A stretch of DNA of 55,684 bases from NCBI GenBank assembly GCA_903866825.1, contig CAIPPE010000255.1, positions 1 to 55,684 on the forward strand. Reading direction: 5' to 3'. Positions within the stretch are counted from its first letter, which is position 1; each line of letters begins with the position of its first letter. A program made the translations under genes and the position numbers. The notes beneath the pieces were generated by a model. That model did no database searches. It was not told the DNA's origin and saw nothing but the letters and a program-made list of their open reading frames with translations. Source of the DNA: an uncultured Methylococcaceae bacterium (GTDB lineage Bacteria; Pseudomonadota; Gammaproteobacteria; Methylococcales; Methylomonadaceae). Below, in pieces: positions 1 through 55,684 of this stretch.

Positions 1-764
1 AAATCACCGAGTCTCGTAATCTCCCAATCCCCACTAAACCCTAGCAAACGAGTCTTACCAGTAAGAAGTTGTTGCATGGTGGCTTGTTTGATGTTTCGCT
101 TCTTTGTGATGAGTTGGTCTAATTTAGTGAGTAGGGCATCAACATCGGATAGTGCTGTGGCGATAGTGCTTTGTTCAAGAAGTGAGGGAAGTGGAATTGT
201 CATTGGACGCAACATACCCGCGTTCAAAACTCCCATAGTTCCACCTTGGGCACTCCGAGCTAATAATGTTTGTATTGTATTTGCTTCAAATAGGTATTTG
301 AAGAATAACGGACATACACGTTTCTTATCAAACGAAAATCTAATTAGTCGAGGATTTATAACGCCGGCTGGAGCATCTTTAGGAATAACAAGAAGTTTAC
401 CTGTAGTACCTACCAAAGATAAAAGTATATCGCCTGGACTAACGGTACACGTTTCAAGCTCTTTAAGTTTAGCTGCCGATATAAAATAATCACCGTAAAG
501 ATAGTCTCCTCTAATAACTTGTTCTTGGCCGTACACTTTGTAACCAATTGGAACATAGGTGTCTTTTGTTAACGACGAACCGAAAGGCCCCGCTTTTATT
601 GGAGGAACAAAGCCAGAGCCAAGCGAATCGAGTTGACAAACAACCCAATCCTCTGGAATCACTCCTATTTCAGTCTGCTTATAACCTTTAGGCAATCCAC
701 AATTATCAACCGCCAATTGATACGAACTTCTCACTTCTTCAACAATAAATCCTCCTTTATTCAT
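1..764 (-). CDS. hsdS: Type I restriction-modification system specificity subunit HsdS (partial, runs off the window start)
   Basis: Manual reverse-strand translation from ATG at 764: MNKGGFIVEEVRSSYQLAVDNCGLPKGYKQTEIGVIPEDWVVCQLDSLG...LPSLLEQSTIATALSDVDALLTKLDQLITKKRNIKQATMQQLLTGKTRLLGFSGDWEITRLGD. These are typical HsdS target-recognition and spacer motifs. Open to the window edge. Confidence 0.93.
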   Translation of the reverse strand, partial: MNKGGFIVEEVRSSYQLAVDNCGLPKGYKQTEIGVIPEDWVVCQLDSLGSGFVPPIKAGPFGSSLTKDTYVPIGYKVYGQEQVIRGDYLYGDYFISAAKLKELETCTVSPGDILLSLVGTTGKLLVIPKDAPAGVINPRLIRFSFDKKRVCPLFFKYLFEANTIQTLLARSAQGGTMGVLNAGMLRPMTIPLPSLLEQSTIATALSDVDALLTKLDQLITKKRNIKQATMQQLLTGKTRLLGFSGDWEITRLGD

Positions 765-1012
765 CAATATTCCCCAAGCCTTGTCCCAATAAGCTTGTTT
801 TTAAAGGTCTCGAATTCGCAACCTTTAAAACCCAGATTATTGATTCGTCCCCAAATGCCCAAAAACTCAACTGTATTAGAGTTCGGAATCCAACTGTATA
901 TCAGTGGGTCATCACCAAACTTCTTGTACATATCAGTGAGAGATATAACATCCTCTTCTCTATGCGACAAAATACTAATGGCTGCTCCTTGCAAGTTAAG
1001 CTTCAATTCCAT
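764..1012 (-). CDS. Short KilA-N-domain-like protein (82 aa) between hsdM and hsdS
   Basis: ISLTDMYKKF...LIYSWIPNSNTVEFLGIWGRINNLGFKGCEFETFKNKL resembles the N-terminal part of KilA-N domain proteins. Start overlaps the hsdM end; stop overlaps the hsdS start (TGATG). Confidence 0.72.
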   Translation of the reverse strand: MELKLNLQGAAISILSHREEDVISLTDMYKKFGDDPLIYSWIPNSNTVEFLGIWGRINNLGFKGCEFETFKNKLIGTRLGEY

Positions 1013-3405
1013 ACAAAACCCATCCTCTTAATATGCTCATCAACCCGATTAGCCAATACATCAAGCTCTTCGGTCAATTGTGGCAACGGTGTGGCATAGC
1101 GTTCTGCGAGTTGTTTGATGCGTCCTGTTAAGGCCTGACTCACTCGATCTAATTCACTTTGTACGCTGATAGCCAAGGCAGTTAACCATTTATCTTCCAC
1201 CACCAGTGTTTTTATCTCGTCCTCGCTGAGAAGTGCATATTGCTGAATCACCTGACTATCCAAGGCTTTTTGTGCAGCTTTTACTTTCTTTGCCGCAACG
1301 GCCTCTTGTTCAATCAAGACTAAATAAGCTTCTAAAGCAATCTGTTCTTCAATTGCCTCGCTATCAGGTTTAATCGTTTTCAGGCGCTCTTTGATACTTT
1401 TAACACTTAGTTTACCTTTATCATTTTTGGCTTCTGCGAGTAAGCCGTCTTCGCCCCCCTGTTCTTCGTCTTGCTCTTCCATTTGCCGACTAATGGCTTC
1501 TCGATCAGTCTCTAATTGCTCAATAGCAAGTCGCTCTGCATTAAAATAACGCTTTACCATCAAGCCGGTTGGTATTAAATCCGTATTAGCGACGCCATCC
1601 AAAACGGCTAACCAGCCTTCATGGCTCAGTTGATACACATCATCCTGCATCGTTTCACTCCAATAATCCAGCAGATGTTGGTATACATCATAGGCATCAA
1701 TGAGTGGTACGGTGCGAAACGTTTCAAGCAGGTTTTCGGCTAAGGTTTCAATTAATACTTTAGGGCGATCACCAAGCTGAATGCCCGTGAGCAAGGGGCG
1801 ATTGCTTGCCTTCCATTCGGCAAAGCGCTGAGTAACCAGTTGGTTAAAGGCGGTAAATTCTGGATGTGCAAAGATGGTGGTTTTTATCTGACTGGGTTCT
1901 ACATTAAGCTGGCTGTAGTGGTTGGCACCGAACACTAACTCAGACGCTGAAAACAATTGTGCCCGGACCGCAGGAAAAACCTGCCAATAAGCCGCCAGCC
2001 CATCAATATCAGCATTCGGTATGCCTCCTTTAAGATGCGCGGCGATGTCTTGCAGGTCTTCGGCTTCACTGCTATCAATATAACGGGGTAAGTTTAAATT
2101 AAAGTCGTTAGCTTCAATGTCTGCCAGAGCAACCAGGCGGGCATATTTAGGCGTTTCTATTTGCTTGTTAAAAGTGTCTACAATTTTATGAATATCTTGT
2201 GCGCGTAGGCGGTTTTTGTTGCCATCTTTGATAAAGCCTTTGCTGGCATCCATCATGAAAATGCCTTTACGGGCACTGGCATTTTCTTTATCCAGTACGA
2301 TAATACAAGCGGGTATGCCAGTGCCATAAAACAAGTTGGCGGGTAGGCCAATGATTCCTTTGATGTAACCGCGTTGAATGACATTTTTACGGATAACGCC
2401 TTCGGCACCGCCTCGGAATAATACCCCATGCGGTAAAATCACTGCGCCTTTACCGGTGCTTTTTAAGGAGGCGAGGATATGTTGAAAGAAGGCGTAGTCG
2501 CCATTTTTAGCGGGTGGGATGCCAAAACAGAAGCGATGATATTCATCTTCTGCCGGGTTAAAGCCGTTGCTCCACGCTTTGGTAGAAAAGGGTGGATTAG
2601 CCACCACGAAGTCGAAGGTTTTAAGTTGTCCATCGGCTTGTTTAAAATAGGGATTCGAGAGCGTGTTGTCTTTCCATATTTCTGCGGTGGGACAGTTATG
2701 CAGAATCATGTTCATTTTGGCTAACGCGGCGGTGGCGTTATCCATTTCCTGCCCATACAGAGTAATATCCAGACCGGTTTTACTGAGTGCTTCATGATGC
2801 GCTTTAAGTATTAATGAACCCGAACCACAGGTTAAATCATAAAGGCTTTGATTGGGGCTAGTCACGTTTTCAATACCTATGACTTTGGCCATTATCAACG
2901 AGGCTTCTGCTGGGGTATAGAATTGGCCTTTGCTCTTGCCGGATTCGGTTGCAAAGTGACGCATTAAATATTCGTAAGCATCCCCTAAGATATCATCATC
3001 TTCGGCCCGATTACCTTTAAAATCGAGTCCGGGGTTGTTAAAGATGCTGATCAGGTTAGAGAGTCGATCCACCATTTCTTTACCTTTGCCCAGTTTCTCG
3101 GCATCGTTAAAGTCGGCGACATCAATCACGCCTTTTAGATCATTGGCTTCGGCAAGATGGCTGATGATGATATTAATTTTATCCCCAATCTCTTTGTCGC
3201 CTATTAATGCAACCATGTCGGCAAAACTGCCTCCAGCGGGCACTTCTATCAAGGCGTCATGTTGACCGGCGTATTTATCAGAAATGTATTTAACGAAGAG
3301 TAATACCAGTACATAGTCTTTATACTGAGAGGCATCCATACCACCGCGTAATTCGTCGCAGCTTTTCCATAGTGAACTGTACAATTCTGATTTTTTAATA
3401 GCCAT
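1003..3405 (-). CDS. hsdM: Type I restriction-modification system methyltransferase subunit HsdM
   Basis: N6-adenine MTase motifs (GQFYTPAEASLIMAKV, DLTCGSGSLILKA, FDFVVANPPFSTKAW); 800 aa with a long C-terminal extension. Confidence 0.95.
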   Translation of the reverse strand: MAIKKSELYSSLWKSCDELRGGMDASQYKDYVLVLLFVKYISDKYAGQHDALIEVPAGGSFADMVALIGDKEIGDKINIIISHLAEANDLKGVIDVADFNDAEKLGKGKEMVDRLSNLISIFNNPGLDFKGNRAEDDDILGDAYEYLMRHFATESGKSKGQFYTPAEASLIMAKVIGIENVTSPNQSLYDLTCGSGSLILKAHHEALSKTGLDITLYGQEMDNATAALAKMNMILHNCPTAEIWKDNTLSNPYFKQADGQLKTFDFVVANPPFSTKAWSNGFNPAEDEYHRFCFGIPPAKNGDYAFFQHILASLKSTGKGAVILPHGVLFRGGAEGVIRKNVIQRGYIKGIIGLPANLFYGTGIPACIIVLDKENASARKGIFMMDASKGFIKDGNKNRLRAQDIHKIVDTFNKQIETPKYARLVALADIEANDFNLNLPRYIDSSEAEDLQDIAAHLKGGIPNADIDGLAAYWQVFPAVRAQLFSASELVFGANHYSQLNVEPSQIKTTIFAHPEFTAFNQLVTQRFAEWKASNRPLLTGIQLGDRPKVLIETLAENLLETFRTVPLIDAYDVYQHLLDYWSETMQDDVYQLSHEGWLAVLDGVANTDLIPTGLMVKRYFNAERLAIEQLETDREAISRQMEEQDEEQGGEDGLLAEAKNDKGKLSVKSIKERLKTIKPDSEAIEEQIALEAYLVLIEQEAVAAKKVKAAQKALDSQVIQQYALLSEDEIKTLVVEDKWLTALAISVQSELDRVSQALTGRIKQLAERYATPLPQLTEELDVLANRVDEHIKRMGFVWN

Positions 3406-3517
3406 GTATGATTTAACGGTTCCGGTAAGGGGGTGTTGAATTATAGGGGATAGTAGCTGGCTTTACTCTTTAAAAAAATATCAAATTTAATCAATTAGGT
3501 TGAGTTGGTGCATGATT

Positions 3518-3830
3518 CAATCAGAAGCTTGACTCGATCGATTCAAAGCCTAACCGAACCGATCAGACGCTTAACTCGACCGATCGAAAGCTTAACCGAA
3601 CCAATCAGACGCTTGACTCGCGTACCGAACGCTAAACTGATTCGATCAAAAAATTAACTCGACCGATCCAAAGCTTAACCGGACCGATCAAAAGCTTGAC
3701 TCGCCTACCAAATGCCAAACTGATTCGATCAGAAGCTTAACCCGACCGATTCAAAGCCTAACCGGACCGATCAATAGCCTAACTCACCCGACCCCAAACT
3801 TCATTCGCCCAATGAAGCTCTTAACCCGTC
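3518..3830. repeat. Degenerate 21-bp tandem repeat array (about 15 units), with 4-unit higher-order periods of 83-84 bp
   Basis: Units such as CGATCAGAAGCTTAACCCGAC, CGATTCAAAGCCTAACCGGAC and CGATCAATAGCCTAACTCACC follow head-to-tail. The 83-bp block beginning ...CTTGACTCG recurs at 3602 and 3685. Confidence 0.92.
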
Positions 3831-4138
3831 AATATAGCCCAGATGATCGCACATAAATCGCTTTAAAATCACGATGAGTGGCTTTAAATAAAAAATAATT
3901 TAAATAATCGACTTAAAAATACATTATATTTTAAATGTTAGACAACCTATTGATAAGCTGAAGTATTTATTACAAAACTAAGCCAACATCTAGCATGATA
4001 CCAACAAATTTAAAGACAATATCCGCATAATCAATACTATTTACGACATTTATTTAATATATTAACGAAGATATAAAATAATAAAAGCAAATAGAGACTA
4101 CACTTGACCATTCACACTACTTTAATAAGAGATATGAA

Positions 4139-4753
4139 ATGAGATATGTCAAAGTGTTGTTAGATTTTATTCTACTAACCCTGTCAGAAAAAATTACCTT
4201 CTATCGGAATATCATTTCCGCCCTGACAGATAACATCCTATTCAGTGGTCTTGATGCTTCTTTAGCAGAGGCTAAAGCGGCAATTGATGCCTTAGAATTG
4301 TCGATATTAAATGCCGCCGATGGCAGCCATACGGCTAAAGCGCTTATGCATGCCCAAGCGGAGGCAACAGATAAAATATTCCGTAAACTCGCCGCCTCTG
4401 TCGATATAATGGCTGACGGTAATGAAGCCAGTATTTTGTCTAGTGGTTTTCGGGCATCTAAACCGTTACCAACAAGACAAAAGGACACCCTCACTGCAAA
4501 AGAAGGGAAAAACTCAGGTTGTGTTGATTTAGCGGGTAAAGCTCATGAGAAAGGTAAAGCCTATATTTGGCAGTCTGCAGAAGAGCCACTCCCCGGCAAT
4601 GAAGAGGTATGGATAATCATAGGACACAGCACGTCTGCAAGCTTTTCGGTCTGTAACCTGATAGTCGGAAAGCGATACAGGTTCAGATTTGCTGCGATCA
4701 CCCCAGATGGCGTGACTGATTATTGCGAACCCGTTTCAAGGATTGTCACCTAA
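4139..4753 (+). CDS. Fibronectin type III-like domain protein, hypothetical
   Basis: 204 aa. C-terminal half (GKAYIWQSAEEPLPGNEEVWIIIGHSTSASFSVCNLIVGKRYRFRFAAITPDGVTDY) has an FN3-like pattern. Confidence 0.6.
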   Translation: MRYVKVLLDFILLTLSEKITFYRNIISALTDNILFSGLDASLAEAKAAIDALELSILNAADGSHTAKALMHAQAEATDKIFRKLAASVDIMADGNEASILSSGFRASKPLPTRQKDTLTAKEGKNSGCVDLAGKAHEKGKAYIWQSAEEPLPGNEEVWIIIGHSTSASFSVCNLIVGKRYRFRFAAITPDGVTDYCEPVSRIVT

Positions 4754-4780
4754 GTTAAGGCTTGTCTAAAAGCCACATTA

Positions 4781-4820
4781 AAAACCGGAGTGCTAGAAAC
4801 GCTAGCACCCCGGTTTAAAA
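4781..4820. terminator. Bidirectional rho-independent terminator-like hairpin between convergent genes
   Basis: aaaaCCGGAGTGCTAGaaacGCTAGCACCCCGGtttaaaa: long stem with one mismatch, flanked by A and T runs. Confidence 0.75.
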
Positions 4821-4862
4821 TTCTGGATTACTCCAGCCTTTTGGGTGAATGCTTACTTATAA

Positions 4863-6824
4863 TTAATTCAACAAACTTTGTAACAAGCCGTTTAACTTAT
4901 GAACAAAAGCAGAAGGATCATCTAAATGACCACCTTCACTTAAAATCGCTTGATCAAACAAGATATGGGTTAAGTCCCCAAAGCGCGTATCATCTTGCTC
5001 GGCTTTCAAACGAACGACTAATGGATGAGTCGGGTTAAGTTCAAAGATTGGTTTTTTACCGCCAAACCCCATGGATTGACCCGCATCTTTCATGATTCTT
5101 TCCATATTAAGACTCATGCCATACACATCAGCCACCAAACAGGCGGGCGATTCAGTTAAACGATGACTCAATTTAACTTCACTCACTTTGTCAGCTAGTA
5201 CCTCTTTAATTTGTTTAAGAACACTTTCAAAGTCTTTATTGACTTCTTCTTGAGCGGCTTTATCTTCTTCTTTTGTATCATCCAGGCTGCCTAAATTCAA
5301 ATCGCCTTTAGCCACCGATTGTAAATGTTTTCCGTCAAATTCATCCAGGTTGGACACTAGCCATTCATCAATACGATCAGACAACAATAAGACTTCAATA
5401 CCTTTCTTACGGAAGATTTCTAAATGTGGGCTATTTTTTGCCGCAGCAAAACTATCCGCTGTTACATAATAGATATTTTCCTGGCCTTCTTTCATACGGC
5501 TTACGTAATCTTCTAGTGACACTGATTGTTTATCAGTATCCGTATGTGTAGAAGCAAAACGCAATAATTTAGCCACCCGTTCTTTATTTGGATGATCTTC
5601 AATCGGGCCTTCTTTAATCACGTTACCAAATTGAGTCCAGAACGTTTCGTACTTTTCTGGCTCGTTTTTAGCCAGATTTTCCAACATACCTAATACTTTC
5701 TTAACAGCTCCCGATTTAATAGAGCTGATTTGTTTACTTTGTTGCAGAATCTCTCTCGATACGTTTAACGGTAACGAGTTCGCATCAATAATACCTCTAA
5801 TAAAACGCAAATAACGCGGCATTAATTGCTCAGCATCATCAGTAATAAAGACTTTACGAATATACAGCTTTACACCGTGCTTCGCATCTCTATCCCATAA
5901 ATCAAAAGGCGCACGTGCGGGGGCATACAATAATAAAGTGTACTCGTTAGTCCCTTCTACTTTACTGTGTACATAAGTCAAAGGATCTTGAAAATCATGC
6001 CCTACATGTTTGTAGAATTGATTGTAATCGTCCTCTGAAATATCTTGACGTGCTTTAGTCCATAGCGCAGAAGCACTGTTAATGGTTTCTTCTTCAATTT
6101 GAGCAACGGGTTTTTCAGCTTTTTCTGCTGCACCTTCTTCGCCCTCTTCGTCTTCATCTTCATAAGAAGGCAGTACCTCTTTATCCATCACAATAGGTAA
6201 AGAAATATGATCAGAGAATTTTCTGACGATAGAGCGAATACGATAGCCGTCTAAGAACTCAGTTTCAGCTTCTTTAAGATGCAACACGATTTCAGTACCA
6301 CGGGTGGCTTTTTCAACGGCTTCAATCGTGTAATCACCTTCACCCGCTGATTCCCAACGAGTTCCTTGATCTTTATCAGCACCGGCTTTACGCGTGGTTA
6401 AAGTCACTTTATCAGCAACAATAAAGGCAGAATAGAAGCCCACCCCAAATTGACCAATTAACTCACTGTCTTTCGCTTGTTCACCGGTTAAGGCTTCAAA
6501 GAATTGTTTAGTACCTGATTTTGCAATCGTACCGATATGTTCTTGAACTTCAGCACGGGTCATACCAATGCCGTTATCAATGATGGTGATCGTGTTTTTT
6601 TCTTTATCGAATTCTATACGGATTTTAAGATCACTGTCGCCTTCGTATAAAGCATCATTTGATAATGCTTCAAAACGCAGTTTATCCGCCGCATCAGAGG
6701 CATTAGAAATTAACTCACGGAGGAAAATTTCCTTGTTGCTGTACAAGGAGTGGATCATTAAATGCAGGAGGTGCTTTACTTCAGTTTGAAAGCCAAGGGT
6801 TTCTTTTTTTGTTTCAACAGTCAC
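4863..6824 (-). CDS. htpG: Molecular chaperone HtpG (Hsp90)
   Basis: [64 protein letters not shown]; full length. Confidence 0.98.
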
Positions 6825-6973
6825 AATATTATTCCTAAGATGGGTTAAAAATTATTTCAGACAATGTGGGGACGTATGTTTTTTTTTCAAGTCTACGCTC
6901 GCCAAATCAAACTTAATGATCTATGTTAAAATGACAGCAATCTCTGTTTACATTGACGCCTCATTACTTCATC

Positions 6974-8443
6974 ATGGCCTCATCAAAAACGACCCGCGAT
7001 CGTTTAATTACCCATCTGAAAAAGATTTTACCTAAGGAATCGCTCTTGCATGAAACTGAAGCGATGCAACCTTTTGAGTGTGATGGCCTTTCCGCTTACC
7101 GTCAATTACCGGCACTGGTTTGTTTACCCGATACAGTTGAACACATTCAGGCCATTATGCGTATTTGTCATGAGCTACAGGTTCCTGTCGTACCCCGTGG
7201 AGCCGGGACTGGTTTATCAGGTGGCGCCTTACCGAATAGTGATGGGGTACTGTTAGTATTAAGCAAGCTTAATCATATTTTAGACATTGATACCCAAAAC
7301 TTTTGTGCACGCATTGAACCCGGCGTGCGTAATCTGGCCTTATCAGACGCAGCACGACCATTAGGACTTTATTACGCGCCCGACCCTTCCTCTCAGTTTG
7401 CCTGCACGATTGGCGGTAATGTTGCCGAAAACTCGGGCGGTGTCCATTGCTTAAAATATGGCCTCACTGTTCATAATGTCCTTGGTTTAAAGATCGTTAC
7501 CCCAGAAGGTGAACTGCTCACGCTGGGCGGTAAAACACTGGATTCGCCAGGTTATGACTTACTGGCTTTATTATGTGGTTCCGAAGGCTTGCTCGGCATT
7601 GTAGTAGAAATTACCGTCAAATTATTACCCTGCCCTGAATTCGCACAAGTCATCCTCGCAGTCTTTGATGATGTTGCAAAAGCAGGATTGGCTGTGAGTA
7701 ATATTATTTCTGCGGGCATTATTCCTGCCGGTCTGGAAATGATGGATCAAGTAGTTATTCAAGCCGTTGAAGGTTTTGTGCATGCTAACTTTCCTAAAGC
7801 AGCCCGTGCGATTCTTCTTTGTGAAATGGACGGTGCCACATTAGAAGTTACCGAACAAATACAACGCGTAGAAAAAATCATGTTTGACTCCGGCGCCATT
7901 GAAGTTAGAACTGCAAAGGATGAAGCAGAACGCGCCTTATTTTGGAAAAGCCGTAAATCCGCATTTACAGCGTTGGGCAGACTATCGCCCGATTACTATT
8001 GTATGGATGGCACGATTCCACGCCGCAGTTTACCCGAAGTGCTCACCCGCATCGCTGAATTATCCCGGGAATTTAATTTAACGGTGGCTAATGTTTTTCA
8101 TGCCGGTGATGGTAATTTACACCCCTTGATTCTCTATGATGTGAATCGAGAGAATGAACTTGAGAAAGTTGAGCAACTCGGTAAACGTATTTTAGATCTT
8201 TGCGTGTCAGTCGGCGGTACGATTACGGGTGAACACGGCGTAGGCATTGAGAAACTGGACGGCATGTGTATGCAGTTTAAACCCCTAGAGTTAACCCAGT
8301 TTCTTACTATTAAAACAGCTTTCGACCCACACAAGTTGCTGAACCCAGGTAAAGCATTACCTACCCTACACCGTTGTGCCGAGTTTGGTGGGATGCATGT
8401 TCATAAAGGTCAATTATCCTTTCCTGAATTGGAGCGTTATTAA
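6974..8443 (+). CDS. glcD: Glycolate oxidase subunit GlcD (FAD-linked oxidase)
   Basis: PVVPRGAGTGLSGGALP FAD-binding motif, GDGNLHPLILYD, GEHGVGIEKL; followed by glcE and glcF. Start taken at internal ATG 6974 rather than TTG 6953. Confidence 0.93.
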   Translation: MASSKTTRDRLITHLKKILPKESLLHETEAMQPFECDGLSAYRQLPALVCLPDTVEHIQAIMRICHELQVPVVPRGAGTGLSGGALPNSDGVLLVLSKLNHILDIDTQNFCARIEPGVRNLALSDAARPLGLYYAPDPSSQFACTIGGNVAENSGGVHCLKYGLTVHNVLGLKIVTPEGELLTLGGKTLDSPGYDLLALLCGSEGLLGIVVEITVKLLPCPEFAQVILAVFDDVAKAGLAVSNIISAGIIPAGLEMMDQVVIQAVEGFVHANFPKAARAILLCEMDGATLEVTEQIQRVEKIMFDSGAIEVRTAKDEAERALFWKSRKSAFTALGRLSPDYYCMDGTIPRRSLPEVLTRIAELSREFNLTVANVFHAGDGNLHPLILYDVNRENELEKVEQLGKRILDLCVSVGGTITGEHGVGIEKLDGMCMQFKPLELTQFLTIKTAFDPHKLLNPGKALPTLHRCAEFGGMHVHKGQLSFPELERY

Positions 8444-9508
8444 ATGAATAACGATCTCTCTCAAGCATTACAAGCTGAAGTGGCAGAAGCACTGACCCAT
8501 AAGCAAACATTGGCGATTATTGGGGGTAACAGCAAGCGCTTTCTACAACCTGCAAATGCTGATAAAACCATACACCTTGCAGACCACAAGGGCATCATAG
8601 ATTATCAACCCAGTGAATTGTATATCACCGCGCGTGCGGGGACACCCCTGGATGAAATTGAAGCTTTATTAGCGCAACATAATCAAATACTAGGCAGTGA
8701 ACCGCCGCATTTTAGCCACTGCTCAAACAAAGCTACCTTGGGCGGTGCGATTGCCTGTGGATTCTCAGGCTCTCGAAGACCCTTTTCAGGCAGTTTACGT
8801 GATCATGTTTTAGGTGTAAAAATACTGAATGGCCAAGGTCAGATACTCAGCTTTGGTGGACAAGTCATGAAGAATGTAGCAGGCTTTGATGTCTCGCGTT
8901 TAATGGTCGGCGCTAGAGGAACCCTGGGAGCTGTATTAGAAATCACGCTTAAAGTCATTCCAAAACCAGAAGTAGAGACAACACTTCGCTTTGACTGTTT
9001 ACTCCAATATGCACCACAACGTATGGCTGATCTCGCCCGAATGTCTTTACCCCTATCAGCAATGGCTTGGTTAGAAGGAGCCGTTTTTATTCGCTTACAA
9101 GGCACAGCACAAGTTGTTCGTAACGCCCAACTGAAAATCAGTGGTGACGAGATTTTAAACAGTCCACAATTCTGGCTGGGCTTACGCGAACACACACATC
9201 CATTCTTTCATTCTAAACAACCGTTATGGCGCTTATCAGTGCCACCTGCCACCCCATTAACAATGCCTGAGAATGAAGTCTTTGTTGACTGGTGTGGTGG
9301 CCTGCATTGGTGGCATACCGATAAACTGGCTGCAGAGGTTAATAATATGGCTAATCAAGCAGAAGGTTATGTTTACCTATTTCGGGATATTCAACCCGTT
9401 ACGGGCCCACAACCCCCAAAAGCTTTATTGCCACTCCATCAGCAGTTAAAAAAGGCCTTTGATCCTTATGGCGTCTTTAACCCTGGCATCATGGGAGTAT
9501 CCAGTTAA
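8444..9508 (+). CDS. glcE: Glycolate oxidase subunit GlcE
   Basis: FAD-binding PCMH-like protein (ITARAGTPLDEIEALLAQHNQ, GGAIACGFSGSRRPFSGSLRDHVLGVKILNGQGQ) between glcD and glcF. Confidence 0.92.
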   Translation: MNNDLSQALQAEVAEALTHKQTLAIIGGNSKRFLQPANADKTIHLADHKGIIDYQPSELYITARAGTPLDEIEALLAQHNQILGSEPPHFSHCSNKATLGGAIACGFSGSRRPFSGSLRDHVLGVKILNGQGQILSFGGQVMKNVAGFDVSRLMVGARGTLGAVLEITLKVIPKPEVETTLRFDCLLQYAPQRMADLARMSLPLSAMAWLEGAVFIRLQGTAQVVRNAQLKISGDEILNSPQFWLGLREHTHPFFHSKQPLWRLSVPPATPLTMPENEVFVDWCGGLHWWHTDKLAAEVNNMANQAEGYVYLFRDIQPVTGPQPPKALLPLHQQLKKAFDPYGVFNPGIMGVSS

Positions 9509-10710
9509 TGCAAATTTCACTGACTTCTGGCCTGACCCAGTCACCTGAGGGTCAAGAACTTGAATCGATTTTACGTAGCTGTGTACATTGTGGGTTATGT
9601 AATCCTGCCTGCCCAACCTATAATTTATTAGGTAATGAACTGGATGGTCCTCGTGGTCGAATTTATCAAATCAAAAACCTGTTTGAGGGTAAAGCCGTAA
9701 CCCATGAAACACAACGTCATCTTGATCGTTGCTTAACCTGCCGCGCCTGTGAAACAGCGTGTCCCTCCGGTGTGCACTATGCAAAATTACTTGAACTAGG
9801 CAGAGTAGAAATAGCTAAACAGGTTAAACGCAGTTATCTACAACGCAGTATCCGCAAGGCCTTATGCTGGATTATTCCATCGACACAACGCTTTGGCTTC
9901 CTACTAACGCTAGCCCGTGGCTTTCGTCCTTTAATACCCTTTTCTACCTTAAAACGCCATATTCCAATCGCCAAAGCAGCCGGTGTTTGGCCTGAGATTC
10001 GTCATACCAAACGCGTCCTTATTTTAGCAGGTTGTGTGCAACCCACTCTGGAACCCGGCATAGATTCAGCCTTAGCCCGTGTATTGGATCAACACGGTAT
10101 TTCTGCCAGTGCTTTTTATTCAGGCTGTTGTGGTGCCGTCAGTCATCATTTAAGTGCGATAGATCAAACAACAACACGTATTAAAGCGGCGATTGATGCG
10201 CTATGGCCAGAAATTGAAGCCGGTATTGAAGCCATTATTATCACTGCAAGTGGTTGTGGTGCTATGTTACAAGATTATGCTGACCTGATGAAACATGAAC
10301 CTGATTATGCGGATAAAGCCGCTAAAGTCAGTGCGCTTTATCGTGATCCCGTGCAACTCATTGAACAATTAACGCTCAATAAGGTGGGGCAAGGTCGTCG
10401 TGTAGCTTTTCATGCTCCCTGTACTTTAGTGAATGCACTTAAACTGGAAGGTCGTGTTGAAACGGTATTAAAACAGGCAGGATTTGAGGTATTACCTGGG
10501 ACGCAATCCAGTCAGTGCTGTGGTTCTGCGGGCACTTATTCATTGTTGCAACCGACCTTAGCGAGGCAATTACGCGATCGTAAACTTGATCAATTACAAC
10601 AGCCTCAACCGGAGCTTATTGCCACCGCCAATATCGGGTGCTTAGTGCATTTAAATACAGCAAGCGAAATACCAGTAGTGCATTGGCTAAGCTTGCTGGA
10701 AGCAAAGTAA
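9508..10710 (+). CDS. glcF: Glycolate oxidase iron-sulfur subunit GlcF
   Basis: Two 4Fe-4S motifs CVHCGLCNPACP and CLTCRACETACPSG; CCG-domain sequences FYSGCCGAVSHHL and QCCGSAGTYSLL. Confidence 0.95.
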   Translation: MQISLTSGLTQSPEGQELESILRSCVHCGLCNPACPTYNLLGNELDGPRGRIYQIKNLFEGKAVTHETQRHLDRCLTCRACETACPSGVHYAKLLELGRVEIAKQVKRSYLQRSIRKALCWIIPSTQRFGFLLTLARGFRPLIPFSTLKRHIPIAKAAGVWPEIRHTKRVLILAGCVQPTLEPGIDSALARVLDQHGISASAFYSGCCGAVSHHLSAIDQTTTRIKAAIDALWPEIEAGIEAIIITASGCGAMLQDYADLMKHEPDYADKAAKVSALYRDPVQLIEQLTLNKVGQGRRVAFHAPCTLVNALKLEGRVETVLKQAGFEVLPGTQSSQCCGSAGTYSLLQPTLARQLRDRKLDQLQQPQPELIATANIGCLVHLNTASEIPVVHWLSLLEAK

Positions 10711-10716
10711 AAGAAC

Positions 10717-12240
10717 TTAAACCACAACCACTGGGATCTTGCCGATTTTACCTTGCCAAATCCTAGGGGCTATTTGATGTATGGATACACCTTGTGTATC
10801 AACGGCAACGGTAACAGGCATGTCCTCAACAACAAATTCATGAATCGCTTCCATACCCAAATCAGCAAAGGCCACAACCCGTGATTGTCGAATTGCTTTT
10901 GAGACTAAATAAGCCGCGCCACCCACTGCCATTAAATAGACAGCTTGATGTTTTTTGATTGAATCTATTGCGCTTTGTCCTCGCTCAGATTTACCAATCA
11001 TACCCAGCAAACCTGTTTTGGCGAGCATAGTTTCAGTAAACTTATCCATCCGTGTTGCAGTGGTCGGACCCGCCGGACCCACCACTTCATCACGCACGGG
11101 ATCAACTGGACCCACGTAATAAATAAACTTATCAGTAAAATCAACGTTTTCTGGTAGCGATTCACCCCGCTCAATCATATCAACCAGACGTTTATGTGCG
11201 GCATCACGACCCGTCAATAAGGTGCCGCTCAACAATAAGGTTTCTCCTAATTTCCAGGTAGCCACCTCTTCACGCGTCACGGTATCTAAATTAACTCTAC
11301 GCGCAGCAGCACCTGCTTCCCAAGTAACCTTAGGCCAATCTTCCAAACGGGGTGGGGTAAATTCAACAGGACCTGATCCATCAAGTACAAAATGAGTATG
11401 ACGAGTCGCGGCACAATTAGGAATTATCGCGACCGGTTTATTGGCAGCATGAGTGGGATAATCTTTAACTTTAATATCCAGCACAGTCGTTAACCCACCT
11501 AAGCCTTGGGCTCCAATCCCTAAAGCATTCACTTTATCGTACAGCTCAAGCCTTAACTCTTCCAAAGCATTGTGTGGACCACGGGCGATAAGCTCTTGTA
11601 TATCAATGGATTCCATACATGCCTGCTTAGCCAGTAGCATGGCTTTTTCTGCAGTTCCACCAATGCCAATACCCAAGATACCCGGAGGACACCATCCAGC
11701 ACCCATTGTGGGTACAGTCTTCAACACCCAATCTACAATACTGTCGGAAGGATTGAGCATTACAAACTTTGATTTGGCTTCTGAACCACCACCTTTGGCA
11801 GCGATTTCAACCTCAACCGTATTACCCAACACAACTTCCATGTGCACAACAGCCGGCGTGTTATCTAGGGTATTAATACGTTTCCCGGCGGGATCTTTTA
11901 AGATAGAAGCACGTAAAACATTATCAGGGTTTTTATAGGCTTGCCTTACCCCTTCATTCACCATGTCAATAACACTAAGTTGAGAATCCCATTGCACAGA
12001 CATACCGATCTTTAAAAAGACCGTAACTATCCCGGTATCTTGACAGATCGGTCGATGGCCTTCGGCGCACATTCTCGAATTAATGAGGATTTGTGCCATG
12101 GCATCTTTGGCGGCAGGACTTTGCTCTTTTTGATACGCCGTATTCAAGGCCTGGATAAAATCCAGGGGATGATAATAGGAAATGTATTGCAAGGAATCTG
12201 CAATACTCTGAATAAAATCATCCTGGCGTATCAATGTCAT
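10717..12240 (-). CDS. Fumarate hydratase, class I (4Fe-4S)
   Basis: RPICQDTGIVTVFLKIG, KGGGSEAKSKF, PPGILGIGIGGTAEKAMLLAK, GPTTATRMD. Confidence 0.95.
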   Translation of the reverse strand: MTLIRQDDFIQSIADSLQYISYYHPLDFIQALNTAYQKEQSPAAKDAMAQILINSRMCAEGHRPICQDTGIVTVFLKIGMSVQWDSQLSVIDMVNEGVRQAYKNPDNVLRASILKDPAGKRINTLDNTPAVVHMEVVLGNTVEVEIAAKGGGSEAKSKFVMLNPSDSIVDWVLKTVPTMGAGWCPPGILGIGIGGTAEKAMLLAKQACMESIDIQELIARGPHNALEELRLELYDKVNALGIGAQGLGGLTTVLDIKVKDYPTHAANKPVAIIPNCAATRHTHFVLDGSGPVEFTPPRLEDWPKVTWEAGAAARRVNLDTVTREEVATWKLGETLLLSGTLLTGRDAAHKRLVDMIERGESLPENVDFTDKFIYYVGPVDPVRDEVVGPAGPTTATRMDKFTETMLAKTGLLGMIGKSERGQSAIDSIKKHQAVYLMAVGGAAYLVSKAIRQSRVVAFADLGMEAIHEFVVEDMPVTVAVDTQGVSIHQIAPRIWQGKIGKIPVVVV

Positions 12241-12253
12241 TATTTTACCTTTC

Positions 12254-14860
12254 TTATTCTTCGTCTAACGCTTCAGCATCCAGCTTGCCTTTTTTTCCAT
12301 AGTTAGGCGCAATACTGATTAATAAAGTTAATAATGCCGCAACATAAGGTACTGCTTGAACAGACAATACCGCAATCCATAAGCGACCACTTAAGTTATC
12401 AAAATGATCAATAGAACTAATCGCAGCAATGCTTGCGCTGAGTAACAATAACAAGAATAGCTCTTGTCGAATGGTCACTAAACCTGTGAACAGCGGACCT
12501 TGTTTTTCGTATTTAGGCGTACGCATAAACGGTTTTCCTGAGGTAAACAAGCCCTGTACGGTTCCTCTTGCCACGGTATGTGTCAAGGATAAACCTGTTA
12601 ACGCAGCACCCAATGATTGCCATACTGAACACGGTACACGGGCTTGATATAACCATAAGCCACGTAAAATTTTAAAACTAAACAAGCCGACTGTCGGTAA
12701 TAAAAAGACGTTGGCAGGCAATTCACTATGAATCGGATCAGTTAAGATAATAGCCGTCAAAATCAAACTAGATGTGGTAAATAACAACGCCAAGGCATCA
12801 GAAAACCAGGGAAGCCAACCTGCAATAAAATAGTAACGTTGCGCGGCTGTTAATGGAGATGATTTGGTGGGTAAAAAACTACGCCAGTGACCTTTAATAA
12901 TTTGCATCGCCCCATAAACCCAACGGAAACGTTGCGTCATGTAACCTGACATCGTATCGGGCATTAAACCGCGTCCGAAAGAATCTTTTACATAAACTGA
13001 ATCGTAACCGGCTTCAAATAAACGTAAACCTAACTCACTGTCCTCACAAATACACCATTCAGCCCAATTACCCACTTCAAGTAAAGCTGATTTTCTAATC
13101 ATAGTCATGGTGCCATGTTGAATGATGGCGTTGTATTCATTTCTTTGCACCATACCTATGTTAAAGAAACCAGCATATTCCCAATAACAAAACGATTTGA
13201 ACAAACTTTGATCTCTATCCCGATAATCCTGTGGAGACTGAATAAAGCCTACATTTTCATTATCAAAATAAGGCACCATACAATTCAACCAATCCGGTGA
13301 CAAGACATAATCACTGTCGATAACGGCGATAATTTCCGCATCACTGGCGGTTTGTTCCAAGGCATGGTTAATCGCTCCTGCTTTAAATCCAGGCCAGTTT
13401 TCTAAATGGAAGAATCGGAACATAGGCCCCAAACGTTCGCAATCGTCACGAACAGGTTCCCATACCGCAGGATCTTTAGTGTTGTTATCCATAACCAACA
13501 CCTCCATGTTTGGGTAATCCACTTTAGCTAATGCTTCAAGCGTTTTACGCACCATCATCGGAGGTTCGTTATGAATGGGTAAATGCAGAGAAACCTTTGG
13601 ATATTTAAAGCTTGGACTGGGCTGCAACGGCTGGAAAGTTCTGGCTGTACTTCTATGCCAAACCACCTCTGCAATTTCAAGACTTTCAATCAGCAGTATG
13701 ACTACCGCCATAATCTGCATTAATAACATCAATCCCCAAAACAATATCCCTAATTTGGTTTGATACTGCTGTGCGCCAATTGAGGCCGACCAAAAGATAA
13801 CCGATACCGCTAAATTAGCAATAAGACCTAAAAACAAAACTCCCGGCAACTTTAACGCACTACGGGTAAATAAAAACAAACCCATTAAAACGATACTGAT
13901 ACCCGCAGCACCGGCTGCCCAGTTTTTCCATGTAGGCATGGTAATAACATCACCATCCATTGGATATTTAGGCTGACGGTCCGCATTAAAAATGCCCCAA
14001 TAGGCTCCGGCTGATCCTTCTATCGATTTCTTCCAGGGTTGATCAAATGCTTCAACAATATAATAGGTCACCTTCTCAGCATCTGCTCTATTCAAGAACT
14101 CTCTCAAGAATCGCGCTTGATTAGGAATAGAGGCTTCTGCATGCTTAAACGGTTGACCATCTGAAGGCCAACCCACTTCTGTAATGATGATAGGTTTATT
14201 GGGATAAGCCGCCGCCACTTCGTGATAACGATCAAACACGTAATCCACAGCGTCATCTGCTGAAATACCTTCCCAATAGGGCAAAATATGTACCGCTATA
14301 AAATCCACTTCATCAACAAGATCAGGATTCTTTAACCACACATCCCATGTTTCAGACGTGCTCACTGGCCGCCAGCTGTTTTTCTTAACTTCCCGGATAT
14401 AATCAATTAAGGCCGTTTTGGGAATATCAGCACGTAACAAAACTTCGTTGCCAACCATCAAACGAATAATTCTGGGGTTGTTCTGGCGTCCAGCTTCAAT
14501 TAATGTCTCGACTTCTTGACGATTCTTTTCCAGATCACCATCTATCCAAGCCCCTAAGGTCGTGTTCAGGTTGTATTTTGCCGCGAGTTCAGGAATTTTA
14601 TGCTGCCCTTTTAGCATGCTATAAGTTCTTACGGCATGGACTTTGTTGGCCAGCAAAGCCAAATCATGATCCATATCCTCTTCACTAGGATAAGTGTCAC
14701 CATTTTGTGCATCCTGCTTACGGTGAGGATCATAGGTAACACCCATGGTTGTCTTAGTCCAGGGTTGCAATTGCAAAGGGTTATTGATATAGCTCCAAAT
14801 ACTAAAATTAACAACAACAAGTAATGCAACAACAAATAGAATGGCTAACTTTCTTTTCAT
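12254..14860 (-). CDS. GH17-like plus family 2 glycosyltransferase fusion (beta-glucan synthase-like membrane protein)
   Basis: N-terminal GH17-like region (MGVTYDPHRKQDAQNG..., IIITEVGWPSDG), TM segments, then GT2 domain (VSLHLPIHNEPPMMVRKTLEAL, IAVIDSDYVLSPDWL, MTQRFRWVYGAMQIIKGHW). Confidence 0.85.
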   Translation of the reverse strand: MKRKLAILFVVALLVVVNFSIWSYINNPLQLQPWTKTTMGVTYDPHRKQDAQNGDTYPSEEDMDHDLALLANKVHAVRTYSMLKGQHKIPELAAKYNLNTTLGAWIDGDLEKNRQEVETLIEAGRQNNPRIIRLMVGNEVLLRADIPKTALIDYIREVKKNSWRPVSTSETWDVWLKNPDLVDEVDFIAVHILPYWEGISADDAVDYVFDRYHEVAAAYPNKPIIITEVGWPSDGQPFKHAEASIPNQARFLREFLNRADAEKVTYYIVEAFDQPWKKSIEGSAGAYWGIFNADRQPKYPMDGDVITMPTWKNWAAGAAGISIVLMGLFLFTRSALKLPGVLFLGLIANLAVSVIFWSASIGAQQYQTKLGILFWGLMLLMQIMAVVILLIESLEIAEVVWHRSTARTFQPLQPSPSFKYPKVSLHLPIHNEPPMMVRKTLEALAKVDYPNMEVLVMDNNTKDPAVWEPVRDDCERLGPMFRFFHLENWPGFKAGAINHALEQTASDAEIIAVIDSDYVLSPDWLNCMVPYFDNENVGFIQSPQDYRDRDQSLFKSFCYWEYAGFFNIGMVQRNEYNAIIQHGTMTMIRKSALLEVGNWAEWCICEDSELGLRLFEAGYDSVYVKDSFGRGLMPDTMSGYMTQRFRWVYGAMQIIKGHWRSFLPTKSSPLTAAQRYYFIAGWLPWFSDALALLFTTSSLILTAIILTDPIHSELPANVFLLPTVGLFSFKILRGLWLYQARVPCSVWQSLGAALTGLSLTHTVARGTVQGLFTSGKPFMRTPKYEKQGPLFTGLVTIRQELFLLLLLSASIAAISSIDHFDNLSGRLWIAVLSVQAVPYVAALLTLLISIAPNYGKKGKLDAEALDEE

Positions 14861-15065
14861 CTGTGTATTGAAAAATATCGCCTAAAGCGGAAAATGTGAA
14901 TATAAATGACTAAATATATTATCTTACACGGGTACAACACTAACTAAAAATTATTTCGTTAGCTTAATCTTATGATTAATATATTTGTACCTTAGTTCTA
15001 AAAGAAAATGACTCTAACTTAATTAAAGCCAATCTTAATCAAAATCGACAAACTTTTTTAAAACA

Positions 15066-16319
15066 TTATTTTTTGGATGGCAAAAACTTAACTAGCTTAA
15101 GCGCATTTTCATCCCTCTTTATTATTTCCAGATGAAGCCCGAATAATTTAACACTAGTGCCTACATCAGGAATCGTTTCCATAAACTCAACAATGAGTCC
15201 ATTCAAAGTCTTTGGTCCCTCTATTGGCAAAGACCATTGCATAACCCTGTTAAGCTCTCTCACGGTAATACCTGCATCAATCAAATAACTACCATCACTT
15301 TGTTTTCTGGCTGCCGCTTCATCAGTAATAAGCTCACCGACTATTTCGTGAATCAAGTCGTCCAGTGTAACCAACCCCTGGACATCTCCATATTCATCAA
15401 CGACCAAACCAATATCAATTTTTTCAGTTTTAAACCTCAGCATTTGAGCATGCACTGGCGTATTTTCCGGGATAAACGCCGGCTTATTCAGCAAGTTTAT
15501 AATAGCCTGTTTATCAAAATCATCCTGACCGACTAACAATAATACTTTTCGCAAGTGTAAAAAACCAACCACCCGGTCGATGCTTTTCTTATAAACTGCC
15601 AATTGGGTATGAGGACTATTTCTGATGTGCCCAACTATATCTTCAATGGGAGCCTCAAGATCTATACCTACAATTTCATTACGGGGTGTCATGATATCTT
15701 CTACTGTTGCTGTCTCAAAATCTAAAATGCCCAGCAACATTTTTTGATACCGAATAGGCATCAAACCTTCAGCTTCGGAAATAATATTTTTTAAGGCTTC
15801 CTTATTAAGTGAATCATGACGACTGTTTTTTACATCTATACCCATAATTCGTAATAAAGTATTCACGAACAAATTTACTAAACAGATAACAGGATAAAAT
15901 AAATTTAATAGAGGGGTATACAGCCAAGCAGCTGAAAAAGCGAGCCATTCTGGCTTTGCGCCAGCAAGAGTTTTAGGTGTTATCTCTGAGAATATCAGCA
16001 TCACTAAAGTCAAAACGCCTATTGCTATCGCAATCAAAACTTCGTCATCTACATACAGTTTTAAAGTAATAATCGTTGCTATTGAAGACGCCAGGTTTCT
16101 AAGAAAATTATTTCCCAATAAGATAAAACTTAATAAACGTTCAGGTTTTTGCAATAAATTATGGACTTTTATAGCTCCTGAATGCTTAAGCTTTACCAAA
16201 TGTTTTAATCGATAGCGATTAATAGACATTAAGGAAGTTTCTGATCCAGAAAAAAAAGCTGACAACAAAAGTATAAAAGCAAGTATGCCGAATAACATAC
16301 TTAAGGGAATATCATTCAA
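15066..16319 (-). CDS. HlyC/CorC family (DUF21/CNNM plus CBS) membrane protein
   Basis: AFFSGSETSLMSINRYRLKHLVK, VEDIMTPRNEIVGIDLEAPIEDIV (CBS), DEYGDVQGLVTLDDLIHEIVGEL. Confidence 0.93.
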   Translation of the reverse strand: MNDIPLSMLFGILAFILLLSAFFSGSETSLMSINRYRLKHLVKLKHSGAIKVHNLLQKPERLLSFILLGNNFLRNLASSIATIITLKLYVDDEVLIAIAIGVLTLVMLIFSEITPKTLAGAKPEWLAFSAAWLYTPLLNLFYPVICLVNLFVNTLLRIMGIDVKNSRHDSLNKEALKNIISEAEGLMPIRYQKMLLGILDFETATVEDIMTPRNEIVGIDLEAPIEDIVGHIRNSPHTQLAVYKKSIDRVVGFLHLRKVLLLVGQDDFDKQAIINLLNKPAFIPENTPVHAQMLRFKTEKIDIGLVVDEYGDVQGLVTLDDLIHEIVGELITDEAAARKQSDGSYLIDAGITVRELNRVMQWSLPIEGPKTLNGLIVEFMETIPDVGTSVKLFGLHLEIIKRDENALKLVKFLPSKK

Positions 16320-16457
16320 AGAAAAGTTACTCTACAGTTATGAAAACTGCACTAGTGTCTATGATGGGAGTTTTTTGTCAAGCTTGAATTATAAATTTTC
16401 ATCAATCCAATATTTAAACGAATAATATTTGAAGACTGTATTAACTAGCCTTTTAAA

Positions 16458-16505
16458 ATTAGGAGAATTTTAGCTGAAGCTTTTAAAGCTAAAATCGCTC
16501 CTAAT
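16458..16505 (-). terminator. Hairpin downstream of proS, candidate terminator
   Basis: ATTAGGAGaATTTTAGCT...AGCTAAAATcgCTCCTAAT inverted repeat just 3' of the minus-strand proS stop. Confidence 0.5.
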
Positions 16506-16522
16506 CTAATTTAAATATTAAA

Positions 16523-18235
16523 CTAAACCAACTTTTCTTTCAAAAAAGCAATGATTTCTGAAATCGGGATTTCTTCATTTGCATCGGCTGTTCTGCCCTT
16601 ATATTCGACAGTACCTGTATCTAAACCACGATCACCCACGATAACACAATGAGGGATTCCTATTAGCTCCATATCTGAAAACATAAAGCCCGCACGTACT
16701 TTTCTATCATCAAATAAGACATCAATGCCTGCGGCTAATAAATCCTGATACAACTGCTCAGAAGCAACCTTTAAACGCTCAGACTTGTGCATATTCATAG
16801 GACACAGCGCCACTTGAAAAGGAGCCAAATTAGCTGACCAGATAATCCCTTTATCATCATGATTTTGTTCAATGGCTGCCGCCACCACACGAGAAATACC
16901 AATGCCATAACAGCCCATCAGCATGATTTGATTTTTTCCGCCCTCATTAATAACACCGGCTTTCATAGCTCCGCTGTATTTAGTCCCTAATTGAAATATA
17001 TGACCGACCTCAATACCCCGCGCCAAAGTAATTTCACCTTGACCATCAGGACTAGCATCACCTTCTACAACGGTACGAAGATCAGCAATCAGTTCAGGAA
17101 CCGCTAAATCACGCTCCCAATTAACCCCTTGAAAATGCTTACCATCCTGATTAGCTCCGCAAACAAAATCAGACATTACTATCACGCTACGATCTGCAAT
17201 AACCGGAATAGTTAAGCCTATCGGTCCAATTGAGCCGGGTTTACACTGACAGGCCACTTGAATCTCTACTTCAGTTGCAAACTCTAAAGGGGCCGCAACA
17301 CCTTCAATTTTTTCCGCCTTGATCTTATTAAGTTCATGATCACCACGTAACAATAAGCCGACCAGACTACCTTCTTCCTTACCTTTTACAATCAGGGTTT
17401 TAAGACATTGTGTCGCAGAAATAGAGAAAAACTGACTCACCTCTTCAATGCTATGTTGATCAGGCGTATCAATCAATTGTTTGTCTGCTGTAGGCGCTGC
17501 TCGGGTTCCTGCGGGTGCAACCGCCTCCGCTTTTTCAACATTTGCGGCATATTCACTCACCGTAGAAAAAGCAATCGCGTCTTCACCTGAATCCGCTAAT
17601 ACATGAAACTCGTGAGACACCGCGCCACCAATAGATCCTGAATCAGCTATAACAGCACGAAACTTTAACCCTAAGTGATTAAAAATATTACTATACGCTT
17701 GATACATCACCTCGTAAGTTTCCTGCAAAGAAGCCTGATCCAAGTGGAATGAATAAGCATCTTTCATGATAAATTCTCGCGACCGCATCACCCCAAAACG
17801 CGGACGAATCTCGTCACGAAATTTTGTTTGGATCTGGTAAAAGGTGATAGGGAGTTGCTTATAGCTTTTTAGCTCATTACGCGCTAAATCAGTAATAATT
17901 TCTTCATGTGTAGGACCCAGACAAAAATCCCGATCATGACGATCCTTTAAGCGCGCTAACTCAGGACCATATTTTTCCCATCGTCCTGTTTCCTGCCACA
18001 ATTCGGCTGGTTGTAGCGCTGGCATCAAAACTTCTAAAGCACCCGCCTTTTCCATTTCTTCCCGGGTAATCTTTTCGACTTTGCGTAACACCCGCAATCC
18101 CAACGGTAACCAACTGTATAGACCAGCCGCCAATTTACGAATAAGACCCGCACGTATCATTAATTGATGGCTTGCAATTTCAGCATCAGCTGGTGTTTCT
18201 TTAACGGTATTAAGGGGAAATTGTGTTGTACGCAT
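16523..18235 (-). CDS. proS: Prolyl-tRNA synthetase (bacterial type with INS domain)
   Basis: [54 protein letters not shown]; class II aaRS motifs. Confidence 0.98.
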
Positions 18236-18696
18236 GATATATAAAAGGATAAATAGATAAAGCTGCTATTTTACAGCTTTTTTACCCGTTCCCAAATCCT
18301 AGCAAAGGATTAGGAACTTAAATTTGGTAGAAATAACCTTAGTATATTTCTAAGTAAATAAACTATTCATAGAATCATCATAATAAAGGACTAATGAAGC
18401 CCATAAAGACTCATTACTAAACAGTAAATATTAAAATGGTACTGAAAGACTAGGACTTTTTTGTCATTTTTATCTCTATTTAATTATCACTAATTATAAC
18501 CACTTGCTAAAACGGGTGTATTGCACGCTTTCATTTGTATATACTATGCACGTTACCAAGGCATTAAGGTCGTCTTGATACTCGAAACTTCTCAGGTGGC
18601 CTTACAAAATCAGTCAAAAAGCGCCCCAAAGACTGCATTAATTCAATAGTTAAGATATTTTTAAGCCATGCATAACCCGTTTTAATAGGATCACAC

Positions 18697-21375
18697 ATGA
18701 ACAATAGCCTAATTTCAGAGATTACCGGACAAAATGACATTGATCCTACAGAAACTAAAGAGTGGATTGAAGCGCTACAATCAGTATTAGACCAAGATGG
18801 AAGTGAACGCGCGCACTTTCTGATTGAACAATTAGTTGCTGCAACTCGGCAGTCTGGTTTCGATATACCCTTTAGTGCTAACACAGCTTACTTGAATACT
18901 ATCCCCGTTTCTCGACAAGCCCAATTTCCTGGCGACGCAACCATAGAGCAGCGAATTCGCTCTTATGTGCGCTGGAACGCCATGATGATGGTATTAAGAG
19001 CAAATAAACATACCAATGTGGGTGGACATATTGCCAGCTTTGCATCTGCAGCAACTCTTTATGATGTCGGTTATAACCATTTTTGGCATGCGCCCTCAGA
19101 AAATCATGATGGTGACTTAATTTTTACACAAGGCCACTTAACACCTGGCGATTATGCTCGAGCCTTTTTACTGGGAAGACTCACCCAAGAACAAATGGAT
19201 AGTTTCCGCCAGGAAGTCGATGGTAACGGCTTACCGTCTTATCCACACCCTTGGTTAATGCAGGATTTTTGGCAATTCCCTACCGTGTCTATGGGCCTTG
19301 GTCCTATCATGGCTATTTATCAAGCACGCTTTATGCGTTACTTACAAGATCGTGGCTTTACTGATACTTCAAATCGTAAAGTATGGAGCTTCTTAGGTGA
19401 CGGCGAGACCGATGAACCTGAATCATTAGGTGCGATTGGCATGGCCGGTCGTGAGAAACTGGACAACCTGATTTTTGTTATCAACTGTAACCTGCAACGC
19501 TTAGATGGGCCAGTTCGAGGTAACGCTAAAATTATTCAAGAACTAGAAAGTGAGTTCCGTGGAGCGGGTTGGAATGTTATTAAACTGGTTTGGGGGCAAC
19601 GTTGGGATGCCTTATTGGCTCGAGATAATAAAGGACTTCTTGTTGCTCGTATGATGGCTTGTGTGGACGGTGATTACCAAACATTCAAAGCTAAAGATGG
19701 GGCTTATGTTCGTGAACACTTCTTTAATACACCTGAGCTTAAAGCCATGGTTGCAGATTGGTCGGACCGCGATATTTGGGAGCTCAACAGGGGGGGGCAT
19801 GATCCTGCCAAAACATACGCCGCTTTCCATGAGGCAGTAAACCATAAAGGTCAGCCAACCGTTATCTTAGCCAAAACCATTAAAGGTTATGGCATGGGTT
19901 CCTCTGGTGAAGCTCAAAACATTTCTCATCAACAAAAGAAAATGAGTGAAATTTCACTCACCCACTTCCGTGATCGCTATGAATTACCCGTCACTGATGA
20001 AGAAATTCAAAAACTGCCTTATCTAACCTTCCCTGAAGGTTCAAAAGAACTGGCTTATATGCAACAACGACGCGCTGAACTGGGTGGACACCTGCCCTCC
20101 AGACGTGCTAAGTCTTATGCGTTGGATGTACCTGTTTTGAGTGACTTTAAAGCTTTGCTAGAAGCCAGCGGTGAAGGCCGTGAAATATCAACCACGATGG
20201 CTTTTGTACGCTTACTTAACATCTTGGTTAAAGATAAAAACATTGGTAAACGTATCGTCCCGATTGTTCCTGATGAATCAAGAACCTTTGGTATGGAAGG
20301 CATGTTTAGACAGTTGGGTATTTGGTCACAAGTCGGTCAATTGTATACCCCTCAAGATGCTGACCAACTTATGTTCTATAAAGAAGATAAACATGGGCAG
20401 GTGTTACAAGAAGGGATTAATGAAGCCGGTGGTCTTTGTGACTGGATTGCGGCAGGTACCGCCTATTCAACGCATAACGTACCCATGATTCCGTTCTTCA
20501 TTTATTACTCTATGTTTGGTTTCCAACGCGTAGGTGATTTAATTTGGGCAGCAGCGGATCAAAGAACTCGCGGTTTCTTAATGGGCGGTACTGCGGGTAG
20601 AACCACATTAAACGGTGAGGGCTTACAACACGAAGATGGTCATAGCCATTTAATGTCAGCCACCGTGCCTAACTGTATCTCTTATGATCCCACTTATGCT
20701 TATGAATTGGCCGTGATCATTCAAGATGGCTTACGTCGCATGTATGTTGAGCAGGAAGACGTGTTCTATTACATTACCGTAATGAATGAGAACTACAGTC
20801 ATCCCGCTATGCCAAAAGGTATTGAGCTCGACATCTTAAAAGGCATGTATAAATTCCACCAGGGTGAAGAAAGTAAAGCGCCACGCGTACAATTATTAGG
20901 CTCAGGCACTATCTTCCGTGAAGTTGAATTTGCGGCTGAATTACTTAAAAATGACTGGGGTGTTGAAGCCGATTTATGGAGTTGCCCAAGCTTTACAGAA
21001 TTAGCTCGTGATGGTCAAGCCTGTGAACGTTGGAACCGTTTACATCCGACCGAACCTGCTAAACAATCACACGTAGCCAGCTGTCTAGATAATGCGGTAG
21101 GCCCTGTTATTGCCTCAACTGACTATACGCGTGCTTTTGCTGAACAGATTCGTGCTTATGTAAAAGCACCTTATACTGTGTTAGGTACCGATGGTTTTGG
21201 TCGCTCAGATACCCGTGAGAACTTAAGACGTTTCTTTGAGGTTGACCGTTACCATGTCACCATTGCGGCTCTGAAGAGTTTGGCTGATCTAGGTCAATTT
21301 GATGCAAATAAGGTTGAAGTCGCCATTGCCAAATATGGCATTGCGACAGAAATTAAAGCACCTTGGCTAATTTAA
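18697..21375 (+). CDS. aceE: Pyruvate dehydrogenase E1 component (homodimeric type)
   Basis: 892 aa; NVGGHIASFASAATLYDVGYNHFWHA, FLGDGETDEPESLGAIGMAGREKLDNLIFVINCNLQRLDGPVRGNAKI. Confidence 0.98.
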   Translation: MNNSLISEITGQNDIDPTETKEWIEALQSVLDQDGSERAHFLIEQLVAATRQSGFDIPFSANTAYLNTIPVSRQAQFPGDATIEQRIRSYVRWNAMMMVLRANKHTNVGGHIASFASAATLYDVGYNHFWHAPSENHDGDLIFTQGHLTPGDYARAFLLGRLTQEQMDSFRQEVDGNGLPSYPHPWLMQDFWQFPTVSMGLGPIMAIYQARFMRYLQDRGFTDTSNRKVWSFLGDGETDEPESLGAIGMAGREKLDNLIFVINCNLQRLDGPVRGNAKIIQELESEFRGAGWNVIKLVWGQRWDALLARDNKGLLVARMMACVDGDYQTFKAKDGAYVREHFFNTPELKAMVADWSDRDIWELNRGGHDPAKTYAAFHEAVNHKGQPTVILAKTIKGYGMGSSGEAQNISHQQKKMSEISLTHFRDRYELPVTDEEIQKLPYLTFPEGSKELAYMQQRRAELGGHLPSRRAKSYALDVPVLSDFKALLEASGEGREISTTMAFVRLLNILVKDKNIGKRIVPIVPDESRTFGMEGMFRQLGIWSQVGQLYTPQDADQLMFYKEDKHGQVLQEGINEAGGLCDWIAAGTAYSTHNVPMIPFFIYYSMFGFQRVGDLIWAAADQRTRGFLMGGTAGRTTLNGEGLQHEDGHSHLMSATVPNCISYDPTYAYELAVIIQDGLRRMYVEQEDVFYYITVMNENYSHPAMPKGIELDILKGMYKFHQGEESKAPRVQLLGSGTIFREVEFAAELLKNDWGVEADLWSCPSFTELARDGQACERWNRLHPTEPAKQSHVASCLDNAVGPVIASTDYTRAFAEQIRAYVKAPYTVLGTDGFGRSDTRENLRRFFEVDRYHVTIAALKSLADLGQFDANKVEVAIAKYGIATEIKAPWLI

Positions 21376-21390
21376 CGTAAGGATAGTGAA

Positions 21391-22704
21391 ATGACTCAAT
21401 TGTTTGAAATTAGAGTTCCTGATGTCGGCAATGTCGCCGAAATTGATGTAGTTGAAGTCTTAATTAAAGCCGGTGATGTAGTAGAACTGGAACAAACCGT
21501 TGCAACGCTTGAAACTGATAAAGCCAGCATGGAGTTACCCTCTAGCGCTACAGGTACCATTCAAGAGGTTTACATCAAACCCGGTGACAAGGTTTCTGAA
21601 GGCACCCTTATCGCAACTGTATTAGCAAGTACCAGCGTAGTCAGTGCCGCTGAAATCGCCACACCTGTCGCAGTTACTGAAGTCCCAACGGCTGCTCCCG
21701 TAGTTGAAAAAGCACCAGAACCTATTGTGGCACCAACCCCAGCTACAGCAGTCGCTGTTACAACTAGCGTATCAATTCCTGTTCTGGACAACAATAACAC
21801 AGCCAATAGAGCTCATGCTTCACCTTCGGTACGTCTTTTTGCTCGTGAACTGGGCGTTGATGTAGCTAAAATAACAACAGGCAGCGGGCGTAAAGGTCGC
21901 ATCTTAAAAGATGATGTGAAGAACTATGTTAAAAAAGCGCTCAATGAAGGCCCTGTGTCTACTGGTGCCGGTATTCCAAGTATCCCAGCTGTTGACTTTA
22001 CGCCGTTTGGAGAGACTGAAGTTTTAAAACTTAGCAAAATCAAACGTCTTACTGGTCAAAACTTAAGTCGTGTCTGGTTAAACTTACCACTGGTTACTTA
22101 CCATGAAGAAGCCGATATCACTGATTTAGAGGCTTTCCGTAATATCCTGAATGCTGAGAAATCCAAAGGTGAAGTTAAGATTACCGGCTTGATGTTTATC
22201 ATTAAGGCGTTAGTTGCGGCAATGCAGCAATTTCCAAACTTTAATTCCTCTTTATCACCCGATGGCGAAAGCTTAATTCTTAAAAAATACTTCAACGTAG
22301 GTATTGCGGTTGATACACCGAATGGCTTGGTAGTACCTGTGTTACGTAACGTTAATACCAAGAGTATTACTGAGCTCGCTCAAGAACTGGCAGAGAAATC
22401 TGAAAAAGCCCGTCAAGGTAAATTGATGCCCGGCGACATGCAAGGCGGTTGTATCACTATTTCAAGTTTGGGTGGCATTGGTGGTACTGCCTTTACACCG
22501 ATTGTTAATGCGCCTGAAGTTGCAATTCTTGGCGTCACACGCGCCAAAATACAACCTGTTTGGAATGGTAAAGAGTTTGTACCCCGTTTAATGATGCCAT
22601 TAGATTTAACCTACGATCACCGTGTAATAGACGGAGCTGAAGGTGCAAGATTTATGGCGGCAGTTAAACAATATCTAGGTGATATTCGCCGCTTATTACT
22701 TTAA
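21391..22704 (+). CDS. aceF: Dihydrolipoamide acetyltransferase (E2, one lipoyl domain)
   Basis: Lipoyl motif LETDKASMELPSS, Ala/Pro-rich linker, E3-binding domain SPSVRLFARELGVDVAKITGSGRKGRILKDDV-like, catalytic DHRVIDGAEGARF. Confidence 0.97.
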   Translation: MTQLFEIRVPDVGNVAEIDVVEVLIKAGDVVELEQTVATLETDKASMELPSSATGTIQEVYIKPGDKVSEGTLIATVLASTSVVSAAEIATPVAVTEVPTAAPVVEKAPEPIVAPTPATAVAVTTSVSIPVLDNNNTANRAHASPSVRLFARELGVDVAKITTGSGRKGRILKDDVKNYVKKALNEGPVSTGAGIPSIPAVDFTPFGETEVLKLSKIKRLTGQNLSRVWLNLPLVTYHEEADITDLEAFRNILNAEKSKGEVKITGLMFIIKALVAAMQQFPNFNSSLSPDGESLILKKYFNVGIAVDTPNGLVVPVLRNVNTKSITELAQELAEKSEKARQGKLMPGDMQGGCITISSLGGIGGTAFTPIVNAPEVAILGVTRAKIQPVWNGKEFVPRLMMPLDLTYDHRVIDGAEGARFMAAVKQYLGDIRRLLL

Positions 22705-22723
22705 TACGGGATAGACTACTAAT

Positions 22724-24139
22724 ATGACTGAGACAGTTTTAAACGCAGAAGTTTTAGTGTTGGGTGGCGGCCCTGGTGGATATAGCGCTGCTTTTCGTGC
22801 GGCCGATTTAGGTAAACAAGTGGTTCTGGTTGAACGCTTCCCTGTATTAGGTGGTGTTTGCCTTAATGTAGGCTGTATACCTTCAAAAGCTTTATTACAT
22901 GCGGCACAAATCATTCATGAAGTCGATGAATTTGAAGCGCATGGGGTAAGTTATGGCAAACCCAGCATTGATATTAATAAAATCAGAAGCTGGAAAGAAA
23001 GTGTCACCAAAAGCTTAAATGACGGTCTTGCTGGACTCGTCAAACAACGCAAGGTGACTTATGTTCAAGGCACTGGCAAATTTACGTCAGCCAATACCTT
23101 AGCCGTTGAAACACCCGAAGGCATTAAAACAGTTCGTTTTGATCAAGCCATCATTGCTGCTGGCTCTAGACCCACTCAAATTCCCGTTTTTCCTCACGAT
23201 GATCCTCGGCTATGGGATTCCACTGATGCTTTACAACTTAAAGAGATTCCTAAAAAACTCTTGATTGTCGGTGGAGGTATTATTGGCTTAGAAATGGCGA
23301 CGGTCTATCATGCCATGGGCTCAGAAATCAGTGTGGTTGAGTTAATGGATCAGATTATTCCAGGTTGTGATAAAGACTTGGTCACTCCATTAGCAAGACG
23401 CATTAAAACACAATATAAAAACATTTGGCTAGAAACCAAAGTCACTGCGATTGAAGCCCTCACTGAAGGTCTTAAAGTTTCGTTTGAAGGCAAAGGTGCG
23501 CCTGAATCGGAGCTATTTGATGCCGTATTAGTCGCTGTAGGCCGTAGACCTAATGGCTTATTAATCGGTGCTGACTTAGCGGGTATTAATATCAATGAAC
23601 AAGGCTTTATTAACGTTGATAAACAACAACGCACCAATGTAAACCATATCTTTGCTATTGGAGACATTGTTGGTAATCCTATGCTGGCTCATAAAGCCGT
23701 TCATGAAGGCAAAGTGGCTGCAGAAATCATCGCCGGGCATAAGGCTCATTTTGATGCTTTAACCATTCCTTCTGTCGCTTATACAGACCCTGAAATTAGC
23801 TGGATGGGCCTTACCGAAAATCAAGCGAAACAACAGGGCATTGAATACGATAAAGCCGTATTTCCTTGGGCAGCTAGTGGCCGTTCTTTATGCTTAGGTC
23901 GTAAAGAAGGTTTAACTAAAATTATCTGTGAAAAAGAAACCGGTCGGATTTTGGGAGCGGGTATGGTGGGTACCAATGCGGGTGAATTAATTTCAGAAGC
24001 GGTCTTGGCACTGGAAATGGGAGCGGATGCTGAAGATATCAGCTTAACGATTCATCCACATCCTACACTGGCAGAAACGTTTGGTTTTGCCGCTGAAATG
24101 ATCACCGGCACTATTACTGATCTTTATATTAAAAAATAA
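22724..24139 (+). CDS. lpd: Dihydrolipoyl dehydrogenase (E3)
   Basis: GGGPGGYSAAFRAADLGKQVVLVER, GGVCLNVGCIPSKALLHAA, HPHPTLAETF. Confidence 0.97.
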   Translation: MTETVLNAEVLVLGGGPGGYSAAFRAADLGKQVVLVERFPVLGGVCLNVGCIPSKALLHAAQIIHEVDEFEAHGVSYGKPSIDINKIRSWKESVTKSLNDGLAGLVKQRKVTYVQGTGKFTSANTLAVETPEGIKTVRFDQAIIAAGSRPTQIPVFPHDDPRLWDSTDALQLKEIPKKLLIVGGGIIGLEMATVYHAMGSEISVVELMDQIIPGCDKDLVTPLARRIKTQYKNIWLETKVTAIEALTEGLKVSFEGKGAPESELFDAVLVAVGRRPNGLLIGADLAGININEQGFINVDKQQRTNVNHIFAIGDIVGNPMLAHKAVHEGKVAAEIIAGHKAHFDALTIPSVAYTDPEISWMGLTENQAKQQGIEYDKAVFPWAASGRSLCLGRKEGLTKIICEKETGRILGAGMVGTNAGELISEAVLALEMGADAEDISLTIHPHPTLAETFGFAAEMITGTITDLYIKK

Positions 24140-24156
24140 GCCGTTTGTCAGCAAGG

Positions 24157-24220
24157 CGAGGGGCTACGGGGAATTGATCTAATAAAATCTCCCCTAGCCC
24201 CTCTTTTTTAGAGAGGGGGA
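24157..24220. terminator. Hairpin region between lpd and the convergent cysZ-like gene
   Basis: GAGGGGCTACGGGGA...TCTCCCCTAGCCCCTC and an overlapping CCCCTCTTTTTTAGAGAGGGG. Confidence 0.65.
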
Positions 24221-24247
24221 CTAAAGCCTACTCTTGATCGTATATCC

Positions 24248-24970
24248 TTAGACTTCTTTTTTAAGCTCATTAACGTATAAGGTCGCACCTATCACAGCTG
24301 CAGGTGCAATCACTATATTGATAATAGGAAAGGTTAACCCCATAGCGGCAACACCACCAAAACTTAAGGCTCCTAACCGGACACTACCAACTAATTGCTT
24401 CTGTTCAGAAAACAAAACACCTGCATTTTCTAAAGGATAGGCAAAATATTCCAAAGCCATACCCCAGGCACCAAACAAAGCCCACAAAAAAGGCGCCAGC
24501 ACATTAATACCGGGAATAATTGACAGGATTATTAGCGGTAACGCCCTACTTAATAAGTATCCGGCACGCTTTAACTCTGCCAACATGACCTTAACTAAAG
24601 GCTGTTCCTCAATAACACTGGGTTGACCGGTGATCAGCACCAGCGTTTTAGCAGATAATCTACCGTAAAAAGGCGACGCTAATAAGTTAGCTAGCACAGT
24701 AAAGGTAAAGAATCCGGCAATAATGAAACTGACAAAAAACAGCGGCCATAATATCCAGCTTAACCAGCTCAGCCATCCAGGTATAAACTGATTGATCAAA
24801 TCAGAAAGATAGTAGTAGGCCAATACTAAGGCCACACCATACAACACAACATTAATCAGAATCGGAATTAAAACAAAGCGCCGTAGTTCTGTACTGGCTA
24901 ATAAATTAAGCCCTTTAAACAAATATCCAACGGCTAAAACGGGATTATTACCCTTTTTATCAAATAACAT
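24248..24970 (-). CDS. CysZ/EI24-like membrane protein
   Basis: NPVLAVGYLFKGLNLLASTELRRFVLIPILINVVLYG...FTVLANLLASPFYGRLSAK is typical of CysZ-type proteins. Confidence 0.8.
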   Translation of the reverse strand: MLFDKKGNNPVLAVGYLFKGLNLLASTELRRFVLIPILINVVLYGVALVLAYYYLSDLINQFIPGWLSWLSWILWPLFFVSFIIAGFFTFTVLANLLASPFYGRLSAKTLVLITGQPSVIEEQPLVKVMLAELKRAGYLLSRALPLIILSIIPGINVLAPFLWALFGAWGMALEYFAYPLENAGVLFSEQKQLVGSVRLGALSFGGVAAMGLTFPIINIVIAPAAVIGATLYVNELKKEV

Positions 24971-26003
24971 CTTTTATCTCCAGCATACCGTGTTGAGTTG
25001 GATTTAAAACAACACCCCGTTCTGTGACAATAGCAGAAATTAATTCAGCAGGGGTGACATCAAAAACAGGATTCCAGGCACTCACTAAAGAACCTTCCGT
25101 ATTATAACAAGTTGGCAGTAACTCATTAGGGTTACGATGTTCAATCTCTATCAGTTCACCGCTCTCAATAGTCCAGTCAATGGTGGTGGTAGGTGCCACT
25201 ACCATCAACTTAACGCCATGCTGTTTGGCTAATATTGCCAGCGAGTAAGTGCCTACTTTATTCGCAGTATCGCCATTCGCAGCAATTCTGTCAGCACCCA
25301 CAATAATCCAGTCTATTGGTCCTGACTTCATTAACCAAGCCGCCGCCGAATCTGCTAACAACGTCACCGGAATATTATCTTGAGCTAACTCCCAAACGGT
25401 CAAACGCGCCCCTTGCAACCAAGGCCTAGTTTCACCAGCATACACGTTTAAAGGTTGCCGACTCACTGCACTGCGAATAACTCCCAAGGCAGTACCATAA
25501 CCGCCTGTTGCTAAAGCACCCGCATTACAATGGGTCATTACTCCCTTAGCGCCGACTAATAAATCAGCCCCGAACTCACCCATTTGCCTATTTGCCATCA
25601 TATCATCGGCATGAATTTTCTCGGCATACGCTACACAGGCCATCACCGGGTTTTCTGGATTCTGTTCTAAAACAGCCTGCATTTGTGCCAAGGCCCAAAA
25701 TAAATTAACCGCTGTTGGTCGAGACTTTGCCAACAAAGCGATATCTTCGGCAACGGACTGCTGCCAATGATTAGGCACCTCTAAATAATGCTGACTAACC
25801 GACAAAGCAACCCCATAAGCTGCAGCAATTCCAATAGCCGGCGCACCCCGCACTCGCATCGTCACTATCGCTTCGGCAACCCCCTTGGCATCATGATACT
25901 CATCATAAATTAGCTTATCAGGCAGTTGTCGTTGGTCGAGCACTCTTAAATACGTACCCGTCCATTGAAGTGCTTTTACCGTCCCGTTATTTTGTTCTGT
26001 CAT
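24960..26003 (-). CDS. mtnA: S-methyl-5-thioribose-1-phosphate isomerase
   Basis: TMRVRGAPAIGIAAAYGVAL, MTHCNAGALATGGYGTALGVIR, VGADRIAANGDTANKVGTYSLA. Confidence 0.96.
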   Translation of the reverse strand: MTEQNNGTVKALQWTGTYLRVLDQRQLPDKLIYDEYHDAKGVAEAIVTMRVRGAPAIGIAAAYGVALSVSQHYLEVPNHWQQSVAEDIALLAKSRPTAVNLFWALAQMQAVLEQNPENPVMACVAYAEKIHADDMMANRQMGEFGADLLVGAKGVMTHCNAGALATGGYGTALGVIRSAVSRQPLNVYAGETRPWLQGARLTVWELAQDNIPVTLLADSAAAWLMKSGPIDWIIVGADRIAANGDTANKVGTYSLAILAKQHGVKLMVVAPTTTIDWTIESGELIEIEHRNPNELLPTCYNTEGSLVSAWNPVFDVTPAELISAIVTERGVVLNPTQHGMLEIKDVI

Positions 26004-26068
26004 TATTTAATAATACCCGATGGTAAAAGTTATAATTCTCTGCATTATCTTTAAAATAGGAGCCACAG

Positions 26069-27382
26069 ATGATCGTCGACACCCTTATTCATGCGCGTTG
26101 GATTATACCTGTTGAGCCTGAATCCGTAACCTACGAACACCATACGCTAGTCATTCATGAAGGGAAAATTATTGACTTATTACCCACGCCAGAAGCCTTG
26201 CGAAAATACACCGGAACCAATACTGAACAGTTAGACAATCATGCCTTACTACCCGGCTTGATCAACTGTCACACTCACGCAGCCATGACCTTGTTTCGAG
26301 GCATCGCCGATGATTTACCGCTCATGGACTGGTTGCAGAATCATATTTGGCCACTAGAGCAAAAATGGCTGAGCCCCGATTTTGTTAAAGACGGCACAGA
26401 ATTAGCTATCGCTGAAATGATTCTAGGTGGAACCACATGCTTTAATGATATGTATTTCTTCCCTGACATTACTGCAGAACAAGTTTTGCACCATGGCATA
26501 CGTGCCAAAGTAGGTTTAATTGTTATTGATTTCCCGTCTGCCTGGGCACAGAACAGCATTGAATATATCACTAAAGGTCTTGCTTTAAAAAAGCAACTCC
26601 AGCATTCTTCCCTATGCACTACAGCTTTTGCTCCTCATGCGCCTTATACCGTATCCGATGCAACATTTCAGAATATCAAGATGCTGGCTGATGAACTGAA
26701 TGTACCCGTACATATTCATGTTCATGAAACAGCTCATGAAGTAGAGCAAGCATTAACACAATTTGGACAACGACCATTACAAAGATTGCATGATTTAGGT
26801 TTAATCAATCCGTCTTTGATTGCAGTTCATATGACTCAATTAACTGACGAAGAAATTAATCTTCTAGCCATATCTGGATCACACATCGTACATTGCCCAG
26901 AATCGAATTTAAAACTGGCTAGCGGATTTAGCCCCATCGCCAAGTGCTTAAGTGCAGGCATCAATGTCGCCCTGGGCACTGATGGCGCAGCCAGTAATAA
27001 CGACTTAGACATGTTTGGTGAGATGCGAATAGCGGCACTGTTAGGCAAAGCAGTTGCTGGTGATGCAAGTGCTATTCGAGCAATGACAGCGTTACGCATG
27101 GCAACCATTAATGGTGCCAAAGCCCTGGGCCTGGATGATTATTGCGGTTCATTAAGTATCGGCAAAGAAGCTGATGTAATTTCCATTGATTTAAGCACGC
27201 TAGAAACTCAACCAGTTTATTGTCCGATTTCACACATAGTTTACGCAGCCAGTCGTCAGCATGTCACAGACGTATGGGTGGCAGGTAAACGCCTATTAAA
27301 ACAACGCCAGTTAACTACCTTCAAAACTGATGACCTGAAAAAAAGAATAACCCTATGGCAACAACGTCTGATAAAAATTTAA
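26069..27382 (+). CDS. TRZ/ATZ family amidohydrolase, likely 5'-methylthioadenosine/S-adenosylhomocysteine deaminase
   Basis: LLPGLINCHTHAAMTLFRGIADDLPLMDWLQNHIWPLE, HIHVHETAHEV, ALGTDGAASNNDLDMFGEMR; divergent from mtnA. Confidence 0.85.
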   Translation: MIVDTLIHARWIIPVEPESVTYEHHTLVIHEGKIIDLLPTPEALRKYTGTNTEQLDNHALLPGLINCHTHAAMTLFRGIADDLPLMDWLQNHIWPLEQKWLSPDFVKDGTELAIAEMILGGTTCFNDMYFFPDITAEQVLHHGIRAKVGLIVIDFPSAWAQNSIEYITKGLALKKQLQHSSLCTTAFAPHAPYTVSDATFQNIKMLADELNVPVHIHVHETAHEVEQALTQFGQRPLQRLHDLGLINPSLIAVHMTQLTDEEINLLAISGSHIVHCPESNLKLASGFSPIAKCLSAGINVALGTDGAASNNDLDMFGEMRIAALLGKAVAGDASAIRAMTALRMATINGAKALGLDDYCGSLSIGKEADVISIDLSTLETQPVYCPISHIVYAASRQHVTDVWVAGKRLLKQRQLTTFKTDDLKKRITLWQQRLIKI

Positions 27383-27558
27383 GCTCTGATTCTCGCCAAG
27401 GTTAGCTACAAGTGATATAGTCAGGGTATAAAACTGTTGAGCGACTATTTGCATCGTTAAACTCGCTCAGATAGAATATAAAGAACCTATTCTTGCTAAC
27501 TAAGGAAGAATATCTCAACACGTAGTCTCTTTTTAAAGCTGGAACAGCGTAATTAATT

Positions 27559-28359
27559 ATGAATAAAATTTTGCAAGCTATCATTTCTATTTTCAAGAAA
27601 TCTTATGATTCACTTCCCGAACAAGTCTCAGCGAAAACGCCTATAGCCCCCTCCCCTACTAAGCCAAATATAAATAATGAAACGCAGATTAAGGCTCCCG
27701 TCGTAGAAGAACCCAAGGTTAAAGAATTAGTAGAAACTGAAGCAAAAGCAGAGCCTGTTATAGAAGCAGTAGTAAAAGCTCCAACCATCCAGGCATCAAA
27801 AATCACCTCAGACAACCTTCCGCAAGATTCAATACAAAGACGCCACGCACTTTCTCAATTGCACAATATTATTGAAACCATTAAAGGTCCACGTCCTTCA
27901 GACTCTATTCAAAATCGGCATTACGACGCATTGATTAAAAGCATCATTACGCAAGCGTTAACTGATAAATCAGCTCTTGAAAATTTATATAAAAACTATG
28001 GAAGCATTCCTAAGACTATCCTCCAAGTTATTATAAAACCTACTACTCAAGTTCAAGAAACCATAGTGCAAGCGGAAGAGTCACCTGTAACAGAAGTTAC
28101 TTCTGTCAACACACAGACTGAACCTGTAATTTCTATACCTCCTACTGATTCAATTTTACGTCGTCATTACGATAGCTTGATTAATAATCAAGGTCAGACT
28201 GGAGAAGCACCTGTAGCACAAGAATCTCTAGTACAAGAAACTATAACCCATACAGAGATTGAACCCATTTTATCAGCAGTACCTACAGACTCGATTTTAC
28301 GTCGTCATTACGATACATTGATAAATAATGAACTTAACCGACTTTTAGAAGAACAATAA
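27559..28359 (+). CDS. Hypothetical protein with four copies of a DSIxxRHxxxL-type motif
   Basis: PQDSIQRRHALSQL, PSDSIQNRHYDALI, PTDSILRRHYDSLI, PTDSILRRHYDTLI in a 266-aa low-complexity protein. Confidence 0.75.
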   Translation: MNKILQAIISIFKKSYDSLPEQVSAKTPIAPSPTKPNINNETQIKAPVVEEPKVKELVETEAKAEPVIEAVVKAPTIQASKITSDNLPQDSIQRRHALSQLHNIIETIKGPRPSDSIQNRHYDALIKSIITQALTDKSALENLYKNYGSIPKTILQVIIKPTTQVQETIVQAEESPVTEVTSVNTQTEPVISIPPTDSILRRHYDSLINNQGQTGEAPVAQESLVQETITHTEIEPILSAVPTDSILRRHYDTLINNELNRLLEEQ

Positions 28360-28374
28360 TAAACAATTTTAATG

Positions 28375-28414
28375 TGTCATAGGATAGCCCTTTAAACTAA
28401 GCCATCCTATGACA
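28375..28414. terminator. Inverted repeat after the DSI-repeat gene
   Basis: TGTCATAGGAT...ATCCTATGACA perfect 11-bp arms. Confidence 0.5.
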
Positions 28415-28453
28415 GAACTTATAATATGCTACAAAGTCACAAAAAAGTTTTAG

Positions 28454-28639
28454 CTATATTGCTTTAGATTTTGTTTTTGTACAGCGAGTGCATTGATAAA
28501 CAGTCACTAACTTACCCTGCTTAACATCAAACTGCTTCTCTTTAAAGATTTTCCACTTATGGAAACCGAACTGGCAAAGAGATTTGCCTTTATGTCTATC
28601 AGCAACACTGATTTTTTTAAACTGAACAATTTCACCCAT
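28454..28639 (-). CDS. Small zinc-ribbon-like hypothetical protein
   Basis: 61 aa with LCQFGFHKWK...YQCTRCTKTKS. Confidence 0.5.
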   Translation of the reverse strand: MGEIVQFKKISVADRHKGKSLCQFGFHKWKIFKEKQFDVKQGKLVTVYQCTRCTKTKSKAI

Positions 28640-28654
28640 AGTTATTTAGTTAAA

Positions 28655-29281
28655 TTATTTTTTAGCGATGGTCTGCCACGCGACTAACCATGTTTGACTC
28701 AGATAAGAATCTGCTTTTTTACCTAAAGCACCATTCAATATGGAAGATAAGGTATGAGTAATCACACCAAAAAAATAAGCATTAATCAATTGGGGATCAA
28801 TATCACGTATTTCACCATTTCGAATACCAGACTGAATAATTTTAAAAATCTTTACAAAAGCTGCCGTATCTAAAACCGGCTTTTGCTCTGGCAAAAACTC
28901 ATTCAGCTTTAGAAAAAATAAAAAACGGATTACATCCGGCGCTTCATCCGCCAACCTAAAAAGCAAGTCCGTTATCCCCCTTAATTGCTCAGAAGACTTT
29001 TGATTTTTGCGTCTGATTTCATCGATTGAAATACTTAAACTATCAAATATACTGACATATAACTCCGCCGCCATCATCTGTTTATCTTTAAAATGATGAT
29101 AAATAAAGCTAGTATTTTGTAAGCCCAACTGTTCGGCAATATCAATTAGCGATGTTTTAAAATAGCCTTTGCTTGTAAATAACTTTAAAGCGACCAATAA
29201 AATCTCGTCTTTTGTTACTGCTCTCACGTATATACTTTCTTCTCTTTCCTGATCCATTTGTGTTATGCCGCAGCGTTTCAA
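28655..29281 (-). CDS. TetR family transcriptional regulator
   Basis: VTKDEILLVALKLFTSKGYFKTSLIDIAEQLGLQNTSFIYHHFKDKQMMAAELY: TetR N-terminal HTH pattern. Confidence 0.9.
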   Translation of the reverse strand: MKRCGITQMDQEREESIYVRAVTKDEILLVALKLFTSKGYFKTSLIDIAEQLGLQNTSFIYHHFKDKQMMAAELYVSIFDSLSISIDEIRRKNQKSSEQLRGITDLLFRLADEAPDVIRFLFFLKLNEFLPEQKPVLDTAAFVKIFKIIQSGIRNGEIRDIDPQLINAYFFGVITHTLSSILNGALGKKADSYLSQTWLVAWQTIAKK

Positions 29282-29422
29282 TACACTGTATCTATAAGTG
29301 TTAAAAAAATGGCTTACTCAAAATTTGCTCAACTACCCAGGAAACCCTTCTGTTAAATCGACTCAAATTAGAAACCATAAAGTTCGAAGTTGTTTTTATA
29401 ACAACACCGCTAGCTAATCTAT

Positions 29423-29986
29423 TTATTGTTCCTTAATAACCACAAAAGCAGCATTTAAGTAACTCATCATTGACCATAAAGTCAGCACAGAAGCCACATA
29501 TAACAGAACATAACCCATCATATTTATAGGCAAACCAAATAAGTCCTCACGGTATAACAAAAAACCAATAGCCAACATTTGTGCACTTGTTTTCCATTTG
29601 CCTAATTGAGAAACTTTCACCTTGGCACGCTGACCAATTTCAGCCATCCATTCTCTCAAAGAAGCAATCGTAATCTCACGACCAATAATAACCGCTGCAG
29701 GAATTGCTAAATAAACTGACCCCTGCTGTTGAACAATTAAAACGAGCACGATCGCCACCATAAGCTTATCAGCGACTGGGTCTAAAAAAGCACCAAAAGG
29801 CGTTTCCAATTTTAACCTTCTAGCTAAGTAACCATCTAACCAGTCCGTCACACCGGCCATAAAAAAGATCAAAGTGCAAACAACATTAGAATACTGCCAA
29901 GGTAAATAAAAAACCACGGCTAATAAAGGAATTAACGCGATTCTTAGCAATGTAAGGTTTGTAGGTATATTAAATTGAATCGCCAT
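29423..29986 (-). CDS. pgsA: CDP-diacylglycerol-glycerol-3-phosphate 3-phosphatidyltransferase
   Basis: NIPTNLTLLRIALIPLLAVVFYLP; DWLDGYLARRLKLETPFGAFLDPVADKLMVA (CDP-alcohol phosphatidyltransferase motif). Confidence 0.96.
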   Translation of the reverse strand: MAIQFNIPTNLTLLRIALIPLLAVVFYLPWQYSNVVCTLIFFMAGVTDWLDGYLARRLKLETPFGAFLDPVADKLMVAIVLVLIVQQQGSVYLAIPAAVIIGREITIASLREWMAEIGQRAKVKVSQLGKWKTSAQMLAIGFLLYREDLFGLPINMMGYVLLYVASVLTLWSMMSYLNAAFVVIKEQ

Positions 29987-31817
29987 CTTGATGATGAAAT
30001 AGTTCGTATATTCGCTCTGCCAACTGCCGACTTATGCCGTCAATGCTACAAAGTGCATCCACGCCTGCGCATTTAATGCCTTGCAGCCCCCCAAACTGTT
30101 TTAATAATAACTGCCGTCGCTTAGACCCTAATCCAGGAATATTTTCCAATACAGATTGCTTTGAGGACTTACCACGACGTGCTCTATGTCCTGTAATTGC
30201 AAACCGGTGAGCTTCATCACGTATTTGCTGAATCAACAACAATCCACTGGAACTCGGCACAATATCCAAAGGCTGCTCCTGATCAACTAAAATCAGTTTT
30301 TCCATGCCCGGCTTTCTATCGGGTCCCTTTGAAACGCCGACTATCATAACATTGTTTATCTCTAATTCAGCTAATGCCTTTTGCGCTTCATGTACCTGAC
30401 CTTTGCCCCCGTCAATAAACAATATGTCTGGAGCGATATGTTCACCTTGTTTGAGTCGCTTAAAGCGCCGATATACGGCCTGATAAATCGCCGCATAATC
30501 ATCTCCGCCGGTAATATCAGTAATATTAAAACGCCGATACGCTGATTTTACGGCTCCTTCTCTATCAAAAACCACGCAGGACGCCACCGTTTGATCACCT
30601 TGCGTATGACTAATATCAAAACATTCCAATCGCTTAGGCACCTCTACACAGCCCAAATCCTCTTGTAAACTTAAGAACCGCGCATAAACACCCTGCTTAT
30701 CAGCTAATTTACTTAGCAATGAGTTTTGGGCATTAGTCATAGCCATTTGTAGCCATTTTAAACGCTCACCTCTTACATTAGCAGAAATAAGTACAGAATG
30801 TTTTGCTTCACTGGTTAAGACTTCAACTAACAAGGCTGTTTCTTCCAAATCATGACTGACAATCAATTCATAAGGAATCGGCTTATCAAGGTAATATTGA
30901 GGAATAAATGCCTGTATAATTAACGCTGGATCTTGCTCACTGTTAATCCCCGGGAAAAAAACTTTATTCCCTAAATGCTGGCCATTACGAATAAAGAATA
31001 CTTGTACACAAGCTACATTACCTTTACTGGCGCAGGCAATAATATCAACATCACCCTTTTCGCCCGAAACAAAATACTTTTCCAGCACAGATCGCAATTT
31101 TGAAATTTGATCTCTATAACCCGCCGCTTCTTCAAATTTAAGCTTGGCTGAAGACTGCTCCATCTTAACAATTAACTGTTCAATCAACAAACTGCCTTTT
31201 CCCTCTAGAAACATCACAGTGCTCTCAACATCCAAGGCATAACTGGATTTATCAATAAAACCCACACAGGGTGCAGTACACCTTTCGATTTGATACTGCA
31301 AACAAGGCCTGCTGCGATTACTATAAATAGCATCATCACACTGACGAACCGGAAATAAACGCTGCAATAATTTTAAACTTTCCCTAACTGCGCCAGAGCT
31401 AGGATAAGGTCCGAAATAGCGGCCCTTTTTACGTTTCGCTCCACGATGATAAGTGATTTGAGGAAAATCATGATCATTAGACAAAAACACATAAGGAAAT
31501 GAACGATCGTCTCGTAAACAGATATTATAACGGGGCTTATGCAACTTGATTTGCTGACATTCAAGTAATAATGCCTCGCCTTCGGTGTGCGTCACAGTTA
31601 CTTCAATAGCGGTCACTTTAGAAACCATCACTTGCTGCTTTATTGAAGCAGTTTGACTTTTAAAATAGCTGGAAACACGATTTTTAAGATTTTTTGCTTT
31701 ACCAATATAGATAATTTCGCCCTTTTCGCTCAGCATTTTATAAATACCAGGGCGCGAGGTTAAATTCTTTAAAAAAGACGCTATATTAAAATCATTAACA
31801 GATTCTTCAAGAACCAC
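29970..31817 (-). CDS. uvrC: Excinuclease ABC subunit C
   Basis: RPGIYKMLSEKGEIIYIGKAKNLKNRVSSYF (GIY-YIG), RLECFDISHTQGDQTVASCVVF, DILFIDGGKGQV. Confidence 0.98.
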   Translation of the reverse strand: MVLEESVNDFNIASFLKNLTSRPGIYKMLSEKGEIIYIGKAKNLKNRVSSYFKSQTASIKQQVMVSKVTAIEVTVTHTEGEALLLECQQIKLHKPRYNICLRDDRSFPYVFLSNDHDFPQITYHRGAKRKKGRYFGPYPSSGAVRESLKLLQRLFPVRQCDDAIYSNRSRPCLQYQIERCTAPCVGFIDKSSYALDVESTVMFLEGKGSLLIEQLIVKMEQSSAKLKFEEAAGYRDQISKLRSVLEKYFVSGEKGDVDIIACASKGNVACVQVFFIRNGQHLGNKVFFPGINSEQDPALIIQAFIPQYYLDKPIPYELIVSHDLEETALLVEVLTSEAKHSVLISANVRGERLKWLQMAMTNAQNSLLSKLADKQGVYARFLSLQEDLGCVEVPKRLECFDISHTQGDQTVASCVVFDREGAVKSAYRRFNITDITGGDDYAAIYQAVYRRFKRLKQGEHIAPDILFIDGGKGQVHEAQKALAELEINNVMIVGVSKGPDRKPGMEKLILVDQEQPLDIVPSSSGLLLIQQIRDEAHRFAITGHRARRGKSSKQSVLENIPGLGSKRRQLLLKQFGGLQGIKCAGVDALCSIDGISRQLAERIYELFHHQDGDSI

Positions 31818-31957
31818 AATTCATACCAAATAAAATCCAAATTGGACCAACATATCATATTAATTTCATTTGACAAGTTTGACATTTTTAAACTATCCTT
31901 AAATCAAGTTTAATATTTGTAATTTTTTTAATTTTTCCTCTTTTTATGGTATTTCCC

Positions 31958-32308
31958 ATGACTTTCTTACACAAATCGTACCTCAAAACCTGCTTAGCCA
32001 TTACTATTGCTGCTTTTTGTTTTTCTGCACACGCTGAAGTTGATGTCGATGCCGCTAAAGCTTTAGCCAAAGAAAACGGTTGTTTTAGATGCCATGGCAC
32101 TGATAAAGACAAGGATGGTCCAGCCTGGAATAAAGTTGCTGCGAAATACAAAGGGGACGCAAAAGCCCAAGAAAAACTCCTGCAACACCTTTCTTCTGGA
32201 AGAAACGTCAAATTTGCTGACGGACATGAAGAAGCACACACTATCCTAAAGGCCGAAGATCCTAAGGCTGCTGCCAATCTGGCTGATTTTATTCTTTCTT
32301 TAAAATAG
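31958..32308 (+). CDS. Small periplasmic class I cytochrome c
   Basis: Signal peptide, one heme motif CFRCH, GPAWNKVAAKYKGD..., C-terminal NLADFILSLK. Confidence 0.9.
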   Translation: MTFLHKSYLKTCLAITIAAFCFSAHAEVDVDAAKALAKENGCFRCHGTDKDKDGPAWNKVAAKYKGDAKAQEKLLQHLSSGRNVKFADGHEEAHTILKAEDPKAAANLADFILSLK

Positions 32309-32425
32309 CTAAAACATTGTGGTGAGTGAATACCAAGGGACCTCCTTGTTTTCGCATCACCACTAAATTTAGATTAGCTGCGTGAAAACGATGTAGCTCT
32401 TAAACCTTGCAGGAACTTTAAACTA

Positions 32426-33382
32426 ATGAACACATTAATTAAAATCATCATGCTGTGCGGGCTCCTCGTTGGATCCTCCTATGCTGCAAATAACCCGACG
32501 ACCACCACTAAATCACCTGCTCAAGCATTGGACAGGGATTCAGTGTGTACTACTTGCCACGATGAGAATGAAGCCAAACCCATTCTCTCAATTTATCAAA
32601 CTGCGCACGGCAACAAAGCCGATTCACGGACACCCTCTTGCCAATCATGTCATGGTCAAAGCGAGAAACATCTGAGCAGTAAAAGTTCTGCACCAGATGT
32701 TATTTTTGGTGCAAAAACGACAGGTGCATTTTCACCCAACGCAGCCAAAGAACAAAATGCAAGCTGCTTGTCTTGTCACGAAAAAGATCCTACCCGGACC
32801 CATTGGCAAGGCGGCGCTCATCAGGCGGCAGATCTAGCCTGTACTTCATGCCATGTAGTTCATAATGCACATGACAAAGTACGAGAAAAACAAACTCAAA
32901 GAGACGTATGCTTTACCTGTCATAAGGATCAAAAAGCACAGTCTAACAAGTTTTCACATCACCCAATTCCTGAAGGCAAAATCGCTTGCTCCGATTGCCA
33001 TAACCCACATGGCTCTGCAGGCCCCAAATTACTGGTCAAAAGCACTGTGACTGAAACCTGCTACACCTGTCATGCAGAAAAACGCGGCCCTTTCCTCTGG
33101 GAGCATCAGCCAGTCACTGAAGATTGTACTAACTGCCACACCCCTCATGGATCGAACATTACACCTTTATTGAAATCACGGGCCCCCTTCATCTGTGAAG
33201 AGTGCCACGATGGTCCACATAACAGTAAAACCCCGACTGCTGAAAATGCAGCAGGCATACAAGGAGGACTAACAGGCTCTCCTGCAAACCCAAGTACTAG
33301 CTATACCGGTCGTGCTTGTATGAATTGCCACAGCATGGTGCATGGATCAAATGATCCAGCTGGCGCCTTATTGCAACGCTAA
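32426..33382 (+). CDS. Decaheme c-type cytochrome, DmsE/MtrA family
   Basis: 318 aa, signal peptide, ten CxxCH motifs counted: CTTCH, CQSCH, CLSCH, CTSCH, CFTCH, CSDCH, CYTCH, CTNCH, CEECH, CMNCH. Confidence 0.93.
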   Translation: MNTLIKIIMLCGLLVGSSYAANNPTTTTKSPAQALDRDSVCTTCHDENEAKPILSIYQTAHGNKADSRTPSCQSCHGQSEKHLSSKSSAPDVIFGAKTTGAFSPNAAKEQNASCLSCHEKDPTRTHWQGGAHQAADLACTSCHVVHNAHDKVREKQTQRDVCFTCHKDQKAQSNKFSHHPIPEGKIACSDCHNPHGSAGPKLLVKSTVTETCYTCHAEKRGPFLWEHQPVTEDCTNCHTPHGSNITPLLKSRAPFICEECHDGPHNSKTPTAENAAGIQGGLTGSPANPSTSYTGRACMNCHSMVHGSNDPAGALLQR

Positions 33383-33400
33383 CCCACAACGGAGACAATC

Positions 33401-35740
33401 ATGAAAATTCGTAATGACGAAATGAAGGTCAGCATCATGGCTCTAGCGATACGCTGTGCATTGTTGGCAACTACCACACTCCCGTTTGGAGCTTATGCAT
33501 TAGCCGATGAAGCAACGGATGAACTTACAAAACCTTCAAATACGGTTAATTTTGGTGCTTTATATGCAGACCAATCCTCTGCCAGGTTTGGTCAATATAA
33601 CGGATTAAATAACCAAGGTGCCTATGGTTTGGGCGGTTTTGATATACGCGGGGGCAACGGCTACGATCAAAATAGCGGTAGCGGACTCCGCTGGAAATTA
33701 GGCGGCTCTAACCTTGGAACAACATCTAGAGAGCTCGATGGCTCTGCCAGCGATCAAGGTAAATGGAAAATCAATCTTGGCTATGATGAACTGCAACACA
33801 ACATCACTAATAGCTATATAACACCATTACAGGGTAATCCCGGTGATAATAACTTTACCCTGCCGTCAAACTTTGGCTCCATCAATACGGCGAGCGGTCA
33901 ACCAGGGACCAGAAGCCTAACACCTGCCCAGTCCTCTGACTTTCAGGGTGTAAATGAATCGGTCAATCGCAAAACAGGTTCGTTTGGCTCAACTTATACA
34001 TTCAGCCCACAATTAAGTGCACAAATTGATTATAAGCACTTAGATCAATCTGGTGCAAAGCTAATTGGTACAGGATCACAGGGTGGAATAAACTTAGTAG
34101 GTGGCTCTACAGGCAAAGCCGAAGCTAACATGCTGATTTTAAACCCTACCAGCTATCAAACCGACAATGTTAACGCAGCCTTGAGTTGGAGAGGTGATAA
34201 AGGAAATTTGACTGGCGGATATTATGGCTCAATATTTCATGATGATTATAATAGCCTAAGCTGGCAAAGTCCTATGACCTCTGCAGCCAGTAAATGTATA
34301 GGAGTTAATTGTTATTCCAATAACACTATGAGCACTGCGCCAAGCAATAGCTTGCATCAGGCGAATCTCACCGGTGGCTATAATTTTGGCTATGACACCA
34401 AAATAGCGGGAGGGTTTTCTTATGGTTACAACCAGCAGAACTCCAGTTTCGCACCCACCTTGATTCCTCAAGCTAGTGGAGTTGCTTACAATATGATGCA
34501 AGCCAATGGCCTACCTACTTCATCACTTAACGGTGTTGTAGAAACCAAACACGGTGATGTCAAACTAACCAACCAGAGCATTAAAGATTTGACATTGACT
34601 GCAGGCTATAAAATCAATGAGCGCGACAACCGCACCGATTCAAATGCGTATAAATACATGACTATCTCTGTTGAGCCTTATACAGGGGTTAATACTCCTT
34701 ATAGCAATCGTAAGATGCAATATGAAGCAACAGCTGCTTATCGTTTAACCAAATCCCAAAATATAAACTTTGGCTACGAACATGAAAGCATAAAACGTTG
34801 GTGTAACGGAGTATTAGGTGGTGCTCAATGTGTGTCGAGTCCGGCCAGTAACGAAGATAAAATGAATCTGACCTATCGGTTAAAAGCACTCGACAGCGTT
34901 AACTTTAATGCTGGCTATACCTATGCAAACCGCCGCGCTGAGAATGATCCTAATTTCCTCGCAAATGCAGGTAATTATGCTTCAACCACGGCTGTTTCAA
35001 GTTCAGCCCTAAATGCTGGTAATTTCCTTGGCTACATTGCCTATCCTTATGCTAACCGTGACCAAAACTTAGGTAAAGCTGGAGTCACTTGGCAAATCAC
35101 CCAAAAACTGGATTTAGGTGTCAATGGTCGTTATACTTATGACACTTACGATGCAAAACTGGGTGTACAAAATGGTCAGGCAGCAGGGGTGAATGTTGAT
35201 GCGACTTATAACTATGCAGAAAACAGCAATGTGTCTGCCTATTGGAATTGGCAAAATGGACAAAGAAACTTGCGGAGCGCGGCAAGTGGTAATGGTGCAT
35301 CACAAATAGTAGCGCCTACCAATATTTGGAGTAACCGACTCAATGACGTAAGTAATACCGTAGGTATATTGACTCGCCGTAATGGCTTGTTAAACGGGAA
35401 GATAGATCTGATTGGCGATTTATCTTATTCATTGGATACTACCAGCTATTCAACACAAGTGCCTTATAGCTCAACTTGTGGACTGTCAACGACACTTACT
35501 TGCGGTGCTTTATCGCCCATTAAGAATGAAATGTGGAGTTTAAAGTTAACCAGTAATTACCAACTCTACAAAAACGGTAAATTATCTTTAACTTATATGT
35601 ATCAAAAGTTAAACAGCAATGATTACTTTTATAACTCCCAAATGGTTGGCTATACCCCAAACTCTTTAATGCCAACCAACTTACAAATGCAAAATTATGC
35701 GGTTAATGTGATTGGCCTAACATACAACCACAGTTTCTAA
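33401..35740 (+). CDS. MtrB/PioB family decaheme-associated outer membrane beta-barrel protein
   Basis: 779 aa with signal peptide, alternating beta-strand pattern and terminal aromatic (LTYNHSF), directly downstream of the decaheme cytochrome. Confidence 0.87.
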   Translation: MKIRNDEMKVSIMALAIRCALLATTTLPFGAYALADEATDELTKPSNTVNFGALYADQSSARFGQYNGLNNQGAYGLGGFDIRGGNGYDQNSGSGLRWKLGGSNLGTTSRELDGSASDQGKWKINLGYDELQHNITNSYITPLQGNPGDNNFTLPSNFGSINTASGQPGTRSLTPAQSSDFQGVNESVNRKTGSFGSTYTFSPQLSAQIDYKHLDQSGAKLIGTGSQGGINLVGGSTGKAEANMLILNPTSYQTDNVNAALSWRGDKGNLTGGYYGSIFHDDYNSLSWQSPMTSAASKCIGVNCYSNNTMSTAPSNSLHQANLTGGYNFGYDTKIAGGFSYGYNQQNSSFAPTLIPQASGVAYNMMQANGLPTSSLNGVVETKHGDVKLTNQSIKDLTLTAGYKINERDNRTDSNAYKYMTISVEPYTGVNTPYSNRKMQYEATAAYRLTKSQNINFGYEHESIKRWCNGVLGGAQCVSSPASNEDKMNLTYRLKALDSVNFNAGYTYANRRAENDPNFLANAGNYASTTAVSSSALNAGNFLGYIAYPYANRDQNLGKAGVTWQITQKLDLGVNGRYTYDTYDAKLGVQNGQAAGVNVDATYNYAENSNVSAYWNWQNGQRNLRSAASGNGASQIVAPTNIWSNRLNDVSNTVGILTRRNGLLNGKIDLIGDLSYSLDTTSYSTQVPYSSTCGLSTTLTCGALSPIKNEMWSLKLTSNYQLYKNGKLSLTYMYQKLNSNDYFYNSQMVGYTPNSLMPTNLQMQNYAVNVIGLTYNHSF

Positions 35741-35786
35741 CGAGCATTTTAATTAAAGAAAACAGTGTAACCCTGTTAGAGAACTC

Positions 35787-35831
35787 AGCCCAATAAATGC
35801 AGACTCATTGATTTGCTTTATTGGGCTTTTA
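35787..35831 (+). terminator. Rho-independent terminator after the mtrB-like gene
   Basis: AGCCCAATAAA...TTTATTGGGCTTTT, perfect 11-bp stem with T run. Confidence 0.8.
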
Positions 35832-36056
35832 TAAGCTATACCCAGTTAGACTAAGCCTTCGTACCAACCCGTTTATCTACAAGAAAGCCCATTTTACCTA
35901 ATTAACTGGAGAAACTATTTTCATAAGGACAACTGAAAATATATACCCCACTCTAATATTTTAACACTCATATAGTAATTATTAACTTTTTTTCAAACCA
36001 AACTTTATTCAAGATAACTTAACGAGATTAAATCTCATAACCCTGAGAGTAAAAAA

Positions 36057-36842
36057 ATGATTAATCTAAGAGATGATTTAACTTTAGGTCACCTGTCTGT
36101 GACAAACAGGGTTTTGTTTTCTGGCTTCTTGTTCGTTATTGGTATAGGCCTACTCATGTCAGGACTCCAAATATTGCTGACCCATGGCATGGCGGATGGT
36201 GAACCCGGCCTTTCGAAAAAAGATATTGTTTATAGCTTTTATGGAAATCGCTCAGGCTCTAAATTAGAGACCGCGCTTAACGGAAAGATGAAAAGCAAAG
36301 CCCCACCCGAAGTTAACGAGATGCTGATTCGATGGGCCCATGATGGAGCACCTAAAGCGGAATGGGATAGTAAAATTAGTGCCGCTGTTGAAAAACATTG
36401 TTATAAATGCCATGATGAAGAATCCGACTTACCCCAATTAACTAAATATGATGTCGCGAAAGGCTTGGCTGAAGTTGATCAAGGTGCAAGTATCAGCTCA
36501 CTCACACGCGTCTCACATATCCACTTATTTGGTATCAGCTTTATATTTCTATATGTTGGATGGATTTTCAGCATGGCAGTATTTAACCCTTTCTGGAAAC
36601 TGATTTTAATATCATCACCCTTCGCCTTCTTGGTGATAGATGTTAGTTCATGGTGGATCACAAAATTCTGGCCTGACTTTGCAATTATTACCATGCTAAG
36701 CGGTATCGGCTATAGCATTGCGGTCATGATTATGTTTGTCACCTCTTTTGCCCAAATGTGGTTACCAAAATGGACCAAACCATCGCAATCTAACATTTAT
36801 GCAATCGTAAGAGAAAACTACAACAGAAAAAAAAGTGCTTAA
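36057..36842 (+). CDS. Integral membrane monoheme cytochrome c-like protein, paralog 1
   Basis: 261 aa; about 4 predicted TM segments, periplasmic CYKCH, conserved SSLTRVSHIHLFGISFIFL. Confidence 0.75.
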   Translation: MINLRDDLTLGHLSVTNRVLFSGFLFVIGIGLLMSGLQILLTHGMADGEPGLSKKDIVYSFYGNRSGSKLETALNGKMKSKAPPEVNEMLIRWAHDGAPKAEWDSKISAAVEKHCYKCHDEESDLPQLTKYDVAKGLAEVDQGASISSLTRVSHIHLFGISFIFLYVGWIFSMAVFNPFWKLILISSPFAFLVIDVSSWWITKFWPDFAIITMLSGIGYSIAVMIMFVTSFAQMWLPKWTKPSQSNIYAIVRENYNRKKSA

Positions 36843-36872
36843 TTCCCTTTAAATCCTTTCAGTCATTGGCAC

Positions 36873-36905
36873 TTGGCATCAACCGGACCTGTTCATTGAT
36901 GCCAA
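36873..36905. terminator. Inverted repeat between membrane cytochrome paralogs 1 and 2
   Basis: TTGGCATCAA...TTGATGCCAA perfect 10-bp arms. Confidence 0.45.
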
Positions 36906-37043
36906 ATAACACCCTCCTAGCAAAATTAGAAACAAATTCCTTAGTACTTGTCGTAGAATAAACACCTTCGTTAACTGTAGCTTCATTAATTAAGCGACTC
37001 TTCAGTTACCTCAACTTTTAACTCTAACTTTAGGAACAGAAAG

Positions 37044-37769
37044 ATGACTGAAATTTTACATAAGCTAACATTGGGTAAGCTTCCTTTAACCTACCGATTT
37101 TTGTTCACCAGTTTTTTATTGGTAGTTGGCCTGGGTTTGTGTATGGCAGGCGCTCAAATCATGCTCACACATGGGATGGCTGATGGTAAACCCGGATTAT
37201 CCATGGATGATATTGTGTATAGCTATTACGGCAATCGTTCTGGCTCTAAACTGGAATCAGCGCTTACCGGCAAAATGAAAGATAAAGCCCCAGCATCTGT
37301 TAACATTACCCTAATAAAATGGGTACGGGATGATGCGCCAGAAGCCGAATGGGCAAAAGTTGGTCCTTTATTTGAACAACACTGTTCAAAGTGCCACGAT
37401 GCTGAATCAGGATTACCCGAAGTAACTAAATTAGAAGTTGCAAAAAGCCTCGCTGAAGTGGATCACGGTGAAAGTATTAGCTCTTTAACCCGGGTTTCAC
37501 ACATTCATTTATTTGGAATTAGTTTTATTTTCTTATTTGTTGGATTAATTTTTGCGATGGCAGAATTTAACCCTTTTTGGAAGATCGTACTTATAACAAC
37601 GCCTTTTGCTTTTTTAGTCCTGGACGTTGCCTCTTGGTGGCTAACCAAATTCTGGCCCGAATGCGCCTGGTTTACGATGATAGGTGGTTTAGGATATAGT
37701 CTGGCTGCCTTAATTATGTTTGGTGCTTCTTTTGCTCAAATGTGGCTACCTCGCTGGACCCAAAAATAA
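37044..37769 (+). CDS. Integral membrane monoheme cytochrome c-like protein, paralog 2
   Basis: 241 aa; CSKCH motif and near-identical framework to paralog 1 (THGMADGKPGLSMDDIVYSYYGNRSGSKLESAL...SSLTRVSHIHLFGISFIFLFVG). Confidence 0.75.
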   Translation: MTEILHKLTLGKLPLTYRFLFTSFLLVVGLGLCMAGAQIMLTHGMADGKPGLSMDDIVYSYYGNRSGSKLESALTGKMKDKAPASVNITLIKWVRDDAPEAEWAKVGPLFEQHCSKCHDAESGLPEVTKLEVAKSLAEVDHGESISSLTRVSHIHLFGISFIFLFVGLIFAMAEFNPFWKIVLITTPFAFLVLDVASWWLTKFWPECAWFTMIGGLGYSLAALIMFGASFAQMWLPRWTQK

Positions 37770-37796
37770 CCCCGCCCTGTTTTCCCAATATTGACT

Positions 37797-37819
37797 GTGG
37801 GGCGAAATAATCGCCCCAC
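37797..37819. terminator. Bidirectional terminator between the two convergent cytochrome modules
   Basis: GTGGGGCGAaataaTCGCCCCAC perfect 9-bp stem. Confidence 0.65.
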
Positions 37820-37852
37820 TATTAAACATACCCTCGGCCAACTCAACTTTAA

Positions 37853-38599
37853 TTAGATTGACGCTATATGAACAGGCTGCCTGGAATAAAACCACATCTG
37901 GTAAATACTCATTAAAATCTGAAAGCCCATAGATAGCCCCATTAAGGCCCCGCTATAAACCACGACATAAGCAAATGAGGGTGTTGATTTGGTAATAAAC
38001 CAGGAAATAACATCCAGTAACATTGCAAAAAACGGAATAACCACGGTAACTCTTTTTACATTTGCATCAATATCACAGAGCAGAAAGATTTTGCCTATAA
38101 AAAACAGGATAAAGGCAATCCCAAATAAATGGATATGGGAAACGCGCACCAGCGTGGGTAAGGTTGCTCCTCCCGGATGCGCCACTTGTGACACGGTTTC
38201 ATAATGCGTTAAATCCGGCAAAGACGGGTTAACACTTGGCGTATGACATAAAATACAATCCCGATTCAGAATCGGTGCAATCTCGTCATTATAGCCAGCT
38301 TCATCGGCACCATTATGTATCCATCGCAAAATTACGTCTTTATCACCGATATAACGCAGATTATTTTTCATAATGCCGTTAATTGCATTACCTAAACGGG
38401 TCTGGTTACTATTGCCATGGTAACTGATCACCACATCTTCTACCGAGAGTCCCGCTTTGCCATCCAGGCCTTGATGAGTAAAGTACATATTCGTCAATGC
38501 CATCAAATAGCCCAGACCGATTGTTAAGAGAAATACGGTATTTAAAATTCTCTCACTGACAGAAATATCTTTAAAACGGATATAGTGTTTCTCGTACAT
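37853..38599 (-). CDS. Integral membrane monoheme cytochrome c-like protein, paralog 3
   Basis: 248 aa; CILCH motif; shares THQGLDGKAGLSVEDVVISYHGN and TLVRVSHIHLFGIAFILFFIG with paralogs 1 and 2. Confidence 0.75.
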   Translation of the reverse strand: MYEKHYIRFKDISVSERILNTVFLLTIGLGYLMALTNMYFTHQGLDGKAGLSVEDVVISYHGNSNQTRLGNAINGIMKNNLRYIGDKDVILRWIHNGADEAGYNDEIAPILNRDCILCHTPSVNPSLPDLTHYETVSQVAHPGGATLPTLVRVSHIHLFGIAFILFFIGKIFLLCDIDANVKRVTVVIPFFAMLLDVISWFITKSTPSFAYVVVYSGALMGLSMGFQILMSIYQMWFYSRQPVHIASI

Positions 38600-38609
38600 A
38601 ATTGCTCCT

Positions 38610-39983
38610 TTAGAACGCTAACCAGCCATTTAGCATGAAGGTGTTGTTATTTTGTGCATCCGTATTGGAGCCATTAAACTGAGAATAACCAATATACTGT
38701 AAGCTGGTACGCAAGTTCATCAGATAATGATAGGTATCCGATTTACCAAAAGGCACATACACAAGCTCTGCCGTAAAGTATTGACTGTTCGGCCTTGACA
38801 GATAATATCCGGCGTCGGGCGAATAAAGATTCGCATCCTGTGAACCCGTTACCCGATTATAGCCAAAGGTAACACCATAGGTTTGATCGTAGGTATAAGC
38901 GGCATTAATTTTATACGTTGTTAAATAGGTGTTGCCACTGGCAGCAAGCCCCCCGGCCAAACGGGTCGCCGTTAATTTCTGATCTTCGTAAATGTACGTC
39001 GTTTTAGCTTCAAAAATATGCTTGGGATTACCCATATACTGGTAGGTCGCATCAACAGCTAAATCCGAATAATGATCCGTACCGTTGCTGCGGTCCCGCC
39101 CCGGAAAGACATCCGCAATCATGCCATAATGACCCAATGAAACATAATGCCCTTGCCAGTCTTTTTGTAAGGCAGCCCGCCAATAAGGCGCTGCACCATC
39201 AATTTGTTGCTGACCCGCATCCGCAACGCCCAAACCTTTTTGCACCTTGTAATTCAATGAAGAATAACCACCAGCCTCAAGGTATAACAGATTATTAATC
39301 ATGGTATAGGCTGTCGCCCCACCCACCTGGGTAGAAAAAGCACCGTCAATTAAAGAGGAGGCTCCTATACCGGGTTGTACAGCACTCCCAGTATAAGGAA
39401 AGCTCCATGCTGAGGTGGTGTTCCACAAATCCTGTACCGTCGGATTGTTGTTCAGAGAAATACCATAGGTTACAGGGATATCGGTATCTAACTGATCTGC
39501 AAAGCGGATATCGGTATTATCTAGAGCCAGTCTATCCGAATAGCCATCATAGGTAAGCTGGCTAAAAGCCCCCACTTTTCCATAAATACGACCAGCATAA
39601 AACAAAGACGCCTGATCAAAGGTAAAGTTATTGTTCTGGTTATAACCCGAAGCAAAACCTGTAGCATCCTGATCTTTTTGGGTATGCGTTAACGAGCCTT
39701 GGACCATCCCGCTCAAGGCGGGTACTTTAGCCTCAATCCCTTTGCCTCCGCTCATGGTATAACCGCCTAATTTAAACTCACGACCAAAAGGGGTTAAATT
39801 AGGACCAAATGATTGGGTATGGCAAACATTACAATTTTGGCCTGTCTGCCGGGAAAAACTGGGCACTGCATTGGTTGGCGAACTCATCAATAGCAGAACA
39901 GTTGCCAATACCAGTAGGCATGCCTGAAAAACAGTGGGGGTTGTCGTTCGTTTGATAGTAGCTTGCATAAATTTTCTCATCAA
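38610..39983 (-). CDS. Cyc2-like fused monoheme cytochrome-outer membrane porin
   Basis: 457 aa: signal peptide, then AVPSFSRQTGQNCNVCHTQSFGPNLTPFGREFKLGGYTM (heme motif CNVCH), then a roughly 380-aa beta-barrel-like region ending NTFMLNGWLAF. Confidence 0.78.
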   Translation of the reverse strand: MMRKFMQATIKRTTTPTVFQACLLVLATVLLLMSSPTNAVPSFSRQTGQNCNVCHTQSFGPNLTPFGREFKLGGYTMSGGKGIEAKVPALSGMVQGSLTHTQKDQDATGFASGYNQNNNFTFDQASLFYAGRIYGKVGAFSQLTYDGYSDRLALDNTDIRFADQLDTDIPVTYGISLNNNPTVQDLWNTTSAWSFPYTGSAVQPGIGASSLIDGAFSTQVGGATAYTMINNLLYLEAGGYSSLNYKVQKGLGVADAGQQQIDGAAPYWRAALQKDWQGHYVSLGHYGMIADVFPGRDRSNGTDHYSDLAVDATYQYMGNPKHIFEAKTTYIYEDQKLTATRLAGGLAASGNTYLTTYKINAAYTYDQTYGVTFGYNRVTGSQDANLYSPDAGYYLSRPNSQYFTAELVYVPFGKSDTYHYLMNLRTSLQYIGYSQFNGSNTDAQNNNTFMLNGWLAF

Positions 39984-40451
39984 TAAAGTCAGTAGCTAGT
40001 TAATATTTTCTTGTATTTAAAATATACAGAGGACAATCTGAATAGAGACTGAATAAACACCCAAGGATGAACTGATAAACCCTGAGATTCGAGCGAATTG
40101 CACCAAATTAATGCAAATAGCGCACTATAATCTGGCGTTTTAATTTTTTATTGATCGTAACCTTTAATTAAGCAATTAAAAAACATCAGCTTTTACTTAA
40201 TGGCTTATAATTTGCTTACAACACGCCAAATTCATTTTTATTTAAGAAGCAAGCTTAGTTGTACTTAACGTATCTTAGCTAAATTAGTAATTTAACAATC
40301 ACTGTTAGTTAGTTTGTTTTCTAAAGTACTTTCGAAAACTCTTTTGCCTTGCTCATGCTAGCTTGGAATATAATAGAAATATAATAAGTACACGCTATCA
40401 CTAAAAATCAAAGTGGTATGCCTAATGTTTACACTATAAATAGAAGACAAT

Positions 40452-42566
40452 ATGCAGCAAGAGTACCATTTAAAGCATGGAAAGCCTTACCCATCAGGCT
40501 CTAAATATAGCCCAAAAGGTGTAAATTTCTCCATTTTCAGTCGCCATGCTGAATACGTAGAGCTTTTACTTTTCTCAAGTGCTGAGAGCGACGAACCTTT
40601 TCAAATCATTCCGCTAAATAAAGACATCAATAGAACTTTTTTCTCTTGGCATGTCTATGTTTCCAAGCTGCCCGAAGGTACTTGGTATGCGTGGCGCATG
40701 GATGGGCCGGGCCAGGCGCGCGATTCCAGCTTTCGCTTCGAAAAAGATAAAAATCTGCTTGATCCTTGGGCCTATGCAGTCAGCGATAAACGCTGGAACC
40801 GTAAAGCCGCTTGTAAACCTGGCGACAATACCCGAACCGCAATGCGCTGCATGGTAACTGATGATCGTTATGATTGGGAAAGCGATACGCCGTTAGCCAT
40901 TAGAAGTGAAAAAGCCATCGTTTATGAACTTCATGTAGGCGGATTTACTCGTCATAAATCATCAAAAGTTGCAAATCCTGGCACCTTTTCAGGCCTCATT
41001 GAAAAAATACCTTATCTTCAAAAACTAGGCATTAGCCATGTGGAATTATTACCCATTATGGCTTTTGATGAGCAAGATGTGCCACTAAAAACAGCTGACT
41101 TAGGCTTAAAAAATTACTGGGGGTACAGCACTCACAGCTTCTTTAGCCCTCACCCTGGCTATTGTGTAACGCCTGAACAAGGCACTCATGTCCAGGAGTT
41201 TAGAGATTTAGTCAAAGCGCTGCATAAAGCCGGAATCGGTGTCATTATGGATGTGGTGTTTAACCATACTGCAGAAGCAGGTGCGGATGGTCCGGTCATT
41301 AATTTTAGGGGTATTGGCGGCAAATCCTTTTATCATGTCGACAAAATAGACAAAAGCATCTTACGAGACTACACCGGCTGTGGAAATACAGTTAATGCTA
41401 ACCACCCATTGGTTGCACGTTTCATTATTAGCTGCCTTGAATACTGGGTCAGGGAAATGCATGTTGATGGTTTCCGCTTCGACCTTGCCAGCGCGATGGC
41501 ACGCGGAGAAAATGGGGAAGTGTTACAGGATCCACCGGTATTATGGGGGATCGAACTTTCAGAACAACTCATAAAAACCAAACTGATTGCCGAAGCCTGG
41601 GATGCTGCCGGCCTGTATCAGGTAGGAAGCTTTCCTGGTTACCGTTGGGCTGAGTGGAATGGTAGATACCGTGACATCATCCGTCAGTTTGTGCGTGGCG
41701 ACAAAGGTATTTTATCAGAACTCGCAACCCGAATCAGTGGCAGTAGTGATCTTTACCAATATCAAGGCAGGCTACCAATAAATAGTATTAACTTTGTAAC
41801 CTGTCACGACGGCTTTACCTTATATGATTTGTTTAGCTACAACCACAAGCATAATGAAGCTAACGGGGAAGATAACAGAGATGGCTGTAGCAATAATATA
41901 AGCTATAACTGTGGGGTTGAGGGTGATACAACAGATAAAAGTATTTTAGCGTTACGAAAACAACAGGCAAAAAATGTGTTTTCTATTTTACTGATCAGCC
42001 AGGGCGTCCCCATGTTACTGGCCGGTGACGAGTTATTACACAGTCAACAGGGTAATAATAATTGTTACTGCCAGGATAATGAATTAAGCTGGTTAGACTG
42101 GTCTTTAACAGAAAAAAATGCTGACACACTTCGCTTTGTGCAGCAAATGATTGCGCTTCGCAAGAGACATCCCTCTATTATGCGTCGTCGTTTTTTAACA
42201 GGCCAATCCATTGACGGAAAAAACGTAAGCGATGTTTCCTGGCATGGTGTTGAACTTAATAAACCCTTATGGTTTGATCCAGAGGCAAGCCTATTATCCT
42301 ATACGCTTGCAGGCATAGAAGAAAGTGAAGCTAACCTGCATATTATTCTTAACATGTCAGATCAGGCTACTGCTGTGGAACTTCCTCAACTTGAGGGTAA
42401 AAAGTGGTGTGTTGCAGTCGATACTTCAAAACCATCACCTAATGATATTATTCTTCCTGAACAACAAAAAACCTATGAAGAAACTCACTATAAGATCAAT
42501 AATAAATCTGTGGTCATATTAGAAAGTGTCAACACCAAGTCTCACAAATTATTAGGCTTGTTTTAA
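40452..42566 (+). CDS. glgX: Glycogen debranching enzyme GlgX
   Basis: GKPYPSGSKYSPKGVNFSIFSRHAEYVELLLF; GIGVIMDVVFNHTAEAG; DGFRFDLASAMAR; isoamylase-type GH13. Confidence 0.92.
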   Translation: MQQEYHLKHGKPYPSGSKYSPKGVNFSIFSRHAEYVELLLFSSAESDEPFQIIPLNKDINRTFFSWHVYVSKLPEGTWYAWRMDGPGQARDSSFRFEKDKNLLDPWAYAVSDKRWNRKAACKPGDNTRTAMRCMVTDDRYDWESDTPLAIRSEKAIVYELHVGGFTRHKSSKVANPGTFSGLIEKIPYLQKLGISHVELLPIMAFDEQDVPLKTADLGLKNYWGYSTHSFFSPHPGYCVTPEQGTHVQEFRDLVKALHKAGIGVIMDVVFNHTAEAGADGPVINFRGIGGKSFYHVDKIDKSILRDYTGCGNTVNANHPLVARFIISCLEYWVREMHVDGFRFDLASAMARGENGEVLQDPPVLWGIELSEQLIKTKLIAEAWDAAGLYQVGSFPGYRWAEWNGRYRDIIRQFVRGDKGILSELATRISGSSDLYQYQGRLPINSINFVTCHDGFTLYDLFSYNHKHNEANGEDNRDGCSNNISYNCGVEGDTTDKSILALRKQQAKNVFSILLISQGVPMLLAGDELLHSQQGNNNCYCQDNELSWLDWSLTEKNADTLRFVQQMIALRKRHPSIMRRRFLTGQSIDGKNVSDVSWHGVELNKPLWFDPEASLLSYTLAGIEESEANLHIILNMSDQATAVELPQLEGKKWCVAVDTSKPSPNDIILPEQQKTYEETHYKINNKSVVILESVNTKSHKLLGLF

Positions 42567-42608
42567 CAATCTCAGAATTTTATTAAGCTGTGAAAAGCGC
42601 TTTTAATT

Positions 42609-43565
42609 ATGTTTCTTGATTATCATGAAACAGGTGAAGAGAGAAATAATTTGGACATTAACCTACTGAATAGTCAATATGGACTGACAGACCACTTGAC
42701 TTTCATCGAAGGCAAAGGTGAATTTCCATTTATTTCTGTTCAAAATAAAAGCGCCACTGCTGTTATTTCGTTATATGCTGCGCAAGTACTCTCATTTAAA
42801 CCGGTATCTGAAACTGAAGATCTATTATTTTTGAGTAAAAAAACCTTCTATGAAGATGGCCGGGCTATGCGAGGCGGAATTCCTATTTGCTGGCCATGGT
42901 TCGGCCCTAACCAGTCGGGCATTGATTTACCAGACCATGGCTTTGTACGAAATAGCTTGTGGACTGTCGTCAAAACAACTGCGGTTTCCGAAAAAGAAAC
43001 CCTTATTAAATTACGCTTCAAATATAATCCACACCGGACAGACCATTGGCCAGAAACATTTATATTAGAACTTGATATTTCTGTAGGTGAGTCATTAACC
43101 CTCAATTTATCAACGCACAATATAGGTCGTAAAGCGCTCTATATTACCCAAGCATTGCATGCCTATTTTTATATTGGCGATATCCACAAAATCTCTATTT
43201 TGGGTTTAGAGAAAACCGATTATCTAGACAAATTAGATAATGGTCAGCAAAAATACCAATCTCACGCTGTCACAATCCCATTTGAAGTTGATCGAATCTA
43301 CAAAGATGTCAAAAGAGAATTAACTATTACGGATCCGGTGTTTAATCGGGATATTTTATTAACGTCTAATCATTACAAAACTGCTATCGTCTGGAATCCC
43401 TGGCGATATGTCTCGGCTCATATAGCTGACTTAGAACCAGATGACTATAAACGTTTTGTTTGCCTCGAAGCAGGTAACGTAACTACTGATATCCTTGAGA
43501 TTCAGCCTGATAATTCAGTCACGTTAAGTGTTAACTACAAAATAATCTCTAAATCGTATCAATAA
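42609..43565 (+). CDS. D-hexose-6-phosphate mutarotase (aldose 1-epimerase family)
   Basis: MRGGIPICWPWFGPNQSGIDLPDHGFVRNSLW; ALHAYFYIGDI; IVWNPW; FVCLEAGNV. Confidence 0.9.
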   Translation: MFLDYHETGEERNNLDINLLNSQYGLTDHLTFIEGKGEFPFISVQNKSATAVISLYAAQVLSFKPVSETEDLLFLSKKTFYEDGRAMRGGIPICWPWFGPNQSGIDLPDHGFVRNSLWTVVKTTAVSEKETLIKLRFKYNPHRTDHWPETFILELDISVGESLTLNLSTHNIGRKALYITQALHAYFYIGDIHKISILGLEKTDYLDKLDNGQQKYQSHAVTIPFEVDRIYKDVKRELTITDPVFNRDILLTSNHYKTAIVWNPWRYVSAHIADLEPDDYKRFVCLEAGNVTTDILEIQPDNSVTLSVNYKIISKSYQ

Positions 43566-43589
43566 AAAAGGTTAACACGCCATGATTAC

Positions 43590-43633
43590 CGGTTTACGTG
43601 ACACATCAACCGGTATTTGTGTCACGTAAACCG
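43590..43633. repeat. Perfect 15-bp inverted repeat upstream of the nasT-like gene
   Basis: CGGTTTACGTGACAC atcaaccggtattt GTGTCACGTAAACCG. Confidence 0.85.
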
Positions 43634-43732
43634 CGTTTAAATTTCCAATAACAGTATGGTATCTACTACAAGATAACTACTATACTTATCATAATTAAAT
43701 GAAATAAAAATTTTCACTCAAATAATTTAACT

Positions 43733-43748
43733 TGGCATGATATCCGCT
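43733..43748 (+). promoter_or_regulatory. Candidate sigma54 (-24/-12) promoter of the nasT-like gene
   Basis: TGGCATGATATCCGCT: GG and GC at canonical spacing, TGGCAYR at -24; the TT of the -12 box is CC. Confidence 0.45.
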
Positions 43749-43829
43749 AAATTAAATACAAACACTGTTTTAAATGCGATATCGTTGGTGCACCAACGAC
43801 CCCTTCTTGCAGAACACTAACAACGGTCC

Positions 43830-44405
43830 ATGAATAGGCTTAATGTATTATTGATTGAAGATGATCCTAATATCACTTTGTTAGAAGATGAACTGAAAGA
43901 GATAGGTTTTATCTGTCTAAAGACTCCGTATGACTCAACTTTTTTAACACTGGTTAAAGATATTGCGCCCAATCTTATTATTTTTAATCTGGAGATACCC
44001 TCCAACGCCCTATTCGCTGATCTGCAGACGCTGAGTCATCAATTAGCATTACCGATTATTATGTTTACCCGTGATAACCATATTGGCACTATAAACCAGG
44101 CCATTAAAGCCGATGTGTGTGCATTAATAGTGGGGGACGTTGAACACAAAAGGCTTAATAGCATTATCAATGTCGCTATCGCTAGATTTAAACACCAGCA
44201 AGCATTAAAAACAGCATTAGAAGAGGCCTGTGCAAAGCTTGAAGATAGAAAAGTAACCGACCAAGCGAAAGCCATTTTAATCAAGACCCAAAACTTCACT
44301 GAAGATGAAGCCTATCACACCCTAAGAAAACTCGCCATGGATAGGAAAATCACTTTGGGCGAAATGGCTAAAAATGTCATCGCCATGTCCGATCTGTTTA
44401 AATAG
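43830..44405 (+). CDS. nasT: NasT/AmiR-like response regulator with ANTAR RNA-binding domain
   Basis: Receiver-like N-terminus (VLLIEDDPNITLLEDELKEIGF) plus ANTAR C-terminus (LEDRKVTDQAKAILIKTQNFTEDEAYHTLRKLAMDRKITLGEMAKNVI). Confidence 0.88.
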   Translation: MNRLNVLLIEDDPNITLLEDELKEIGFICLKTPYDSTFLTLVKDIAPNLIIFNLEIPSNALFADLQTLSHQLALPIIMFTRDNHIGTINQAIKADVCALIVGDVEHKRLNSIINVAIARFKHQQALKTALEEACAKLEDRKVTDQAKAILIKTQNFTEDEAYHTLRKLAMDRKITLGEMAKNVIAMSDLFK

Positions 44406-44410
44406 TTACC

Positions 44411-45349
44411 ATGAATACAACATCGATGAAAACATTTATTAAAGTCACCGAAATATGGATACCCGATAAAGAACGCACCCAACTGGAGTTTGGCTCAGGT
44501 CTATACGGTGAATTAATTGACTTTAAAGCAGACAGTGAACAACTGACCTTTGCTTATAACGAAGGTTTGCCCGGCAAAGCCTGGGCGGAAGGTCATCCCA
44601 TTGTATTAACAGAATTTGAACATTCCTATTTTAAACGAACCATCGCAGCAAAAAGCGCAGGCTTAACCTGTGGCATTGCGATTCCCATTTTTTCGGGGGA
44701 CTTTCTGATGGCGGTGGTGGTTTTTTTCTGCGGAGACGATGAGGATCATGCTGGAGCCATTGAAGTCTGGGATAAAAATGTGAACGTCGAAAATAATCTA
44801 AAAGTGATGAATGGTTATTATGGTACGCTCCAGCACTTTGAGACCATTTCCAGACAACTCAATATGCCAAAAGGTCAAGGACTGGCAGGACTCGCGTGGG
44901 AATCGGGTATGCCGGTTCTTGTTGAAGATATAGGCCAGGCGACAACCTTTATCAGAACACAGGATGCGCAGTTAGCGGGCATTACAGTGGGGATTAGTAT
45001 CCCGGTTTATAACAATCCTAACGAACCTTATATCCTGGCATTTCTTTCTGCTAAAGCCACGCCTATTGCAAAACGCATCCAAATCTGGATACCTAACAAA
45101 GAAGGCACTCAACTTATCTGTCAACAGGGTTATAGCAAACATAATAATGATCTGGCGAAAATTTTTGAAACACTCCCCGTCACCAAAGGCATTGGCGCAT
45201 TAGGTCGCGTCTGGTTAACAGGCATGCCTATCATCACAGGCAATCATGAACCTGGTTACAACCCTGAACTCGATAATCTAAGTAAAATGCTGGCGATACC
45301 TGTCATTGAGCAAGGCCGATTAAAAGCTATTGTTAGTTTTTTGTTTTAA
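44411..45349 (+). CDS. Protein with three GAF-like domains, in the position next to nasT
   Basis: Repeated GAF-type segments: EGLPGKAWAEGHPIVL...GIAIPIF, QGLAGLAWESGMPVLVEDI...GISIPVY, LGRVWLTGMPIITGNHE...LAIPVI. Confidence 0.7.
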   Translation: MNTTSMKTFIKVTEIWIPDKERTQLEFGSGLYGELIDFKADSEQLTFAYNEGLPGKAWAEGHPIVLTEFEHSYFKRTIAAKSAGLTCGIAIPIFSGDFLMAVVVFFCGDDEDHAGAIEVWDKNVNVENNLKVMNGYYGTLQHFETISRQLNMPKGQGLAGLAWESGMPVLVEDIGQATTFIRTQDAQLAGITVGISIPVYNNPNEPYILAFLSAKATPIAKRIQIWIPNKEGTQLICQQGYSKHNNDLAKIFETLPVTKGIGALGRVWLTGMPIITGNHEPGYNPELDNLSKMLAIPVIEQGRLKAIVSFLF

Positions 45350-45380
45350 TACTCATCTTGGTGCAAAGAAGCCGATGTTA

Positions 45381-45397
45381 TGCACATTAGTGGCGCA
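45381..45397. promoter_or_regulatory. Candidate NtrC-binding site
   Basis: TGCACATTAGTGGCGCA compared with an NtrC-type dyad TGCACC-N5-GGTGCA; a second GGTGCA half-site lies at 45360-45365. Confidence 0.45.
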
Positions 45398-45517
45398 ATA
45401 AGACCCCAGTCGATCTTTAACCGGCCCCCTAATCATCACCAAGACCACCCCAACATATCAATCTAACACCTTGTAATAAATAAACTATTTAAAATAAATT
45501 CAACTCACCGAAAAAAC

Positions 45518-45533
45518 TGGCAAACTTCCTGCA
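45518..45533 (+). promoter_or_regulatory. Candidate sigma54 (-24/-12) promoter for nrtA
   Basis: TGGCAAACTTCCTGCA: GG-N10-GC spacing, close to TGGCACR-N4-TTGCW. Confidence 0.6.
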
Positions 45534-45547
45534 ATAGAATTAGCAGA

Positions 45548-45590
45548 GGTTCCAACGTGGGAATCAGCATTTATTGCTCAATGTAGAGCA
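45548..45590 (+). promoter_or_regulatory. Two-hairpin ANTAR target RNA in the nrtA leader
   Basis: P1 GGTTCC-AACGTG-GGAATC and P2 TGCTC-AATGTA-GAGCA: both have 6-nt loops with A at position 1 and G at position 4; 9-nt linker. Confidence 0.75.
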
Positions 45591-45599
45591 CCAGACAAA

Positions 45600-45654
45600 G
45601 GCGTCGACTTGATCACTGTGTTTTTTAACACACGATTAATCGGCGTTTTTTTTT
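45600..45654 (+). terminator. Leader intrinsic terminator upstream of nrtA
   Basis: GGCGTCgacTTGATCacTGTGTTttttAACACAcGATTAAtcGGCGTTTTTTTTTT: interrupted stem followed by a T run. Confidence 0.65.
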
Positions 45655-45685
45655 GCTAAAAATTTCTGTATAGGACAATATCATC

Positions 45686-47086
45686 ATGAAACAACCTGAA
45701 AAACGATCACTTAAAAAAGGCCTTAAAACCCTTTCTGCTGTCGCTGCCATTATTGCCTTAAGCTTTGCCTCATCAGCGGAAGCGGTAGAAAAATTAGAAA
45801 AGGAAAACCTAAAGTTAGGCTTTATTAAATTAACCGACATGGCCCCGTTAGCGGTTGCTTATGAGAAAGGCTACTTTGAAGACGAAGGACTTTCCGTACA
45901 ACTGGAAGCCCAAGCCAACTGGAAAGTCTTATTGGATCGCGTCATTAATGGCGAATTAGATGGGGCGCACATGTTGGCAACCCTACCCTTTGGCACAGCC
46001 ATTGGTTATGGCACTAAAGCCGATATTGTCAGCGCCTTTACCCTGACTTTAAACGGCGATGCCATTACCGTCTCCAATGATGTTTGGGCGCAAATGAAAC
46101 CACACATACCGATGAAAGACGGTAAACCTGTGCACCCTATTAAAGCGGATACCTTAAAACCGGTGTTAGAAAAATATAAGAATGCAGGCAAGCCCTTTAA
46201 CATGGCGATGACCTTCCCGGTCGGTACCCATAATATGAAACTGCGCTATTGGTTGGCAGCGGGGGGAATTAAGCCCGGTTATTATGCGCCACCCGAAGAT
46301 ACCTCAGGACAAATTGATGCGGAAGCCCTGTTATCCGTCACACCGCCACCCCAAATGCCAGCAACTATGGATTCAGGCACTATTGCAGGCTACTGTGTGG
46401 GCGAACCCTGGAATCAACAGGCCGTTTTCAAAGGGATAGGCGTTCCGGTTATTAGCGATTACGAGCTGATGAAAAACAGTCCAGAGAAAATATTCGGGGT
46501 GACTAAAGACTTTGCCGATAAAAACCCTAATACGCACTTAGCCCTTATTAAAGCACTGATTAGGGCCTCACTCTGGTTAGATGCAGAAAATAACAAGAAT
46601 CGTAATGAAGGTATCGAAATGCTCTCACAAAAACAATATGTGGGGGCTGATTATGAAGTACTGGCTAACAGTATGAATGGCACTTTCGAATACGAGAAAG
46701 GTGATAAACGCCCCTTGACGGACTTTAATGTGTTTTCTCGCTACAACGGTTCTTACCCTTATTACAGTGATGCGATATGGAGCTTGACTCAAATGCGTCG
46801 TTGGGGACAAATCAATGAACAAAAACCCGATGCCTGGTATCTTGAAACCGCAAAGAAAGTCTACCGCCCTGATATCTTTATGACTGCAGCCCATGCCTTA
46901 ATCAAAGAAGGTAAAGCCAAAGCCAGTGATTTTCCTTCAGACCAGGAAACCGGCATTAAAGCCCCGAATGCTGATTATATTGACGGCGTTGTTTTTGATG
47001 CCACGAAACCGAATGATTACTTAAATAAATTTGCTATTGGACTAAAAGGCAAACAAAAAGTAGTCGGTAGCAAAGTGGTTGAATAA
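45686..47086 (+). CDS. nrtA: Nitrate/nitrite ABC transporter substrate-binding protein (NrtA/CmpA-like)
   Basis: LKLGFIKLTDMAPLAVAYEKGYFEDEGLSVQLEAQANWKVLLDRVINGELDGAHMLATLPFGTAIGYG; GYCVGEPWNQQAV. Confidence 0.95.
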   Translation: MKQPEKRSLKKGLKTLSAVAAIIALSFASSAEAVEKLEKENLKLGFIKLTDMAPLAVAYEKGYFEDEGLSVQLEAQANWKVLLDRVINGELDGAHMLATLPFGTAIGYGTKADIVSAFTLTLNGDAITVSNDVWAQMKPHIPMKDGKPVHPIKADTLKPVLEKYKNAGKPFNMAMTFPVGTHNMKLRYWLAAGGIKPGYYAPPEDTSGQIDAEALLSVTPPPQMPATMDSGTIAGYCVGEPWNQQAVFKGIGVPVISDYELMKNSPEKIFGVTKDFADKNPNTHLALIKALIRASLWLDAENNKNRNEGIEMLSQKQYVGADYEVLANSMNGTFEYEKGDKRPLTDFNVFSRYNGSYPYYSDAIWSLTQMRRWGQINEQKPDAWYLETAKKVYRPDIFMTAAHALIKEGKAKASDFPSDQETGIKAPNADYIDGVVFDATKPNDYLNKFAIGLKGKQKVVGSKVVE

Positions 47087-47137
47087 TCACTTTAAAGCAC
47101 TCTAAGAAACCCGTTGAACTTGCTTAAGGTAAAAACC

Positions 47138-48154
47138 ATGAATAACCAACTCATTAAATTTTTTAACATCACCGGTTTAACCTGGTTTGTGCCTTTAGTA
47201 AAAATGGCATCCGGTGAAAACCCCACCCAACAACTTCGGCAATTATTTTTAATCATGGGCGTGCCGATTATCGCCTTTACTGTGTTCTTGGGTGTTTGGA
47301 GTGTCTCTGCTTCACAAGTCAACACCAGCTTAGGTGCAATTCCTGGTCCAACGGCGGTTTGGCATGAAGCCAAGGGCTTATTGTCCGAACACTTTGCTGA
47401 AAAAGAAAAAGAAGCCGCATTTTATCAACGTCAGCAAGACCGTCATGCTCAAGCACTGTTAGAAAATCCAGCCGCCGAGATTAAATCACGGCCTTATAAC
47501 GGCCAGGCAACTTATCTGGATAAAATCTTTACGAGTCTCTACACAGTATTTGCCGGTTTTATAATTGCGACCCTGATTGCCGTCCCGTTAGGGCTACTGT
47601 GTGGCATGAGTTCCGTGATTAATACCGCCATTAACCCATTGATTCAGATATTTAAACCCGTGTCACCTTTGGCCTGGTTGCCGATTGTCACGCTCGTCGT
47701 CAGTGCTATGTATGTGACCACCGATGATTCCTGGTTTGAGAAATCCTTCTTAACCTCGGCCATTACCGTCACCTTATGTTCATTATGGCCGACTTTAATT
47801 AATACCGCAGTGGGTGTTTCATCCATCGATAAAGATTTAGTGAATGTCGGAAAAGTGTTGCGCCTAAACTGGTTTACGCAAATCAGGAAAGTCATTTTAC
47901 CATCCACCTTACCGTATATCTTTACCGGTATGCGTTTATCACTCGGGGTGGGCTGGATGGTCTTGATTGCCGCTGAAATGTTAGCTCAGAACCCTGGCTT
48001 AGGAAAGTTTGTCTGGGATGAGTTTCAAAATGGCAGCTCAAACTCCTTGGGACGCATCATGGTTGCCGTGTTTACTATCGGTATCATTGGCTTTATTTTA
48101 GATCGCATCATGCAATCGTTTCAAAAAGTATTTTCTTTCGGTAACGCCCTTTAA
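47138..48154 (+). CDS. nrtB: Nitrate ABC transporter permease
   Basis: IATLIAVPLGLLCGMSSVINTAINPLIQIFKPVSPLAWLPIVTLV; SSIDKDLVNVGKVLRLNWFTQIRKVILPSTLPYIFTGMRLSLGVGWMVLIAAEM. Confidence 0.94.
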   Translation: MNNQLIKFFNITGLTWFVPLVKMASGENPTQQLRQLFLIMGVPIIAFTVFLGVWSVSASQVNTSLGAIPGPTAVWHEAKGLLSEHFAEKEKEAAFYQRQQDRHAQALLENPAAEIKSRPYNGQATYLDKIFTSLYTVFAGFIIATLIAVPLGLLCGMSSVINTAINPLIQIFKPVSPLAWLPIVTLVVSAMYVTTDDSWFEKSFLTSAITVTLCSLWPTLINTAVGVSSIDKDLVNVGKVLRLNWFTQIRKVILPSTLPYIFTGMRLSLGVGWMVLIAAEMLAQNPGLGKFVWDEFQNGSSNSLGRIMVAVFTIGIIGFILDRIMQSFQKVFSFGNAL

Positions 48155-48167
48155 TCTGGAGTCTGTG

Positions 48168-49934
48168 ATGTCTGCCTTAAAACTTAAACTGGTTACAGCT
48201 AACGAAAACACGGACCTAAAAGAAAGCACTGTGTTTATGAATACCCCGTCAAATGACCCGTGCTTGCCTTTAGTTGAATTAAAAAATGTATGCAAAAGCT
48301 ACGGTGAAGGCAACGCTAAAACCTCTATCTTAAAGAACATTAACTTAACAGTGAAAGAAGGTGAATTTATTGCCATTGTCGGTTTTTCTGGCAGTGGTAA
48401 AACGACACTCATTTCAACCATTGCGGGTTTAATCCAGGCGGATAGCGGTGACGTCTTAAAACAGGGTGCTCCGATTACTGGCCCCGGGCCTGATCGGGGT
48501 GTGGTGTTTCAAAACTATTCCTTAATGCCCTGGTTAACCGTTTATGAAAATGTGGCTCTTGCTGTCGATGCCATCTTTAAAGACTGGTCTGCCGCAGAAA
48601 GAAAAGCCCATACCGAAAAATACATTCGTATGGTTAACTTAGGCGCTGCGATGACTAAAAAACCCGCTGAATTATCAGGCGGGATGCGGCAACGGGTTAA
48701 TGTCGCCAGAGCCTTAGCAGCCAGTCCTGATATTTTATTACTGGATGAACCCTTAAGTGCCTTGGACGCTTTAACGCGGGGGAACTTGCAAGATGAGATT
48801 TTACAAATCTGGGCGCAAGAAAAGAAAACTGTAATATTAATTACCAATGATGTGGATGAAGCAATTTATATGGCTGACCGCGTGATTGCTTTAAACCCAG
48901 GCCCTGATGCCACTTTTGGCCCTGACTTTATTATTGATATTGAGCGCCCACGGGACAGAACCGCGTTAAATCAAAACGACACCTTTAAAAAGTTACGCGC
49001 TGAAATCACCCAATACTTAATGGCCATTGGTATTGAAAAGAACCAGGCGGTTGGCACGGATAAAATCACTTTACCTAACGTTCAACCCAATACCAGTCAT
49101 CATTGGCAAGTGGGTAGTTCTGCTCTTAATCATCCCGACGTTGCTAAACCCCGTTATTTAGAGTTTTCTCAACTTTCAAAAATCTATCCAACACCCGATG
49201 GTAACAGTACCGTTAAAGTGGTGGATGGCTTCGATTTAAAAGTTAAAAAAGGCGAGTTTATTTCTATTATTGGCCATTCTGGCTGCGGTAAATCAACCGT
49301 GTTATCCATGACTGCCGGCTTAAATAGTATTTCTGAGGGCGTCATTGTTTTAGACAATAAAGAAATTAACGGTGCGGGGCCAGATAGAGGCGTAGTGTTT
49401 CAAGCACCCAGTTTATTTCCCTGGTTAACCGCGTATGAGAACGTGGCCTTAGGGGTTGAGAAAGTGTACCCCCATGCCACCGCCGCAGAACGCAAAGATA
49501 TTATTGAATATTATCTAACCCGAGTGGGTTTAGGCGATGTCTTACACAAAAAAGCCCAAGCCTTATCCAATGGCATGAAGCAACGGGTCGGTATCGCCAG
49601 AGCTTTTGCTTTATCACCTAAACTGCTCTTATTGGACGAACCTTTTGGCATGTTAGATTCTTTAACCCGCTGGGAATTACAGGAAGTCTTAATGGAAGTG
49701 TGGGAACGCACCCAAGTGACCGCGATTGTAGTGACTCATGATGTGGATGAAGCTATCTTATTAGCCGACCGCGTGGTGATGATGACTAATGGCCCTCATG
49801 CCAAAATTGGCAAGATAGAAACCATTGATTTACCTAGACCTCGAACCCGTAAAGCCTTGTTAGCCCACCCTGATTATTACAAATACCGAGAGAGTTTACT
49901 GAGCTTTCTTGCCGAATGTGAACACACCCATTAG
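48168..49934 (+). CDS. Fused tandem nitrate ABC transporter ATPase (two ABC domains in one chain)
   Basis: Two Walker A motifs (GFSGSGKTT, GHSGCGKST), two signatures (LSGGMRQR, LSNGMKQR) and two Walker B motifs (ILLLDEPLSALD, LLLLDEPFGMLD). Confidence 0.93.
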   Translation: MSALKLKLVTANENTDLKESTVFMNTPSNDPCLPLVELKNVCKSYGEGNAKTSILKNINLTVKEGEFIAIVGFSGSGKTTLISTIAGLIQADSGDVLKQGAPITGPGPDRGVVFQNYSLMPWLTVYENVALAVDAIFKDWSAAERKAHTEKYIRMVNLGAAMTKKPAELSGGMRQRVNVARALAASPDILLLDEPLSALDALTRGNLQDEILQIWAQEKKTVILITNDVDEAIYMADRVIALNPGPDATFGPDFIIDIERPRDRTALNQNDTFKKLRAEITQYLMAIGIEKNQAVGTDKITLPNVQPNTSHHWQVGSSALNHPDVAKPRYLEFSQLSKIYPTPDGNSTVKVVDGFDLKVKKGEFISIIGHSGCGKSTVLSMTAGLNSISEGVIVLDNKEINGAGPDRGVVFQAPSLFPWLTAYENVALGVEKVYPHATAAERKDIIEYYLTRVGLGDVLHKKAQALSNGMKQRVGIARAFALSPKLLLLDEPFGMLDSLTRWELQEVLMEVWERTQVTAIVVTHDVDEAILLADRVVMMTNGPHAKIGKIETIDLPRPRTRKALLAHPDYYKYRESLLSFLAECEHTH

Positions 49935-49962
49935 CCGCAAAGCCACACCAACAACTTAAACG

Positions 49963-49986
49963 GGGTCGAACACGCTGTTCGAACTC
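49963..49986. promoter_or_regulatory. Hairpin between the nrtCD fusion and porin genes
   Basis: TCGAACA cgc TGTTCGA perfect 7-bp core, extendable with flanking GGGG/CTCC-type pairs. Confidence 0.45.
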
Positions 49987-50034
49987 CTCAACCTGAATAA
50001 ATTAAACATCTTAAATTATAAGATAGGGGTCGTT

Positions 50035-51336
50035 ATGTCTAAAAATCAAAGTATTGTGCCATTTTCAGCTGCATTATTATCACTGTCAGTAGTCAGCTTC
50101 TCAGCATTAGCTGATGTTACTCAAGATATTGAAGACGCACTCAACTTTTATCATTACGGTAAAAACGGTGCCATCAAGTTTGATTTAAACACCCGCTTTG
50201 AAGATGTAAATCAATATAATGTCAGAAGCCCTGCACTCAACGGCAAAACACTTCCTGCTTCAAAACAACCTTCGACCGCTAATGCCGTAACATCACGCTT
50301 ACGTCTAGGTCTTCTTTCTCCTGTTTTTCATGGTCTGCAAGGTTACGCCGAATACGAAGGTGTGTATGCCATGGACTCTGATTACAACAGTTCCGTCAAT
50401 GGAAAAACGAACTATTCAACCATTAAAGACCCTTACGTTAATGAATTGGATCAATTATGGCTCAGTTATGCAGGGATCTCCGACACACTGATCAAAGGGG
50501 GTCGTCAACGTATTAAACTCGATGATGATCGATTTATTGGTAATGTGGGTTGGAGACAATTAGAGCAAACCTATGATTCTGTTTTAATCACCCATAACAA
50601 TCAACAGCTTTTTGGTTTAACCATTAATGCCGGCTATATCGGTAATGTTAAAACCTTTACTTCAACCAATGTCGGCATTAACGCCCCGCTGTTAAATATC
50701 AATTATAAAGTCGGTGATTATGGCAACTTGATCGGTTATGGCTACTGGCTAGACTATACAGACCGTGTGAACTATGCAAACTCTAACCAAACCTATGGCC
50801 TACGTTTTACCAATTATCTAAAACCAGGCGACTCGTTCAAAGTGAATGATAACCTGGGACTGCTTTATACCGCTGAATGGGGGATTCAATCTGATTATGT
50901 CAATAGTCCTCAACACTATACCGTTGATCGCTACAACTTCATGGGCGGTGTAACAGCCTTCAATATTACTTTACAAGGCGCAATGGAACAAAAAAATGGC
51001 ATTGGTGCCAATAAAACATTTATTACTCCTTTAGGTACTAACCATGCTTTTCAAGGCTGGGCTGATATCTTCCTCATAACACCCAGCAATGGTATTCGTG
51101 ACATTTTTGGAACCTTAACGACTACTTTAGATAGGGGCAGCGTTTCCTTATCCGGCATATACCATGATTTTTATAACGACACTGGCAGTATTCATTATGG
51201 TAGCGAATGGGACTTTATGGCCACTAAAAAATTCGGAAAACACTACTCCATATTAGCCAGTTACGCTTATTACAATGCGGATCATTATGATACGGATACC
51301 CAAAAAATATGGGTGTCGGGCAATATTAGTTTCTAA
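50035..51336 (+). CDS. Outer membrane porin, alginate-export-like family
   Basis: Signal peptide; FDLNTRFEDVNQYN..., TSRLRLGLLSPVFHGLQGYAEYEGVYAMD, QRIKLDDDRFIGNVGWRQLEQTYDSVLI; C-terminal aromatic WVSGNISF. Confidence 0.8.
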   Translation: MSKNQSIVPFSAALLSLSVVSFSALADVTQDIEDALNFYHYGKNGAIKFDLNTRFEDVNQYNVRSPALNGKTLPASKQPSTANAVTSRLRLGLLSPVFHGLQGYAEYEGVYAMDSDYNSSVNGKTNYSTIKDPYVNELDQLWLSYAGISDTLIKGGRQRIKLDDDRFIGNVGWRQLEQTYDSVLITHNNQQLFGLTINAGYIGNVKTFTSTNVGINAPLLNINYKVGDYGNLIGYGYWLDYTDRVNYANSNQTYGLRFTNYLKPGDSFKVNDNLGLLYTAEWGIQSDYVNSPQHYTVDRYNFMGGVTAFNITLQGAMEQKNGIGANKTFITPLGTNHAFQGWADIFLITPSNGIRDIFGTLTTTLDRGSVSLSGIYHDFYNDTGSIHYGSEWDFMATKKFGKHYSILASYAYYNADHYDTDTQKIWVSGNISF

Positions 51337-51399
51337 ATCTTGATCGCTTATCCCTATTAGCTTATCAACATTGCAGCTCTATCAGCATTGAGGTTGAAC

Positions 51400-53940
51400 A
51401 TGAACACATCTAAAAAAACCCTGGTTGTCATTGGTAATGGCATGGTCGGACACCATTTTTTAACCAGTCTAGTCAATAGTCCTATCAAAGAAACCTATCA
51501 CATCGTGACTTTTTGCGAAGAACCCAGAGCGGCTTATGATCGTGTTCACCTCTCTGCTTTTTTCTCAGGACAAACCGCAGACGATTTATCCTTAGTCGAA
51601 CCGGGCTTCTTTGAGCAACACGGCATCACCCTCCATATCGGGGATAAAGCCGCCCAGATTAACCGAGAAGAACAAACAGTCCTCTCAGACAAAGGTGTTC
51701 TCATTCATTATGATACCTTGGTGTTAGCCACCGGCTCTTTTCCATTTGTACCGCCTGTGCCCGGTCATGATAGACCCGAATGCTTAGTGTATCGAACCAT
51801 TGAAGATCTTGAAGCCATTGCCACGGTTGCTCAAAAAAGTAAAGTGGGCGTGGTCGTAGGCGGTGGTTTATTAGGTTTAGAAGCCGCTAAAGCCTTACAT
51901 GATTTAGGTCTAAAAACTCACGTGGTCGAATTTGCCCCCCGTCTCATGGCGGTGCAATTAGATGAAGCGGGTGGCGCCCTGCTAAGACATAAAATAGAAC
52001 ACTTAGGTGTCACCGTACACACCGGAAAAAATACCCAGTTAATTACAGACGGCGAACACTGCTTTAATAAAATGTGTTTTGCCGATGGTGAAGAACTGGA
52101 AACAGACCTCATTTTATTCTCTGCCGGCATTCGTCCCCGTGATGATATTGCCAGAGCGTGCGGACTTGAGGTCGGGCCTAGAGGCGGGATTGTGATCGAC
52201 AATCAATGTAAAACCTCCGATGCGAATATTTATGCGATAGGTGAATGTGCGCTTTGGAATGGCATGATCTATGGCTTAGTCGCGCCCGGTTATGCCATGG
52301 CTCGCACTGTGGTAGCCGATCTTGCTAGCCAACCAGCCAGTTTTACCGGTGCCGATATGAGTACTAAACTAAAACTCATGGGTGTTGATGTAGCCAGTAT
52401 CGGTGATGCCCATGCGAAGTCTCAAGGTGCCCTCACCTACACCTATCAAAACGGTGATCTGGAAATTTATAAACGTATTGTGGTCAGCGCCGATAAAAAA
52501 CACTTGTTAGGCGCAGTCTTAGTTGGTGATGCGTCCGGTTATAGCACCTTATTACAATACTGTTTAAATGGCATAGAATTACCGGAACATCCAGACACCT
52601 TAATTTTACCCAGTCGTTCTGATGAATCCGGCGGACTCGGTCCTGATGCGTTACCACTGTCTGCGCAAATATGTTCTTGTTATGATGTCAGTAAAGGCGA
52701 TATCTGCCAAGCCATTGAAGCCGGTTGCAGCACGGTCGGTGACTTAAAAGCCTGCACTAAAGCCGGTTCGGGTTGTGGCGGTTGTGCGGCTTTAGTTAAA
52801 TCCGTATTAAACTCAGAACTGACTAAACAAGGTATCACCGTTAATACCGATTTGTGTGAGCATTTTGCCTACACCCGACAAGATCTGTTTACCCTCATTA
52901 AAGTCGAAAAGATTACCACTTTTGATGATCTGATTGAAAAACATGGCCACGGTTTAGGGTGTGACATTTGCAAACCTACCGTTGCCTCTATTCTGGCCTC
53001 TAACTGGAATGACTTTGTCTTAAAACCAGAACTCGCACCCTTGCAAGATAGTAATGATGCCTTTTTAGCCAATATTCAAAAAGACGGTACCTATTCAGTA
53101 GTACCGCGCATTGCCGGTGGGGAAATTAGTCCTGATATGTTGATTACATTAGGTCAGGTCGGTAAAAAATACCAACTCTATACCAAGATAACCGGTGGGC
53201 AACGGGTGGATTTATTCGGTGCGAGAGTTGAACAATTGCCGTTAATATGGAAAGATCTGATTGATGCGGGTTTTGAATCCGGTCATGCCTACGGAAAATC
53301 CTTGCGTACCGTTAAATCCTGTGTCGGCAGTAATTGGTGCCGTTATGGGGTTGATGACAGTGTCGGTTTAGCCATCGAACTTGAAAATCGTTACAAAGGC
53401 CTCCGCTCCCCGCATAAAATTAAGTTTGCCGTCTCAGGCTGTACCCGAGAATGTGCAGAAGCCCAAGGTAAAGACGTAGGTATTATTGCAACCGAACACG
53501 GTTGGAGTTTATATGTGTGCGGCAATGGTGGCATGAAACCGCGTCACGCTGATTTATTTGCCACCCATTTAGATAAAGAGACTTTAATTGAATACATAGA
53601 CCGCTTTTTAAGTTTTTATATTCGCACCGCCGACCGTTTACAACGCACCTCGGTATGGATGGAAAACATGGAAGGCGGCCTCGATTATTTAAAGTCCGTC
53701 ATTATCGAAGATAACCTGGGGCTGTGTGAACAATTAGAAGCGCAAATGCAACACGTCGTTGATACCTATCAATGTGAATGGAAAACCACGATTGAAGATG
53801 AATCCAAGTTAAAACGCTTTAAACACTTTATCAATAGCGACCAAGCCGATGACAACATCGTCTTTATTGAAGAACGTGGACAGCTTCGTCCGGCTGAAAC
53901 TAAAGACCAAAAACATTTTAAACTCGTGGAGGTTGCGTAA
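51400..53940 (+). CDS. nirB: Assimilatory nitrite reductase (NAD(P)H) large subunit
   Basis: NIR_SIR siroheme/4Fe-4S motifs CVGSNWCRYG and VSGCTRECAEAQGKDVG, BFD-like CSCYDVSKGDICQAIEAGCSTVGDLKACTKAGSGCGGC; N-terminal FAD domain. ATG at 51400 with upstream GAGG preferred over TTG 51388. Confidence 0.97.
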   Translation: MNTSKKTLVVIGNGMVGHHFLTSLVNSPIKETYHIVTFCEEPRAAYDRVHLSAFFSGQTADDLSLVEPGFFEQHGITLHIGDKAAQINREEQTVLSDKGVLIHYDTLVLATGSFPFVPPVPGHDRPECLVYRTIEDLEAIATVAQKSKVGVVVGGGLLGLEAAKALHDLGLKTHVVEFAPRLMAVQLDEAGGALLRHKIEHLGVTVHTGKNTQLITDGEHCFNKMCFADGEELETDLILFSAGIRPRDDIARACGLEVGPRGGIVIDNQCKTSDANIYAIGECALWNGMIYGLVAPGYAMARTVVADLASQPASFTGADMSTKLKLMGVDVASIGDAHAKSQGALTYTYQNGDLEIYKRIVVSADKKHLLGAVLVGDASGYSTLLQYCLNGIELPEHPDTLILPSRSDESGGLGPDALPLSAQICSCYDVSKGDICQAIEAGCSTVGDLKACTKAGSGCGGCAALVKSVLNSELTKQGITVNTDLCEHFAYTRQDLFTLIKVEKITTFDDLIEKHGHGLGCDICKPTVASILASNWNDFVLKPELAPLQDSNDAFLANIQKDGTYSVVPRIAGGEISPDMLITLGQVGKKYQLYTKITGGQRVDLFGARVEQLPLIWKDLIDAGFESGHAYGKSLRTVKSCVGSNWCRYGVDDSVGLAIELENRYKGLRSPHKIKFAVSGCTRECAEAQGKDVGIIATEHGWSLYVCGNGGMKPRHADLFATHLDKETLIEYIDRFLSFYIRTADRLQRTSVWMENMEGGLDYLKSVIIEDNLGLCEQLEAQMQHVVDTYQCEWKTTIEDESKLKRFKHFINSDQADDNIVFIEERGQLRPAETKDQKHFKLVEVA

Positions 53941-54275
53941 TGTCACACTGGCAAACTATTTGTGAAGTAGATGCTTTGCAAGCTAATTCAGGGGTCTGCG
54001 CTTTAGTCGAAGGCCAACAAGTGGCGGTCTTTTATATGCCTAAATCACAATCGGTGTTTGCACTGCATAATTATGATCCCTTTGCTAAAGCGAATGTGTT
54101 ATCCCGAGGCATTATTGGCGACATCAAAGGCGAACCTATTGTGGCTTCCCCCGTGTATAAACAACATTTCAACTTAAAAACCGGCTGTTGTCTTGAAGAC
54201 GAGACCGTTAAGATACCCGCGTATTCGGTACGCATTGACCAGTCACACGTTCAGATTAATCTTGATTATGACTAA
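53940..54275 (+). CDS. nirD: Nitrite reductase small subunit
   Basis: 111 aa Rieske-like NirD fold sequence; ATG overlaps the nirB stop. Confidence 0.92.
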   Translation: MSHWQTICEVDALQANSGVCALVEGQQVAVFYMPKSQSVFALHNYDPFAKANVLSRGIIGDIKGEPIVASPVYKQHFNLKTGCCLEDETVKIPAYSVRIDQSHVQINLDYD

Positions 54276-55479
54276 GCTAGTCGTGATTGGAAACGGGATG
54301 GCAGGAATGCGGACTGTCGAAGAAGTGTTAAGAGCCGACCCGCATCAGTATGAGATTACCGTGTTTGGTGCTGAGCCGCATGCTAATTACAACCGTATTA
54401 TGTTATCTTCTGTACTGAGCGGTGAAAAGAACCTGGAAGACATCTTTATCAATGATCGTGCGTGGTATCAGCAACATAACATTACGCTGCATACCGGTGC
54501 GGATAAAACCGTGGTGTCTATTGATCGGCAATTAAGACAGGTAGTGACTCAAGACGGTACGGTGGCAGCGTATGATCGACTCTTAATCAGCACCGGTTCA
54601 AAAGCCGTGTTGGCCGATATACCCGGTAAGTCTTTAACCGGCGTACTTAGTTTTAGAGACATTGCCGATGTTCAATCTATGTTGTCTTACAGCCAGACGC
54701 ACCAAAAAGCGGTGATCTTAGGTGGTGGTTTATTAGGCCTTGAAGCCGCAAATGGCTTAGCCTTAAGAGGCATGGACGTGACGGTGATTCATAACAACGC
54801 CGTGTTATTGAATCGTCAAATGGATCAACACGCCAGTAAAATACTGCAAAAAGAGCTTGAACAAAAAGGCTTAACATTTAAGATGGCGGCCAACGTTAAA
54901 CAGTTGGTCGGTGATGAAATGGGGCATATCAAAGCGGTGCATTTTGCTAACGGTGACAGCCTAGACTGTGATTTATTTATCATGGCGATTGGTGTGCGAC
55001 CTAATATTAAGCTAGCCAAAGCCGCAGGTCTGTACTGTGAAAAAGGCATTGTGGTCAATGACACTCTGCAAAGTTATGATCCTCGTATTTATGCCGTAGG
55101 CGAATGTATTCAACATCGAGGCGAAACCTTTGGCCTTGTTGCGCCCTTGTATGAGCAAGCTAAAGTCTGCGCCAATCATTTAACCGAACATGGCGTGGCC
55201 CAATACTTAACGTTACCCACGGCCACTAAACTTAAAGTGACAGGCATTAACCTATTTTCGATGGGTGACTTTATCGGTGATGAATCCTCAGAAACGATTC
55301 AGTTTACCGACTCTGACTTAACCATCTATAAAAAACTGATCATTAAAGCGAATAAACTGGTCGGTGCGGTATTATATGGCGACACCCGTGATAGTTTTTG
55401 GTACCAAGAGTTACTCGAATCAGAACAATCGATAGCGGACATCCGAGCAGGACTCATCTTTGGAAAAGCGTATGTTTAA
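54268..55479 (+). CDS. FAD/NAD(P)-dependent oxidoreductase, NirB-N-terminal-like (probable nitrate reductase electron transfer component)
   Basis: LVVIGNGMAGMRTVEEVL, NYNRIMLSSVLSGEK, ILGGGLLGLEAANGLALRGMDVTVIH; located between nirD and nasA. Confidence 0.88.
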   Translation: MTKLVVIGNGMAGMRTVEEVLRADPHQYEITVFGAEPHANYNRIMLSSVLSGEKNLEDIFINDRAWYQQHNITLHTGADKTVVSIDRQLRQVVTQDGTVAAYDRLLISTGSKAVLADIPGKSLTGVLSFRDIADVQSMLSYSQTHQKAVILGGGLLGLEAANGLALRGMDVTVIHNNAVLLNRQMDQHASKILQKELEQKGLTFKMAANVKQLVGDEMGHIKAVHFANGDSLDCDLFIMAIGVRPNIKLAKAAGLYCEKGIVVNDTLQSYDPRIYAVGECIQHRGETFGLVAPLYEQAKVCANHLTEHGVAQYLTLPTATKLKVTGINLFSMGDFIGDESSETIQFTDSDLTIYKKLIIKANKLVGAVLYGDTRDSFWYQELLESEQSIADIRAGLIFGKAYV

Positions 55480-55684
55480 TCAACCCAGAATCATTCAAAC
55501 CACTTGCCCTTATTGCGGCGTAGGTTGTGGCATTAGTGCCGCAGTGAATGAAGCGCATCACGCCGTTAAAATTGCAGGCGATCAAACACACCCTGCCAAT
55601 ACCGGACGCTTATGTTCTAAAGGTTCTGCTTTAGGTGATACGCTTGACTTAAACAGTCGCTTATTAAACCCGCATATTAACGGT
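55472..55684 (+). CDS. nasA: Assimilatory nitrate reductase catalytic subunit (partial, runs off the window end)
   Basis: Manual translation: MFNQPRIIQTTCPYCGVGCGISAAVNEAHHAVKIAGDQTHPANTGRLCSKGSALGDTLDLNSRLLNPHING: 4Fe-4S N-terminus of the molybdopterin nitrate reductase family. Confidence 0.93.
   Translation, partial: MFNQPRIIQTTCPYCGVGCGISAAVNEAHHAVKIAGDQTHPANTGRLCSKGSALGDTLDLNSRLLNPHING

Follow-up and report, generated by a model that had tools for sequence, protein, structure and literature searches.

Four-helix monoheme membrane cytochromes form a widespread unnamed family with clade-level links to outer-membrane electron conduits

Three genes beside the outer-membrane electron conduits of an uncultured Methylococcaceae bacterium belong to a widespread family of unnamed inner-membrane cytochromes. 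The family is old and broad, and linkage to conduits is a property of particular clades within it. The genes lie in a contig of 55,684 nucleotides (CAIPPE010000255.1, hereafter the window). The original prediction put them forward as an undescribed component, which holds insofar as neither Pfam nor NCBIfam has a model for them and no relative has been solved, but not for the MtrAB-linked member, which was published together with its synteny in a 2026 paper (PMC13322032). New here are the view across the whole family, a conserved site on the P side, separate origins for the two lineages joined in the window, and the flavin-linked homologs.

Three paralogs in the window

The genes and sites in the window are as follows.

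31946..32308, + strand: periplasmic monoheme cytochrome c, opening the cytc-mtrA-mtrB-family gene cluster (PF00034, E 2.5e-8; recurrent synteny)
32426..33382, + strand: mtrA, decaheme cytochrome of the MtrA/DmsE family (TIGR03508, 292.6 bits, cut-off 192.2; 10 CxxCH)
33401..35740, + strand: mtrB, outer-membrane barrel of the MtrB/PioB type (TIGR03509, 450.6 bits, cut-off 240; PF11854)
35787..35832, + strand: hairpin followed by TTTTA after mtrB, likely terminator (11-bp perfect stem, 19-nt loop; z -4.6)
36057..36842, + strand: P0001, 4-TM monoheme cytochrome, clade I, MtrAB-linked, 261 aa (ORF, alignment, tree)
36399..36413, + strand: P0001 heme c site CYKCH (motif match in DNA)
36507..36533, + strand: P0001 RVSHIHLFG at the start of TM2 (translation, alignment)
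37044..37769, + strand: P0002, 4-TM monoheme cytochrome, clade I, tandem paralog of P0001, 241 aa (ORF, alignment, model, tree)
37383..37397, + strand: P0002 heme c site CSKCH (motif match in DNA)
37491..37517, + strand: P0002 RVSHIHLFG at the start of TM2 (translation, conservation)
37797..37819, no strand assigned: hairpin separating the convergent genes P0002 and P0003 (hairpin scan)
37853..38599, - strand: P0003, 4-TM monoheme cytochrome, clade II, 10 bp downstream of the Cyc2-like gene, 248 aa (ORF, tree)
38243..38257, - strand: P0003 heme c site CILCH (motif match in DNA)
38120..38146, - strand: P0003 RVSHIHLFG at the start of TM2 (translation, alignment)
38610..39983, - strand: Cyc2-like monoheme cytochrome-porin, first of a two-gene unit with P0003 (AVPSFSRQT...CNVCH...PNL)

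Most of what had been predicted for these proteins was borne out. All three ORFs are intact, and together with an AlphaFold2 model of P0002 (pLDDT 88.7, 43-sequence alignment) they support paralogs of 261, 241 and 248 aa with four transmembrane helices each, modeled in P0002 at residues 15-42, 145-171, 177-203 and 205-234 with the heme loop between TM1 and TM2. Each protein carries exactly one CxxCH (CYKCH, CSKCH and CILCH, matched in the DNA at 36399, 37383 and 38243), and this motif aligns across the three along with THxxxDGxxGLS and the invariant RVSHIHLFG at the start of TM2. A proposed YxGN motif survives only in part, as YGN, YGN and HGN. P0001 is 67% identical to P0002 and 36% identical to P0003, and the cytoplasmic helix ends of P0001 and P0002 are basic. 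All three paralogs are real, but a fourth copy in the same genome had been missed (G000:C323:43492-44190, adjoining tilS).

The strong T-tailed hairpin after mtrB makes separate transcription of P0001 and mtrAB probable in this genome; membership of P0001 in an mtrAB operon here is doubtful given this terminator, even if close relatives still keep the gene order. P0003 very likely shares a transcript with the Cyc2-like gene. The latter has no match in Pfam or NCBIfam, and departs from the published Cyc2 motif, AXPXFAR[Q/K][T/Y]..CXXCH..PXL (PMC8406198), by a single S-for-A substitution and a small difference in spacing. Methylobacter has been reported to carry Cyc2 cluster 2 plus MtrA/MtrB (PMC12810054). 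Farther along the window, at 45686-55479, genes for a substrate-binding protein, a permease and ABC components precede genes for NirB-like and related reductases; the group resembles a nitrate/nitrite assimilation cluster and has no relation to the 4-TM cytochromes.

Relation to known systems

Sequence searches with P0001-P0003 found no Pfam, NCBIfam or PDB family, only sub-threshold matches to the heme loop. Haem_bd (PF14376), which scored 16.6 and 12.7 bits under a gathering threshold of 27, Cytochrome_CBB3 (PF13442) and PccH (PF22297) show a weak likeness confined to the CxxCH stretch of that loop, below the gathering score in the members tested. Foldseek against the PDB returned nothing below E 0.2 for either of two models, one of the cytochrome family and one of a short heme-less form described below. 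The proposed job, from the quinol pool to periplasmic or outer-membrane cytochromes, is shared with NapC/NirT/NrfH/CymA (PF03264), but the family has one heme rather than four, four transmembrane helices rather than one, and no match to PF03264 at E 1 for P0001-P0003; by these tests the two are not homologous.

The closest published precedent is a 4-TM cytochrome beside mtrB in Methylococcales, for which an inner-membrane electron role was inferred (PMC13322032). As far as the accessible part of that paper goes, its locus has the same order (cytc, MtrA, MtrB, 4-TM monoheme cytochrome), four transmembrane helices and no signal peptide, and P0001 and P0002 agree with it in helix count, single CxxCH and position downstream of mtrB, a comparison made by description rather than by sequence. 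That part deals with the MtrAB-linked type within Methylococcales and mentions neither the Cyc2-like clade nor members linked to hydrogenases or cytochromes, and neither the conserved site nor homologs without heme. We found no paper on the signature RVSHIHLFG, nor on the 4-TM family as such, in a literature search that took in few subscription journals.

Distribution and phylogeny

At least 553 relatives occur in GTDB contigs, and this number, along with residues that are 100% conserved in 171 members, argues that the motif pattern is not chance. The family is present in 48 of 61 genomes among the window's relatives and matches 65 of 370 Gammaproteobacteria at E 1e-10, a few of these being only the distant heme-less form. 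A second class of the same phylum, probably Zetaproteobacteria, carries it in 48 of 60 genomes; Cyc2-like matches occur in 54 of those 60, consistent with that assignment.

A FastTree phylogeny of the 171 members shows two deep clades. P0001 and P0002 fall in a 27-row clade (support 99) with 23 MtrAB-linked rows, and P0003 falls in the other deep clade, within a 12-row group (support 99) in which 7 rows are Cyc2-like-linked by label count. Since the copies lie in different deep clades and have different partners, their placement in the tree indicates that P0001/P0002 were recruited to mtrAB, and P0003 to the Cyc2-like gene, separately. The Cyc2-like linkage label changes at least five times on starred branches, also in families outside Methylococcales, and the [NiFe] hydrogenase label (structural or maturation genes) changes three times.

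Genomic neighbors

Proteins with CxxCH are enriched close to family members, at 69/664 within two genes against 19/764 at six or more genes (odds ratio 4.5, p 3e-10) and, with MtrAB and Cyc2-like loci removed, at 32/531 against 15/629 (2.6-fold odds, p 0.0014), in gene-pair counts that take in related genomes and, like the co-occurrence statistics below, ignore phylogeny. Cyc2-like genes were found in 13 of 40 family-positive and 3 of 40 family-negative genomes (p 0.01), and in one genome (G079) the Cyc2-like match ends 33 bp ahead of the family member. Co-occurrence with MtrB is weak (9/60 family-bearing Gammaproteobacteria against 21/309 others; odds ratio 2.4, p 0.04). With 51 of the 60 bearers having no MtrB homolog, MtrAB linkage was rejected as a general property of the family; outside Methylococcales most members are unlinked to MtrAB. 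The predicted tie to outer-membrane conduits thus stands for P0001-P0003 and their clades but not for much of the family, where homologs are consistently unlinked, the very pattern named in advance as counting against it.

[NiFe] hydrogenases and small c-type cytochromes also occur as partners. At two loci (L058 and L064) the family gene sits beside hydrogenase structural genes, and in four genomes of the second class (L243, L245, L247, L248) it lies inside a hydrogenase maturation cluster, flanked by a HybE-type chaperone gene and a large-subunit-like gene, with hypA/hypB adjoining. No tagged redox neighbor occurs within three genes in 98 of the 171 tree rows (about 57%), and several copies stand alone beside housekeeping genes (tilS, priA-hemE, clpB).

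Some further arrangements recur. The four maturation clusters also contain a HyaE-type gene. P0003-like members at L237, L239, L241, L246, L251 and L254 adjoin a triheme class I cytochrome of 273 aa, with hemN frequent and a monoheme cytochrome occasional. In Gallionellaceae (L048, L050, L066, L074, L075, L076, L078) a fixed block of hemE, priA and the family gene is closely followed by an FAD-linked oxidase gene (PF02913/PF01565). Adjacency to HemN and HemE, which might have hinted at heme biosynthesis, occurs in two unrelated blocks. At L112 (G018:C1:3003088-3005248) a family gene is seemingly split in two, possibly by an insertion, with a 379-aa ORF between the halves and a Cyc2-like gene on each side.

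The copies inside maturation clusters, and those alone beside tilS, priA-hemE or clpB, are what might be expected if the protein were not a respiratory carrier but had an accessory, assembly or sensing role toward periplasmic redox enzymes, for instance by supplying redox equivalents during hydrogenase or cytochrome maturation. MtrAB and Cyc2-like proteins are structural components of conduits, however, and L058 and L064 adjoin structural rather than maturation genes of the hydrogenase, and we regard an accessory role as quite unlikely.

Conserved residues and a periplasmic site

Twelve positions are 100% conserved in the 171 members (G76, M78, W93, C114, C117, H118, S152, H153, H155, D194, W198 and G215 in P0002 numbering), and H43 and K202 are kept in 96% and 97%. 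In a topology model with the N-terminus inside, the invariant positions map to the heme loop or to the periplasmic side of the helices, and variation is greatest in the N-tail, in stretches of the loop and in the half of TM3 toward the cytoplasm. This placement suggests a heme c, with Met as its likely sixth ligand, and a single P-side site that would bind a quinone or another cofactor. Under the topology model, the conservation fits a one-sided reaction at the P-face rather than a trans-membrane wire; if H-x-H is a quinol site, the pattern demands no transmembrane heme wire.

The helices could instead be only an anchor for a shuttle whose heme loop is reduced by bc1 or some other complex and passes the electrons to acceptors in the periplasm or outer membrane, the H-x-H being structural or a second ligand of heme c. 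Such a protein would need just the one heme and no known quinone motif, as observed; enrichment near soluble cytochromes fits a docking role, and bc1 is also encoded in the genome that PMC13322032 describes. A mere anchor does not need an invariant H-x-H, D194 and W198 within its helices, however, and the H-x-H is kept in homologs that have no heme motif, which argues that the site has a heme-independent function. We therefore think it unlikely that the membrane domain is only an anchor.

Heme-less homologs and a flavin link

Two heme-less forms are related to the cytochromes by profile alignment: a 215-aa form with a Met/His-rich loop (hhalign probability 99.2, E 1.3e-19) and a 166-aa short form that lacks the loop domain (E 1.8e-9); they also match each other (E 2.9e-10). 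The same four helices are predicted for the short form (pLDDT 73.7). The H-x-H is retained in both, His43 is absent from the Met/His-rich form, and the Asp is not strictly retained in the short form.

The short form was detected in 103 of 151 Methylococcales genomes, a count that includes some cross-hits to the cytochrome family, and in 43 of 45 loci it immediately follows an FMN_bind gene, mostly one with an [ST]GAT flavinylation motif; the FMN_bind call is anchored by one example in which PF04205 exceeds its cut-off. This unit (for example L158:7231-8279, + strand, and L159:4453-5510, - strand) is conserved in Methylococcales and often follows a porin-like gene. It looks like an unlisted class of flavinylation-associated membrane partner. 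Pairing with a flavinylation-motif FMN_bind protein is what the heme-less homologs share with the five listed classes (NapH-, MsrQ-, PepSY-, DsbD- and NQR/RNF-like; PMC8238504), and none of the Pfam families of those classes matches the four-helix proteins.

The Met/His-rich form is in an operon with a DUF4198 gene, and cation-efflux type genes lie nearby. At L157:6854-10221, L150:7656-10793 and L154:7335-10513 the series comprises an outer-membrane-type protein, DUF4198, the Met/His-rich homolog and a small 'AHKGHAGP' protein for which no family was found, an operon possibly devoted to metal handling.

These surroundings, together with known flavinylation systems that include DUF4198 or iron transporters (PMC8238504), are consistent with a second cofactor (heme b, Cu or Fe) bound at the H-x-H and Asp in the periplasmic leaflet, which would make the protein a two-cofactor cytochrome or a metal-handling redox protein whose heme-less forms reduce metal for uptake. 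The H-x-H, the Asp and a nearby His would be a plausible ligand set, but it is one that the homologs do not hold intact, His43 and the Asp each failing in one of them, and we give this possibility little credence.

Heme/flavin swaps are documented in extracytosolic electron transfer (PMC8238504). The FMN_bind pairing, taken with such substitutions elsewhere, is most simply read as a single four-helix module whose periplasmic redox partners are exchangeable, heme c seemingly standing in for a flavoprotein partner. By extension, and tentatively, there may be a superfamily of four-helix modules with a periplasm-facing H-x-H that pass quinol electrons to heme c, to an ApbE-flavinylated FMN_bind protein or to a Met/His-rich loop; we find this conceivable but somewhat doubtful.

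Proposed function

As a whole, the evidence is best read as electron transfer between a P-side quinone or quinol and periplasmic carriers, a CymA-like job done by an unrelated sequence, a reading that we hold at a little short of an even chance. The original prediction of an inner-membrane entry or exit module doing CymA's job fits the data as a function that we infer, and PMC13322032 makes the same inference for the MtrAB-linked copy. In this mechanism both termini would be cytoplasmic, with TM1 an uncleaved signal anchor, and the TM1-TM2 loop would place a single heme c in the periplasm, with the invariant G-x-M methionine as its probable sixth ligand. The TM1-TM4 core may form a site at the periplasmic leaflet from the H-x-H at the start of TM2, the Asp/Trp/Lys at the end of TM3 and His43 at the end of TM1, which would handle quinol or quinone one electron at a time next to the heme. 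The protein would thereby exchange electrons between the quinone pool and periplasmic carriers, with P0001 and P0002 working for the cytc-MtrAB conduit and P0003 for the Cyc2-like protein, in the outward direction or, should Fe(II) be the donor, inward. The scheme builds on observed sequences, conservation, synteny and homology to the heme-less forms and on a topology model; that heme is attached, that Met ligates it and that quinone binds is deduced, as are the partners and the direction. In its favor, the partners vary, yet MtrAB, Cyc2-like proteins and [NiFe] hydrogenase all need periplasmic or outer electron transfer; against it stand the absence of a solved or fold-matched homolog, the 98 rows with no tagged redox neighbor within three genes, the mtrB terminator and the weak MtrB co-occurrence.

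In bacteria that lack CymA, the route by which electrons pass from the quinone pool to outer-membrane conduits is an open gap, as is the matching step in Cyc2 organisms. The family is a concrete candidate, found in many methanotrophs, in Gallionella-like iron oxidizers and in most genomes of the second class, and the FMN_bind link makes the proposal testable with small soluble proteins. If the superfamily reading is true, the four-helix module would add a sixth transmembrane class to the five that flavinylation systems are known to use, and would act as a CymA-type hub common to MtrAB, Cyc2-like and hydrogenase systems.
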